Of a DNA stretch of 64,000 nucleotides, positions 1 through 64,000 are shown piece after piece. The number at the start of each line of letters is the position of its first letter. The stretch's first letter is position 1. This DNA comes from Hydrangea macrophylla (lineage: Eukaryota; Streptophyta; Magnoliopsida; Cornales; Hydrangeaceae): the NCBI GenBank assembly GCA_033977485.1, contig CM066982.1, positions 33,272,218 through 33,336,217 of the forward strand, written 5' to 3'. The translations under genes and the position numbers were made by a program. The notes under the pieces were generated by a model that saw only the letters and a program-made list of their open reading frames with translations, searched no databases and had not been told where the DNA came from.

Positions 1-2891
1 TTAATGGATTGGGATTCAGTGTTGTCGATAAAGGTCAACCGAGACAAATGATCTGCAACCACATTCTCTACTCCTTTCTTATCTTTGATTGTTAAATCAA
101 ACTCTTGGAGTAAGAGTATCCAGCGAATAAGCCGTTGTTTAGCGTCTTTCTTTGATAAAAGAAACTTGAGGGCCGAATGATCTGTAAAACAGACGATTGG
201 TGACCCTATCAAATAAGACCTAAACTTATCCAGGGCGAATACTACTGCCAGCAGCTCCTTTTCAGTAGTAGTGTAATTCATTTGAGCTTTATTTAAAGTT
301 CGGCTGGCATAGTATATCACATATGGCTTATTGTCCTTTCTCTGGCCTAGGACTGCGCCAATGGCGTAATCACTAGCATCGCACATTAATTCAAAAGGCA
401 AACTCCAGTTGGGTGCCTGTATTATAGGTGCGGAGGTGAGGAGATCTTTTAGATCCTCAAAGGACTTTTGGCAACTCTCTGACCACTCGAAAGGTGCATC
501 TTTGACAAGAAGTTGACAAAGGGGTCGAGAGATTGCACTGAAGTTCTGGATAAATCGACGATAAAAACCTGCATGCCCCAAGAATGAACGGATGTCTCTT
601 ACTGTACGGGGGATAGGTAGATTTGAGATTATGTCGATTTTTGCCTTATCCACTTGGATTCCTTCATTAGAGATTATATGGCCGAGGACTATTCCCTTGG
701 TCACCATAAAGTGACACTTTTCCCAATTCAAGACTAGGTGTTTGTCCTCACACCGCATTAAAACCTGCTCGAGATTGCTGAGGCAATCTTCGAAGCTATG
801 GTCGAACACTGAAAAATCATCCATGAAGACTTCAAGGATGTTTTCGACCATGTCACTGAATATACTTAGCATGCACCGCTGAAATGTAGCCGGTGCATTA
901 CATAAGCCAAACGGCATTCGTCGGTAGGCAAAAGTACCGAATGGACACGTGAACGTGGTTTTCTCCTGATCTTCAGGAGCAATCTCAATTTGATTATATC
1001 CACTGTATCCATCCAAAAAACAGTAATACTTGTGACCCGCCACACGTTCTAGCATTTGATCCATGAATGGCAAAGGAAAATGGTCCTTTCGGGTCACAGT
1101 ATTTAACTTCCTGTAGTCAATACACATCCTCCATCCAGTAGGGATACGTGTTGGTACCAATTCACCATCTTTGTTCGGGATGACCGTTATGCCTGCTTTC
1201 TTTGGAACTACTTGGGTAGGACTAACCCAAGGACTATCAGATATCGGATATATCATCCCAACATCAAGTAGCTTGAGCACTTCCTTTTTAACTACTTCTT
1301 GCATGTTGGGATTCAGACGCCTTTGCATTTGCCTTGAGGGTTTAGCGTCTTCCTCCAGATATATCTTATGCGTGCATATGGATGGGCTTATGCCTTTGAG
1401 GTCAGCGATTGTCCATCCCATAGCATCTTTATGCTTCGTCAGCATTTGCACTAGTCTACCTTCCTGTTCATGAGTTAAAGCAGATGAAATGATCACATGA
1501 TAGGTTTTTCCAGTCCCTAAGAACGCGTATTTTAGCTCTTTGGGAAGCTCCTTCAATTCTAACTCCGGAAACTGGAAACTAGAGGGCATTACCAACTTGG
1601 TTTTAGGAGGCAGTTGTTCATATGGCATTACCCACATGCAATCGGCTCTATCCTCCTCTATCGTATCCATCATAAGACACGTCTGGTTCAGGTCAGCATC
1701 CATTGGGGTGGACTCTGCAGGCTGATAGATATCGGCAAATTGAGTCATCACAACTTCCAAAGGATCTTTGTAGTCGACCAAGTCAACTTCATCTTCAATG
1801 ACTGTGTCTATATAATGAATTTCTTCCTCATCATCGTATTCTTCAGGTCGGGGATTAGAAAAGATCTTGACATTCAATGTCATGTTCCCGAATACGATAG
1901 TCATGATACCACTTCTAATCTTGATTGTGGCATCAATGGTGTTGAGGAATGGACGTCCAAAGATAACCGGGATATGTGCACCAGGATTAGACACAGGTTC
2001 TGTGTCTAATATCACGAAATCAACCAGAAAGACAAAAGAGTCTATTTGGACAAGGACGTCCTCTAATACCCCTCTAGGGTACTTCACAGATCTGTCTGCC
2101 AATTGCAACGCGACTCGGGTGGGTTTGAGTTCACCCAACCCTAGCTGTTTATAGACTGAATATGGCAGCAGGTTCACGCTTGCTCCTAAATCGAGGAGTG
2201 CGTTGTCTATCTTTTGATTCCCAATTCTGCATGAGACAGTAGGTGTACCGGGATCTTTGAGTTTTGGAGGCAACTCATTTTGAATGATCGCACTGGCTTG
2301 GCACGCGACATACGCATGTTTCTTCACGCTTTGCCTCCTTTTGACCGTGCATAGATCTTTGAGATACTTAGCATAGGCCGGCACTTGCTTGATAGCATCT
2401 AGGAGTGGAAGGTTAATTTTAACCTGCTTAAACAATTCCAGAAACTCCTGATTCTTTGTCTCATTCTTGGGTTTCTTCAACCGTTGAGGATAAGGTGCAG
2501 GAAAGGGGCATTTTGGTGGTTCTTCCTTAATAGACTCCTTTCCAGGCCTTCGCTCAACTTCTTCCTCTACTCTAGGAGCTTCAATGTTTGCCTTCATTGG
2601 TTCGTCATTAGTAGACTGCTCCTCCTCTCGAATAGATGGTTGCTCAACTTCTTTATCCACCACTTCCTCCTCTTTGTACACTTCGGGAGTGGACAGAGGC
2701 ATGCTTTTCTCTATGATTTTTCCACTTCTCAATGTAGTCACAGCTTTAGCATGTTCTTGATTGTTAGGACCATTGTTATGTCCCTTGGGGTTCGGAAGTG
2801 GTTGGGCAGGGAATGTTCCTCCTGAGCCTTCTTGCCGTGCATCTATCCTCTCTAACGTGGCAGACATTCTACTCATCATCTGTATGAGTTG
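1..2891 (-). CDS. Athila-like pol: linker, aspartic protease, reverse transcriptase, RNase H (3' end outside window)
   Basis: I read this frame codon by codon on the minus strand and found no stop from 2891 to base 1, about 963 codons. The protease active site reads LDLGAS at about 2181-2198. RT motifs are FLDGYSGYNQI near 990-1025 and the catalytic MDDF at 813-824. RNase H follows with CDASDYAIG near 370-395 and TDHSALKF near 160-190. The product would copy element RNA into cDNA and mature the polyprotein. The frame is the same as that of the upstream gag pieces, separated from them only by TAG codons, so gag and pol form one polyprotein. No ATG is implied at 2891; this is the first codon after an in-frame stop. 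Integrase is expected further left. Confidence 0.9.
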
Positions 2892-3569
2892 CTACGTTAG
2901 ATTGGCATTAGCAAGTGGCTCTTCTTCTTGTACCTTCTTGTGCGGTGGCACATAGGTATTGGTCTGTGGTGCATTGGAGGGTTGAGCTTGGTTGTAGTTA
3001 TTGGTTCTGTTTTGATTGTATTGCTGGGATGGCCTATTGTTTTGCCCTTGATATTGATTATTGTTGTAGGGCTGCTATTGATATTGATTTTGGGCCCCAG
3101 CATTATTTCTCCAATCAAAACCGGGGTGATTCCATCTATTGTTACTTTGAAAGTTATTGTTGGAATTCCCCGCCCCTCGAAAACCTTGCATGGCATTCAT
3201 CTCTATAGGGGCTTGCTCTTGAAAATATGGCACATTAGGACAATATTGAGTTGTATGTCCCAACATGTTGCATGTGCCACATGGTTCCTCAGGCATGACT
3301 TGCCTAGAGCTCTTTCCTTTCCTGCTTAACTCCTCTACCTTCTTTGCTAGCTCTGCATACTTAGTCATGAGGTGATCTTCATTGGTTAGCTGGTATAGGC
3401 TTTTCTCCTCTACACAGGATATCTGTGAGCGTGAGATATTGTCAGAATTTGACCATTCATGAGCGTATTCAGCTAACCATTCGAAATGGGCTTCGGCCTC
3501 TTCAGTGTTTTTACGCAGAAATGGTCCAGAGCTCATCGTTTCCACCAACTTCTTTGTTTCACCATTCAA
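2892..3569 (-). pseudogene. Athila-like gag, C-terminal part with CCHC zinc knuckle
   Basis: This continues the gag frame after a TGA at 3594-3596. The stretch 3075-3569 (164 codons from the first ATG) holds a zinc knuckle with spacing C-X2-C-X4-H-X4-C (C97, C100, H105, C110 of that ORF; bases about 3240-3281), the RNA-binding element of nucleocapsid. Downstream is an Asn/Gln-rich tail. In-frame TAG codons at 3075-3077 and 2892-2894 separate it from pol; both could come from CAG or CAA by one C-to-T change. Apart from these the frame is continuous. Confidence 0.85.
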
Positions 3570-3593
3570 TCCTTGATAAAAGAAGCTGATAGT

Positions 3594-4220
3594 TCACCAT
3601 TTCTCAAACCCATGGTGTGGGCATGAGAGAAGCAAATCTTTGAAACGCTCCCACGCTTGTGTGAAGGTTTCATTGCTCTTTTGTTTATAGGAATTGATTT
3701 GACGCTGAAGGTCTGTGGTCATGCGAGTAGGGTAGAATTTCTTTAGAAACGCGGTGCTCATCGCATGCCAGGTGAAAATTGAATTAGGCTTTAGGGAGTG
3801 GAGCCAAGCCTTCGCTTTATCTTTCAAAGTGAAGGGGAATAGCATTAGATGCGTCACCTCCCTAGGACAATTTTGCGAGAATGTTTTGCAAACATCCTCG
3901 AAATCGGTGACATGTAAATACGCCTTCTCACTTTCCATCCCATGAAAAGTGGGAAGCAGTTGAATCATCCCATTGCGAAACTGAAATTCGCCATTATGCG
4001 GTGGGATTTGAATGCAAGAGGGCGTAGGTGCATGTTCTGGTTGCATGAGATCGCAAAGAGGACGTAGCGCCTCATCAATTGGCACCAAATTATTGTCACC
4101 ATTTTCACTCTGATGATCATCCATTGATTCAGTTGGAGTGGCTATCGGGTTGATGGAACTATCAGAGTCAGAGCGGTAGAATGGATTTCCAAAAATTCCT
4201 TCAATAGAATTCTCGGACAT
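3594..4220 (-). pseudogene. Athila-like gag, N-terminal capsid part
   Basis: The ORF of 208 codons starts at ATG 4218-4220, 115 bases downstream of the primer site. It has an acidic N-terminus followed by a retrotransposon-gag capsid-like domain (residues about 75-205), with the aromatic/hydrophobic pattern LFPFTLKDKAKAWL and TFTQAWERFKDLL typical of plant gypsy gag. It ends at TGA 3594-3596, in the same frame as the following gag segment. A one-base CGA-to-TGA change is the simplest explanation, but no second copy is present to confirm it. The protein would assemble the cytoplasmic virus-like particle. Confidence 0.85.
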
Positions 4221-4335
4221 GAACTAGGAGAGTCCCTAGGGTGAGAACTTACCCAAAAGAACTGAAAAGAAGAGAAAATAAAAATAGAAATAGACGAAGA
4301 GAGACTGAGGTAATCTCAGGAATTTATCGTCGCCT

Positions 4336-4353
4336 TCCCCGGCAACGGCGCCA
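4336..4353 (-). promoter_or_regulatory. primer-binding site, tRNA-Asp
   Basis: The minus strand reads TGGCGCCGTTGCCGGGGA, which matches the complement of the last 18 nt of plant tRNA-Asp(GTC) as I recall it. The match stops there, which is the usual stop caused by m1A58. It lies 6 nt inside the LTR end. Confidence 0.85.
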
Positions 4354-4359
4354 AAAACT

Positions 4360-5984
4360 TGACACGTGAAAAATCTTGTGCGCTCTTGTGCAATACCCAA
4401 GTGTTGGTAGACGTGCAAGTAGTAACTGGTAAGACCAGGTCGATCCCACAGGGAAGGTGTTGACCTATTGAATTAGACTATCCTCTAAAAGAAAGCAAAA
4501 TAAAATGAATAAGTTTGAATGATGGTGCAGAACACAAAGTTCCACAAACTAAGATTACTAATGAAAATGATTAACGATCTAACTAACTAAGTAAAAATAG
4601 TATTCTAAAGTAGGATGTTTAACTTTAAGAAGAAGGTGTTGGGATTACACGAATCCACAGTAATCTAGCTATCTACCATGCATTTGCCTTGAAGCAAAAC
4701 GGAGTACATTACCCACAGTTTTCCGTATTCCTCTAAAGATGGAGAATCCATGGCCCTTTCATGACCGGGACCATATCATCACAGTTAAGTTAAAATACGT
4801 AAAAGCGGTTTAATCCAATAGTTAAGACTCGCATCCTCAATAGTGTTAGCATTGAAGATGGTTTGCAAAATGTATTGAAAGAAAATGCCTTAGGGCCTTA
4901 GTTTTAAAAGCTGTTTTGACAAACTGAGCATTTTTGGGACAGAATGATAACAAATCTTAAAACAAAAAGGTCATGGAATACTGCAGGGAACATCCTCAAG
5001 AATCAGGGAGTTCGATCGATCGACGCGCTTTCGATCGATCGAAGACCTTCATCCCTCAATCGATCGAACTGACTTCGATCGCTTGACTGTCTCTGGTTCG
5101 ATCGATCGAACTAACTTCGATCGATCGAACACAGCGATTATTCTGCTGCATGGCAGAAGCTGGAGATCACTTCATCGTGTTCTCCCAACCTTGGACTACT
5201 CAGACATCGTCTGGAGCATCACAGATTGATATTTAACGTACAAAAACATTAAAAACTTGTTTGGTTGCGAGTTTTTCATGAAAACTATAAAACCTATGGA
5301 TTCGAGAATATCTAGCATTCAATACCACGAGATGAACGATTAAACTACGCCTACAAAGTGCAGAATGTAAAGGAGCAATATATAAATAACCTGGAACGAA
5401 GAATACTTGTATTAACTTAGTGAAATTCGGTTCACAATGTAAAAACTCAATGAAAACCTACAAAACACAAGCAAACTCTCTATCTCTCTCTCTAAAACTG
5501 TAAAAAAATGTAATGTGGGCGTCCTCCAGGACGTATACACTACACATATATATAAGAAACCTAAGAAACTAGGGTTAAAACCCGCATCTGCTGCGTACGC
5601 GAATGTTACTGGAAATACCACGTTCGAACGATCGAACAGCTTTCGATCGATCGAACCCGTAAGCCTCAAGTGCTTCAACTCTCTTTAAGCGATCGAACGC
5701 TCGATCGATCGAACTGGGTTAGATCGATCGAACTCCAAATTTCAGCTTTGACTTCTCTTGTTTTCATTCCAGCATTCCCTTTATCCTGATGTTCATCGTT
5801 TAGTCCAGACAGCAGTGATCTGCACAAACAACAGCTAAAACCATACAACTTATCATAGATTAATCATATTGCATGAAAATCAGCCTTGCAATGCAAATTG
5901 CAGATAAAACGGGAAGTTGTGATAAAAACTAATACAATTCTTCCTTTTAGCGCGGTTGTATTTTACAAATACCCCCGCTTTGCA
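4360..5984 (-). repeat. 5' LTR of the Athila-like element
   Basis: In element orientation the LTR starts TGCAAAGCGG at 5984 and ends CGTGTCA at 4360, about 1625 bp, with TG...CA ends. The right limit is set by the switch to copia leader sequence, the left by the primer site. A TATA candidate is at about 5543-5556 (minus). It contains two clusters of a GATCGATC palindrome (4995-5135 and 5620-5740) and a short (TC)n at 5477-5494. No coding sequence is credible here. Confidence 0.8.
4995..5740. repeat. GATCGATC palindrome clusters in the Athila LTR
   Basis: About eleven copies of TTCGATCGATCGAA-like motifs in two groups (4995-5135 and 5620-5740), often paired and spaced by 8-20 bp. Confidence 0.85.
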
Positions 5985-6225
5985 AGCAGTTTAATTTTAT
6001 TAGGCAAAGTACATTGCCTGGAGAGTAAAATTAAAAGGCAATTGTCTATCTGAACAAATGATGGATAGTATATGGCTTCCCATCGAGTCATACTATTCGC
6101 GGTGTATCAGGTTGCTGGCGGATTCCTTTCAAATATGGTAGAGGGAACCAATATTTTCAACTCGAATCCATAGTAATTTTTGCCCAAACATAATTATTTA
6201 TGTTATGTGATTCTCAAGCTTTTAA

Positions 6226-7647
6226 ATGGGTACTTTCAATCCACTTGCTGTTATACTTAAAGAAAACAAACTTACTGGACCAAACTATATAGACTGGAAA
6301 AGGAATTTGGATATTGTGTTAACTGCTGAAGAGTACAAGTTTGTGCTTACTCAAGAATGTCCTGAGCAACCTGGTGAGGGGGCAACCGCTGAGGAAACCC
6401 AGGCTCACAAGAAATGGGTCAAGGCTGATGAGATGGCGCGGTGTTACATTTTGGCATCCATGTCAAATGTTCTGCAACATCAGCATCAGTCAATGACCAG
6501 TGCCTATGACATGATGGAGAGCCTCCAAGACATGATGGAGACCCTCCGAGAAATGGATCAAAGTCGTGCTGCTAGGCAGGTTGCTATGAAAGACTTGATG
6601 AACACAACCATGGCTGAGGGGACGCCTATAAGGGATCATGTTCTTAACATGATATCTCTTCTTAATGAACTAGAGATCCTTGGAGCTAAAATTGACGGGG
6701 AAACCCAGGTCGATATCATACTCCAGTCACTACCAGAGTCTTTTAAGCAATTCCGCCTCAATTACAACATGAATAAATTTAAATATACCTTGGCGGAGCT
6801 GCTTAAAGAACTCCAAGCAGCTGAGGGTCTCAACAGAAAGCTAGGGAGTGCTCTTGTGTTTGAGAAAGGTTCTGCTTCAAAGCCGAAAGGCAAGAAGAAA
6901 ATGAAAAAGGCTCAAAAGAAGGCCGCGGGTCCTCCGCCAATCCAAAGGCCACGAGGACAACCGGGAAAGCCTAAAGGCAATTGTTTTGTTTGCAAGCAGC
7001 CAGGACACTGGAAGAAGCAATGTCCAGTTTATCTCGCCAGACAGAACAATCAAGGTAAATCTCATTTACTAGTTGTTGAATCGTGTTTAGAGGTCCGATC
7101 TACCGGTACCTGGTGTGTAGATACGGGAGCCACTGATCATGTATGCAATTCTTTGCAGGGGTTCCAGGGAACCAGGCAGCTCAGTGATGGAGAGATTTAT
7201 CTATATATGGGAAATGCTACGAGAGTAGCAGCAGTTGCAGTAGGAGATCTACATCTTAGTTTTGGTAGAGATAGGAATTTAATTTTAAGAAATTGCTTTT
7301 ATGTACCTTCTATTAGAAGGAATTTAGTTTCAGTTTCTAGTTTAGTAAAGAATGGATATTCAGTTCATTTTAATAAAGTAGTAGTTATTAAAGAAAATAA
7401 ACGTTTTATTTGTTCTGGTCAATTGGTGGATGATCTTTATATTATAAATCCTATCTCTCCTATACTGCAACTTAATGAATTGAATAACACAAATAGTTTG
7501 CCATTTAAGAGAAAAGAACCTTCGAGGATGAACCAAACGCATCTTTGGCACTTACGCCTTGGTCATATTAATTTGAAAAGGATTCAAAGACTGGTTCAGA
7601 ATGGGCCATTAGGCTTATTGGAAGTGGAGGCAACTTCCAGTTTGTGA
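6226..7647 (+). pseudogene. copia copy 1 gag-protease-GAG pre-integrase
   Basis: 473 codons from ATG 6226, the same start as in copies 2 and 3. A UBN2-type gag domain covers residues about 15-210, followed by a Lys-rich stretch (about 220-250). The zinc knuckle is CFVCKQPGHWKKQC (bases 6982-7023), the aspartic protease motif WCVDTGATDH (7111-7140), and the GAG pre-integrase HLWHLRLGH (about 7540-7570). Near 6525-6555 an in-frame difference replaces LREMFGD of copy 3 by a longer stretch with a repeated DMME motif. The frame is lost at about 7633 by one extra A (GCAACTT versus GCACTT in copies 2 and 3), so the protein ends prematurely before integrase. Confidence 0.88.
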
Positions 7648-7654
7648 ATCCTGC

Positions 7655-8767
7655 TTGGAAGGTAAAATGACCAAGAGGCCATTCTCGGCCAAGGCCTATA
7701 GAGCAAAAGAGCCGTTGGAACTGGTTCACTCTGATTTGTGTGGTCCTATGACTGTCCAAGCAAGAGGAGGATTTGAGTACTTTGTCACTTTCATCGATGA
7801 TTACTCAAGGTATGGGTACATTTATTTGATGCGGCGTAAGTCTGAATGCTTTGAGAAATTCAAAGACTTCAAGGCTGAAACGGAGAAGCGTCTAGGTAAA
7901 TGTATCAAGACACTACGATCTGATCGTGGTGGAGAGTACCTCTTGGGAGAGTTTAGGGAATACTTATTGGAGCAAGGGATTACATCCCAATTGTTTGCAC
8001 CCCGTATGCCTCAGCAGATTGGTGCGGCAGAAAGAAGGAACATGACTCTTATGGACATGGTAAGATCTATGATGAGTTACTCGGATTTACCAATTTTCTT
8101 TTGGGGACACGCATTAGAGACAGCTGCATACATTCTAAACTTGGTACCATCTAAGTCAGTACCTACTACTCCCACGGAATTGTAGACTGGGCGAAAGCCT
8201 AGTCTACGACATGTTCAGATCTGGGGTAGTCCAGCACATGTGCTGAAAGGGAACGCAAAAAAGTTAGAATCAAGAACAGAAGTATGTTTCTTTGTTGGGT
8301 ATCCAAGAGGAACTAAAGGTGGTCTGTTTTATAGTCCTAAGGATCAGAAGGTTATTGTTAGCACCAATGCCACATTCTTAGAAGAGGACTATGTTATGGA
8401 CCACAAGCCCAGAAGCCGTATTGTTCTAGAGGAAATGAGAGGAGAGACACTGAGACATACTTCTTCGATACCAACGGTACGAGAAGAAGCACCACAAGAA
8501 AGAGTTATCGATATTCCATTACCTCGTCGTAGTGGGAGAGTTATTATTCAACCTGACCGGTATATGTTCTTGGGAGAGTTTTATGACCGGGTCCCTGATG
8601 AACAAGGTACCGACCCCTGTAACTACAATAAAGCACTCCAAGATAAAGATGCAGATCTTTGGCAAAAGGCTATGAAGTCTGAAATGGAGTCCATGTACTC
8701 TAATCAAGTCTGGGATCTTGTAGAACCACCCAATGAAATAAAATCCATTGGATGTAAGTGGATCTAA
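7655..8767 (+). pseudogene. copia copy 1 integrase and integrase-RT linker
   Basis: This is the +1 frame after the insertion at 7633. The integrase core shows HSDLCGPM (about 7728), [10 protein letters not shown] (about 7790) and RSDRGGEY (about 7917). The NGVAERRN motif of copy 2, which carries the catalytic Glu, reads IGAAERRN here. TAG at 8183-8185 replaces TGG of copies 2 and 3; the frame then continues to TAA at 8765-8767, where copies 2 and 3 have TAT. The linker lacks 153 bp present in the sister copies, lost between two copies of a PRRSGR-coding repeat near 8520-8540. Confidence 0.85.
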
Positions 8768-8794
8768 AAGAAGAAGAGAGGAGCAGACGGTAAG

Positions 8795-9835
8795 GTGAAA
8801 ACCTTTAAAGCAAGGCTTGTTGCGAAAGGGTTCACTCAAAAAGAAGGAATCGATTATGAGGAAACTTTTTCGCTGGTGGCAATGCTGAAGTCTATCCGGA
8901 TTCTCTTATCCATTGCTGCACATTTCGATTATGAAATTTGGAAAATGGATGTCAAGACAACATTTCTAAATGGGAATCTTGACGAGTGCATCTATATGAT
9001 GCAACCAGATGGGTTCATTGCGAAGGGCCAAGAACACATGTTGTGCAAGCTTAAGAAGTCCATTTATGGACTTAAGCAGGCATCTAGGTCTTGGAATATC
9101 CGCTTTGATCAAGCAATCAAGTCTTTTGATTTTGATCAATGTGCGGATGAATCTTGTGTGTACAAGAAACATGATGGAAGAGTGGTGGTGTTCTTAGTAC
9201 TATATGTGGATGATATCTTGCTAATCGGAAACGATGTGGGGGTGTTATCTTCTATAAGGGTATGGTTATCTAATCAATTTGATATGAAGGACTTGGGAGA
9301 AGCCGGTCACATCCTAGGGATCAAGCTTATGCGAGATCGCAAGAATAGGATGTTGGGCTTGTCACAAGGCACTTATATTGACAATATTCTTGCAAGGTTT
9401 AGCATGCAAGATTCCAAGAAGGGATTCCTTCCCTTCAGACATGGAATTACTCTATCTAAGGATCAGTGTCCTAAGACACCTGATGAGATAGAGAAGATGA
9501 AGGCAGTTCCTTATGCCTCGGCAATAGGAAGCCTAATGTATGCTATGTTATGTACTAGACCTAACATCTGCTTTGCTGTTGGCATGGTTAGTAGATATCA
9601 GTCTAATCCAGGGCAAGAACATTGGACTGCGGTGAAAAATATTCTCAAGTACTTGAAAAGGACTCGAGACTATATGTTAGTTTACCAAGCAGACAGTCTT
9701 GTACCCATTGGGTAAACAGATTCTGATTTTATGTCAGATAGGGATTCCAGAAAGTCTACCTCAGGATATGTGTTTACCCTAGGAGGTAGAGCCATTAGTT
9801 GGAGTGAGGAGTGTCACTTCATGGCTTTGAGTCTA
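8795..9835 (+). pseudogene. copia copy 1 reverse transcriptase with RNase H remnant
   Basis: 306 codons of RT, in the same frame as the integrase segment. They include ARLVAKGFTQKEG, MDVKTTFLNG and the catalytic YVDDILLIGN (about 9200-9230). TAA at 9713-9715 replaces TAC of copies 2 and 3. Beyond it the frame reads into the first few RNase H codons and jumps at about 9803 to the end of the polyprotein, so the RNase H active-site region (present in copy 3 at 55740-56160) is deleted. Inactive as it stands. Confidence 0.87.
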
Positions 9836-9845
9836 AGTGGGAGAT
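9835..9845 (+). promoter_or_regulatory. polypurine tract, copia copy 1
   Basis: AAGTGGGAGAT directly before the LTR start TGTTAGGG; identical in copy 3. It primes plus-strand DNA synthesis. Confidence 0.8.
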
Positions 9846-11452
9846 TGTTAGGGATATATACTAAAAGCCATGCTTTATGTAGTTGATTTATTATTCATTT
9901 AATAAAATCAGTTAATCCATTTTTTATGAGAATCTGTGTGGGCAATGTTTGCATTATATTTTTTATTTAATATTATGCATGTGTGTCTCTCATTCTATAT
10001 AGTAGGTGGTTTGGTGTGTAGAGTTCGGCTTACACACGGAAGATCAGGCCATCAGATATTATAGAATGTAAGATTTTGGTTTACAGTCTTAGATGGGATT
10101 GGACACACCATCGGTAGGACTGCAGCATGGTGTTGTATTAGGTTTGTCTTGACTGCGGGAAACGGTATAGTTTCAACTCACCATGCTGGTACACTTTGTG
10201 TATTAAACGGGACTGACTTGGGGTAATTATCTTTATACTGACTTATAAGATAATTAATACCTCATGGCTATTATGAGTGCTTATGCTCTAAATCCTAATT
10301 TAATTTATAGACACGTACATTTGATATTTATACTTTGATCCCTAAAAGGGTGAGATCCTTAAATGGGTCAATATCTCATTGGATTGGGTGGCAATATTAA
10401 TTGTATGGTGGATATTAATTAATGATGGAATCCATGTCTCAATTTTGGGATTGATGATATCCCCTTGAGAAAGCTTATAAGTTTTGATTATGTCAAACCC
10501 TGCAGGTGGATTTTGTATCCGACATATCAGATAAGTTAAGCAGAGGATCTCAAGGAATTTTAAGAAATTAATTAAATATGATTGTCAGTAATTATATTTA
10601 ATTAATGGATATCTGTAATCTTAACATGGGGAGATAATAAGCATTTAATAACATGGAGCTCGAAATATATTTTGAGATAAGGGTAGGAGTGCAATTATAA
10701 TTCTTTAGTGGTATGAATTATAATTTATGGAAATAGGAATCTGATTCAGTTCGAATTAGGGTTTCCTAATTCCATAAGGAAGCCTATTCCTTATTGACTT
10801 CTTATGGTCCCTATCGTAGCCTATATATATGCTGCCTTGGCTCTTCTCTCAGGTTGCATGATTTTATATTCTAAGCTTCCCTTGACCTCCTAGCTTTCTT
10901 CTAGAAGGGTTTCCACCAAACCCTAGTCTCTGTGAGCATTCAAGAGACATGGGAGTGTAGATCGCTAGCGTCGGACAACGCTCACTAAAAGAGCTTCGGA
11001 CTGCTCGATACTGATCGAAAGTTGCTGAATTTTTTACACAACGTTCCTGACGTCGAGACGGAGCTGCTGTTAAAAATTCAAGTAAATCGGAGATCGTTTG
11101 ATCCTCCTGACGAACACATCTTTGTCGGATCAATGTGATCAGGATTGAATCGTCATAGCAATCAAAGAGAGTGTTATAACTGGGAATAGAAAATAGAACG
11201 TAAAGAGGGAAGAGCAGAAAACTAAAAGGATTTCGAAAGAGCCCACACTCAGTTCGATATTCTGGCAGCAAAGGAATATGGTAGAAGATCGTGAGCTGTT
11301 ATCGAGCCCGTGTTCTCGATTCGTCTACTGCATTGCAGTTCAAGGTAACCCTAGTTCCGCCCTTGTAGGGTTATTGTAGTTTTCACGTAATTTTTTTGCA
11401 GTACCAACTTATACGCGCTGTCAATGGATTCTGGGAACGCAGTTTCCTAACA
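9846..11452 (+). repeat. 3' LTR of copia copy 1
   Basis: 1607 bp, TGTTAGGG...CCTAACA. TATA box TATATATA near 10822-10830, followed by a CT-rich start region. Compared with the other LTRs of this family it carries about 300 extra bases at about 10863-11163, just downstream of the TATA box. Near the end a pair of splice-like signals and an 8-bp inverted repeat TAACCCTA/TAGGGTTA are seen (11345-11372), as in every copy. Confidence 0.88.
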
Positions 11453-11959
11453 CTAGCTAGACAAACCTTAACCGTTGACAACGCCGCTACATCATTCCCA
11501 ATGAGTCGTCAACGTAGAGAACAAGAAAAGCCACCACTTTCCCTTCACACATCTTGTATACACAAGGCTCATCCAGATTATGTATGAAAAAATGACTTGA
11601 CCACTTGGTCAAAACGTATGTTCTAACTCCTGGATGCTTGCTTAAGCCCATAAATGGACTTTTGCAACTTATATACCAAGTTACCTTTTCGACCAGCTAT
11701 GAAACCTTCTAGTTGCTGCATATAGATGTCCTCCTCAAGATTACCATTCAGGAATACAGTCTTGATGTCCATCTGCCAGATCTCATAATCATGGCATGCG
11801 ACAATGGATAAGAGTATTTTGATGGACTTGAGCATGGCTACCGGCGAGAAGGTTTCCTCATAGTCAATGCCCTCCCTCTGAGTATAACCTTTCGCTACAA
11901 GCCTTGCCTTAAAGGTCTCAACCTTTCCATCAGATCCTCTTTTCCTCTTGTAGACCCAC
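11453..11959 (-). pseudogene. copia element E, reverse transcriptase fragment
   Basis: Minus-strand copia RT: WVYKRKRGSDGK at the 11959 end, MDIKTVFLNGNL in the middle, then SIYGLKQASRS and, after a frameshift, FLVLYVDD near 11500. It continues exactly where the E sequence at 22750 stops (…KPIGCK then WVYKRK…), so E was split by the solo LTR at 11960-22749. It stops at 11453 against copia copy 1. The remainder (RNase H, 3' LTR) must lie left of the window. E is a distinct copia element, diverged from copies 1-3. Confidence 0.85.
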
Positions 11960-14594
11960 TGTGGATATCGCAATTTTCTTACCACAGCTTTTCTTTAAAT
12001 TTCAAAATAAATTTTAAATTGTTATCCAAATACGAGTCGCCACTTAATTTTTAAAAGGAAAATTAAGAAACCATCTTAAAAGCAGACTTATCTTTTGCGA
12101 AACCAAAGATTAACTAGGTCCGGGGATTATGGAATGAGAGAAGAAGGAGTCCGACGGACTAAAACACCCTCTCTCATCCTATCTCGTGATAGGCCTCTAC
12201 TCAACGTCCTTTTAATCAAACTATTAATCTAAGCATGTCCTCAACTAATACATAGATATAAATATACATCACACAAGCATGTTGAAATGGTGTAAAATTG
12301 TTAATGACAAAATATCATCCAAAACCAAGTAGTTCAACTAGCAAGCAATATGATATGCAAATAGGGAACTAAGAAACTTACCCGGGATCCAGCTGCGAAT
12401 TTGAAACCTACAATGCATACAAAAAGGAATTCCTAATAAAAGGGTCTCTAATCACATATAAACACATAAGGCAAAACATGACCTAATCTAAGGTGTCGCG
12501 CATGAGGTCGAAAAATCAATAAAATTAAAGAATAATTAAGCTAGGGAAGAGTCAAGAGATCATACCTCATCAGCGCTACAAAACAAGGGTTAGTCCACAT
12601 GCTTTAGAAATGATATACAATACCAAATGATCATTTCTAAATATCTAGGTTAATTCTATCAAGTAGAAGAAATGACATATCAATAATTCTAAGTATAAGT
12701 ATCAATCTACATAGATGAGTGTACATGATTACGTGGTAACAAGAACAAACTATTGGATTATTCATTGGTTTGGACCTTTTAGCCTCTGAATTTAAGCTTA
12801 ACTAATCATTATTGAATCATGGTTTAAGCCTTAACTCATGAAAATATCATTTGAGCCATTATTTACAAAGTTTACCAAATCTGTCACAAAAATATAGAAA
12901 TTCTAGAGAACAGACCCAGATTTAAGAATTTGAAAAGCATACTTTCAACTGTTTGATCTTGATGATTTTTAGACACAAGATTCCCTTATGAGTCTAGTTT
13001 CTAACCCAAAAAGAAAAATCAAAGATCAACGGTTCAATCTCTGGGAATTAGGCAAACACTAGACATCATTCAGGAATTTCCAACTCTCTGTCCAGAAATT
13101 TTGTATGATTTTTTAAAAATAGTAAAAAGATCAGAAACACTTTGATCTTTTTAGGGTATCTTCCCAACACATTAAACTATCTATAAAAAATTATTTGATG
13201 CCAAGAAAACTTGATTAAGACTCTAATTTATTTATTTCAAAGAGGTGTTACTGTTCTGAAATTCTGGACAGATTGTTGTTGTTTGGCAGAACTCATGACC
13301 AAACCACTTTAAACATGAAATCTCATTAAAACAAAAATTACAGTTGTAGAACTTTGAGTTATAGTCACTTTCCCGTTGGTTTCATTAAGTTCCAACGGTT
13401 TGATGTTTAACTAAAAATCTTTGATGAAAAGTGGTCGATGAACTCACTGCATCTTTGTCTAATTTAACTTTCGCGTACTAATTTCAACTACCAAGCCATT
13501 AAACTTGGCTTTAGTTAAACTAATTCTTCTACCATTTGATGGTCATGGAAGACTAATGACTCTTATGCTTGTAGATTTCAATGGAGTATGGAGACACTTT
13601 ATGAAATCTAAAGGTAATGAACCCAAATCATGATGACAGACTTGGACTTATTAACTATACATGTTAAACATCAACTTTAATCCCCTTGTAAACCTTGAAC
13701 TTACGAGAGAGCTAAAGGACTTCATATCAAGAGGTTCAAATGAGACATTGGAGGTCTTATGAATCTCAAGAGGTGAATATAATTAAAAGAAATGACTTAA
13801 AACTCAAGTATTATCCAAGTTGATACATATTTAAAGACTAATTAGTCTAAAGTCTACCTCCAAATATCCTCAACTTGGTGATTTTGAAGGATTTCCACAA
13901 ATAAAACAAGCTCTTCAACTCTTAAATCACACACAACTTCCTTTGTCACTCTTATGAAGGTAAATCTTAGGTATGTTTGGAAATTTTGAGAGGTTGAAGA
14001 TGAAAAGATTCAAGAATAGGTTGGGAGATTCAAGAATTTCATCTCCATGCAATGGGATATTCACCCTCTTTATATAGGCAAATTTAAAAAGGGTATTTTA
14101 GTCATTTCAGGGGCAAAAAACACTGATTTCGTATGTCCTTTTGATGGTACAAAACGTGCTGTATTATAGTTGTAGACTAAAAAATGCGGCACTCACTGGA
14201 GATGGAAGCGGCACTTGGTGTGCCGAAACGACACTTGATGAATGCCGTCACGGCATTCATTGATTACCGTGCCGGCATTCAGAGAATGCTGCGGACAACT
14301 CCAGAGATTGCCATTTTTTAAATTTTGTGGCGTTTGAAGGAAATTGGCGGCAGTCACTAACTGCTGTTGCGGCACTGACTGACTGTCGGACGGCAGTCAT
14401 AGAGTGCCGCAACGGCAACCCGAGAGTGCTGCAGAAGTGTGCCATGTGCCGTTTTCTCTATTCCCTCTTTTTCTTTCTCTTTTTCTTCTTTCATTCTTTT
14501 TGTTTGAATTGAAGAGCCTTTTGAAGAGCTTGAATCACATTTGGAAGCCCTAGATTAGTCGGGCATTGCTCTCATCCGATCTTAGAGGTAATAC
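11960..14594 (-). repeat. Tat-type solo LTR (main part), minus strand
   Basis: Reverse complement of the LTR seen at 58706-61343 (same TATA-region text, palindromic TGCCG stretch, and the GGCCTCTACTCAA block near the 3' end). The 3' end is ...ATATCCACA at 11960. The 5' tip is separated by copia copy 2 and lies at 22704-22749. Total length is about 2.68 kb, close to the 2.64 kb of element C's LTR. No internal region or second LTR is present and element E is continuous on both sides, so this is a solo LTR. The left side lacks an obvious target duplication: E reads GGATGTAAG on one side and GTGGGTC on the other. TATA box (minus) at about 14067-14076. No coding sequence. Confidence 0.8.
14590..14594. 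repeat. target site duplication AATAC, left of copia copy 2
   Basis: AATAC matches AATAC at 22704-22708 on the other side of the element, inside the Tat solo LTR. Confidence 0.85.
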
Positions 14595-15914
14595 AGTTAG
14601 GGATATATACTAAAAGCCATGCTTTATGTAGTTGATTTATTATCCATTTAATAAAATTAGTTAATCCGTTTTTTTGAGAATCTGTGTGGGCAATGTTTGT
14701 ATTATATTATTTATTTAATATTATGCATGTGTGTCTCTCATTCTATATAGTAGGTGGTTTGGTGTGTAGAGTTCGGCTTACACACGGAAGATCAGGCCAT
14801 CAGATATTATAGAATGTAAGATTTTGGTTTACAGTCTTAGATGGGATTGGACACACCATCGGTAGGACTGCAGCATGGTGTTGTAGTAGGTTTGTCTTGA
14901 CTACGGAAAACGGTATAGTTTCAATTCACTATGCTGGTACACTTTGTGTATTAAACGGGACTGACTTGGGGTAATTATCTTTATACTGACTTATAAGATA
15001 ATTAATACCTCATGGCTATTATGAGTGCTTATGCTCTAAATCCTAAGTTAATTTGTAGACACGTACATTTGATATTTACACTTTGATCCCTAAAAGGGTG
15101 AGATCCTTAAATGGGTTAATATCTCATTAGATTGGGTGACAATATTAATTGTGTGGTGGATATTAATTAATGATGGAATCCAGTCTCAATTTTGGAATTG
15201 ATGATATCCCCTTGAGAAAGCTTATAAGTTTTGATTATTTCAAACCCTGGAGGTGGATTTTGTATCCGACATATCAGATAAGTTAAGCAGAAGATCTCAA
15301 GGAATTTTAAGAAATTAATTAAATATGATTGTCAGTAATTATATTTAATTAATGGATATCTGTAATCTTAACATGGGGAGATAATAAGCATTTAATAACA
15401 TGGAGCTCGAAATATATTTTTGAGATAAGGGTAGGAGTGCAATTATAATTCTTTAGTGGTATGAATTATAATTTATGGAAATAGGAATCTGATTCAGTTC
15501 GAATTAGGGTTTCCTAATTCTATAAAGAAGCCTATTCCTTATTGACTTCTTATGGTCCCTATCGTAGCCTATATATATGCTGCTTTGGCTCTCTTCTCAG
15601 TTTGCGTTTTTCTATATAGAGAATTATAACTCGGAATAGAAAAGAGAGCAAAAAAGAGGGAGAGTAGAAAACAGAAAGGATTTCAAAAGAGCCCACACTC
15701 AGTTCGATATTCTGGCAGCAAAGGAATACGATAGAAGATCGTGAGCTGTCATCGAGCTCGTGTTCTCGATTCGTCTACTACAGCAATCCATTTTAGCAAT
15801 TTAAGGTAACCCTAGTTCCGCCCTTGTAGGGTTATTGTAGTTTTCACGTAATTTTTTTTGCAGTACCAACTTATATGCACTGTCAACGAATTCTGGGAAC
15901 GCAGTTTCCTAACA
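14595..15914 (+). repeat. 5' LTR of copia copy 2
   Basis: 1320 bp ending CCTAACA. TATA box near 15571-15580. This is the shortest version of the LTR in the window: it lacks both the extra 300 bases of copy 1 and the 184-bp tandem duplication of copy 3. Confidence 0.9.
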
Positions 15915-15915
15915 G

Positions 15916-15927
15916 CGGTATCAGAGC
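15916..15927 (+). promoter_or_regulatory. primer-binding site, tRNA-iMet, copia copy 2
   Basis: CGGTATCAGAGC, one mismatch from TGGTATCAGAGC, which is intact in copy 3 (50578-50589). One base separates it from the LTR. Confidence 0.85.
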
Positions 15928-17405
15928 AACATTGATTCTACGTATAGGTTGGAAGCAACCATGTTGTCCAATAAAACAGATCTTATGCGTGCATTGATGG
16001 ATGGATAGAACGTAGATCTCTGCTAACCCTTATTTTACAGTGTTCTTATTCCACTATTATGGTCGCTGGTTTTGTGTGATTGGATCCCACGATGGGTTTA
16101 TTCATGGTTAATATTGCTGTTTTGATATAGCATGTGAACTCCTTTATGGAGGCATAGGATTTGTATGTATTGGATCCCACGCTTGAGTGATGCGTGGTTA
16201 ATTTACTGCAAATATATAGCATGTGAACTCCTTCATGGAGGTATAGGGTTTATGTAATATATCTCAAGTAAATCCGTGAAGATGGTTCATGAGAGCAGTT
16301 TTACAAGCAGTTATTGAAAGCGATCTAGAAGCAGTTTCAGAAGACTATTTTAGAAAATTATTCTGGAAGGCAGTTGCTGATGGTAGACCGGGCAGCTCGA
16401 CCCCCGTTGCGTAGTGGCGACATAGAGCTAATCGGGTTCAATGAAGATTTCTTCACAAGAGTTGCAGCTTGACCATAATAGTGGGATTCCTATTTTATTG
16501 TGGTTTTCTTATTTATGTGTGATTGAATGATTATTATTGTTTCATGTTTAATGAATAGGACAACATGGATAATTATTCCTAGACCTATTTCAGATGTCAA
16601 GCTGCATGTTTAATTTATATTAATTTAAAATGATGGACAACTACATGTGTATTTAGAAATAAAACTAATTCCATAATTTGAAAACATAAGTACTTATTTT
16701 CTAAAATCACGAGAATAGAATAATTTTATTATCTACACATATGGGTTTCACTAGTAAGGATGAATTAATCCTTGTCATGTATTCCATTATTTTTTATTAA
16801 TTAAATTAAAAGTTTTTCTAAAAAATTATAACCCTCAATTTTTTTTTAAAATTCTAAGTGGGAGAGGGAATTTATCAAGTATAAATCCCATGGTCTCCAT
16901 CACTCGTTTGTAGATGATATGATTAATTTTGTGTGATGGCTCTAGTGTCATCCTCCCTATCGGATGTAGTTGATCATGGAATCATCAGCACAAACTTCTT
17001 TAAAAGAATGTTTTGGGTGATTGTTGGTGTGGGTCACCTCTCCATCAGAGGTGTTCCTCATGGAACTCTTGACCTAGAATTAAGTGATGGTATACACTTA
17101 GCTATTAATAATAATATCCTCTCCATCTGAGTCACTGTTATTATTTATAGGACCAAAGCAAGTCAGCAGTTTAATTTTATTAGGCAAAGTACATTGCCTG
17201 GATAGTAAAATTAAAAGGCAATTGTCTATCTGAACAAATGATGGATAGTATATGGCTTCCCATCGAGTCATACTATTCGCGGTGTATCAGGTTGCTGGCG
17301 GATTCCTTTCAAATATGGTAGAGGGAACCAATTTTTTCAACTCGAATCCATAGTAATTATTTCCCAAATGTAATTAGTTATGTTATGTGATTCTCAGGCT
17401 TTTAA
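15928..17405 (+). other. copia copy 2 untranslated leader
   Basis: About 1.48 kb without a convincing ORF. It contains a two-unit direct repeat with ATTGGATCCCAC and CTCCTTTATGGAG-type hairpins (16078-16250) and a CTAAGTGGGAGAGGG purine stretch resembling the element's own polypurine tract (16854-16868). A 65-codon ORF (16933-17130) is broken by an indel in copy 3, so I do not call it coding. Confidence 0.75.
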
Positions 17406-18881
17406 ATGGATACTTTCAATCCACTTGCTGTTATACTTAAAGAAAACAAACTTACTGGACCAAACTATATAGACTGGAAAAGGAATTTGGATATTGTGTT
17501 AACTGCTGAAGAGTACAAGTTTGTGCTTACTGAAGAATGTCCTGAGCAACCTGGTGAGGGGGCAACCGCTGAGGAAACCCAGGCTCACAAGAAATGGGTC
17601 AAGGCTGATGAGATGGCGCGGTGTTACATTTTGGCATCCATGTCAAATGTGCTGCAACATCAGCATCAGTCAATGGCCAGCGCCTATGACATGATGGAGA
17701 GCCTCTGAGAGATGTTCGGGGATCAAAGTCGTGCTGCTAGGCAGGTTGCCATGAAAGACTTGATGAACACAACCATGGCTGAGGGGACGCCTGTAAGGGA
17801 TCATGTTCTTAAGATGATATCTCTTCTTAATGAACTAGAGATCCTTAGAGCTATAATCGACGGGGAAACCCAGGTCGATATCGTACTCCAGTCACTGCCA
17901 GAGTCTTTTAAGCAATTCCGCCTCAATTACAACATGAATAAATTTAAATATACTTTGGCGGAGCTGCTTAAAGAACTCCAGGCAGCTGAGGGTCTCAACA
18001 GAAAGTTAGGGAGTGCTCTTGTGTTTGAGAAAGGTTCTGCTTCAAAGCCGAAAGGCAAGAAGAAAATGAAAAAGGCTCAAAAGAAGGCCACGGGTCCTCC
18101 GCCAATCCAAAGGCCACGAGGACAACCGAGAAAGCCTAAAGGCAAATGTTTTGTTTGTAAGCAGCCAGGACACTGGAAGAAGCAATGTCCAGTTTATCTC
18201 GCCAGACAGAACAATCAAGGTAAATCTCATTTACTAGTTGTTGAATCGTGTTTAGCGGTCCGATCTACCGGTACTTGGTGTGTAGATACGGGAGCCACTG
18301 ATCATGTATACAATTCTTTGCAGGGGTTCCAGAGAACCAGGAAGCTCAGTGATGGAGAGATTTATCTATATATGGGAAATGCTACGAGAGTAGCAGCAGT
18401 TGCAGTAGGAGATCTACATCTTTGTTTTGGTAGAGATAAGATTTTAATATTAAGAAATTGCTTTTATGTACCTTCTATTAGAAGGAATTTAGTTTCAGTT
18501 TCTAGTTTAGTAAAGAATGGATATTCAGTTCATTTTAATAAAGTAGTAGTTATTAAAGAAAATAAACGTTTTATTTGTTCTGGTCAATTGGTGAATGATC
18601 TTTATATTATAAATCCTATCTCTCCTATCTTTCAACTTAATGAATTGAATAACACAAATAGTTTGCCATTTAAGAGAAAAGAACCTTTGAGGATGAACCA
18701 AACGCATCTTTGGCACTTATGCTTTGGTCATATTAATTTGAAAATGATTCAAAGACTGGTTCAAAATGGGCCATTAGGCTCATTGGAAGTGGAGGCACTT
18801 CCAGTTTGTGAATCCTGCTTGGAAGGTAAAATGACCAAGAGACCGAAGCTCATTGGAAGTGGAGGCACTTCCAGTTTGTGA
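17406..18881 (+). pseudogene. copia copy 2 gag-protease-GAG pre-integrase
   Basis: It starts at the conserved ATG (MDTFNPLAV...). TGA at 17706-17708 stands for CGA of copies 1 and 3, and the same frame resumes. A UBN2-type gag domain is followed by zinc knuckle CFVCKQPGHWKKQC (about 18147-18188), protease WCVDTGATDH (18276-18305) and pre-integrase HLWHLCFGH. A 70-bp segment (18778-18847) is repeated in tandem from 18848; because 70 is not a multiple of three, the frame ends at 18881 and integrase is read from the second repeat in another frame. The gag half would make capsid and nucleocapsid if the stop were bypassed. Confidence 0.88.
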
Positions 18882-19716
18882 ATCCTGCTTGGAAGGTAAA
18901 ATGACCAAGAGGCCATTCTCGGCCAAGGGCTATAGAGCAAAAGAGCCGTTGGAACTGGTTCACTCTGATTTGTGTGGTCCTATGACTGTCCAAGCAAGAA
19001 GGGGATTTGAGTACTTTGTCACTTTCATCGATGATTACTCAAGGTATGGGTACATTTATTTGATGCGGCGTAAGTCTGAATGCTTTGCGAAATTCAAAGA
19101 CTTCAAAACTGAAACGGAGAAGCGTCTAGGTAAATGTATCAAGACACTACGATCTGATCTTGGTGGAGAGTACCTCTTAGGAGAGTTTAGGGAATACTTA
19201 TTAGAGCAAGGGATTACATCCCAATTGTCTGCACCCCATATGCCTCAGCAGAACGGTGTAGCAGAAAGAAGGAACAGGACTCTCATGGATATGGTAAGAT
19301 CTATGATGAGTTACTCAGATTTACCAATTTTCTTTTGGGGACACGCATTAGAGACAGCTGTATACATTCTAAACTTGGTACCATCTAAGTCAGTACCTAC
19401 TACTCCCACGGAATTGTGGACTGGGCGAAAGCCTAGTCTGCGGCATGTTCGGATCTGGGGTAGTTCAGTACATGTGCTGAAAGGGAACGCAGAAAAGTTG
19501 GAATCAAGAACAGAAGTATGTTTCTATGTTGGGTATCCAAGAAGAACTAAAGGTGGTCTGTTTTATAGTCCTAAGGATCAGAAGGTTATTGTTAGCACCA
19601 ATGCCACATTCTTAGAAGAGGACTATGTTATGGACCACAAGCCCAGAAGTTGTATTGTTCTAGAGGAAATGAGAGGAGAGACAGCGAGACATACTTCTTC
19701 GATACCAACGGTATGA
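18853..19716 (+). pseudogene. copia copy 2 integrase
   Basis: 287 codons starting in the second copy of the 70-bp duplication. Zinc-binding [34 protein letters not shown] and NGVAERRN give the D-D-E triad, so the catalytic residues are retained here (unlike copy 1, where N became I). It ends at TGA 19714-19716, where copies 1 and 3 have CGA. The linker beyond (19717-19905) is open and has two PRRSGR-coding repeats about 150 bp apart. Confidence 0.87.
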
Positions 19717-21540
19717 GAAGAAACACTACAAGAAAGAGTTATCAATATTCCATTACCACGTCGTAGTGGGAGGATTATCAAAACTCGTGTAGATCCCGAA
19801 CCAACCATTAACACGCAGGTTCCTGAACCAGTACAACGTGTAGATAATGGTGTATTAAGTTTAGAATCTTCACAACAAAATATCAGTGATACACAGACAC
19901 GGGTTGTGCCTCGTCGTAGTGGGAGGGTTATTATTCAACCTGACCGGTATATGTTCTTGGGAGAGTCTTATGACCGGGTCCCTGATGAACAAGGTACCGA
20001 CCCCTATAACTACAATGAAGCACTCCAAGATAAAGATGCAGATCTTTGGCAAAAGGCTATGAAATCTGAAATGGAGTCTATGTACTCCAATAAAGTCTGG
20101 GATCTTGTAGAACCACCCAATGAAATAAAACCCATTGGATATAAGTGGATCTATAAGAAGAAGAGAGGAGCAGACGGTAAGGTGGAAACCTTTAAAGCAA
20201 GGCTTGTTGCGAAAGGGTTCACTCAAAAAGAGGGAATCGATTATGAGGAAACCTTTTCGCCGGTGGCCATGCTAAAGTCTATCCGGATTCTCTTATCCAT
20301 TGCTGCACATTTTGATTATAAAATTTGGCAAATGGATGTCAAGACAGCATTTCTAAATGAGAATCTTGACGAGTGCATCTATATGATGTAACCAGACGGG
20401 TTCATTGCGAAGGGCCAAGAACACATGTTGTACAAGCTTAAGAAGTCCATTTATGGACTTAAGCAGGCATCTAGGTCTTGGAATATCCACTTTGATCAAG
20501 GAATCAAGTCTTTTGGTTTTGATCAATGTGCGGATGAATCTTGTGTGTACAAGAAACATGATGGAAGAGTGGTGGTGTTCTTAGTACTGTATGTGGATGA
20601 TATCTTGCTAATCGGAAACGATGTGGGGGTATTATCTTCTGTAAGGGTATAGTTATCCAGTCAATTCGATATGAAGGACTTGGGAGAAGCCGGTCACATC
20701 CTAGGGATCAAGCTTATGCGAGATCGCAAGAATAGGATGTTGGGCTTGTCACAAGGCACTTATATTGACAATATTCTTGCAAGGTTTAGCATGCAAGATT
20801 CCAAGAAGGGATTCCTTCCCTTCAGATATGGAATTACTCTATCTAAGGATCAGTGTCCTAAGACACCTGCTGAGATAGAGAAGATGAAGGCAGTTCCTTA
20901 TGCCTCGGCAGTAGGAAGCCTAATGTATGCTATGCTATGTACTAGACCTGACATCTGCTTTCCTGTTGGCATGGTTAGTAGATATCAGTCTAATCCAGGG
21001 CAAGAACATTGGACTGCGGTGAAAAATATTCTCAAGTACCTGAAAAGGACTCGAGACTACATGTTAGTTTACCAAGCAGACAGTCTTATACCCATTGGGT
21101 ACACAAATTCTTATTTCATGTCAGATAGGGATTCCAGAAAGTCTACCTCAAGATATGTGTTTACCCTAGGAGGTGGAGCCATTAGTTAGAGGAGTATCAA
21201 GCAGTCATGTATTGCTGATTCTACCATGGAAGCCGAGTATGTGGCTGCTTCGGAAGCCGCTAAGGAGGCCGTTTGGCTCAAAAACTTCCTTATGGATCTA
21301 AGAGTAGTACCTGCGGTACAATCGGCTATTACACTTTATTGCGATAATAGCAGAGCGGTTGCTAACTCAAAGGAACCAAGGGCCCATAAGAAGGGAAAAC
21401 ACATTGAGGATCGTGCAAAGAGGTGATGTTGAACTGACCAAGATAGCATCAGCAAATAACCTGGCAGATCCTTTCACCAAGAGCTTACCGGCCAAGACTT
21501 TTGACAGTCATGTAGAAGGGATAGGAGTGAGGTGTGTCGC
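19717..21540 (+). pseudogene. copia copy 2 reverse transcriptase-RNase H
   Basis: RT begins in 19906-20391 (KARLVAKGFTQKEG, MDVKTAFLN). It is interrupted by TAA 20389-20391 (CAA in copies 1 and 3), TAG 20650-20652 (TGG) and TAG 21187-21189 (TGG). Catalytic YVDDILLIGN lies at about 20589-20618. RNase H keeps EAEYVAASEAAKEAVWL (about 21226-21280). A 23-bp deletion after CACATTGAG (about 21405) shifts the frame and removes the KYHMIR segment present in copy 3. All three stops are explained by single transitions relative to the sister copies. Confidence 0.87.
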
Positions 21541-21544
21541 ATCA

Positions 21545-22703
21545 TGGTTTGGTGTGTAGAGTTCAGCTTACACACGGAAGATCAGGCCATCAGATATTAT
21601 AGAATGTAAGATTTTGGTTTACAGTCTTAGATGGGATTGGACACACCATCGGTAGGACTGCAGCATGGTGTTGTAGTAGGTTTGTCTTGACTACGGAAAA
21701 CGGTATAGTTTCAACTCACTATGCTGGTACACTTTGTGTATTAAACGGGACTGACTTGGGGTAATTATCTTTATACTGACTTATAAGATAATTAATACCT
21801 CATGGCTATTATGAGTGTTTATGCTCTAAATCCTAAGTTAATTTGTAGACACGTACATTTGATATTTACACTTTGATCCCTAAAAGGGTGAGATCCTTAA
21901 ATGGGTCAATATCTCATTGGATTGGGTGGCAATATTAATTGTGTGGTGGATATTAATTAATGATAAAATCCATGTCTCAATTTTGGGATTGATGATATCC
22001 CTTGAGAAAGCTTATAAGTTTTGATTATGTCAAACCCTGCAGGTGGAGTTTGTATCCGACATATCAGATAAGTTAAGCAGAGGATCTCAAGGAATTTTAA
22101 GAAATTAATTAAATATGATTGTCAGTAATTATATTTAATTAATGGATATCTGTAATCTTAACATGGGGAGATAATAAGCATTTAATAACATGGAGCTCGA
22201 AATATATTTTTGAGATAAGGATAGGAGTGCAATTATAATTCTTTAGTGGTATGAATTATAATTTATGAAAATAGGAATCTGATTCAGCTTGAATTAGGGT
22301 TTCCTAATTCCATAAGGAAGCCTATTCCTTATTGACTTCTTATGGTCCCTATCGTAGCCTATATATATGCCGCTTTGGCTCTCTTCTCAGTTTGCGTTTT
22401 TCTATATAGAGAATTATAACTCGGAATAGAAAAGAGAACGAAAAAGAGGGAGAGAAGAAAACAGAAAGGATTTCGAAAGAGCCCACACTCAGTTCGATAT
22501 TCTGGCAGCAAAGGAATACGGTAGAAGATTGTGAGCTGTCATCGAGCCCTTGTTCTCGATTCGTCTACTACAGCAATCCGTTTTAGCAATTTAAGGTAAC
22601 CCTAGTTCCGCCCTTGTAGGGTTATTGTAGTTTTCACGTAATTTTTTTGCAGTACCAACTTATACGCACTGTCAACGAATTCTGGGAATGCAGTTTCCTA
22701 ACA
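21545..22703 (+). repeat. 3' LTR of copia copy 2, 5' end deleted
   Basis: The polyprotein end, polypurine tract and roughly the first 160 bp of the LTR are missing. The sequence jumps from GCATCATGG (end of pol) to TTTGGTGTGTAG (inside the LTR), with a shared TGG at the join. The right end CCTAACA is intact. TATA box near 22362. Confidence 0.85.
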
Positions 22704-22749
22704 AATACTCCCCTTAATCCGATGTTTGGTCAAAATTGGGGTGTCTACA
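22704..22749 (-). repeat. Tat-type solo LTR (5' tip), minus strand
   Basis: In minus orientation this is TGTAGACACCCCAATTTT... at 22749, the family's LTR start, followed by AATAC, the target duplication of copia copy 2. It joins to 14594 on the other side of copy 2. Confidence 0.85.
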
Positions 22750-23780
22750 CTTACATCCAATGGGTTTAATATTGTTTGGAAGTTCTACAAGATCCCAGTC
22801 CTGATTGGAATCCATAGATTCCAATTCAACCTTCATGGCTTTAACCCAATAAGATGAGTCTACATCAGCCATTGCCTCTTCGAACGTGGTAGGATCAGAT
22901 TCAGATTCTATAGAGATAGATTCAAAAACTTCTCCTAAGAACATGTATCTATCATGCTGGTTGATAATCCTCCCACTACGACGAGGTACATGTGCGAAAA
23001 TGGGTGAAGAAGTGGTATTTTCTTGTCTTACATTGTTATCAACTGCGGGGTAGGACTGAGGGTTCTCCTTCTATCTCTCTAAGATCTATCCTTCCCTTAG
23101 GTTTATGGTTCAAGATATAATCATCCTCCAAGAAAACTGCATTTGTACTAACAAACACTTCCTGTTCTCTTGGATCATAAAAATACCATCCATAAGTACC
23201 CTTCGGATACCTCACAAAGTAACATACTTTCGATCTAGAATCCAATTTGCTCTTCTTTCCTTTCAGCACATGTACCGGACGCCCCCATATCCGGAGATGT
23301 TGCAAAGAAGGCATGCGCCCAATCCACATCTCCCGTGGTGTCCTGGGAACAGATTTGCTTGGTACTAGATTTAGTATGTATGTAGCGGTTTCCAAAGCAT
23401 AAACCCAAAGGAATAATGGCAACTCAGAATAATTCATCATCGACCTAGTCATGTCTAAAAGATTCCGATTCCTTCTCTTTGCTACACCGTTCTGCTGAGG
23501 CGTACCAGGTGTAGTCAACTGTGACAGAATCATATTCTACACGAGGTGATCAATAAACTCATTAGAGAGGTACTCGTCACTTCTATCAGATCAAATGGCC
23601 TTGATATGTGTGCCTAATTGCTTCTCCACTTCAGCCGTAAACTCTTTAAACTTTTCAAAGGCTTCACACTTATTCTGCATTAGGTACACATATCCATACT
23701 TAGAGTGGTCGTCAGTAAATGTGATGAAATACTTAAAACCACCCCGTGCTCTAATATTTATTGGTCATCTTTCCCTCTAA
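22750..23780 (-). pseudogene. copia element E, integrase and start of reverse transcriptase
   Basis: Minus-strand integrase. FITFTDDHSKYGY lies near 23740. The D of the RSDRGGEY motif is within SDRSDEY after a stop, and the Glu motif is NGVAKRRN (about 23475-23500). A linker with one PRRSGR motif (about 22975) leads to the RT start DWDLVELPNNIKPIGC (22760-22810). About 100 bp containing the first catalytic Asp region appears deleted at about 23765, where EGKMTNKY jumps to ARGGFKYF. Several stops. RT continues at 11959 beyond the solo LTR. Confidence 0.83.
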
Positions 23781-24410
23781 ACAAGACTTGCAGGCTTCCA
23801 TTAGTTCGAGAACCAAATCACCTAAGACCCCTTCTTTGACTAGTCTGCCAATCCTATTTAGATTGATATGGCCAAGCTACATATACGAAAGCCTTGTCGG
23901 ATTAGTGGAAGGTTCCTTTCTTTTAGATGGTACAGTTACCACTGAGTTATTAAGTTCCATGCAAGAATCTTTAGAAATATTAGGAATAATCACATAAAAA
24001 CCATTTGATTTGACACCAGAACACATAAAAGAGCCATTTCTTTTGATCACAATTTCAGTTCTGAAATGAAAAGAATAAGCTTTATTCGATAAATTTGAAA
24101 CTGAAATTAAATTATGTCTCATTGAAGGGACGTAAAGTACATATGATAAAATCAAAACTTTATTGTCTAAGAATTCTAAAACAGTTGCGCTAGAACCTAG
24201 AGTACGCACAATCTCTCCAACACTGCATTTCCTGGTTGATCTGAACCCCTCCAATGAATTACAGATATGGTTAGTTACACCAGAATCAATGCACCAAATG
24301 TCTGAAGTATCCATTATAAAACTTACTTCAATCACATGTGATTCAATCATACCTTGAACTCTTGTAGCTAAGAATTTTGGACAGTTCCTTTTCTAGTGGC
24401 CCTTCTCACC
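23781..24410 (-). pseudogene. copia element E, protease and GAG pre-integrase
   Basis: The ORF 23877-24350 contains the aspartic protease signature WCIDSGVTNHICNS (about 24240-24285, with V in place of the usual A) and a hydrophobic core like that of copies 1-3. The zinc knuckle upstream (about 24370-24420) is broken: its cysteine-rich part reads across a TGA and a TAG, though GEKGH and KRNCPKF are still recognisable. Pre-integrase residues follow with more stops. This element is older than copies 1-3. Confidence 0.82.
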
Positions 24411-25198
24411 TCATTGGAAATATTTTCCTTTGCCTTGGCCACCCACCTTTCCCTTACCCTTACCTTTTCCCTTAGATTTTGCAATCTTAGGGACCGATCC
24501 AACATTTGGACCACCAATGCCAGCTTTCTTCTTTCCCTTCTTGCCTTTCAGCACAGATCGGGAAGAAGCAGAGCTTTTCTCGACATTCAGAACCTTGCCC
24601 CTAGGTTTGATCACCCCTTCTGCTGCTAGTAAAGAACTCTGTGAAAAATTCATTTGATTCATATTATAGATAAGTTTAAATTGAGTGAATGGCGGCAACA
24701 ACGAATTGAGGATCATATTAACTTGGGTCTGTGCATCGATGTTGGCACCTAGAGTCTCCTGTTCGTTCAAATAACCAATCATTTTTAAAACATGTTCTTT
24801 GACTGGAGTCCCTTCTGACATCTTCACACTCATTATCTTCTGTATGGTAACCTGTCTGGCAGGTCTGCCATGATCCCCAAACATCTCTTTTAGGGATTTG
24901 ATAATGGCACTGGCAGAATCATTCGATTGGTATTGGTGTTGTAACACATTAGCCATAGAGGCCAATATGTAACAACGAGTCATCTCATTCGACTTCTTCC
25001 ACTTATTGAACTCGCGTCTGGCAGCTACCAAAGCATTTGCCTTGGGTTCTTCGGGGCATGGGGTGGTAAGGACATATATGTGATCCTCCGCAGTTAAGAT
25101 AATGTTAAGGTTTCATTTCCATTCTGTGTAGTTATTTCCAATTAACTTGTTCTGAGTGAGTATAGTGGCAAGTGGACTAAATGCAGATCCAGACATTA
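24411..25198 (-). pseudogene. copia element E, gag
   Basis: The start is ATG at 25196-25198 (MSGSAFSPLATILTQNKL), similar in layout to gag of copies 1-3 but clearly diverged. One stop (TGA at about 25108) separates the N-terminus from the long open part 24411-25031. That part has a UBN2-type capsid domain (ARQVTIQKIM, EGTPVKEHVLKMI, QFKLIYNMNQMNFS) followed by a Lys/Gly-rich tail (KGKGKGKGK). Confidence 0.83.
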
Positions 25199-25698
25199 TG
25201 ATTACTGAAAATCAAACACACAAAATAAATATGGATATCAGAATTTGACAGCTTGAAGTAAAAGAATCCTAAAAACACTTATGTTAAAACAAAGTCGCCG
25301 GAATATCAAAACGGAAGAACAAAGCCTCCGTGTGGTGGTCAATGTTCGATCTTTCGATTAATCATGACTTGTCCGCTATGCAACTCTTGCAAAACAAGTT
25401 ATGACTCCTGAACCTATTTGATCTCCACGTTTCTGAATAATGCCCCGTATGGGATCCCTTATCCATCACGCAGCAAGTGCTAGTTCTTGGGAATCCCACC
25501 AATCACGCCTCATTAAATGCCTAATGTATATAACGCTTAAGAATCGTGCGTGACCCCTTACTTTTCTCATATGCTCGTCCTTTCTCGCTCTACAAACAGA
25601 GCTCCCCTCTCTCTCTCTCTCTCTCTCTCTTTATAATTCGACAACTTCTACCACTTCCAGACCTCTAGTAAACTTTCTTTCAACCTCTATTATCATAA
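25199..25698. other. E leader remnant and unassigned spacer
   Basis: Up to about 25465 this looks like the truncated leader of element E. The rest is unassigned. Just before the PMD reading frame are TATATAA (about 25528) and a (CT)n tract (25606-25631), which could be promoter features. No 5' LTR of E or of the Tat element to the right is seen here. Confidence 0.45.
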
Positions 25699-28345
25699 AT
25701 GGCTCCTAAAATAGCTCTGGCTGTCTCCAGGAGCACGAAAGCCAAGAAATAAAAGGCCCTAAAGGACGCTCCTCCACCACAAAATTGTTCCCAAGAAGTT
25801 CAACACCTTGCTAGGGCTCATGCCTCCGCCATCTCTACTGACACCTTCAATACTAATTCCACCGCCGATGGGACTCTAATAGCCCTTGGTCTAGGATCGG
25901 CATTTTGCGAGGATCCCCCCATTGCCTTTGCTCCCTACTTCCTTCCAGTGACTAACGAACCAATCTTTGAACACCCTTCAAACTGGGAAAAGGTATGGAT
26001 GGCCACCCACCTGATTCGGGGATGGCCCCAACCTTTTTTAGACTGGGATAGGTGGGTAGAGAGAGTATCGACCTTAAAGGCCGACCTATGGAAGCAGATC
26101 GGTATCTATAATGACTTTATGCTTAGACAATCAAAGATAGAGGTAGACCGACCTCTTCGTTTTTTTTCTGCCCTCCTTTTTTGGTCACAATCTTGCAACG
26201 GTTTCCTTTTCCATTATGAGCCGATGGGGCCAACTGTTAAGGATATTCGCTACCTACTCGGGCTGCGACCTCATGGCGCAGAGATTAGACCGGGCATAGA
26301 TGTGGGGATGGCTAGCTTTACCTACCCCTAAACTGAATTGTGAAGGATGGGGTTGTCTCCTACAAACCCATCAATGCCTACAGAGCTTTCCTCTCAGCCT
26401 GTATTGGCAATGACGGCACTGAAGTGTCATATAGGGAACACACAACATTCCTTATCTATTGGCTGAATAAGTTCTTATTTTGCTCAGCTAGTCAAGCCAT
26501 CACCAGATAGTACACCACCGTAGCCCTAGCTCTTGTGGCTAGGAAGCTGTTGGTTATGGCCACTCTGGTTTGGGTGCACCTCATCTGAGGTGTAAAATAT
26601 TTTATCGATTTGGGCTTCCATTCGAGAGGTAGCCCGATCTGGCTTTTGCAGCTTTGGCTGTACTCATATTTTTTGGAACACCAGTCTGCTGCCCGAGTGC
26701 ACGTCGACATTCCTATCTTTGCTTTGCACTTCATAGACATCCCACTGGCCATGCACTCATTTTATGAATGCTTTCATTTTTCTTTATGAAGGTTGTTCTA
26801 GCCGGGCTGCGGCTCAATTTCTTCCCTTCTTCTCTCTTCAATTTCGGCTAATCCTGTAACTCTCCACCAATCCTTCCAATCGAGGTCCTGGTACCCAAGA
26901 ACTTACAACAAGGTGTTCTGTAGATACCGTATAGCTAGGGACATCATCTATAGCCCGACCACTCCTCATAACAATAATAAATGTGGGTAGAATATTATTT
27001 TACACCATTGTACGCTCGTCAATTTGGGCTGATACAATTAGTACCTCTCTACCCTTAGAATACCATCAATCAGGACAGTGTGGAGCGAGGCCTACTAGTC
27101 ACCGACGATCAGGAAAAGAAAGTGAGCGATCGGTCCAAAAAACTTAAGAAGGCATTTGCCTTCCAATCATACCACCGCTCTCCCTTCGTTTCTGAAGAGT
27201 TCAACACATGGAGGGTCGATCGATGCACGTACATATTTATAGAGACTGAGGCAGTCCTTATCCAATGGTTCTCCACCACATCAGCCTCCAGAGCCAATGA
27301 GCCAACAGTAGCAGCACCTCCAGGTGGCAAAAGGAAAAAACAAACCTCAAAGGGGACGGCCAAAATGAAAGCTGCTCCAACAAAGGGCTCTTCAGTTAAG
27401 AAGAAAAAAACTGCTTCTTCAACCTGTGTAATCCTCATTCTTCTCAATTGTTTAACACTTAAAAACATCTTGTGATTCGCATCTCATACTTGTCTCCCTT
27501 TTCCAGCTTATGGATGAGGGTTCAAAGAGGATGTCCAACTCACTGGGCCTATCAATCTGTCGCCACCAACTAGGCCACAGGTGGTTTTAGCCCCGATCCA
27601 AGTTCCTACTACCCAGGAATGGGGCGCTGAACTGCTAGAGAGGATGGCTGGTACTAGGCCACCCCCCTTCGCTATGATACCCCCATTAGGTGCAACGACT
27701 AAGCAAAATTAAGACATCTTTCTTCTTGCTACTGGGCCCGAAAAGGAGCAAGTAGTCATCTCTTCCAGCAGCGAGAATAAAGCAGAAGAGACTAGTGATG
27801 CTACTGCTATTCAAAGGCCAGTAAACCTGACCCTTGTGGCAGTGGGTTGGTCTGGAGGTGATGATGCAGCGGGCACTTCCAGCATGGACATTACGGAAGA
27901 AACAGTATTAATTAATGAATACGTGCCTCTATCGGCCGACCCTCCAGCCATTGAAGCAAACATCTATCCCATTGTGGCCGAAACTTCTAAAGCACCACCA
28001 TAGACATCCGCTAATCTTCAATCAGGCCAAGAGAATACGGTCTTGGCTTCCACTCAACAAGCTGGTACCGATCCACCCACTAATCAAGGTGCATCATCCC
28101 CACCTCCCTTGGGTTCTACTGAGGTAAATATTCAACTTGGTCATGTTAAGGGTTACCTTTCCTTTTATACGCCTTACTAGAGTTAGCAATAACCCATTGG
28201 GCTAACAACTTCTTTTCATGTTCATAGGTTCCCCCCTAGTCATTGTTCTAGAACCCTCTCTTCCTTTCGACAACTTCTGAGGTGCCTTTGATCTTGGCTC
28301 CTTTGAGGAGGAAGCAACCGCTACTTCCAACCTCCAGAAGTCAAA
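25699..28345 (+). pseudogene. plant mobile domain (PMD, aminotransferase-like) gene, decayed, with introns
   Basis: An ATG at 25699 is followed after one stop by a PMD-type region. It includes DRWVERVSTLKADLW, GIYNDFMLRQSKIEVDRPL, FWSQSCNGFLFHYEPMGPT and YLLGLRPHGAEIRPG (25948-26331), then in another frame INAYRAFLSACIG, EHTTFLIYWLNKFLF and LWLYSYFLEHQ (26360-26690). A Lys-rich tail (27300-27420) and a low-complexity acidic/Ser/Pro region follow. Two intron-like stretches have GT...AG ends: 27428-27506 and 28124-28227. PMD proteins occur as host genes and inside plant transposons; this copy has several stops and frameshifts. It ends where a chromovirus LTR begins. Whether it belonged to the neighbouring Tat element or was a host gene cannot be decided here. 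Confidence 0.72.
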
Positions 28346-28347
28346 GG

Positions 28348-28964
28348 TGTAATATCCTGTATTTTTGAATGTAGAATAATGAATAAGACCTTGTATTTCT
28401 TCTTCCATGTATGTATGAGTTTTACTTTTCCTTTGCTAAATTTTGTGTCCCAATCGATTGGAATGCTAATCCAATCGATTACCTTAACTTGAACCCCAAT
28501 CGATTAGATCTTTTATCAATAAATTGACATACTTGTACCTACTACTCGACCCAATCCATTGAACTTCATCTCAATCGGTTGGAGTCATTAATACCAAACC
28601 CCAATTGCTTGGACCCAAGTCTCAATCGATTGGTAAATTTACTACCTATCCTAATCGATTGGAACCTTCACCAATCGATTGGCAGCAACTATTTTGATTC
28701 TCTTGTAGGCCGGGGAAAGGCCATATGAACTCTTTTTGCCTATAAATATGAGAAGCATTTTTGGCCTAAATTCGTTTCTAAAACTGCAGAGATAGAGAAA
28801 GCGTGATACACTTGAGATTTTATGTATATATACACTTATATATATATGTTCACATACACATACCCATACACTCACATACACTATGAAGAGAAGAAGGCCA
28901 GAAGAAGGAGAGAAGAAAGAAGAAAGAAGAAAGAAAGGAAAACCAGAAGAGAAGCAGATAGAAA

Positions 28965-29026
<62 letters not shown>

Positions 29027-29700
29027 CTCGATTGGAGAGCTCAAGATTTTTCAAATACCACCCAAACACACCCTAGAAATCTTATGGTGAGTTCTAAACT
29101 CACTGAGTAACCCAACATAGAAGTATATATGCGATCAAAAGAAGGAAAGACGTTCAAAATGTCATTCCCCAATATTCCCATTTCTGGAATGCTGTCTTTG
29201 GGAAGAAGATGTAGTCACAATCGATTGGGACTTTTCCCAATCAATTGCTATAGATGCTGACCCAATCCATTACCAATGTTTGCAATTGATTGGTATTAAT
29301 CATGATCCAATCGATTGGACTTTTTCCCAATTAATTGTATTGCTTTTATCCCAATCGATTGGTAGTTACAGAATGTTGTTAATTCTTGCTTAATTATATT
29401 ACAACTGCTTAGTTGTTTATATGTTGTTCCAAAATCCCCAGCATGCAATACTATTGTAATATTGAGATAATGAGATGATGAATCGTAGTAACGTTAAGAG
29501 TAATGAGATAATGTTTTCATAATGTTAGTGGACGTAGTAATCGTGAACCGTTTGAGTTGTCATTCATTTCATTCAATGTAGTCAGGCCACATGGGAATGT
29601 CTTGTATCGGTATTAGTATGGAACTAAGTAGGTTTCTAACCTGTAGTCAGGCCCTGCATGCGAGCCTTTTCATGTTGTGAACCTGTAGAAAGAGTGGAAC
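28348..29700 (+). repeat. chromovirus LTR ('F'), same family as the LTR at 44781-47013
   Basis: It starts TGTAATATCCTG, like the reverse complement of the LTR at 47013. The same module order follows: a cluster of CAATCGATTGG motifs (28444-28683), TATA box CCTATAAATATG (about 28737), AT- and GA-rich microsatellites ((GA)n about 28969-29024), then a second CAATCGATTGG cluster (29218-29363). Similarity fades after about 29640 and the usual ...GTGACA end is missing, so the 3' boundary is approximate. No primer site or coding region of this family follows: a truncated or solo LTR. Confidence 0.7.
28969..29024. repeat. (GA)n microsatellite in LTR F
   Basis: About 28 consecutive GA dinucleotides, downstream of the LTR TATA box. 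The reverse-strand LTR at 44781-47013 has a shorter equivalent at about 46630-46660. Confidence 0.9.
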
Positions 29701-29764
29701 AACCAGATCCCCTAGTGAGGACATTTCTAACCTCTTGGGTTCGTCTTCTTGATTTTAGGAGAAC

Positions 29765-30520
29765 ATGGACCATTATCTTGAGATTGATCCGCCAATGGTC
29801 TTAAGTGCTTTGGACGAGAGAGTGAACAAGCTACAAGCCACTAGTGAGCAACAAAACTTAAAGGTGAATCAATTGGCGAGGATAACGCTTGAGCTCTATC
29901 AGTTACTCAAAAAGCAAGTGGATTTGAATGAGGTAGTGATGAACAAATTGGAGAAGTGAATAGTGGATCACCCGGCCGAGCACCAAAATCCACATCCAAG
30001 CCCAACCAATCACCAAAGCCCATGTTCAAATCCAACCTATCCCCAAAGTCCATACCCAAGCTCAACCATTCACCAAAGCCCATATCCATGCCCAATCCCA
30101 ACTAACCTAAGAGTTATTCCAAGCCCACATCTCAACCCAAAAGCCAACTCAAGTTTAAAGTCGAATCCGAAATTAAGCCAAACCCGCAAGTCAAGAATAT
30201 TCACCAACCTTGGCATGACATTGTCCATGGCCCTTGGTCACCTCATCAAGAGTGGTCACCTCAATCCCCTGGACCGAAGGCCACCATTAAATCCCTTACC
30301 TCACAAATATGACCTATCCTTGTATTGCGCCTATCACCAGAATGAAGGCCACAATATCGATTCTTGCTTGAGGCTCCGCCATGATCTCATTGATTAGAAA
30401 ATCATCACTCCTCTGCCAAATCCACCGAGTGACCTTTGGCATAATGATCATGACTTGCAAGCTCTTCACTCTCTGACCTCTCAATCCCAACCATCACTGA
30501 GCACCCTCAAGGGATTTGCT
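29765..30520 (+). pseudogene. Tat-type gag remnant with CX2HX4HX4C finger
   Basis: The N-terminal piece 29765-29959 (64 codons, predicted coiled coil, QQNLKVNQLARITLELYQL) ends at TGA. It is followed by a Pro-rich part built from three 30-bp repeats (about 29998-30090, ten residues each, ending HQSP-type). The C-terminal part holds LGHLIKSGHLNPLD and the finger YCAYHQNEGHNIDSC (C-X2-H-X4-H-X4-C, about 30320-30365), then a TAG after RHDLID. The large central capsid domain seen in element C (62880-63450) is missing. It probably belongs to the element whose 3' LTR is at 36412-40115. Confidence 0.72.
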
Positions 30521-30715
30521 GCATCATGAGTGCGCAACAACCAACTGGCCCTGGCCCAATCAATAAATGTGGAAAAGGCATTGACAACACTTGGTATAAG
30601 TTAGATGAATACTGTCCCACTAAAAATTGGGCCATGGACGTGGATGATATTTCTGCACATATGCTATTGGGGAAAGGCGGACCCGGAGGTTCAAGTGATG
30701 ATAGTGAAGTGATAG

Positions 30716-31248
30716 TGTTTGGAAATACTGTCCCACATCGGATAAATATAAAAAGTTAGTCTGATATATGTAGAACCAAGGGGACTACTACTAACAACTT
30801 GGGCTTAAGCATTTTAAGGGCCAATGTGGTAGGCTCGTCAAGTTGTTGGGCTAGTGGATCTCTTGGGGCGTTACAAATAGTATCAGAGCCAACCCTGGTC
30901 CCGTAAGGGCGCCGTGGGCGATGTGGCAGAGGAGTAGAGGCTCCGGAGAGGGGTAGAGGCCCCGAGGTAGTATACCTTGTGCACGCTTATGGGCTGCTCT
31001 GTGGTCACTAATGATCTGCTTCCACATCGACCAGCCAGGGGGAGAACTGGGCCAACGCGACGAGGACGCCGCGTCTTTGAGTGTGGGAGATTGTGAAATC
31101 TCGTCCCACATCGGATAAATATAAAAAGTTAATCTGGTATATGTAGAACCAAGAGGACTACTACTAACAACTTGGGCTTAAGCATTTTAAGGGCCAATGT
31201 GGTAGGCTCGTCAAGTTGTTGGGCTAGTGGATCTCTTGTGGCGTTACA
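30716..31248 (+). mobile_element. TRIM (terminal-repeat retrotransposon in miniature)
   Basis: 533 bp in all. The direct terminal repeats are 30716-30875 (160 bp) and 31092-31248 (157 bp), nearly identical and sharing GTCCCACATCGG near the start and GGCGTTACA at the end. The 216-bp internal part begins with a tRNA-iMet-type primer site (TAGTATCAGAGCCA, 30879-30892) and ends with a purine tract GTGTGGGAGAT before the second repeat. There is no coding capacity. Flanking 5-bp duplications are not recognisable. Confidence 0.85.
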
Positions 31249-33984
31249 AATCTGCTAAGGCAAATATGGATGCTCTTGGAAATCTAGTAAATTGAAAATC
31301 ATCTGTGACACTCCAGTTGAGACCAAGTCAAGTCTAGTTTGGTAATCAAGTCATGTTAAGTAGGAGTCAAGTGTCAAGTCCAGTCAAGTCTTTGAGTCAG
31401 TCGGTCATCGAGTTTATTTTTCAAGTCCCTTTTTATCGAGTTAAGTGATGTAATCCTCTTTCTCTACTAGTTGAATAAAATCTCATTTCGCTTGATTCAG
31501 TGTGTTAAGTCGTGAATGAATGGATCATTAAGCCAAGAAAAAAATAGGGAAAAGAAGAAGAAAAAAATCACTTTTTTCAAACAATCATGAAAAATGCTTT
31601 GTTAATAAATCATTGCATTGAAAAGGATCCCCAAGTGATCAAAGCAAATTCTGTGCCAAATCCAAAGAGGAGTAGAGAATTGATTAGCTGTACTTTAAGA
31701 ATTTAAAGATGCTCTTGCTCAATCTTGAAAAGATGAACTTGGAACTTGAAGCTTGCTCACCATCTCCTTTTCTCAAATACCAAGCCTAAAGATGAGCCCA
31801 ACCAGTCCAAAGCCAAAACTTGATCCTTGATGGTAGCCAGATATTTTAAATGAACTTCTTCTTCCAAACAAAAAAAGAGAAAAAAGAAAAAGAAGCTCGC
31901 TAGGATGAAAACTTGAAAGGGCGCCTAGGCAAAAGTAAGAGCACAAAAAAAAGGAGAAAATAAAAAAGAGAGAAGAAAGAGAAGAAGATGAAGGAGCTCG
32001 CTAGGATGAAAACCCGAAAGGGCGCCTAGGCAAAAGTTAGAGCAAAAATGAGATGCGTGTTGATTTCAAAATCCGAATCCTAGCCAGTCAAAATCATGAA
32101 GAGAATAAGAGATAGTGAGGTAGAGAAAAGAAAGGAAAGAGAAAAGAAAAAATAGAGAAGAAATAAGATTGAGAATTCTTGAGCACTTTAAAGTACATTA
32201 CTGGTACATGAATTATCCCAAGGCTTTGTGTTGTTCTTAACAAAAAATATTGGAAATGAAAAGAGAGATTTGAAAGAATCAATTAGTCTCAAAATTTTAT
32301 GGAAAGATCAATGGCTAAGTGGGTCTAAAATAATGCAAAAATATCTTTGCGAAAGATAAATAGTGATTTGGAGGGCTGATATTGCTTCGCGAGTATGATA
32401 GAGTATGATTAAAACACGATGTATTATGAGAGTTGTAAAGATTGACTGGCTAGTGATAAGGTGAAAAGAATCAACTGCCACAAAACAAAAAAAAAAAAGA
32501 AGAAGAAGAAGGAAGAAAAGAGGAAAAGAAGAAGAAAAAATGCATAAAAGGGGAGAAGTAGTTCATGTTCTCATCATCTTGTTCAAAAGCTACTACAAGG
32601 AATCTGTTTCAGAAAATCTGCCCAGAAGGAGCATTCATTGGACCCAAATGAAAACATTGCTCGAAAAGCCCACAAATTCTTGAAACCTTATTCTTTCAAA
32701 ACCTCTAGAGTTCATGAACTACGTTTTGACCTGATTCCCACTTGGGGATACGTAGGCAGCCTGTGCGGTTCGGTTACAAACATTGTTGCACCATGTGATA
32801 TTTCTCTTTCAAGCCTCAGCCGAACCAGTTTGGACCTGATTCCCACTTGGGGATAAGTAGGCGAACTTCCCAAGGTTCTCAGTCCATAACCATTCCTAAA
32901 CTAAAAGCATCACCCTTTGCACATTTGGTTTCCTTCCTTCAGACTAGGGGCAAACTTGTGTTTGCCTGGAGCCATATATGTATTTCCAAACCAGGGGCAA
33001 ACAAGGTTTGCCCATCAGCATTAGGATGTCTCGCTTCAGCCCACCACATTCATGATGATTACCTCTAGGTTGGGAGTAAATGCACTACAAGCATCTTATA
33101 CCATCATATTCTCAAAACCCTTGGATGAGCCTATTTGCCCTTAAGAATAGGGGGAAACTTTGTTTGCTAAAAGCCCCATTTTACTCTAGAAGGAAGCCCA
33201 CAAGTCTCTTTAAAACTAGGGGCAAACTTTGTTTGCCAAATGCAAGTTCTCAAGTCACCAAGTCTATTTTGAAACACTTTGAAATGGAGTGTCTTTTATT
33301 GTATAAGCTAAGCACTAATTTGAAGCATACTCTAGATAGGCAAAGGATTCGCTAAATTAAAAAGGAGAAGTTTTCAAAGTTTAGTTTTATCAGTAAAGCA
33401 TTACCATTTGTAAGATAATGAATGAATGAAAGGTGATATGATACATTATTTACGATGAAAGCACATTGATTCATAATGAATGTAGAGTTTGCATCGGTCA
33501 TCTTGAGTAACTGGCTTTGTCAGGTCTGTCCTCCTTTGATGAGTCAATAAATAGTCTCAAATGCATGGGTTTAAGATGATGAATAAAGATTTAAAAAGTC
33601 TTCATGAGCATCCCAAGAGCAATACGAGCAGAGGTTTCGAACACTATCACAACATAATGCTAAGTGGCAATATAAGAAGATTCCAAGACTAGGGGCAAAG
33701 GTGACTCCATTCTTTTGACAGAATCGACGTGTTTCTTCCAAAAATCCGCAAATGTAGAAAATCATTCTTTCTATCAATCCCGTTCAAATTCTTTGAGTCC
33801 GAAAACTCCCCAAATTTTGAAAAATTAACTCTCTGAGTCCATGGACTCCCGAACTTCTGAGAAATCGACTTTTTAAGTCCAAAGTGACCCCGAATATTGA
33901 AATTTGGTTCTTTGGGCATGAGGATACTCTAAAAAAAGAATCAGTTCTCAATGACAGCATCAATCCTTAAATGGCAGCTTTTCT
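31249..33984 (+). other. Tat-like 3' non-coding region, upstream part
   Basis: No ORF of note. It contains five homopurine tracts (about 31545, 31865, 31950, 32120 and 32490) and two copies of a block with CTCGCTAGGATGAAAAC...GGGCGCCTAGGCAAAAG (31895-31935 and 31998-32040). Two copies of a GATTCCCACTTGGGGATA box (32728-32758, 32833-32862) and four hairpin units built on GGCAAAC...GTTTGCC (32945-33240) follow. Such blocks are typical of the stretch between integrase and 3' LTR in Tat elements. Confidence 0.65.
32945..33240 (+). repeat. four GGCAAAC...GTTTGCC hairpin units
   Basis: Units near 32948, 32996, 33151 and 33220, each preceded by an ACTAGGGG-like sequence. The arms remain complementary in each unit, with loops of 2-4 nt (the third is partly degraded). 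Confidence 0.75.
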
Positions 33985-35865
33985 AAGCTATCAAATCCTC
34001 GATCTTGGTATAAGTCGTCTATTGTAGCCTATAAGTTACCGATTATACCCTTGGTCATGCTATAAGTCGTCTATCGCAGCCTATAAGTTACTGATCAAAT
34101 CCTCGGTGTTGGTATAAGTCATCTATTGCAGCTTATAAGTCACCGATCAGAATTCTCGATCTTGGTATAAGCCGTCTATCGCATCTTATAAGTTACCGAT
34201 CAAATCCTCGGTCTTGGTATAAGTCATCTATCGCAGCCTATAAGTCACCGATCAAATCCGCAGTCTTGGTGTAAGTCGTCAATCACAACCTATAAGTCAC
34301 CGATCAAATCCTCGGTCTTGGTATAAGTCGTCTATCGCAGCCTATAAGTCACTGATCAAATCCGCAGTCTTGGTATAAGTCGTCTATCGCAGCCTATAAG
34401 TCACCGATCAAATTCTTGGTCTTGGTATAAGTCATCAATTGCATCCTATAAGTCACCAATCAAATCCTCGGTCTTAATATAAGTCGTCAATCGCACCTTA
34501 TAAATCATCAATCAAATCCTTAGTCTTGGTATAAGTCATCTATCGCAGCCTATAAGTCACCGATCAAATCCTCGGTCTTGCTATAAGTCGTCAATCGCAG
34601 CCTATTAGTCACTGATCAAATCCTCGATCTTGGTAAAAGTCGTCTATCGCAGCCTATAAGTCACCGATTACAAATTCTCAGCCTTGGTATAAGTCGTCAA
34701 TCGCATCCTATAAGTCACCGATAAAATCCTCGATCTTGGTATAAGTCATCAATCGTAGCCTATAAGTCAGCGATCAAATTCTCGGTCTTGGTATAAGTCG
34801 TCAATCATATCCTATAAGTCACCGATCAAATCCTCGGTCTTAGTATAAGTCGTCAATCGTAGCCTATAAGTCAGCGATCAAATTCTCGATCTTGGTATAA
34901 GTCATCAATCGCATCCTATAAGTCACCGATCAAATCCTCAATCTTGGTATAAGTTATCTATCGCAGCCTATAAGTCACCGATCAAATCCTTGGTCTTGGT
35001 ATAAGTCGTCTATCGCAGCCTATAAGTCACTGATTACTAATTCTCGATCTTGGTATAAGTCGATAATCGCATCCTATAAGTCACCGATCAAATCCTCGAT
35101 CTTGGTATAAGTCGTCTATCGCAGCCTATAAGTCACCAATTACAAATTCTCGATCTTGGTATACGTCATCAATCGCATCCTATAAGTCACCGATCAAATC
35201 ATCGGTCTTGGTATAAGTCGTAAATCGTAGCCTATAAGTCACCGATCAAATTCTCGGTCTTGGTATAAGTCGTCAATCGCATCCTATTAAGTCACCGATC
35301 AAATCCTCGGTCTTGGTATAAGTTGTCAATCGCAGCCTATAAGTCACTGATCAAATTCTCGGTCTTGATATACGTCGTCAATCACATCCTATAAGTCACC
35401 GATCAAATCCTCGGTCTTGGTATAAGTCATCTATCATAGCCTATAAGTCACCGATCAAATCCTCTGTCTTGGTATAAGTCGTCTATCGCAGCCTACAAGT
35501 CACCAATAAAATCCTCGATCTATGGTATAAGTCATCTATCATAACCTATAAGTCACCGATCAAATCCTCAGTCTTGGTATAATTTATCTATCGTAGCCTA
35601 TAAGTCACCAATGAAATCCTCGGTCTTGGTATAAGTCATCTATCGCATCCTATAAGTCACAGATCAAATCCTCGGTCTTGGTTTAAGTTATCTATCGCAG
35701 CCTATAAGTCACCAATCAAATCCTCGGTCTTGGTTTAATCCGTCTATCGTAGCCTATAAGTCACCGATCAAATTCTCAGTTTTGACATAAGTCATCTATC
35801 GCAACCTATAAATCACCAACCAAACTCTCAGCTTCTGGCATAAGACGTCGATCGCAGTCTATATA
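33985..35865 (+). repeat. 52-bp tandem repeat array, about 36 units
   Basis: The unit is TATAAGTCGTCTATCGCAGCC + TATAAGTCACCGATCAAATCC + TCGGTCTTGG, about 52 bp, repeated head to tail for about 1.88 kb with 5-20% variation. Each unit contains TATAAGTC twice, so it is itself a diverged duplication of about 26 bp. ACCGA...TCGGT can form a short hairpin. It lies about 550 bp upstream of the 3' LTR of element B. Confidence 0.93.
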
Positions 35866-36411
35866 AATATAGGGTCATTGAATCCAAAGCGATTCTGGCT
35901 TTTCTACAAACCTTGACAAGACACCAGAGTATAAGACGCGAAGTGCATCTCAATTTAATCATTTTTACAGTGTAAAATAAGGAAAATGCATCTGTATCAA
36001 TCATAGCCTTCCCGGAACAGGATGACGTCATAATAGAAAATTTAAGGCATAAAATGCATTCTTGTCACTAGAGGAGAGCAGTATGATTTCGAATCATCAC
36101 GTTTAGGAGCATAGAGCACGCGACTGCTTGAGCATGTGCATCATAATAGGATAGGTGCATTCATCCGTATGATTATTTGTGCTTAGGTGTTGTCCCGTGC
36201 CCGAACTACGTCCTGGTCTGATTCCCGTTTGGATACGTAGGAAGCTCACCATTGAGCACGACCAAAACTGACCGTCTCCCCAAATGTTTTTGCAACGCAT
36301 TTTGTTTTTACCTAAGTTCAATAGCCCAGTCAAAAGGCTTGTCTTCACACAGGCTTCGACATTCACTTGTTATACGCGTTGTTTTCCAAGCTCTGCCGAA
36401 GATGGGCAAAC
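35866..36411 (+). other. Tat-like 3' non-coding region, downstream part
   Basis: No coding sequence. A third copy of the GATTCCC...GGATACGTAGG box is at 36218-36240. The region ends GATGGGCAAAC immediately before the LTR start, the likely but poor polypurine tract. Confidence 0.6.
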
Positions 36412-39400
36412 TGTAGACACCCCAATTTTGACCGAACTATTAAACTTAGGGGGGATTTACCTCTGGAGATCAATGATGAATATGTCTCGTCGGAATCAAA
36501 ACTCTTACAAGCAATCTGATTCTCTTCCAAGAAAAATCTCGGTCCAAAATTGCCCTTTTCAGCTAAAAAGACCAAAATTCTCATTTACCCGTCACTGTGT
36601 AGACCATGAGTTTTGAACACGTATAGGAACACGACAATGTTCTCGGAGCAGCTTAAAACCATTTTAAAAAGGATAGAAATTCAGCACGAACCCCGAAAAA
36701 AAGTCAACAGTCGACACAATGAAAAGTCAATGGGTCAAAAGGGGTCAATCATAAAATTTTCAAATTTCAAGATAAAAAGTCCCGTTAATTGTTTATTGGG
36801 TCTCCCTTATGCTAGAAAAGATTTTTAAGAATTTTTAAATGAAAGGAACATTGAGAAATCGAAAGGTCTTTAAGAAGAATTGTGCGGGAAATTGGAAACT
36901 TTGCCTTCGGAGGGAGAGTTGACTTTTTTCCTTAAGGATTTTGATTTTTTAAATATTTTTATTGAATCCAAATAGGAGTTATTTCCTTAAGTACTTTTAA
37001 TGTCTTAAGTAAATACACTAGTTAAACGACATTTACTTAAATGACATGAAATGAAATTAAGGTGCTGAATTGCTGTGAATAGTGCTGTGTTGCTGTGCAG
37101 CGACAGTCAGAGTGCCCGAACGGCAGTCAGTGAATGCCACTGCGGCACTCGCTGAGTGCCGCGCCGCTTCCATCTTCATTGAGTGCCGGCCTGGGCAAAT
37201 TTGCATTTTTAAGTAAAAATTCTTCTCCAATCTTTGATCAAATGAATGCACCAAACGATGTCATTTTTTGTGTACGTGTTCACTACTCTTAGGTCATGCA
37301 AACCATGCTCCCACTATCCCTAATTGACCTATCTACCCTTATCTTAACCCCTAAGATAATGAAAGTCTATAAAAAACCCCATTTTCTCTCTTTTTTTTGG
37401 CGGGGGAGGGGGGGGGGGGGGGTGAAGACTTGAATCTAGAGAGAAAGACTTGAATCTAGAGGAATGAGACTTGAATTTTAAAGGGAGAAGCTGAATTTTG
37501 AAGATGGAGTTTTGTTCTTAGAGAAATATAGAGAGAAACCCAAAAACTCCATAGAAATCTTACCCAATTCACCCAAATTCATCAAATCTCCATTGAAGAA
37601 CCTTGAAGCTTCAAGGAAGAAGAAGAAGAGCATTGCTTGTAAGGCTTGGATATCTCCAAATCAATCAAATCCTGAAAAGATCTAGAGGTTAAATCATTAT
37701 TCCTATACTTATTTACATAATTCAATCACAAATTCATAGATCTAGGGAGCTTTTACACATTTTCAAAACCTCTCTTCTTACCTCATTTCATCACACACCA
37801 CATAGAATTTGTGATTGAATTTGCATATGGTATTTCATTAGTTTGGATGAAAACAAGTCTTGGGTTTAAAATAAAACTAGTTTGTAAAAGAGTTTTTACT
37901 TGGACTTTGTCAAATCAATCTTGATTTTACTTTATCTTTGTCAATATTTCTTTTGGAAATCTATGAGGTCTCCAATATCTCATGAGATTTCTTTAAGATT
38001 CATCTATTAGTCTCCTATAATCCTATGATTTATATGGGGATTAGGTTGATCATAGTTATACCCATACATGTTTGATGGATTCAAAGTCTTAATTCATGAC
38101 TTGGAGCCTTCAACTTGAGAATCCCATAGAACTAGCTCTATGTTCTTTGAAGGTTCATGTGGGTTTGGTTTTGCTTAAGTCTCCAAGGACCATTAATTTA
38201 GGAGGAGAACTTAGTTAAATGAATACATATTCCTCAAGGATCATATGTTTGAGAGAGGAGTTAGATGTAGGTTTTTATAGTTTAATTATTAGATTCAAGA
38301 GAACCCAAATGTTCAAAAGTTTAGGGTTGAGTAAGACCTTAGGATTCTCTTGCTAGATCTTCAAATATGAGATCTATGATGGAGATCCATTAAGGCTAAA
38401 TCCATGAATCTCTTTGTATTTCATTACTTAGTTCAATATTCATAATCATACTTGATCTTAATTCTCTCTAGAATCATGGATCAAGTTTGATTTAAATTAT
38501 GAACACCAAGTCAATATTGGTGCAGTGAGCTCATGAACCCACTGAGATCAAAGACTTTTAATTAAATCATGCTCCATGGGAATTGAGTGAGACCAATTGG
38601 AGAGTGTTCATAACTCATATATCTACCACCACATGTTTTGTTTTAATGAGATTCCATAGATAACATGGTTTGGTCTTATGATTTGTGAGTAGTTTACTCT
38701 CTGTTCCAAAGATTCAGAACAGTAAGTTCGTGTTAAAATGAGTGATTCAGAGCCTTAATAAAGTTTTCTTGACCTCAAATAATTTTTTCTAAGTAGCTCA
38801 TTGTATAAGGAAGATACCCTAAAAAGATCAAAGTGTTTCTCATTTTTTTTTACTATTTTTAGAAAATCATACAAAAACTTTGCACAGAGAGTTGCAGATT
38901 CCTGAGTGATGTCTATTTTTTCCCTTATTCCCAGAGATCTAACCGTTAGATCTTTGATTTTCTTTTTGGGTTAGAAACTAGACTCACATAGGCTTAATAT
39001 AATCAAAATTCATTAAGATCCAACCGTTGAAAATATTTTATTCCTATTTTTAAAAGTCTGGTCTGCTCTCTGTAATTCTTACAACACTGTCATAGTTTTA
39101 ATAACCTTTGTAAATAATGAATCAAAAGTCTTTTCTATGACCTAAGACTTAAACCATGTCTTAAATAATGTTAAATGAGCTTAAATCTAGAGGCTATATG
39201 ATCCAAATTAATGAATATCTCATAACTCATGATCATGCATTCATTCATACATATTGATACTTATAAGTAGGACTCATCTTTGGTCCAAGTCGCACTTAAT
39301 TGAACTTAATTGATCATGACTCGGGGTTCTTTATGGTCATGTAGGGCATATGGCATTTCTATATGGACATTACATTGGCTCCTAGTTGAGACTTGTATAT

Positions 39401-40115
39401 CTATAGAGGTGCCATGGTCCCAATAGCTAAAAGGAATTCATAGTTTTGTCAAATCCTCTCTATTTGATAGATTTAAGCTAGAAGCTTAGGATTGAATATT
39501 TGATATCTTGTTTGAAGTATGCGGACTAATCTTTGTTTTGTAGCGCTTTTGAGGTACGATTTTCAACCCCTCTCTAGTTTATTTATTTCTTGATTTTATT
39601 AATTTTTCGACTCCATGTGTGACACTTTAGAATTAGGATTTTGCCTTATGTGTATATATGTGATTAGAGATCTATTCTCTAGGAATTCTATTTTGTATGC
39701 ATTGCACGTTTAACATTCGCGGCAGGATCCCGAGAAAGTTCTCTAGTTCCATTGTGCATATCATGTCGCTTGCTAATTGAACTATATGGTTTTGGATGTC
39801 ATTTTATCGTTAGCAATTTTGCACCCTTTTGACATGCTTATGTTATGTATACTTATATCTATGTATTAGTTGAGGGCATGTTTAAATTAATAATTTGATT
39901 AAAATGGATATTGAGTAGAGGCCTATCACAAGATAGGATGAAAGGGGGTGTTTTAGTCCGTTGGGCTCCTTCCCCTTTCAATTCATAATCCCTGGACCCA
40001 ATTTATCTTTGGTTTTGTAAAAGATCAGTTTGCTTTAAAACTGGTTTTTCCCCTTTAAAAATTAAGTGGCGACTCTTTACATTTTAAAAAGTGGGCCCAA
40101 ATGTCGGTATCCACA
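36412..40115 (+). repeat. 3' LTR of Tat-like element B
   Basis: 3704 bp, TGTAGACACC...TATCCACA. TATA box TCTATAAAAA at 37366-37375, followed by a G-run (37399-37432). U3 has the palindromic TGCCG stretch (37085-37190). The 3' part shares the GGCCTCTATC block and AAATTAAGTGGCGACTC with the LTRs of A and C. It is about 1 kb longer than those LTRs, mostly in U3 and downstream of the TATA box, so it is a distinct subfamily. No coding sequence. Confidence 0.82.
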
Positions 40116-40602
40116 ATGACGGAGTGGGAAGTCATCTTTAGGACTAGCTTTGTTTAAATCCCAAATTCTATGCACATGCGCACTTTTGCCATCTTTCTTA
40201 AGCATACTCTTCTTTAATTTTGAGCGCCAGCTCAGGTCTCATTCGCCTCAATTTTTGTTTTACAGGTTTAGATTCAGGAAAGAGAGAGATTTTGTGTTGG
40301 ACAATTTCAAGGTAATTTCTAGGCATGTCTTCATAGAACAAAGCAAAAATGTCTTTGAATTCTTTAAGCAAAGCAATCAATTCTTGGCTTTAACATTGAT
40401 TAAGTGTTGAACCAATTTGGACCTCTTGGGGATCCCTCTCTGTTCCTAGATTTATTGACAAAGTATCTTCCACCACTTTTTGAACTGATTCAATTTCATA
40501 TTTTTCACTTAATCTTTTTAAATCAGTGGGAATTTCATTATTTTCGTTAAGATCTATGCTTTCAAAATTAAACGCATCGAAGTAAGCAGAATCAGAGTTC
40601 AT
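40116..40602 (-). pseudogene. Tat-type reverse transcriptase, N-terminal end (element H)
   Basis: The minus strand shows DIFALFYEDMPRN, KLRRMRPELALKIKEE, then after a stop KDGKSAHVHRIWDLNKASPKDDFPLRH ending at 40116. These are the RT entry motifs of Tat pol (conserved R/DLNxASPKDxFPLP). The catalytic D-D part is absent because element B begins here. Residues 40390-40602 are an acidic linker. Stops occur between the ORF pieces. Confidence 0.75.
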
Positions 40603-41103
40603 TTTATTAATAGCTAGAAAATTCTCGATAGACTCGATAGCGGACTTGACATTAGACTCATCAGACTTCTTACCCCTAGTGACGGACTCAAAGACCTAAT
40701 GAAAAACAACCTCCAGTCCACTAACAGGTGTGGATCCGGTTACAGACTAAAAAAACTTAGAAAAGTCCTATTTCGGGAGCAATGCTTCTTCATACTTCCA
40801 ATTCTCAAGTTCTTCCTTGGCTTCCATAATGAATTTGGAGACGTCCATCTTCTCCCCTTGTAGTGCCATCAACTCTTGGTCCATGTCTTCCTTATCCTTA
40901 GGTCCAATCGCCAACAGCAGCTTCATAGATCCTTGGTCCATGCTCTCAGCCTAGTCTTCTTAGCTTGTCCCTCTTCCATAGCTTTGCACCACTGCTCTTT
41001 TCCCAATGGCTCACAGTCAAAGAAAATCTCAAAGTCAGGGATCCTTTTCTTTGTATCAAAGCCATTGAGAGTTATGGGTTCGGTGCTCTTGGACTTGCTT
41101 GCT

Positions 41104-41455
41104 TTACCTATCTCGAATACCCAAACCATTCTTATTCTGTTGCCCAACGACCTGTGGAAATCTAGCTATGCCTTGCTGCCTTCGACCTAAGCCCATGCCT
41201 AGGAAGAACTTCATATTATTCATAATAGGAGCTATCATGGGATTTGTGTAATCATCAAGGCACGGTGCAACTTTTCCCAGTGGATCTTCCATTTCCAAGG
41301 CATTGAACTTATCGAGCTTGAACCCACTAAGAGTAGGGTCTTGCTCAGGCAATTGTATCTCTAACGCGACTCCATCTTGAGCAGTGCGGATCCCAGAATC
41401 CCTAAATAGAACCACTTTATGATTTTCCATAACCATCTTGATCTTTTGGTGAAGG
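41104..41455 (-). pseudogene. G-patch-like region of Tat pol (element H)
   Basis: A 110-codon ORF on the minus strand ends with MNNMKFFLGMGLGRRQQGI and GLGIRDR (about 41130-41230). The GMGLG-x3-QG pattern is a G-patch, a glycine-rich nucleic-acid-binding motif found between protease and RT in several retroelements. The preceding part is acidic linker. The ORF is cut upstream by the hAT element; its continuation is right of 42326. Confidence 0.65.
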
Positions 41456-41463
41456 GTCGAGGG
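41456..41463. repeat. 8-bp target duplication of hAT element (left)
   Basis: GTCGAGGG, repeated exactly at 42319-42326. Confidence 0.9.
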
Positions 41464-42318
41464 CAGTGGCGGACCCAGAACTATAATTTAGTGGGGGCGA
41501 AGTTTTTACGGGGGTTCGGGGGCAGCGCCCCCGACCGATTTTTTTTTTATTTTTTAAATATTTTTTTGTAGAAATAGTATAATTTTATGTGAGGTTTTTG
41601 CATAAGTTTCGTGTTTATATAGAGAGTTGGAAATTCTGTATATTTTTTTTGTCTATCTCACGGAAAAGGACCATGAGGAGGGGTTTTTTTTTTTTTTTTT
41701 TTCGCTAAATAGGAGCAAGAGGAGGTTAATGGTGGATATGTGGTCTTTGAGTCTTTCGAGGGTTTCTACGAAACTTCAAACTTCATCTGCGTCGGAACAT
41801 TTTTTTATTTTCATTTTTTTAGAAATGCTTTGTGGTACACTAGGGGACTCTAGGTGGTCTTTATTTCGCTTCTTGGTCTTTTATTATATAATATATACAT
41901 ATATACACATAATATATAATACTGTAAACTTAAGAGTGGGAACGAGTTGCAAATTAAAACCTTGGCAAAGTTCTTCAAAGTTCTAAAATTTACAAAAAAA
42001 GTAAGCTTCTGAAATTTCTATTTCAGTAGTGCTTGCTAAATGACCTAACAGTGGGGCGAGGTAAACAATTAACTTCTAATCATAATTCAATTGGTCCCAC
42101 TGTATTTGACCTGACCCCACTGCCACATCATTTGGGAAACACTTCTGGGATAGAAATTTGGGAAGTATATCATTACTCTTTACAAAAAGCCCCCGAATTA
42201 ACTGAAAATCTTAATCAAAATCCACATTTTTTTAAAACTATCATATATAACCAATTTTTTCCCGAAAGTTCAGTGGGGGCGACTGCCCCCGCTCGCCCCC
42301 ACTGTCGGTCCGCCCCTG
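41464..42318. mobile_element. non-autonomous hAT-like DNA transposon
   Basis: 855 bp with terminal inverted repeats CAGTGGCGGACC / CAGGGGCGGACC (11 of 12) and a perfect 8-bp target duplication, both hAT hallmarks. Subterminal G-rich stretches (GTGGGGGCGA) occur at both ends, with a GGGGGCAGCGCCCCCG palindrome near 41519-41536. No transposase is encoded; a 119-codon ORF inside (41627-41986) is low complexity and not credible. Confidence 0.88.
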
Positions 42319-42326
42319 GTCGAGGG

Positions 42327-42960
42327 CACAACCCACATATCATGTAACCACAGTCTTCCTAGAAGTAGATTAAGGATGCACCTATATCAATTACTTGGAA
42401 TTACAACTCACAGGCCCAACAGCAATTTATATGTTCAACACTCCAACTACCTTCCTCTGAGTATTATCATAAGCATAGATAGATTGGCCTAAGACTTGTA
42501 GCTTGTTCATCGAAATACCCAAGGCCTTATAAAGGACATACATTAAGCGCACAATCATTATCATCCAAAACCATCGAAACTCTCAACCCCAAAGTTTAAC
42601 AGTAATGTGAAGCAGCCTATTGTGACAAGGTCCTTCAAGAGGAAGGTACCCATCATTGAGGATATAATTAGGGTCTCCACCATGGCCTTAATCAAGGCTA
42701 CCAACTGCTTTGGAGTATTATCAATAGACACATCATGGCAGTTTAAGGCTTCAAGGATCGCCTGCCAGTGGTTTGTAGAAGCCATAAGCAAGCTCTAAAT
42801 GAATATGTTGGCCTGTGTCTTCTTGAGCTACTTGAGTACTTCACTTTTTCTTGCGGTACACTTAGTGCTTTTCCTTTTTCATTATCTACTTCTCTTCCTA
42901 GATGATCTCCCTCTAGTTGTGGTGGCTTGAAGTGTGTACTTGCCCTAGTCAAGTGTTGAA
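42327..42960 (-). pseudogene. Tat-type protease region (element H)
   Basis: The minus strand shows STNHWQAILEALNCHDV and GCFTLLLNFGVE (42561-42791). After a frameshift comes DNDCALNVCPL (about 42541-42573), the aspartic protease site with the D-N-G triplet changed to D-N-D. KALGISMNKLQ and YAYDNTQRKVVGVL (about 42440-42520) continue the fold. The frame then enters the hAT insertion site. Confidence 0.68.
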
Positions 42961-43964
42961 CATTTCCATCTCCCCATATTTACTCTGAAAATCCTTTATT
43001 GATTTTGATGCCATCTGAGATAGAATTATTAGAAGGCTGCCCATCCCACTATTTCACTTCTCCTAGACCAAGTTCTAACTCCTCTAAGTAGAAAAGGTCC
43101 TCAACTTTGGGGTCTTCATCTACCTAGTACTCTTCATCATCACTCATGAAACAAATTCCAAATTCCACCAGGAGGACAACCACAGGTTCAGGTTCTAAAT
43201 TGAGTTTTTAACGTATCTAAGTCTTCCTAGAGTTTATTCTAATGTATCTAAGAGATCACAGTGCTTCACAGAGTTCTGCTTCATAACTGACATTTCCTTA
43301 TTCTAGTCATCAGTTTGTTCTTGAGGCAGGATTCCTAGTGTCGAACGGATGAACCAAAATAGAGTCTCTACACCCCAAGCAGCCTGTGCTTTGGGGCTCG
43401 TGTTACCAATTGTGTCAACATTTTAGCCTCTAGGGTTAATGACAACTGGTGCTGCCGATCCAGAGGGATTGGTGACAACCATACTACTAAGCCCTTCCCC
43501 TTGGACATCAGAGTAATTCAAATCGGTCTGTCTGTTCAAGCTATTCTGTTTCTAGAGTTTCGGGATAACAAAAATGGCCGCTTGCTTGTCGCTCTGAATA
43601 GATTCACCGGTGCATTTCTTTGGTGTTTTGGTCTTCAGGTCTATAAGGATGTTGATGAACTTGGCCATATTGGAGATTTCTGAGACTACCCAATCCAATT
43701 TGGCATGTGTGCCTTTGGTAGACTCAACCAACTCATGCTGACTTTGGCGTAAGTCGGCTAGTCCCTTAATACATCCCACAAAACCTATCAGCGTGTTGTA
43801 ACCCTGTTGTATGGGCTCTACATTCTATCTCAAAACCTCTGAGACCGACTCAAGGGTTAAGGTACTGGCCTATGGCTGGTGACCAATACTCTCTTCCTCT
43901 GGAGGTTTGGCGGCCGGGTCGTCTTAGCCATTTTTACCAGTGTTTTTGGTATTTTTTGGAGGCA
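42961..43964 (-). pseudogene. Tat-type gag remnant (element H)
   Basis: The start is near 43964 (MPPKNTKNTGKNG, then TAG or TGA codons). The clearest part is the 75-codon ORF 43552-43779 (GLADLRQSQHELVEST, a predicted coiled coil). Between 42961 and 43550 no capsid domain can be recognised, so the central gag is deleted or very decayed. Confidence 0.5.
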
Positions 43965-44243
43965 TATTCTAGCACCTAGTGTCCCATCGCTCGTGCCAAA
44001 ATATTTGCTATAGTTTCTGTTTAGGGGTGCCAGAGCCAAACGGGCTTGAGTTGTGCAAACTAATTTCATAAATTGCCCAAGCAAGTCATGCAAGAGGCTT
44101 TAAAAGTCTGACGTCTAATGAAACGATTATGATGGAAAAGTAGGAAAGTACCCTTGTCCAAAGATCCTAAGGCAGTGTTGAAGCACACAAGCCAATTAGC
44201 GTAGAATTTACCACAACAAATAATCACAAACACAATAATAAAA

Positions 44244-44771
44244 GGGAAAATTGCACTTCAGTCCATTAAACTATACACCTGTTTTCAATTGGATCCATAA
44301 ACTATTTTTTTTTTTCAATTGGGTCCTTGAACTTCAAAAATTCATTCAATTAGACCTAAATTCTGACACTGTTAGCTTAAATTATTAGAAATTGTCGTAT
44401 GTTGCGCGTAATGCTTACCTATCACATGTTAGGTTAAGACAAACATGTGAGATTGTGAATAGTGCTTAAAATTGCATTCAATCAAATTCGAAAACACATT
44501 CGACTAGATCCAAAATCACATTCAATCATATCCAAAATTGCATAATTTTTTAGCCATTCACAATCTCCCGTGCTTGTTTTAGCCTAACAAGTGGCAGGTA
44601 CATTACGCGCAATGTACGTGACAATTTCTAATAATTTAAGTTAACAGTGTTAGAATTTGGGTCTGATTGAATGATTTTTTGAAGTTCAAGGTCCCAATTG
44701 GAAAAAAAATATTTTATGGACGCAATTGAAAATAGGTGTATAGTTTTGATGGACTAAAGTGTAATTTGCCC
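44244..44771. mobile_element. long-TIR MITE, Mutator-like
   Basis: 528 bp. The ends form an imperfect inverted repeat of more than 200 bp on each side (GGGAAAATTGCACTTCAGTC versus GGGCAAATTACACTTTAGTC in the reverse complement). Exact 9-bp duplications ATAATAAAA flank it (44235-44243 and 44772-44780). Nine-base duplications with long inverted ends point to the Mutator superfamily. It has no ORF. It sits right at the junction between element H and chromovirus D. Confidence 0.87.
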
Positions 44772-44780
44772 ATAATAAAA

Positions 44781-47013
44781 TGTCACACCCCGAAATAGCA
44801 AAAATAAAGAAAAATAAATTTTCTTTTTGGGTCCGTGGGGTATGACGGGTGAATGTCACTAAATTGTCCACACTATACAGTACCAGCTACCAAACAAAAA
44901 TTAAGAGTTGTAGTAAACCAATCAAAGATATGTTATAAGAGTCCTAGCTATTATAATAATCAGAGTTTGCAAATGAAAATATAAAAGGTTTGGAAGCAAC
45001 ATATGCCCAACTACCAATTATAGAGTTCTACAGAAATAGAAACTAATAACAATCTAGTCTTCAGTTGGCGTAGACATAATCGTCAGTGTAAAAGTCTTCT
45101 CCCACATATCCGTCCTCGGTGGGGCCACCTTCCGCATGTTCTTCCTCCAGATAGTAGCCATCATCATAAGCTCCATCACCTGCATTATTAGGAATAGGGT
45201 AGTCTGGATGGAGAATGTCCAGGAAATAACAACCGTCAGCTTACTGAGAGCTGAGTGAATATCAACTAATAGGGTACCAGTTATATAGCGTAATAACAAT
45301 TCTGAAATGAACAAGATATACTGTTACAGTAGTATCTTCATCTCTATTCCACCCATCGTAACCAACCCTTATCGTCTGATTATTCTGAGACTAATAACTG
45401 ACAGACTCTGACTGAAAGAACAGACTCAATTGTTTAACTCATATAGATACATCATCATTGCGTCTATTGCTTTTAAGAGCATATTCACAGATCACAGCAT
45501 GTCATGGACTCCACGTCAGTCTGTCCCCAGCCTTTAAGAATATATAACTGCTCACCGCAATACAGGGGCACAACATTTCGAATAGTAGCATATCATTCTA
45601 TTGCCACTACTTAATGATGCCTTTTAAGAGCATATTAACAGCTCACCAGCTTTTAAGAACATATCATGGATCATCTGGCTATCTCAGGACTACTTGGTCC
45701 AGCTCACCACCTTTTAAGAGCATATGCACAGCTCACTGGCTTTTAAGAACATATCATGACCAAACGTTCGCCCACGTACAATTCCCAGAACTTACCAAAC
45801 CTAACTAGGTTCCGTACTAACATGGATACATGACAAATCCCATTGTGCCCTGATTACTCTGATTAAAATGAAACAAATATCGAACTCATCATGAATGACA
45901 CCTTAACTAATTTTGTGATGTTAATCCATTATTCTCATTCGTACTTATCTTTGGCATCACATTATTCCTGATTATCCCAATAGTCGCATAGTGAAAGTCT
46001 GAATCAAAAATCGAATGATCGAACCCCTTATATAATAAACAAAAGGAACTATCCAAAATCTGTAACTGCTAATCAATTGGGACAAGGGTCCAATCGATTG
46101 GGACAAAAACTTTAACAATCGATTGAGGAAAAAGGCAATCAATTGGATCCAAAGCAATGCCAATCGAGTGCTAACTTTGGCAATCGATTGGATTAGAAAT
46201 ATTGGCAATCGATTTGAAAAATATCCAATCGATTGGGTCCTGACTGATGGCAATCAATTGGGAAAAGACCAATCGATTGGGACTTCGTCTCCTCTAGTAA
46301 AATTACAGAACATATATAAACATCTTAAGGACGGGTTATTCACGTCTAATCTTTGTATAAACTTGTAAAAACATTATATAATAAGACCAAGTGAGTTTTT
46401 ACTCACTTAAGGGTGTATGGATGGTGTGTTTAGCTTGGAAGCTCAAGCTTTCTCTCTCCTCTTTCTCTTTCTCTTCCCTGTCCCTTTCTCCTCTGTCTCT
46501 CTTCTTTTTCTACTCCTTCTTTCTTCTCGTCTTTATCTTTATCTTCTTTTCTCTGTCCAGCAGAGTGTGTGTGTATATATATATGTATATATATGGATAT
46601 ATATATGTTTGAGTGTGTATATATGATATATATCTCTCTCTCTCTCTCTCTCTCTCTCAAGGCTGTCAAAACAGTCCATGGGCAATAAATGGACTAACAT
46701 ATATAGAATTGGAGATTGCACATGTCAAAACACGAAGCAAAGTTGAAAACTTATCTCTGTAGATGGAAATCGATTGGGCTTAGTGGAAATCGATTGGCTA
46801 CAGATATTTCATGGCAATCGATTGAAAATATGGCAATCGATTGGTATCTAAAAAATGGCAATCAGTTGTGATAACGTAGCAATCGATTGTGATAACATGC
46901 CAATCAATTGGGACACAAAATTAACCAAAGGAAAAGTAATAGTCATACAGGTGTACAGGAATCAGTATAAAGTTTTATTCATTAATATACAATTCAAAAT
47001 ATAGGGTATTACA
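44781..47013 (-). repeat. 3' LTR of chromovirus D
   Basis: In element orientation TGTAATACCC at 47013 to ...GGGGTGTGACA at 44781, 2233 bp. Two clusters of CAATCGATTGG-like palindromes (46765-46912, 46075-46284) flank a microsatellite zone (about 46560-46660, TA and GA). A 30-50-bp imperfect repeat with CTTTTAAGAGCATAT lies at 45472-45755. The ORFs inside it are not credible. Related LTR: 28348-29700. Confidence 0.82.
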
Positions 47014-47065
47014 TCATCCACCACTAATTAAAAGATTTTATCCTCGAAATCTAAAGTAGGAAGAT

Positions 47066-47640
47066 TTAAAACAAAAATGGAAACTTATTGCGCATCTCTG
47101 GCTCTAGCTCCCACGAGGCTTCTCCTTCATCATGATGCTTCCACTGAATCTTCACCAACGCAATCTCCTTGTTACTGAGCTTCTTGACTCTGTGATCTAG
47201 GATCTACACAGGTGTTTCATTGAATATGACATTGTCATGGACTTCAATATCCTCGAAGTTGATCACATGTGCTGGGTTGTTAGCACATTTCCTCAGCATG
47301 CTACTGTGGAAAACATTGTGCACTCCAGACATTTTTGGTGGCAATTCAAGTCGGTAAGCAACTTTTCCAACATGCTCTAAAATCTCGAACGGTCCGATGA
47401 ATCGCGACGATAGCTTACCTCTCTTATGACCAAATCTAACGATGCCTCAAATAGGTGAGACCTTGAATAGCATGTGGTCTCCAATGGAGAATTCTAAGTC
47501 TTTGCGTCTCTTATTGGCATAACTCTTGTGTCGGGTTTGAGCTGTCCTCATTTTCTCATGTACAACTTTAATCTTTTTTGCTGGCCTCTCGTACCATTTC
47601 TGGCCCAAGAAGTTGAGTATCTCTGACTTCGGCCTAACAC
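47066..47640 (-). pseudogene. chromovirus D integrase C-terminus and chromodomain
   Basis: The polyprotein ends at TAA 47066-47068. Upstream, VKIQWKHHDEGEASWELE (about 47090-47145) is the chromodomain core, with the W/E pattern of chromoviral domains that tether integration to marked chromatin. A TAG precedes ILDHRVKKL (about 47215), probably from AAG. The integrase C-terminal region covers 47230-47640 with further interruptions. Confidence 0.75.
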
Positions 47641-47648
47641 AGTGGTAA

Positions 47649-48107
47649 TCAGCTGGGTCTTCTGTACAATTCTTTAAATGGCACCATCCCTATGCTCGTA
47701 TGGTAGCTATTTTTATAGGTGAACTCTATCAGCAGTAGGTGCATCTCCCAAGAACTTTCAAAGTTAATGACGAAAGCACGTAGCATAGCTTCCAGCACTT
47801 GATTGACCCGTTCAATCTGCCCGTCGATCTGTGGATGAAAAGCTGAGCTCAAGTTCAGTGTTGTTCCCATCGCTGTTTGGAGACTCTTCCAAAATTCAAT
47901 AGTAAAGTGTGAATCTTGATCCAATGCAAAAGAAACAGGTACGCTGTGTAGCCGTACGACTTGTTGTAGATATATCTGGCTCAAACGTTCCACTGGATAC
48001 GTCATGTTGTAGGCAATAAAATGTGTAGTCTTCGTAAGTCTATCCATAATCACCCAAATTGTATCGTGGTTTTGTTGAGACTTGGGAAAACCTTCCACGA
48101 AATCCAT
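47649..48107 (-). pseudogene. chromovirus D integrase core
   Basis: 152 open codons on the minus strand. The catalytic triad is recognisable: Asp in VIMDRLTK (about 48045), Asp in LDQDSHFT (about 47925, where the usual Ser-Asp-Arg start has become Leu-Asp-Gln) and Glu in GQIERVNQ (about 47820). The ORF ends in a stop upstream of the chromodomain part, so the polyprotein is broken. Confidence 0.82.
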
Positions 48108-49069
48108 GGTTATATGTTCCTATTTCCATTGGGGAATTAGTAATGGTTGTAAAAGTTCAGGTAGTTTTTGGTGTTCCGCCTTCACTTGTTTGTAAGTAAG
48201 ACATTGAGTTACATACTCAGCTACTTCTCACTTCATTCCTTTCTACTAGAAATTCCTCTTCAAATCCTTGTACATCTTCATATATACCTCTAAGATGAAC
48301 AGTTATCCGCGACTTTTGTGCTTTGTCCAGAATGTCTTTCTTGAGATTATCGGTATCATGCACACATAGTCTACCTTTACATCTTAGGGCTCCGTCTATA
48401 CCGATGCTCCATACTTTCGGTTCCTTCGCTGACATCTTAGCAAACCATAACTTTAAATCTTTGGTCATCTGTTGCGCTCCTAGGATACGGCTGATCAGAG
48501 TCAGTTGGACCATCAGACATCCAAGATGTAATCCTTCCGTCAACTCCATTGGCTGTAGGTTAAACTCAGCTAAAACTTCTAATGCTTGTCATTCAAATTA
48601 GTAAAGTAGCGATTATTAGTCGAGGTCGGCGTCTCAAAGCATCTGCTACAACATTTACTTTACCCGGATGGTATTGCAATGAAAAGTCATAATCCTTAAG
48701 CAACTCCATCCACCTTCATTGTCGCATGTTCAACTCCTTCTGAGAGAACAGATACTTCAAGCTCTTGTGATCAGAAAATAGATCAAAATTCTCTCCATGG
48801 AGATAGTGTCTCCAAATATTCAATGCAAACACTATAGCTGCTAATTCCAAATCATGTGTAGGATAGTTCTTCTCAAGTGGCTTCAATTGTCTGGATCCAT
48901 ATGCAATGACATTCCTGTTTTCCATAAGCACATAACCAATTCCTTGGTGTGATGCATCACTATCATTATATACTGTTCTCCACTCTTAGGTATTGCCAAT
49001 ACTGGTGCAGAAGTCAATCTTTCCTTTAACTCTTGGAATGCATCTTCGTGCTTATCCGTCCATTCGTAC
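48108..49069 (-). pseudogene. chromovirus D RNase H and integrase zinc-binding region
   Basis: The RNase H piece [35 protein letters not shown] and [14 protein letters not shown] is at 48716-48931. The integrase N-terminal region (48217-48549) has DGALRCKGRLCV and SRITVHLRGIYEDV, with the usual HPG-type residues degraded. Copia copy 3 begins at 49070; RT continues beyond it from 57735. Confidence 0.78.
48998..49069. repeat. 72-bp flanking duplication, left of copia copy 3
   Basis: It is repeated at 57735-57806 right of the element with a single A/T difference. It is part of the RT-RNase H region of chromovirus D. Confidence 0.93.
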
Positions 49070-50576
49070 TGTTAGGGATATATACTAAAAGCCATGCTTT
49101 ATGTAGTTGATTTATTATTCATTTAATAAAATCAGTTAATCCATTTTTTTATGAGAATCTAAGTGGGCAATGTTTGTATTATATTATTTATTTAATATTA
49201 TGCATGTGTGTCTCTCATTCTATATAGTAGGTGGTTTGGTGTGTAGAGTTCGGCTTACACACGGATGATCAGGCCATCAGATATTATAGAATGTAAGATT
49301 TTGGTTTACAGTCTTAGATGGGATTGGACACACCATCGGTAGGACTATAGCATGGTGTTGTAGTAGGTTTGTCTTGACTACTGAAAACGGTATAGTTTCA
49401 ACTCACTATGCTGGTACACTTTGTGTATTAAACGGGACTGACTTGGGGTAATTATCTTTATACTGACTTATAAGATAATTAATACCTCATGGCTATTATG
49501 AGTGCTTATGCTCTAAATCCTAAGTTAATTTGTAGACACATACATTTGTTATTTACACTTTGATCCCTAAAAGGGTGAGATTCTTAAATGGGTCAATATC
49601 TCATTGGATTGGGTGGCAATATTAATTGTGTGGTGGATATTAATTAATGATGGAATCCATGTCTCAATTTTGGGATTGATGATATCCCCTTGAGAAAGCT
49701 TATAAGTTTTGATTATGTCAAACCCTGCAGGTGGATTTTGTATCCGACATATCAGATAAGTTAAGCAGAGGATCTCAAGGAATTTTAAGAAATTAATTAA
49801 ATATGATTGTCAGTAATTATATTTAATTAATGGATATCTGTAATCTTAACATGGGGAGATAATAAGCATTTAATAACATGGAGCTCGAAATACATTTTTG
49901 AGATAAGGGTAGGAGTGCAATTATAAGTTCTTTAGTGGTATGAATTATGATTTATGGAAATAGGAATCTGATTCAGTTCGAATTAGGGTTTCCTAATTCC
50001 ATAAGGAAGCATATTCCTTATTGACTTCTTATGGTCCCTATCGTAGCCTATATATATGCTGCTTTGGCTCTCTCCTCAGTTAGCATTTTTCCACCAAGAG
50101 TATTATAACTCGGAATAGAAAAGAGAGCGTAAAAAGAGAGAGTAGAAACATAAAGGATTTCGACGAAGCCAACACTCAGTTCGATATTCTGGCAATAAAG
50201 GAATATGGTAGAAGATCGTGAGCTGTTATCTAGCCCGTGCTCTCTATTCGTCTACTACATCAATCCGTTTTAGCAGTTTAAGAGAATTATAACTTGGAAC
50301 AGAAAAGAGAGCGTAAAAGAGGGAGAGCAGAAAACAAAAAGGATTTCGAAAGAGCCCACACTCAGTTCGATATTCTGGCAGCAAAGGAATACGGTAGAAG
50401 ATCGTGAGCTGTTATCGAGCCCGTGTTCTCGATTCGCCTACTACAGCAATCCGTTTTAGCAGATTAAGGTAACCCTAGCTCAGCCCTTGAAGGGTTATCG
50501 TAGTTTTCACGTAATTTTTTTGCAGTACCAACTTATACGCGCTGTCAATGGATTCTGGGAACGCAGTTTCCTAACA
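49070..50576 (+). repeat. 5' LTR of copia copy 3
   Basis: 1507 bp, TGTTAGGG...CCTAACA. TATA box near 50048-50057. A tandem duplication with a period of about 184 bp (50102-50285 and 50286-50468) lies downstream of the TATA box; it is also in the 3' LTR, so it predates this insertion. Confidence 0.92.
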
Positions 50577-50577
50577 G

Positions 50578-50589
50578 TGGTATCAGAGC
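50578..50589 (+). promoter_or_regulatory. primer-binding site, tRNA-iMet, copia copy 3
   Basis: TGGTATCAGAGC, exact complement of the 3' end of initiator tRNA-Met, one base after the LTR. Confidence 0.9.
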
Positions 50590-52137
50590 AACGTCGATTC
50601 TGCGTATGGGTTGGACGCAACCATGTTGTCCAATAAAATAGATCTTATGCGTGTTTTTGATGGATGGATAGAACGTAGAACTGTGCTAACCCTTGTTTTA
50701 CAGCGTTCATATTCCACTATTATGGTCACGAATTTTGTGTGATTGGATCCCACGATGGTTTTATCCGTGGTTAATTTTGCTGTTTTAATATAGCATGTGA
50801 ACTCCTTTATGGAGGCATAGGATTTGTGTGTATTGGATCCCACACTTGATTGATGTGTGGTTAATTTACTGCAAAGAAATAGCATGTGAACTCCTTTATG
50901 GAGGCATAGGGTTTGTTTAATATATCTCAAGTAAATCCGTGAAGACAGTTTTCAAGCAGTTTCAGAAAGCAATCTAGAGGCAGTTTCAGAAAACAGTTCT
51001 GGAAGGCAGTTGCTGATGGTAAATCGGATTTAGCTTACGGGGCGTTGCCCCAGAAACCCCGCGGGGGGCGCTACCCCCTCGACCCCCGCGAGCTGACCGG
51101 GCAGCTCGATCCCCGCGAGCTGACCAGGCAGCTCGACCCCCGTTGCGTAGTGGCGACATAGAGCTAATCAGGTTCAATGAAGATTTCTTCACAAGAATTG
51201 CAGCTTGACCATAATAGTGGGATTCCTATTTTATTGTGGTTTCCTTATTTATTGTAATTGAATGATTATTATTGTTTTATGTTTAATGCATAGGACAACA
51301 TGGATAATTGTTCCTAGACCTATTTCAGATGTCTAGCTGTATGGTTAATTTATATTAATTTAAAATGATGGACAACTACATGTGTATTTAGAAATAAAAC
51401 TAATTCCATAATTTGAAAACATAAGTACTTATTTTCGAAAATCATGAGAATAGAATAATTTTATTATCTACATATGTGGATTTCACAAGTAAGGATGAAT
51501 TAATCCTTGTCAAGTATTCCATTATTTTTTACTAATTAAATTAAAAAATTTTCTAAAAAATTATAACCCTCAAATTTTTTTAAAATTCTAAGTGGGAGAG
51601 GGAATTTATCAAGTATAAATCCCATGGTCTCCATCACTGGTTTGTAGATGATATGATTAATTTGTGTGATGGCTCTAGTGTCATCCTCCCTATCGGATGT
51701 AGTTGATCATGGAATCATCAGTACAAATTTCTTTAAAAGATGTTTTGGGTGATTGTTGGTGTGGGTCACCTCTCCATCAGAGGTGTTCCTCATGGAACTC
51801 TTGACCTAGAATTAAGTGATGGTATACACTTAGCTATAAATAATAATATCCTCTCCATCTGAGTCACTGTTATTATTTATAGGACCAAAGCAAGTCAGCA
51901 GTTTAATTTTATTAGGCAAAGTACATTGTCTAGATAGTAAAATTAAAAGGTAATTGTCTATCTGAACAAATGATGGATAGTATATGGCTTCCCATCGAGG
52001 CATACTATTCGCGGTGTATCAGGTTGCTGGCGGATTCCTTTCAAATATGGTAGAGGGAACCAATATTTTCAACTCGAATCCATAGTAATTATTTCCCAAA
52101 CGTAATTATTTATGTTATGTGATTCTCAGGCTTTCAA
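50590..52137 (+). other. copia copy 3 untranslated leader
   Basis: Homologous to 15928-17405. The same two-unit hairpin repeat lies at about 50740-50910 and the purine stretch CTAAGTGGGAGAGGG at 51588-51602. A GC-rich insert of about 90 bp (51025-51120, with GGGGCGTTGCCCC and twice-repeated CGAGCTGACC) is absent from copy 2. No conserved ORF. Confidence 0.75.
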
Positions 52138-52941
52138 ATGGGTACTTTCAATCCACTTGCTGTTATACTTAAAGAAAACAAACTTACTGGACCAAACTAT
52201 ATAGACTGGAAAAGGAATTTGGATATTGTGTTAACTACTGAAGAGTACAAGTTTGTGCTTACTCAAGAATGTCCTGAGCAACCTGGTGAGGGGGCAACCG
52301 CTGAGGAAACCCAGGCTCACAAGAAATGGGTCAAGGCTGATGAGATGGCGCGGTGTTACATTTTGGCATCCATGTCAAATGTTCTGCAGCATCAACATTA
52401 GTCAATGACCAGTGCCTATGACATGATGGAGAGCCTCCGAGAGATGTTTGGGGATCAAAGTCGTGCTGCTAGGCAGGTTGCTATGAAAGACTTGATGAAC
52501 ACAACCATGGCTGAGGGGACGCCTGTAAGGGATCATGTTCTTAAGATGATATCTCTTCTTAATGAACTAGAGATCCTTGGAGCTGAAATTGACGGGGAAA
52601 CCCAGGTCGATATCGTACTCCAGTCACTGCCAGAGTCTTTTAAGCAATTTCGCCTCAATTACAACATGAATAAATTTAAATATACCTTGGCGGAGCTGCT
52701 TAAAGAACTCCAGGCAACTGAGGGTCTCAACAGAAAGTCAGGGAGTGCTCTTGTGTTTGAGAAAGGTTCTGCTTCAAAGCCGAAAGGCAAGAAGAAAATG
52801 AAAAAGGCTCAAAAAAAGGCCGCGGGTCCTCTGCCAATCCAAAGGCCACGAGGACAACCAGGAAAGCCTAAAGGCAAATGTTTTGTTTGCAAGCAGCCAG
52901 GACACTGGAAGAAGCAATGTCCAGTTTATCTCGCCAAATAG
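52138..52941 (+). pseudogene. copia copy 3 gag
   Basis: It starts at the family ATG (MGTFNPLAV). TAG at 52399-52401 (CAG in copies 1 and 2) interrupts the capsid domain, then the same frame is open to TAG 52939-52941, again CAG elsewhere. UBN2-type domain, Lys-rich stretch and zinc knuckle CFVCKQPGHWKKQC (52879-52920) are intact. LREMFGDQSRAAR shows the likely family form, against the altered copy 1. Confidence 0.9.
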
Positions 52942-54480
52942 AACAATCAAGGTAAATCTCATTTACTAGTCGTTGAAACATGTTTAGCGGTCCAATCTAC
53001 CGGTACATGGTGTGTAGATACGGGAGCCACTGATCATGTATGCAATTCTTTGCAGGGGTTCCAGGGAACCAGGCAGCTCAGTGATGGAGAGATTTATCTA
53101 TATATGGGAAATGCTACGAGAGTGGCAGCAGTTGCAGTAGGAGATCTACATCTTAGTTTTGGTAGAGATAGGATTTTAATATTAAGAAATTGCTTTTATG
53201 TACCTTCTATTAGAAGGAATTTAGTTTTAGTTTCTAGTTTAGTAAAGAATGGATATTCGGTTCATTTTAATAAAGTAGGTGTTATTAGAGAAAATAAAAG
53301 TTTTATTTGTTCTGGTCAATTGGTGGATGATCTTTATATTATAAATCCTATCTCTCCTATACTGCAACTTAATGAATTGAATAACACAAATAGTTTGCCA
53401 TTTAAGATAAAAGAACCTTCGAGGATGAACCAAACGCATCTTTGGCACTTACGCCTTGGTCATATTAATTTGAAAAGGATTCAAAGACTGGTTCAAAATG
53501 GGCCATTAGGCTCATTGGAAGTGGAGGCACTTCCAGTTTGTGAATCCTGCTTGGAAGGTAAAATGACCAAGAGGCCATTCTCGGCCAAGGGCTATAGAGC
53601 AAAAGAGCCGTTGGAACTGGTTCACTCTGATTTGTGTGGTCCTATGACTGTCCAAGCAAGAGGGGGATTTGAGTACTTTATCACTTTCATCGATGATTAC
53701 TCAAGGTATGGGTACATTTATTTGATGCGGCGTAAGTCTCATTGCTTTGAGAAATTCAAAGACTTCAAGGCTGAAACGGAGAAGCATCTAGGTAAATGTA
53801 TCAAGACACTACGATCTGATCGTGGTGGAGAGTACCTCTTGGGAGAGTTTAGGGAATACTTATTAGAGCAAGGGATTACATCCCAATTGTCTGCACCCCG
53901 TATGCCTCAGTAGAAAGGTGTAGCAGAAAGAAGGAACATGACTCTCATGGATATGGTAAGATCTATGATGAGTTACTCGGATTTACCAATTTCGTTTTGG
54001 GGATACGCATTAGAAACAACTGCATACATTCTAAACTTGGTACCATCTAAGTCAGTACCTACTACTCCCACGGAATTGTGGACTGGGCGAAAGCCTAGTC
54101 TGCGGCATGTTCGGATTTGGGGTAGTCCAGCACATATGCTGAAAGGGAACGCAGAAAAGTTAGAATCAAGAACAGAAGTATGTTTCTTTGTTGGGTATCC
54201 AAGAGGAACTAAAGGTGGTCTATTTTATAGTCCTAAGGATCAGAAGGTTGTTGTTAGCACCAATGCCACATTCTTAGAAGAGGACTATGTTATGGACCAC
54301 AAGCCCAGAAGCCGTATTGTTCTAGAGAAAATGAGAGGAGAGACACCGAGACATACTTCTTCGATACCAACGGTACGAGAAGAAACACCACAAGAAAGAG
54401 TTATCGATATTCCATTACCACGTCGTAGTGGGAGAATTATCGAAACTCGTATAGATCCCGAACCAACCATTAACACGTAG
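52942..54480 (+). pseudogene. copia copy 3 protease-integrase
   Basis: Same frame as gag. Protease WCVDTGATDHVCNS (53008-53049), pre-integrase [17 protein letters not shown], integrase [18 protein letters not shown] and [11 protein letters not shown] at 53911-53913 falls one codon before the position of the NGVAERRN Glu motif (CAG in the sister copies); here KGVAERRN follows. A further TAG at 54478-54480 lies in the linker (CAG elsewhere). The linker keeps both PRRSGR-coding repeats (54418 and 54571), 153 bp apart. Confidence 0.9.
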
Positions 54481-54991
54481 GTTCCTGAACCAGTACAACG
54501 TGTAGATAATGGTGTATTAAGTTCAGAATCTTCACAACAAAATATCAGTGATACACAGACACGGGTTGTGCCTCGTCGTAGTGGGAGGGTTATTATTCAA
54601 CCTGACCGGTATATGTTCTTGGGAGAGTCTTATGACCGGGTCCCTGATGAACAAGGTACCGACCCCTGTAACTACAATGAAGCACTCCAAGATAAAGGTA
54701 CAGATCTTTGGCAAAAGCCTATGAGATCTGAAATGGAGTCTATGTACTCCAATCAAGTCTGGGATCTTGTAGAACCACCCAATGAAATAAAACCCATTAG
54801 ATGTAAGTGGATCTATAAGAAGAAGAGAGGAGCAGACGGTAAGGTGGAAACCTTTAAAGCAAGGCTTGTTGCGAAAGGGTTTACTCAAAAAGAGGGAATA
54901 TTATGAGGAAACCTTTTCGTCGGTGGCCATGCTAAAGTCTATCCGGATTCTCTTATTCATTGCTGCACATTTCGATTATGAAATTTGGTAA
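54481..54991 (+). pseudogene. copia copy 3 reverse transcriptase, N-terminal part
   Basis: It is open from 54568 (PRRSGRVIIQPDRYMFLGE) through KARLVAKGFTQKEG. A 2-bp deletion (CG of ATCGAT) at about 54899 then shifts the frame. The new frame meets TAA at 54989-54991, which is CAA (Gln of WQMDVK) in copy 2. Confidence 0.88.
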
Positions 54992-56269
54992 ATGGATGTC
55001 AAGACAGCATTTCTAAATGGGAATCTTGACGAGTGCATCTATATGATGCAACCAGACGGGTTCATTTATAAGGGCCAAGAACACATGTTGTGCAAGCTTA
55101 AGAAGTCCATTTATGGACTTAAGCAGGCATCTAGGTCTTGGAATATCCGCTTTGATCAAGCAATCAAGTCTTTTGGTTTTGAACAATGTGCGGATGAATC
55201 TTGTGTGTACAAGAAACATGATGGAAGAGTGGTGGTGTTCTTAGTACTATATGTGGATGATATCTTGCTAATCGGAAATGATGTGGGGGTATTATCTTCT
55301 GTAAGGGTATGGTTGTCCAGTCAATTCGATATGAAGGACTTGGGAGAAGCCGGTCACATCCTAGGGATCAAGCTTATGCGAGATCGCAAGAATAGGATGT
55401 TGGGCTTATCACAAGGCACTTATATTGACAATATTCTTGCAAGGTTTAGCATGCAAGATTCCAAGAAGGGATTCCTTCCCTTCAAACACGGAATTACTCT
55501 ATCTAAGGATCAGTGTTCTAAGACACCTGATGAGATAGAGAAGATGAAGGCAGTTCCTTATGCCTCGGCAGTAGGAAGCCTAATGTATGCTATGCTATGT
55601 ACTAGACCTGACATCTGCTTTGCTGTTGGCATGGTTAGTAGATATCAGTCTAATCCAGGGCAAGAACATTGGATTGAAGTGAAAAATATTCTCAAGTACC
55701 TGAAAAGGACTCGAGACTATATGTTAGTTTACCAAGCAGACAGTCTTGTACCCATTGGGTACACAGATTCTGATTTCATGTCAGATAGGGATTCCAGAAA
55801 GTCTACCTCAAGATATATGTTTACCCTAGGAGGCGGAGCCATTACTTGGAGGAGTATCAAGCAGTCATGTATTGCTGATTCCACCATGGAAGCCGAGTAT
55901 GTGGCTGCTTCGGAAGCCGCTAAGGAGGCCGTTTGGCTCAGAAACTTCCTTATAGATCTAAGAGTGGTACCTGCGGTACAATCGGCTATTACTCTTTATT
56001 GCGATGATAGCGGAGCGGTTGCTAACTCAAAGGAACCAAGGGCCCATAAGAAGGGAAAACACATTGAGCGTAAGTATCACATGATACGAGAGATCGTGCA
56101 AAGAGGTGATGTTGAAGTGACCAAGATAGCATCAGCAAATAACCTGGCAGATCCTTTCACCAAGAGCTTACCGGCCAAGACTTTTGACAGTCATGTAGAA
56201 GGGATAGGAGTGAGGTGTGTGCATCATGGATTTGAGTCTAAGTGGGAGATTGTTAGGGATATATACTAA
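54992..56269 (+). CDS. copia copy 3 reverse transcriptase core and RNase H (open, N-terminus lost)
   Basis: 425 open codons from MDVKTAFLNG. RT catalytic YVDDILLIGN lies at about 55249-55278, then SIYGLKQASRSW and the RNase H core with DSDFMSDRDSRKSTS, EAEYVAASEAAKEAVWL and KYHMIREIVQRGDV. It is the best-preserved RT-RNase H of the family in the window and shows what copies 1 and 2 lost. The last codons VRDIY and the TAA stop lie inside the 3' LTR, and the polypurine tract is coding. It is not expressed as a full polyprotein because of the upstream breaks; the ATG at 54992 is internal and probably not a natural start. Confidence 0.88.
   Translation: MDVKTAFLNGNLDECIYMMQPDGFIYKGQEHMLCKLKKSIYGLKQASRSWNIRFDQAIKSFGFEQCADESCVYKKHDGRVVVFLVLYVDDILLIGNDVGVLSSVRVWLSSQFDMKDLGEAGHILGIKLMRDRKNRMLGLSQGTYIDNILARFSMQDSKKGFLPFKHGITLSKDQCSKTPDEIEKMKAVPYASAVGSLMYAMLCTRPDICFAVGMVSRYQSNPGQEHWIEVKNILKYLKRTRDYMLVYQADSLVPIGYTDSDFMSDRDSRKSTSRYMFTLGGGAITWRSIKQSCIADSTMEAEYVAASEAAKEAVWLRNFLIDLRVVPAVQSAITLYCDDSGAVANSKEPRAHKKGKHIERKYHMIREIVQRGDVEVTKIASANNLADPFTKSLPAKTFDSHVEGIGVRCVHHGFESKWEIVRDIY
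56240..56250 (+). promoter_or_regulatory. polypurine tract, copia copy 3
   Basis: AAGTGGGAGAT directly before TGTTAGGG (56251). It overlaps the coding frame (KWEI). Confidence 0.85.
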
Positions 56270-57734
56270 AAGCCAGGCTTTATGTAGTTGATTTATTATT
56301 CATTTAATAAAATCAGTTAATCCATTTTTTTATGAGAATCTATGTGGGCAATGTTTGTATTATATTATTTATTTAATATTATGCATGTGTGTCTCTCATT
56401 CTATATAGTAGGTGGTTTGGTGTGTAGAGTTCGGCTTACACACGGATGATCAGGCCATCAGATATTATAGAATGTAAGATTTTGGTTTACAGTCTTAGAT
56501 GGGATTGGACACACCATCGGTAGGACTATAGCATGGTGTTGTAGTAGGTTTGTCTTGACTACTGAAAACAGTATAGTTTCAACTCACTATGCTGGTACAC
56601 TTTGTGTATTAAACGGGACTGACTTGGGGTAATTATCTTTATACTGACTTATAAGATAATTAATACCTCATGGCTACTATGAGTGCTTATGCTCTAAATC
56701 CTAAGTTAATTTGTAGACACATACATTTGTTATTTACACTTTGATCCTTAAAAGGGTGAAATTCTTAAATGGGTCAATATCTCATTGGATTGGGTGGCAA
56801 TATTAATTGTGTGGTGGATATTAATTAATGATGGAATCCATGTCTCAATTTTGGGATTGATGATATCCCCTTGAGAAAGCTTATAAGTTTTGATTATGTC
56901 AAACCCTGCAGGTGGATTTTGTATCCGACATATCAGATAAGTTAAGCAGAGGATCTCAAGGAAATTTAAGAAATTAATTAAATATGATTGTCAGTAATTA
57001 TATTTAATTAATGGATATATGTAATCTTAACATGGGGAGATAATAAGCATTTAATAACATGGAGCTCGAAATATATTTTTGAGATAAGGATAGGAGTGCA
57101 ATTATAATTCTTTAGTGGTATGAATTATGATTTATGGAAATAGGAATCTGATTCAGTTCGAATTAGGGTTTCCTAATTCCATAAGGAAGCCTATTCCTTA
57201 TTGACTTCTTATGGTCCCTATCGTAGCCTATATATATGCTGCTTTGGCTCTCTCCTCAGTTAGCGTTTTTCCACCAAGAGTATTATAACTCGGAATAGAA
57301 AAGAGAGCGTAAAAAGAGAGAGCAAAAACATAAAGGATTTCGAAGAAGCCAACACTCGGTTCGATATTCTGGCAACAAAGGAATATGGTAGAAGATAGTG
57401 AGCTGTTATCTAGCCCGTGCTCTCGATTCGTCTACTACAGCAATCCGTTTTAGCAGTTTAAGAGAATTATAACTCGGAACAGAAAAGAGAGCGTAAAAGA
57501 GGGAGAGCAGAAAACAGAAAGGATTTCGAAAGAGCCCATACTCAGTTCGATATTCTGGCAGCAAAGGAATACAGTAGAAGATCGTGAGCTGTTATCGAGC
57601 CCGTGTTCTCAATTCGCCTACTATAGCAATCCGTTTTAGCAGATTAAGGTAACCCTAGCTCCGCCCTTGTAGGGTTATCGTAGTTTTCACGTAATTTTTT
57701 TGCAGTACCAACTTATTCTGGGAACGCAGTTTCC
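56251..57734 (+). repeat. 3' LTR of copia copy 3
   Basis: 1484 bp, closely matching the 5' LTR including the 184-bp tandem duplication. Near the end 17 bp are deleted (after CCAACTTAT), and the terminal TAACA is missing: the LTR stops at TTTCC and chromovirus D sequence follows. Confidence 0.9.
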
Positions 57735-57806
57735 AATACTGGTGCTGAAGTCAATCTTTCCTTTAACTCTTGGAATGCATCTTCGTGCTTATCCGTCCAT
57801 TCGTAC
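57735..57806. repeat. 72-bp flanking duplication, right of copia copy 3
   Basis: Second copy of 48998-49069. The join to the truncated 3' LTR falls in a CC shared by both sides. Confidence 0.93.
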
Positions 57807-58705
57807 TTCATAGCTTTCCTCGTCAAATTCGCCAAAGGTCCTGCTATCTTGGAGAATCCTTCTACGAATCTTTGATAACATCCTGCTAGACCAAGAAAAC
57901 TTCTGACCTCTGTCGCGTTAGTTGGTCTGTTAGCTTAAGATTGCATCGATCTTAGATGTGTCCATAGAGATACCGTCCTGGAATATAACATGTCCTAGAA
58001 AGTTGACCTCCTATAGCCAAAATTTGCACTTGCTGAACTTTAGATACAACTAACTATCTCAAAGTGGCTGTAAAGCAATTTGTAAGTGCTCCTTGTGATC
58101 CTCTTCCGTCTTTGATTAGATCAGGATGTCGTCGATGAACACTATAATTAATTGATCCAGAAAAGGTCTGAATACTCTATTCATTAAGTTCATGAATACT
58201 GCTAGCGCATTAGTCAATCCGAAAGGCATAACCAGAAACTCATAATGCCCATATCTTGTCTTGAAAGCAGTCTTCGACACATCCCCTGCCCGCACCATTA
58301 GTTGATGATATCCTGAATGTAGATCGATCTTTGAAAAGATCCTTTATCCTTGCAATTGATCTAATAGATAATCTATCCAAGGAAGTGGATACCTTGTTTA
58401 ACTCTCTATAGTCAATACAGAGTTCAAGTGTCCCATCCTTCTTCTTTACGAACAGTACCGATGCTCTCCAAGGTGACGTACTTGGAAAAATAAAGCCTAA
58501 ATCTTCAAGTTCCTAAACTTGCTTATTTAATTCCAACATCTCAATTGGCGCCATCCGATATGGAGTTTTAGATATCGGTAATGTTTCAAGTACTCGTTCC
58601 ATGCAAAAGTCTATTTCTCTTTTTGGTGGCAGTCCCTTAATATCCTGGATCATATCTACAAAATCTTGTACGGTAGGAATCTGATCCATCGTAGGTTCCA
58701 TACTC
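57735..58705 (-). pseudogene. chromovirus D reverse transcriptase
   Basis: Minus strand. The RT entry region GLPPKREIDF, LPISKTPYRMAP (58513-58719), then [19 protein letters not shown] and the catalytic FIDDILI (58116-58298). Conserved order and residues of gypsy RT are clear, but stops and frameshifts separate the pieces. The frame leads via 57735 to RNase H at 49069 on the far side of copia copy 3. It is cut at 58706 by element C; protease and gag should lie right of the window. Confidence 0.8.
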
Positions 58706-61343
58706 TGTAGACACCCCAATTTTGACCAAACGTCGGGTTAAGGGAAATATTACCTCTAAGGTCCGGTGATGACAATGGCAAACTAATCTAGGGTTTCCCA
58801 AGGTGATTCAAGCTCTTCCAAAAAGCTCCTTCAATTCAAAACAAAAAAGAAAAAAAGAAAAAAAGGAAAATAGGGTAAAATGGCATATTACAGGAGCTGT
58901 GGCAGTCTCGGATTACCGCTACGGCACTCTCTGGAGTGGCGGACGGCATTCTATGACTGTCGATAATTCCAATAAATGCCGCCAAAAAATGGATTTCTAC
59001 AGAAAAATGGCAGTCTGTGGAGTTGTCTGCGGCACTCATTGAATGCCGTACCGGCATTTACTGAATGCCGTTGCGGTAATCAGTGACTGCCGCTTCCATC
59101 TCCAGTGAATGCCGCATTCTCCAGAAAATAGCTGTAATATAGCACGTTTTGTACTCTCAAAAGGACAGTCTAAATTAGGGTTTTTTGCTGTGAAAATACT
59201 GAAATACCCTTTTAAAATTGCCTATAAATAGAGGGTGAATATCTCATTAAAAAGGATCTCTTTTTTTATTAATTAAAATTTGGAAATTTAGAATCCTTAG
59301 TTTGATTTCTACTTCAAAAGTTTTCCAAATTAAGAGGAGTATTAGGGAGAATTTGAGAAGATTAAGAAGAAAGAGCTAGAAGAAGAGCTTGATTAGTCTT
59401 GAGAAATCCTAGAGCAATCAAAGAGTTGAGGATAATTAGAGGTAAACTCTAGGTTACTTAGTTTCATTTCATTAATTTGGGTCAAAATAGTTTAAGGCCT
59501 AAAGGTTTCTTGAAGTAGAACTTTGATTTTCTTCCTCTTGATTTCAATTTTTCATTAGGATTCATAAGACTTCCAATGCCTTACTTGAATCCTTGTGTTT
59601 AGAATCCTTTAATATCCTCATAAACTCATGATTTTATGAGGGGATTGAAAGTTGATATTAGTATATTGGGTCAATGAGTTTAAACTTTTACTCATAGTTT
59701 GAATTCATTACCTTGAGATTTTATGAAGTTCATTCATACTTCATTAAAATCCACAAGTATCAGTGTCCTTAGTCTTCAATGACCATCAAATGGTAGGAGA
59801 AGTAGTTTGGTTTAAGTCCAACTTCATGGTTTAGTAGTTGGAATTAACAAATAAAGGTGTATTTGGTAAATGATACAGTAAGTTCATAAACTGTTTTTGA
59901 TCATAGGTTTTTAGTTAAAAATCTAACTGTTGGAATTAAGTGAAACCAACGGGAAAGTGTCCATAACTCAAAGTTCTATCACTGTGATTTTTGTTTTAAG
60001 GAGATTTCATGTTTACAGTGGTTTGGTTGTGAGTTTTGTGAGACAACTATAATCTGTCCAAAGTTTCAGAACAGTAACATCTTTTTGAAATGAGTAAATC
60101 AGAGCTTTAATCAAGTAATGATGACTCCAAATATTTTTTTATGACGTTTAATGTGTTAATAAGATCTCCTAAAAAGATTAGAGCCTTTTAGATTTTCTTA
60201 CTATTTTTAGAAAATCGTGCAACAACGCTGGACAGAGAGTTATGAAATTCTGAGTGATATCTTGTGTTTGTTTAATTCCCAGAGATCTAACCGTTGAAAC
60301 TTTGATTTTCTTTTTGGGTTAAAAACTAGACTCACAGAGGCTACTTGTGTCTAAAAAGTATCAAGATCAAACCATGGGAACCATGCCTTTTATTTCTTTT
60401 AAGTTCGTATCTGCTCTCAGTAATTTTCATAATCTTGTCACAATTTTAATTAATCTTATGAATAATGGTTTGAATGGTATTTTCATGAGTTAAGGCTTAA
60501 AGCACGTTTCAATAATGATTAGTTAAGCTTGAATTCAAAGTTTAAGTGATCCAAATCAATGAGTATTTCATAATTTGTTCTTGTTTATGTATACATTCAT
60601 CCACGTGACTTGATATTAAGATTCATTTGATTTAAGTTTAATCACATTCGATGGATTTAAGCTAGGAACTTAGGATTATCATCGAACTTTATATCTTGTA
60701 CATTATGTGGACTAACCTTTATTTTGTAGCGCCAATGAGGTATGATCTCTCGACTCTCCCTTAGTTTACTTATTCTTTGATTTTATTGATTTTTCGACCT
60801 CATGTGCGACACCTTAGAATTAAGATTTGCCTTATGTGTATATATGTGTATTAGAGACTCTCTTATTAGGATTTTAACTTTTGTATGCATTGCACATTTA
60901 AATATTCGGATGGACCCCGGGTAAGTTCTCTAGTTCTCAATTTTGCATACCATATCGCTTGCTAATCGAACTATTTGGTTTTGAATGATATTTTGTAAAT
61001 TAGCAATTTTACAACATTTCAACATACTTATGCGATGTATATTTATGTATTAGTTGAGGGCATGCTTAGATTAGTAATTTGATTAAAAGGATGTTGAGTA
61101 GAGGCCTATCGTGAGATAGGATGAGAGAGGGTGTTTTAGTCCGTCAGACTCCTTCATCTCTCATTCCATAATCCCCGGACCCAGTTTATCTTTGGTGTCG
61201 CTAAAGATCAGTTTCCTTTTGAAATGGTTTCTTAACTTTCCTTTTAAAAAAAATTAAGTGGTGACTCATTTGTTTTTGAACTTAGAATTTGAAAAGAAAT
61301 TTTAAAAGAAAAGCTGTGGGTAGGAAAAATTGCGATATCCATA
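58706..61343 (+). repeat. 5' LTR of Tat element C
   Basis: 2638 bp, TGTAGACACCCC...ATATCCATA (the final CA reads TA; LTRs A and B end CCACA). TATA box CCTATAAATAGAGGG at 59221. U3 contains the palindromic TGCCG zone (58890-59110). The R-U5 part carries a repeated GAGATCTAACCGTTG... motif and the GGCCTCTATCGTGAGATAGG block (61108-61130). The ORFs within it overlap the palindromes and are not coding. Confidence 0.85.
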
Positions 61344-61346
61344 ATC

Positions 61347-61396
61347 TAGCGACTCCACTGGGGATCGAACCCAGAATCTCTGGTTTCGCAGACCAG
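61347..61396 (+). promoter_or_regulatory. extended primer-binding site, 50-nt antisense copy of tRNA-Arg 3' part
   Basis: TAGCGACTCCACTGGGGA matches, with one G-to-A change, the tRNA-Arg primer site usual in Tat elements. The complementarity continues to 61396. Read on the minus strand it gives an anticodon arm CTGGTCTGCGAAACCAG, a short variable region, a T-arm with TTCGATC loop, the acceptor 3' strand and CCA. All stems pair (CTGGT/ACCAG, CTGGG/CCCAG). From memory this is plant tRNA-Arg(ACG), positions 27 to 76, with G at position 34 and A at 37. The match ends next to position 26. Confidence 0.82.
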
Positions 61397-62525
61397 AATT
61401 TTTGATTTTTGGGTTCACTCGAGGATTAGACTTAAAAAACATCCTTTTGATTGAATTACTTAATCTTTGTGTGCCTGTTGCATTTCACTTGCATGTCCAA
61501 CCAGTCAATTACACGGAACTATAACCTTGGAGGCTCGGGGTAACCCGGTCGGTCAAGTTATCATGGGACTGTGTGATCACCCTTGATCTTGTACCATGAT
61601 TTGGTATATGAAGCATCCTATCGGATGTGTATCAAGGGTCCCTTATTTGACCAAAACCCAGCCTTTGCATGGTAGCTTCCATAAAACATTTCAAGTCTTA
61701 GGGAATCAATTCTTGAATAAGATTATGTGCTAGGAAGTTTTGTGTGCCCGGAAGGGGTTAGTTGAGGTGATGACGATGCTCACTTGATGTAAGACGTGCA
61801 ACCTTTTAATCACCTTTTAGCAAACCCCTCATGTCCCATGACATTTGGGGAACATGCTGAACCTTGATTATAAGATTACATCTCTTATATCCTGTTAGCT
61901 AAGCATCATTGACCTTGTATGCATCCAAATTCATACAAAATGCAATAATTATCCGTTCATGTGATACTTCTACCCAAGAATTCAAAGTTCACTGTTCATG
62001 ACAGATTTTGATTTTTTTTATCCACTCTTATCCAAATATGTTTTGAAAAAAATCACTCTTTTAAAGAAAAGATTCAACATTTTTGAGAATTATTTTTTAA
62101 AGATCCCATCATCTAGAAAGATGCTTTTCAAATGAATTTCAAAAATTTTAAAGAAAAATGTTCGAACCTTTCAAGGGGTAATGAGGATCACAATGAAAAG
62201 AGAAATTAGCGCATTTGGCGTGGGTGAGGATTTTATATGCTTATGTGTCTATTTTCTAGGACTAGAATTTTCTTTTCTTTTGCATATAGAGTAGGCACAC
62301 ACGCACACATGCACTGCATCCTTGTGACATGTGAACCATCTCATAAAAAAGTCTTTCAAAATTTATATAATAAGGGATTTTGATAAAAAAAAAATAATAA
62401 AAGGAAAATAAAAAAATCTTTTGAAAAATATTTCCTTTTGTAGGGCAAATATAGCATCCAGTTCGGGCACAATTTGGTTTAGAGGTCCCACTGCAAGATT
62501 ATCAAGAAGAGAAGAGGATAGTGAA
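61397..62525 (+). other. untranslated leader of element C
   Basis: About 1.1 kb with no ORF beyond chance; AT-rich with a poly-A/T stretch near 62380-62430 just before gag. The antisense ORF 62363-62635 has no recognisable features. Confidence 0.7.
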
Positions 62526-63570
62526 ATGGCAGATGAAAGGAATGACAGAGAAGTAGCAGAGTTAAGGACGCTGTTAGAACAGCAAGCAGAACAAATGAGG
62601 TGATAGGCGGAGAATATGAACCGAATGATGGTCATGATAGAAGCGATAGCACGCCCGTCACCAGTAATGAGCCCGCCTCACAATGACCCACCAAATAGGG
62701 AAGAAGGGTGGTATGATGACCTAGAGATGCCAAGGGGCGAGGCTCCCAGAGCAGAAAGGGAAAAGTTGGAAAGGAAAAAGACTGACAAAGAGAGGATAAT
62801 GACCGAGAAGATCGAGAAGCTGGAAAGGGTGATGTGTAAGGCTCAAGGGGTCGACACTTATCTGATGGAGTTGGAAGGTCTGTATGATGGGGTCCACGAA
62901 ACGCTGCCAGCCAGCTTTAAGATGCCAGTTTTTGATAAGTTTGACGGAACGGGAAATCCTCGCAGTCATGTAAGGATGTGTATCGGAGCTTTTCAACCAA
63001 GCAGACTGAGCACCGCTATGATGGCTGTCTTGTTTCAAAAAACTTTAACCAGAGTTGCTTTATCCTAGTACCTCACTCTTGAACCAAGCAAGACCCGGGT
63101 TTAGGAAGAAGTGATCAAAGCATTCGTGGCACAATATGAGTACAATCAGGACTTGGATGTCACGGTCCGAGATTTGGAAACCACTAGGCAGTGAAACAAG
63201 GAGTCATTCGCTGAGTATCTGAGTAGGTGGAGGGGAAAAGCAACTAAGATGGTACAGAGGCCATCCGAGAAAGATTAGATTCGCATGTTAATAAAGAACC
63301 TTCAGCCCATTTACCAAGAGAAGATGAGATTCCAGTCGATCAACACCTTTGCTAAGGTTTTCGATGTGGGGACGAGAATAGAGGACGCGATTCAAGAAGG
63401 GGTGATTGAGAAAAAGGAACAGCCGAGCATATATAGGAGGCCAAATTATGGGTCGAATGGGGGACATTCGGGGGGGCCACTCTGGTCCCACCGACGTCAA
63501 TGCATTAAGCGGACCGGAGAGGAAATTCGATATAACACCAAGAAGAGGAGGGGACAAACAGTCGAGGAAG
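62526..63570 (+). pseudogene. Tat element C gag, capsid part
   Basis: The start is ATG 62526 (MADERNDREVAEL, coiled coil). Two adjacent stops, TGA 62601-62603 and TAG 62604-62606, interrupt it; the same frame continues through acidic/Lys-rich sequence to the gag capsid region (SFKMPVFDKFDGTGNP, CIGAFQPS, about 62910-63005). Further in-frame stops occur at 63066, 63102, 63192 and 63276. The last capsid part (LIKNLQPIYQEKMRFQ, FDVGTRIEDAI) is at 63285-63420. A frameshift between about 63480 and 63560 leads into the finger region. The stop at 63066 sits where a Trp is expected. Confidence 0.82.
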
Positions 63571-64000
63571 TTCTCAGACTTGGGGGTATCACTGTCGATC
63601 GCCCTTGATAGGTTGACAGCAAAGGGGCACCTTCGTCCGTTGGAGCCTCGGCCTTTACCGAATCCACTTCCACCGACCTTCCGAGAAGATCTCTATTGCA
63701 AATTCCACCAGCAAAAAGGTCACTCTACGGATCGGTGCACAAGGCTGAGACATGAAATCCAGGACCTCATTGATAACAAGGTGATAACCGAGCCGCTTGT
63801 CAAAACTCCTAATGTTACTAGGAATCCGTTGCCGAATCATCATGCTGTACCGCCACCACAAGACCTTTATTCCTTGGGGATAGAAGAGCCGACCTTTGAT
63901 CCATCCAGGCTAATCATTAAAGCCGGGACACCAAGGAAGCCTTATCGGATGCTGGAAGATCCGAAAATCTGTACCCTGGACTGGTGGGTTCAAGAGACTA
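63571..64000 (+). pseudogene. Tat element C gag C-terminus, open to the window edge
   Basis: In the new frame (from about 63565) it reads DLGVSLSIALDRLTAKGHL, a Pro-rich stretch, then the finger YCKFHQQKGHSTDRC (63694-63738; C-X2-H-X4-H-X4-C), RLRHEIQDLIDNKVI, and stays open to base 64000. Element B carries the same finger spacing at 30320-30365. The frame should continue into protease outside the window. Confidence 0.8.

Follow-up and report, generated by a model that had tools for sequence, protein, structure and literature searches.

An LTR-retrotransposon family of Hydrangea macrophylla whose primer-binding site continues, as an antisense copy of tRNA-Arg(ACG), through the anticodon arm

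In a family of LTR retrotransposons of Hydrangea macrophylla, complementarity to the primer tRNA does not end with the 18-nt primer-binding site (PBS): it continues for a further 32 nt, through the T arm, variable loop and anticodon arm of tRNA-Arg(ACG), and its one family-wide difference from the host's genes for this tRNA falls opposite position 34, a site of editing to inosine. The 50-nt stretch is tRNA-derived and widespread, and the extension is a trait of the whole family as sampled in the host genome. It is probably a fixed copy of over-extended plus-strand strong-stop DNA, made by an ancestral reverse transcriptase that would have passed m1A58 of its own primer.

The element and its extended primer-binding site

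The window (that is, the whole 64,000-nt stretch of DNA analysed) contains the 5' part of one such element on the + strand. Its 5' LTR (58706..61343) begins with TGTAGA and ends with ..TCCATA (..TCCACA in most other copies); the end was placed by alignment with other copies and the start from its resemblance to the beginning of the LTR in copies L125 and L132. A 3-nt spacer, ATC (61344..61346; window copy compared with other copies), leads to the 18-nt PBS (61347..61364), the complement of tRNA-Arg(ACG) positions 76-59 with a G>A change at 61348 and with the acceptor-stem dinucleotide CA, as in host gene L061. The 32-nt extension (61365..61396), the complement of positions 58-27, follows directly. 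This order of an LTR, a few bases, and the complement of a tRNA 3' end inclusive of CCA is that of a tRNA-Arg-primed LTR retrotransposon. The element presumably belongs to the Tat/Ogre (OTA) clade of Ty3/gypsy, a label that comes from the original prediction; an open stretch at the place of the expected gag-like protein (62607..63068, +) has no Pfam match, and we take it to be gag-like from its sequence features. The window ends at 64000, before the pol of the element, and the 3' LTR lies outside it.

The original prediction had described 61347-61396 as a 50-nt site antisense to tRNA-Arg, and the stretch is indeed there, contiguous with the 18-nt PBS and antisense to positions 76-27: compared with antisense gene L061 plus CCA it has 2 mismatches in 50, at positions 75 and 34, the former change being found in 3 of 88 extended copies. 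The extension is contiguous with the complement of CCA, which the host genes do not encode. A check against a tRNA covariance model, proposed along with the prediction, also turned out in its favor: the minus strand of 61350-61416 matches the Rfam tRNA model at 33.0 bits, above the gathering score of 29 (E 7.3e-05 in a 1001-base search), the part of the match past 61396 not being a tRNA-derived 5' half. ARAGORN found no tRNA gene in the window, and the site has neither the whole cloverleaf nor the 5' half that would mark a tRNA gene or pseudogene. A site used for half-tRNA priming would start within the anticodon region, where the tRNA is cut; this one starts at the CCA end, 3 nt past the LTR. 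An Athila-type primer site near 4336-4353 had been described as stopping at exactly 18 nt, and judged by eye this is borne out: the match to tRNA-Asp runs for 18-19 nt and then breaks.

Just downstream of the extension, at 61404..61416 (+), lies a near-copy, in the sense orientation, of tRNA positions 45-56 (GATTTTTGGGTTC in the window; many copies have GATTTTGGGTTC, and the tRNA itself GATTCTGGGTTC). The 3' end of tRNA-Arg is matched a second time within the LTR: a PBS-like motif, AAGTGGTGACTC, at 61256..61267 (+), which in many other copies reads TGGCGACTC, the first 9 nt of the PBS. In the form AAGTGG(C/T)GACTC it stands near the 3' end of all three related LTRs of the window (61256-61267, +; 40064-40075, +; 12034-12045, -). 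Another LTR of this group (start near 36412) is immediately preceded by a tandem array of ~52-bp units (33990-35912), presumably of the kind that Ogre/Retand elements have in their 3' regions. At 41104-41484 (-), near an LTR, an open stretch gives a weak G-patch match (E 0.00043; 20.6 bits, the cut-off being 22).

Spread through the host genome

The 18-nt site has 5455 + 5312 exact matches in the genome; a 39-nt core has 3097 + 3016 = 6113 matches with up to 3 mismatches, tRNA genes included. Reversed-pattern controls yielded 0 + 0 in both instances, which excludes chance matching. The extension is present in each of the 40 best-scoring of 3361 candidates retrieved with a 161-nt query that contains the site. 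The original prediction had asked whether it recurs in other members of the family, and it does so in copies chosen by downstream sequence alone: a query taken from 61420-61600 provided 2852 candidates, of whose 40 scored places six had already been sampled, and all 34 of the others have the extension. (All of this sampling was confined to the H. macrophylla genome.)

A third sample consists of 76 of the first 100 places listed among the 10767 exact 18-nt sites. Six of these (L173-L178) were picked by PBS type and comprise 1 extended copy, 1 of family X1, 3 of family X2 and 1 other; the remaining 70 divide into 13 fully extended copies, 18 of X1, 35 of X2 and 4 others, with no partial extension seen. 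Pooling the three samples gives 88 distinct extended copies (40 from the query with the site, 34 from the flank query and 14 from the PBS sample); these last 14 were picked as extended, and it is the 13 of 70 not chosen by type that speak to frequency. In forced alignments the LTR ends and leaders of X1 and X2 are 53-60% like those of the extended family. X1 was considered as a family with a decayed extension and rejected as such: the TGGTTTC that it has in common with the extension lies within chance, 649 of 5000 shuffles doing equally well. The LTR motif described above recurs in 9 of 10 X1 copies, 11 of 13 X2 copies and, in the extended family, 30 of the 37 copies (39 given) that allowed the site to be placed; in the examples it stands 95-135 nt upstream. 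The LTR ends of the three groups are nevertheless only ~56-60% alike.

Host tRNA-Arg(ACG) genes

A search of the host genome (2.22 Gb, 19 contigs) with a pattern left free at positions 34 and 37 found five tRNA-Arg(ACG) genes; a second pattern, for tRNA positions 1-45 with at most 3 mismatches, returned the same five and nothing else. (Genes diverged past the limits of both patterns would be missed.) All five have G26, A34, A37 and A58. They represent two isodecoders, distinguished by the inner end of the acceptor stem and identical at positions 8-65: read on the PBS strand, one gene (L061) is CA and four (L062-L065) are TG. The original prediction had relied on a plant gene with G37, and proposed a two-base signature of modification, at 34 and at 37. 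For this host G37 is wrong, and only half of the signature survives: the element differs from all five genes at 34 and agrees with their A37. Misreading at m1G37 is accordingly rejected; site 37 is unchanged in the element because the gene already has A there.

A bacterial or phage source for the tRNA sequence was also considered and rejected: 53 anticodon-arm matches turned up in 52 stretches of viral contigs, some of which are not tRNAs; every one has A34 and, by eye, none has the host's T arm and acceptor. Related elements were looked for in viral contigs with a 23-nt PBS pattern and with the gag-like query, and none were found.

Position 34 and the end at position 27

Opposite position 34, 84 of the 88 extended copies have C (tRNA-strand G34) and 4 have T; the window copy has its C at 61389 (+), where the gene would give T (A34). 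Outside the isodecoder pair there are 48 sites, and 34 is the only one that departs from the genes in more than 4 of the 88 copies. That the element should have G where the gene has A34 was predicted, and is borne out by all five genes found. In coconut, tRNA-Arg(ACG) carries I34, determined by mass spectrometry, and Cm32 (PMC10298058, accessible text), and inosine is read mainly as G by the three reverse transcriptases tested in another study (PMC10877575, accessible text). A base change at an edited site is the mark expected of a reverse-transcribed mature tRNA, and the combination of A34 in the gene with G34 in the element fits the copying of a mature molecule with inosine read as G. Were pairing with inosine under selection, as has been proposed for Bianca (PMC6317226, accessible text), the same base would be expected, so that the mark fits the mature tRNA under either view. 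A single fixed difference is slender evidence: an unrelated A-to-G change would hit position 34 approximately once in 48, and approximately once in 140 when the particular base is also required.

The other boundary also lies where it had been predicted, exactly before G26. The tRNA match stops at 27, beside G26, in the copies examined: opposite 26 there is A in 85 copies, G in 2 and T in 1, and the C expected opposite G26 occurs in none of the 88. The modification m2,2G26 is reported in several other coconut tRNA-Arg species (PMC10298058, accessible text), and Arabidopsis has the enzyme for m1A58 (PMC7475180, accessible text). By analogy, a block at m2,2G26 would give an end at 27; the end points of the stretch suggest that synthesis passed m1A58 and came to a stop at m2,2G26.

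PBS and extension across copies

Is the primer tRNA still written into these elements? The 18-nt PBS appears to be overwritten from tRNA to this day; this is best shown in X1 and is weaker in the extended family. Among the 100 exact PBS places listed, a hand count gives 79 of type TG, 15 CA, 5 TA and 1 CG, the ratio of TG to CA genes being 4 to 1. X1 copies are ~97% alike, and two of them, L119 (CA) and L110 (TG), pair on a quick tree of 2074 columns (support 89, not starred; branches 0.001 and 0.0041) despite differing at both isodecoder sites; L107, the other CA copy of X1, sits elsewhere on this tree, which has no starred branch. That near-identical copies differ at the isodecoder sites points to overwriting of the PBS from tRNA. 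In samples of the extended family free of choice by PBS type and of the CA query, CA is found in 1 of 47 copies (1 of 34 flank-chosen, 0 of 13 from the PBS sample), which is below the gene ratio and below the 8 of 53 in X1 and X2 (six type-chosen places left out): either overwriting is rarer in the extended family or the family is older than the present genes. The 40-copy tree of the extended family, which is weakly resolved and built from a sample enriched for CA by its query, scatters the CA copies, and in its best form the PBS type changes 16 times (shuffled mean 17.8); its starred branches force only 4 changes for CA and 4 for TG.

Two minor PBS types call for comment. A third isodecoder behind the TA type was considered and rejected, only CA and TG genes having been found; TA is common to the sister copies L085 and L100, and we read it as decay of TG. 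The X1 copy L173 (G000:C1:4404923) has a CG-type PBS. This type is absent from the five tRNA genes found, and may have arisen by mutation or as a patchwork of the two isodecoders.

The extension seems to be an old inherited copy that is not rewritten in each cycle. The same extension changes, at 35 and 36, occur in copies L125 and L132, whose sequences agree to 98% over 2.6 kb and to 94% over a further 0.4 kb, while the ~2 kb upstream of their LTRs are unrelated, which makes them separate insertions; a mutated extension common to two separate insertions seems, therefore, to have been inherited.

How might the extension have arisen, and why is it there?

Over-extension is the likely origin, and the course of events can be pictured as follows. 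An ancestral reverse transcriptase, copying a tRNA-Arg(ACG) primer still attached to minus-strand DNA, would have passed m1A58 and gone on through the T arm, the variable loop and the anticodon arm, reading inosine 34 as G; plus-strand synthesis would have halted before position 26, and the longer product, on entering a new insertion, would have become the template for thousands of descendants. Thereafter the 18-nt PBS could be overwritten from whichever isodecoder does the priming, the extension being mostly inherited through the genomic RNA. Read-through, stop, the role of modifications as the cause of both, and a single origin are what we infer from the state of present-day copies. We are much more hesitant about a bolder proposal, namely that the lineage has made a 32-nt over-extension sequence out of a mis-stopped strand-transfer product, such that ends at m1A58, in the anticodon loop or before G26 would each complete transfer, and that the copies would record a past state of inosine; this we consider unlikely. 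If true, it would amount to a record of tRNA editing kept in DNA and to a natural way around the m1A58 stop.

The alternatives fall on two sides, retention and source. The 32 nt might be kept as a working over-extension sequence, since DNA overrunning m1A58 would still pair at the second strand transfer, or since a longer duplex would hold the primer better (a simple estimate that ignores modifications puts the duplex with the tRNA at -109 kcal/mol for 50 nt vs -39 for 18 nt), with the C opposite 34 kept by pairing with inosine. Lentiviruses and spumaviruses have complementary sequence beside the PBS that is read in this way (PMC13191261, accessible text), and the primer site of Bianca reportedly pairs with the inosine of a half tRNA-Ile (PMC6317226, accessible text). 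Columns with a minor base in at least 4 of 40 copies number 0 of 32 in the extension, 11 of 44 in the LTR end and 9 of 63 downstream (Fisher test, extension vs LTR end p 0.002, vs downstream p 0.026), so that constraint on the extension is possible; however, a rank test against the downstream stretch gives p 0.10, and this 40-copy set had been retrieved with a query spanning the extension. Among the 34 flank-chosen copies, the mean pairwise identity of the extension is 0.976, which makes it no more conserved than the PBS minus its isodecoder sites (0.982) or the downstream sequence (0.978-0.986, this being the basis on which these copies were selected), the LTR end standing at 0.85-0.89. The subfamily of L125 and L132, with its altered anticodon loop, still transposed, and the extension is able to fold back on itself. 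A function in over-extension is improbable as the reason for retention. That fold is the substance of a second possibility, which we regard as doubtful: the tRNA-derived stretch may be kept as the 5' arm of a stem-loop following the PBS. GAACCCAGAATC can pair with the downstream GATTTTGGGTTC, which matches tRNA 45-56 at 11 of 12 positions, around the anticodon stem-loop; in the window, 61404-61416 can form a stem with 61367-61378, enclosing the anticodon hairpin. The predicted minimum energy is -27.0 kcal/mol for a stretch of copy L071, and the window copy reaches -25.7 (z -2.4). As for the sense arm, it may owe its origin to snap-back copying at the anticodon stem or to selection for pairing. 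A sense match this good to tRNA 27-73 is rare, being found in 8 of ~6000 random 31-mers of the window, in a null test that was, however, set up after the match had been seen; X1 and X2 fold hairpins of other sequence directly after their PBS, at -12.3 and -2.7 kcal/mol, the latter weak. A hairpin alone leaves the tRNA identity of all 32 nt unexplained.

As to source, the stretch could be a fragment of a tRNA-Arg gene or pseudogene captured by recombination, with an ordinary mutation at 34. It differs from the genes at a single site, as such a fragment might, but it runs unbroken into the CCA complement of the PBS, the pattern for positions 1-45 (up to 3 mismatches) matches the five genes only, with no element recognisably carrying the 5' half, and the lone change falls precisely on the inosine site; capture is most improbable. 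Highly unlikely, too, is that the extension is recopied from the tRNA in every cycle, with G34 held constant thereby. Its slight variation among the 40 copies and the prevalence of G34 (84 of 88) are what recopying would produce; the separate insertions L125 and L132 with their common mutated extension speak against it, and the isodecoders offer no differences at positions 27-58. Over-extension followed by inheritance remains the preferred reading.

One copy deserves separate mention: in L117 a repeat of AATCTCTGGTTTC stands in place of the sense arm, a slippage or template jump inside the tRNA-derived stretch.

Comparison with known systems

The titles and abstract openings searched, a coverage that omits most subscription journals, mention neither a fixed extension that reaches through the anticodon arm nor an inosine mark within a PBS starting at the CCA end; a search for literature text with letter strings of the tRNA or PBS found none either. 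HIV-type over-extension sequences are the nearest known kind. Those of lentiviruses and spumaviruses are short. Like the sequence described here, they lie directly downstream of the PBS, match the primer tRNA past position 58 (as do all 34 flank-chosen copies at their PBS) and are linked to an incomplete stop at m1A58; in the accessible text on them, over-extension is tied to DNA ending at psi55, whereas here it spans 32 nt through the anticodon arm, has its mark at the editing site 34, and belongs to a plant LTR retrotransposon (PMC13191261). In HIV-1, m1A58 is the main stop for plus-strand DNA, minor products reaching into the T loop and to position 37 (PMC13191261, accessible text). Plus-strand copying that goes too far, in vitro sometimes to position 37, is likewise described for HIV-1 in PMC1785368; with A58U tRNA, according to the accessible part of that paper, integrated proviruses had no extra tRNA sequence, whereas here such a product would have been integrated, and is present at thousands of places.

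Other systems offer partial likenesses. Bianca, a Ty1/copia element, is also a plant LTR retrotransposon with a primer site matched to a tRNA with inosine 34, but it is described as using a half-molecule of tRNA-Ile (PMC6317226, accessible text); here complementarity starts at the CCA end, 42 nt before position 34 is reached. In yeast Ty1 and Ty3, too, contacts with the tRNA go beyond one short site; their sites are bipartite, and the PBS is reportedly not tRNA-derived (PMC5371799, accessible text), whereas the isodecoder switching seen here points to overwriting from tRNA, as in retroviruses. For mammalian endogenous retroviruses the question has been raised whether PBS changes are misreadings at tRNA modifications, and the accessible text states that known modifications do not match the changed positions (PMC7472051); here, the single change does match one.

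In the standard account strand transfer depends on the m1A58 stop. Here is a natural case in which that stop seems to have failed and the result was viable, spreading to copies in their thousands; an edit made to a tRNA can, it suggests, be recorded in transposon DNA. Isodecoder switching, for its part, is a cheap genomic test of whether a PBS is overwritten from tRNA, and it is here that yeast Ty elements and retroviruses reportedly part ways.
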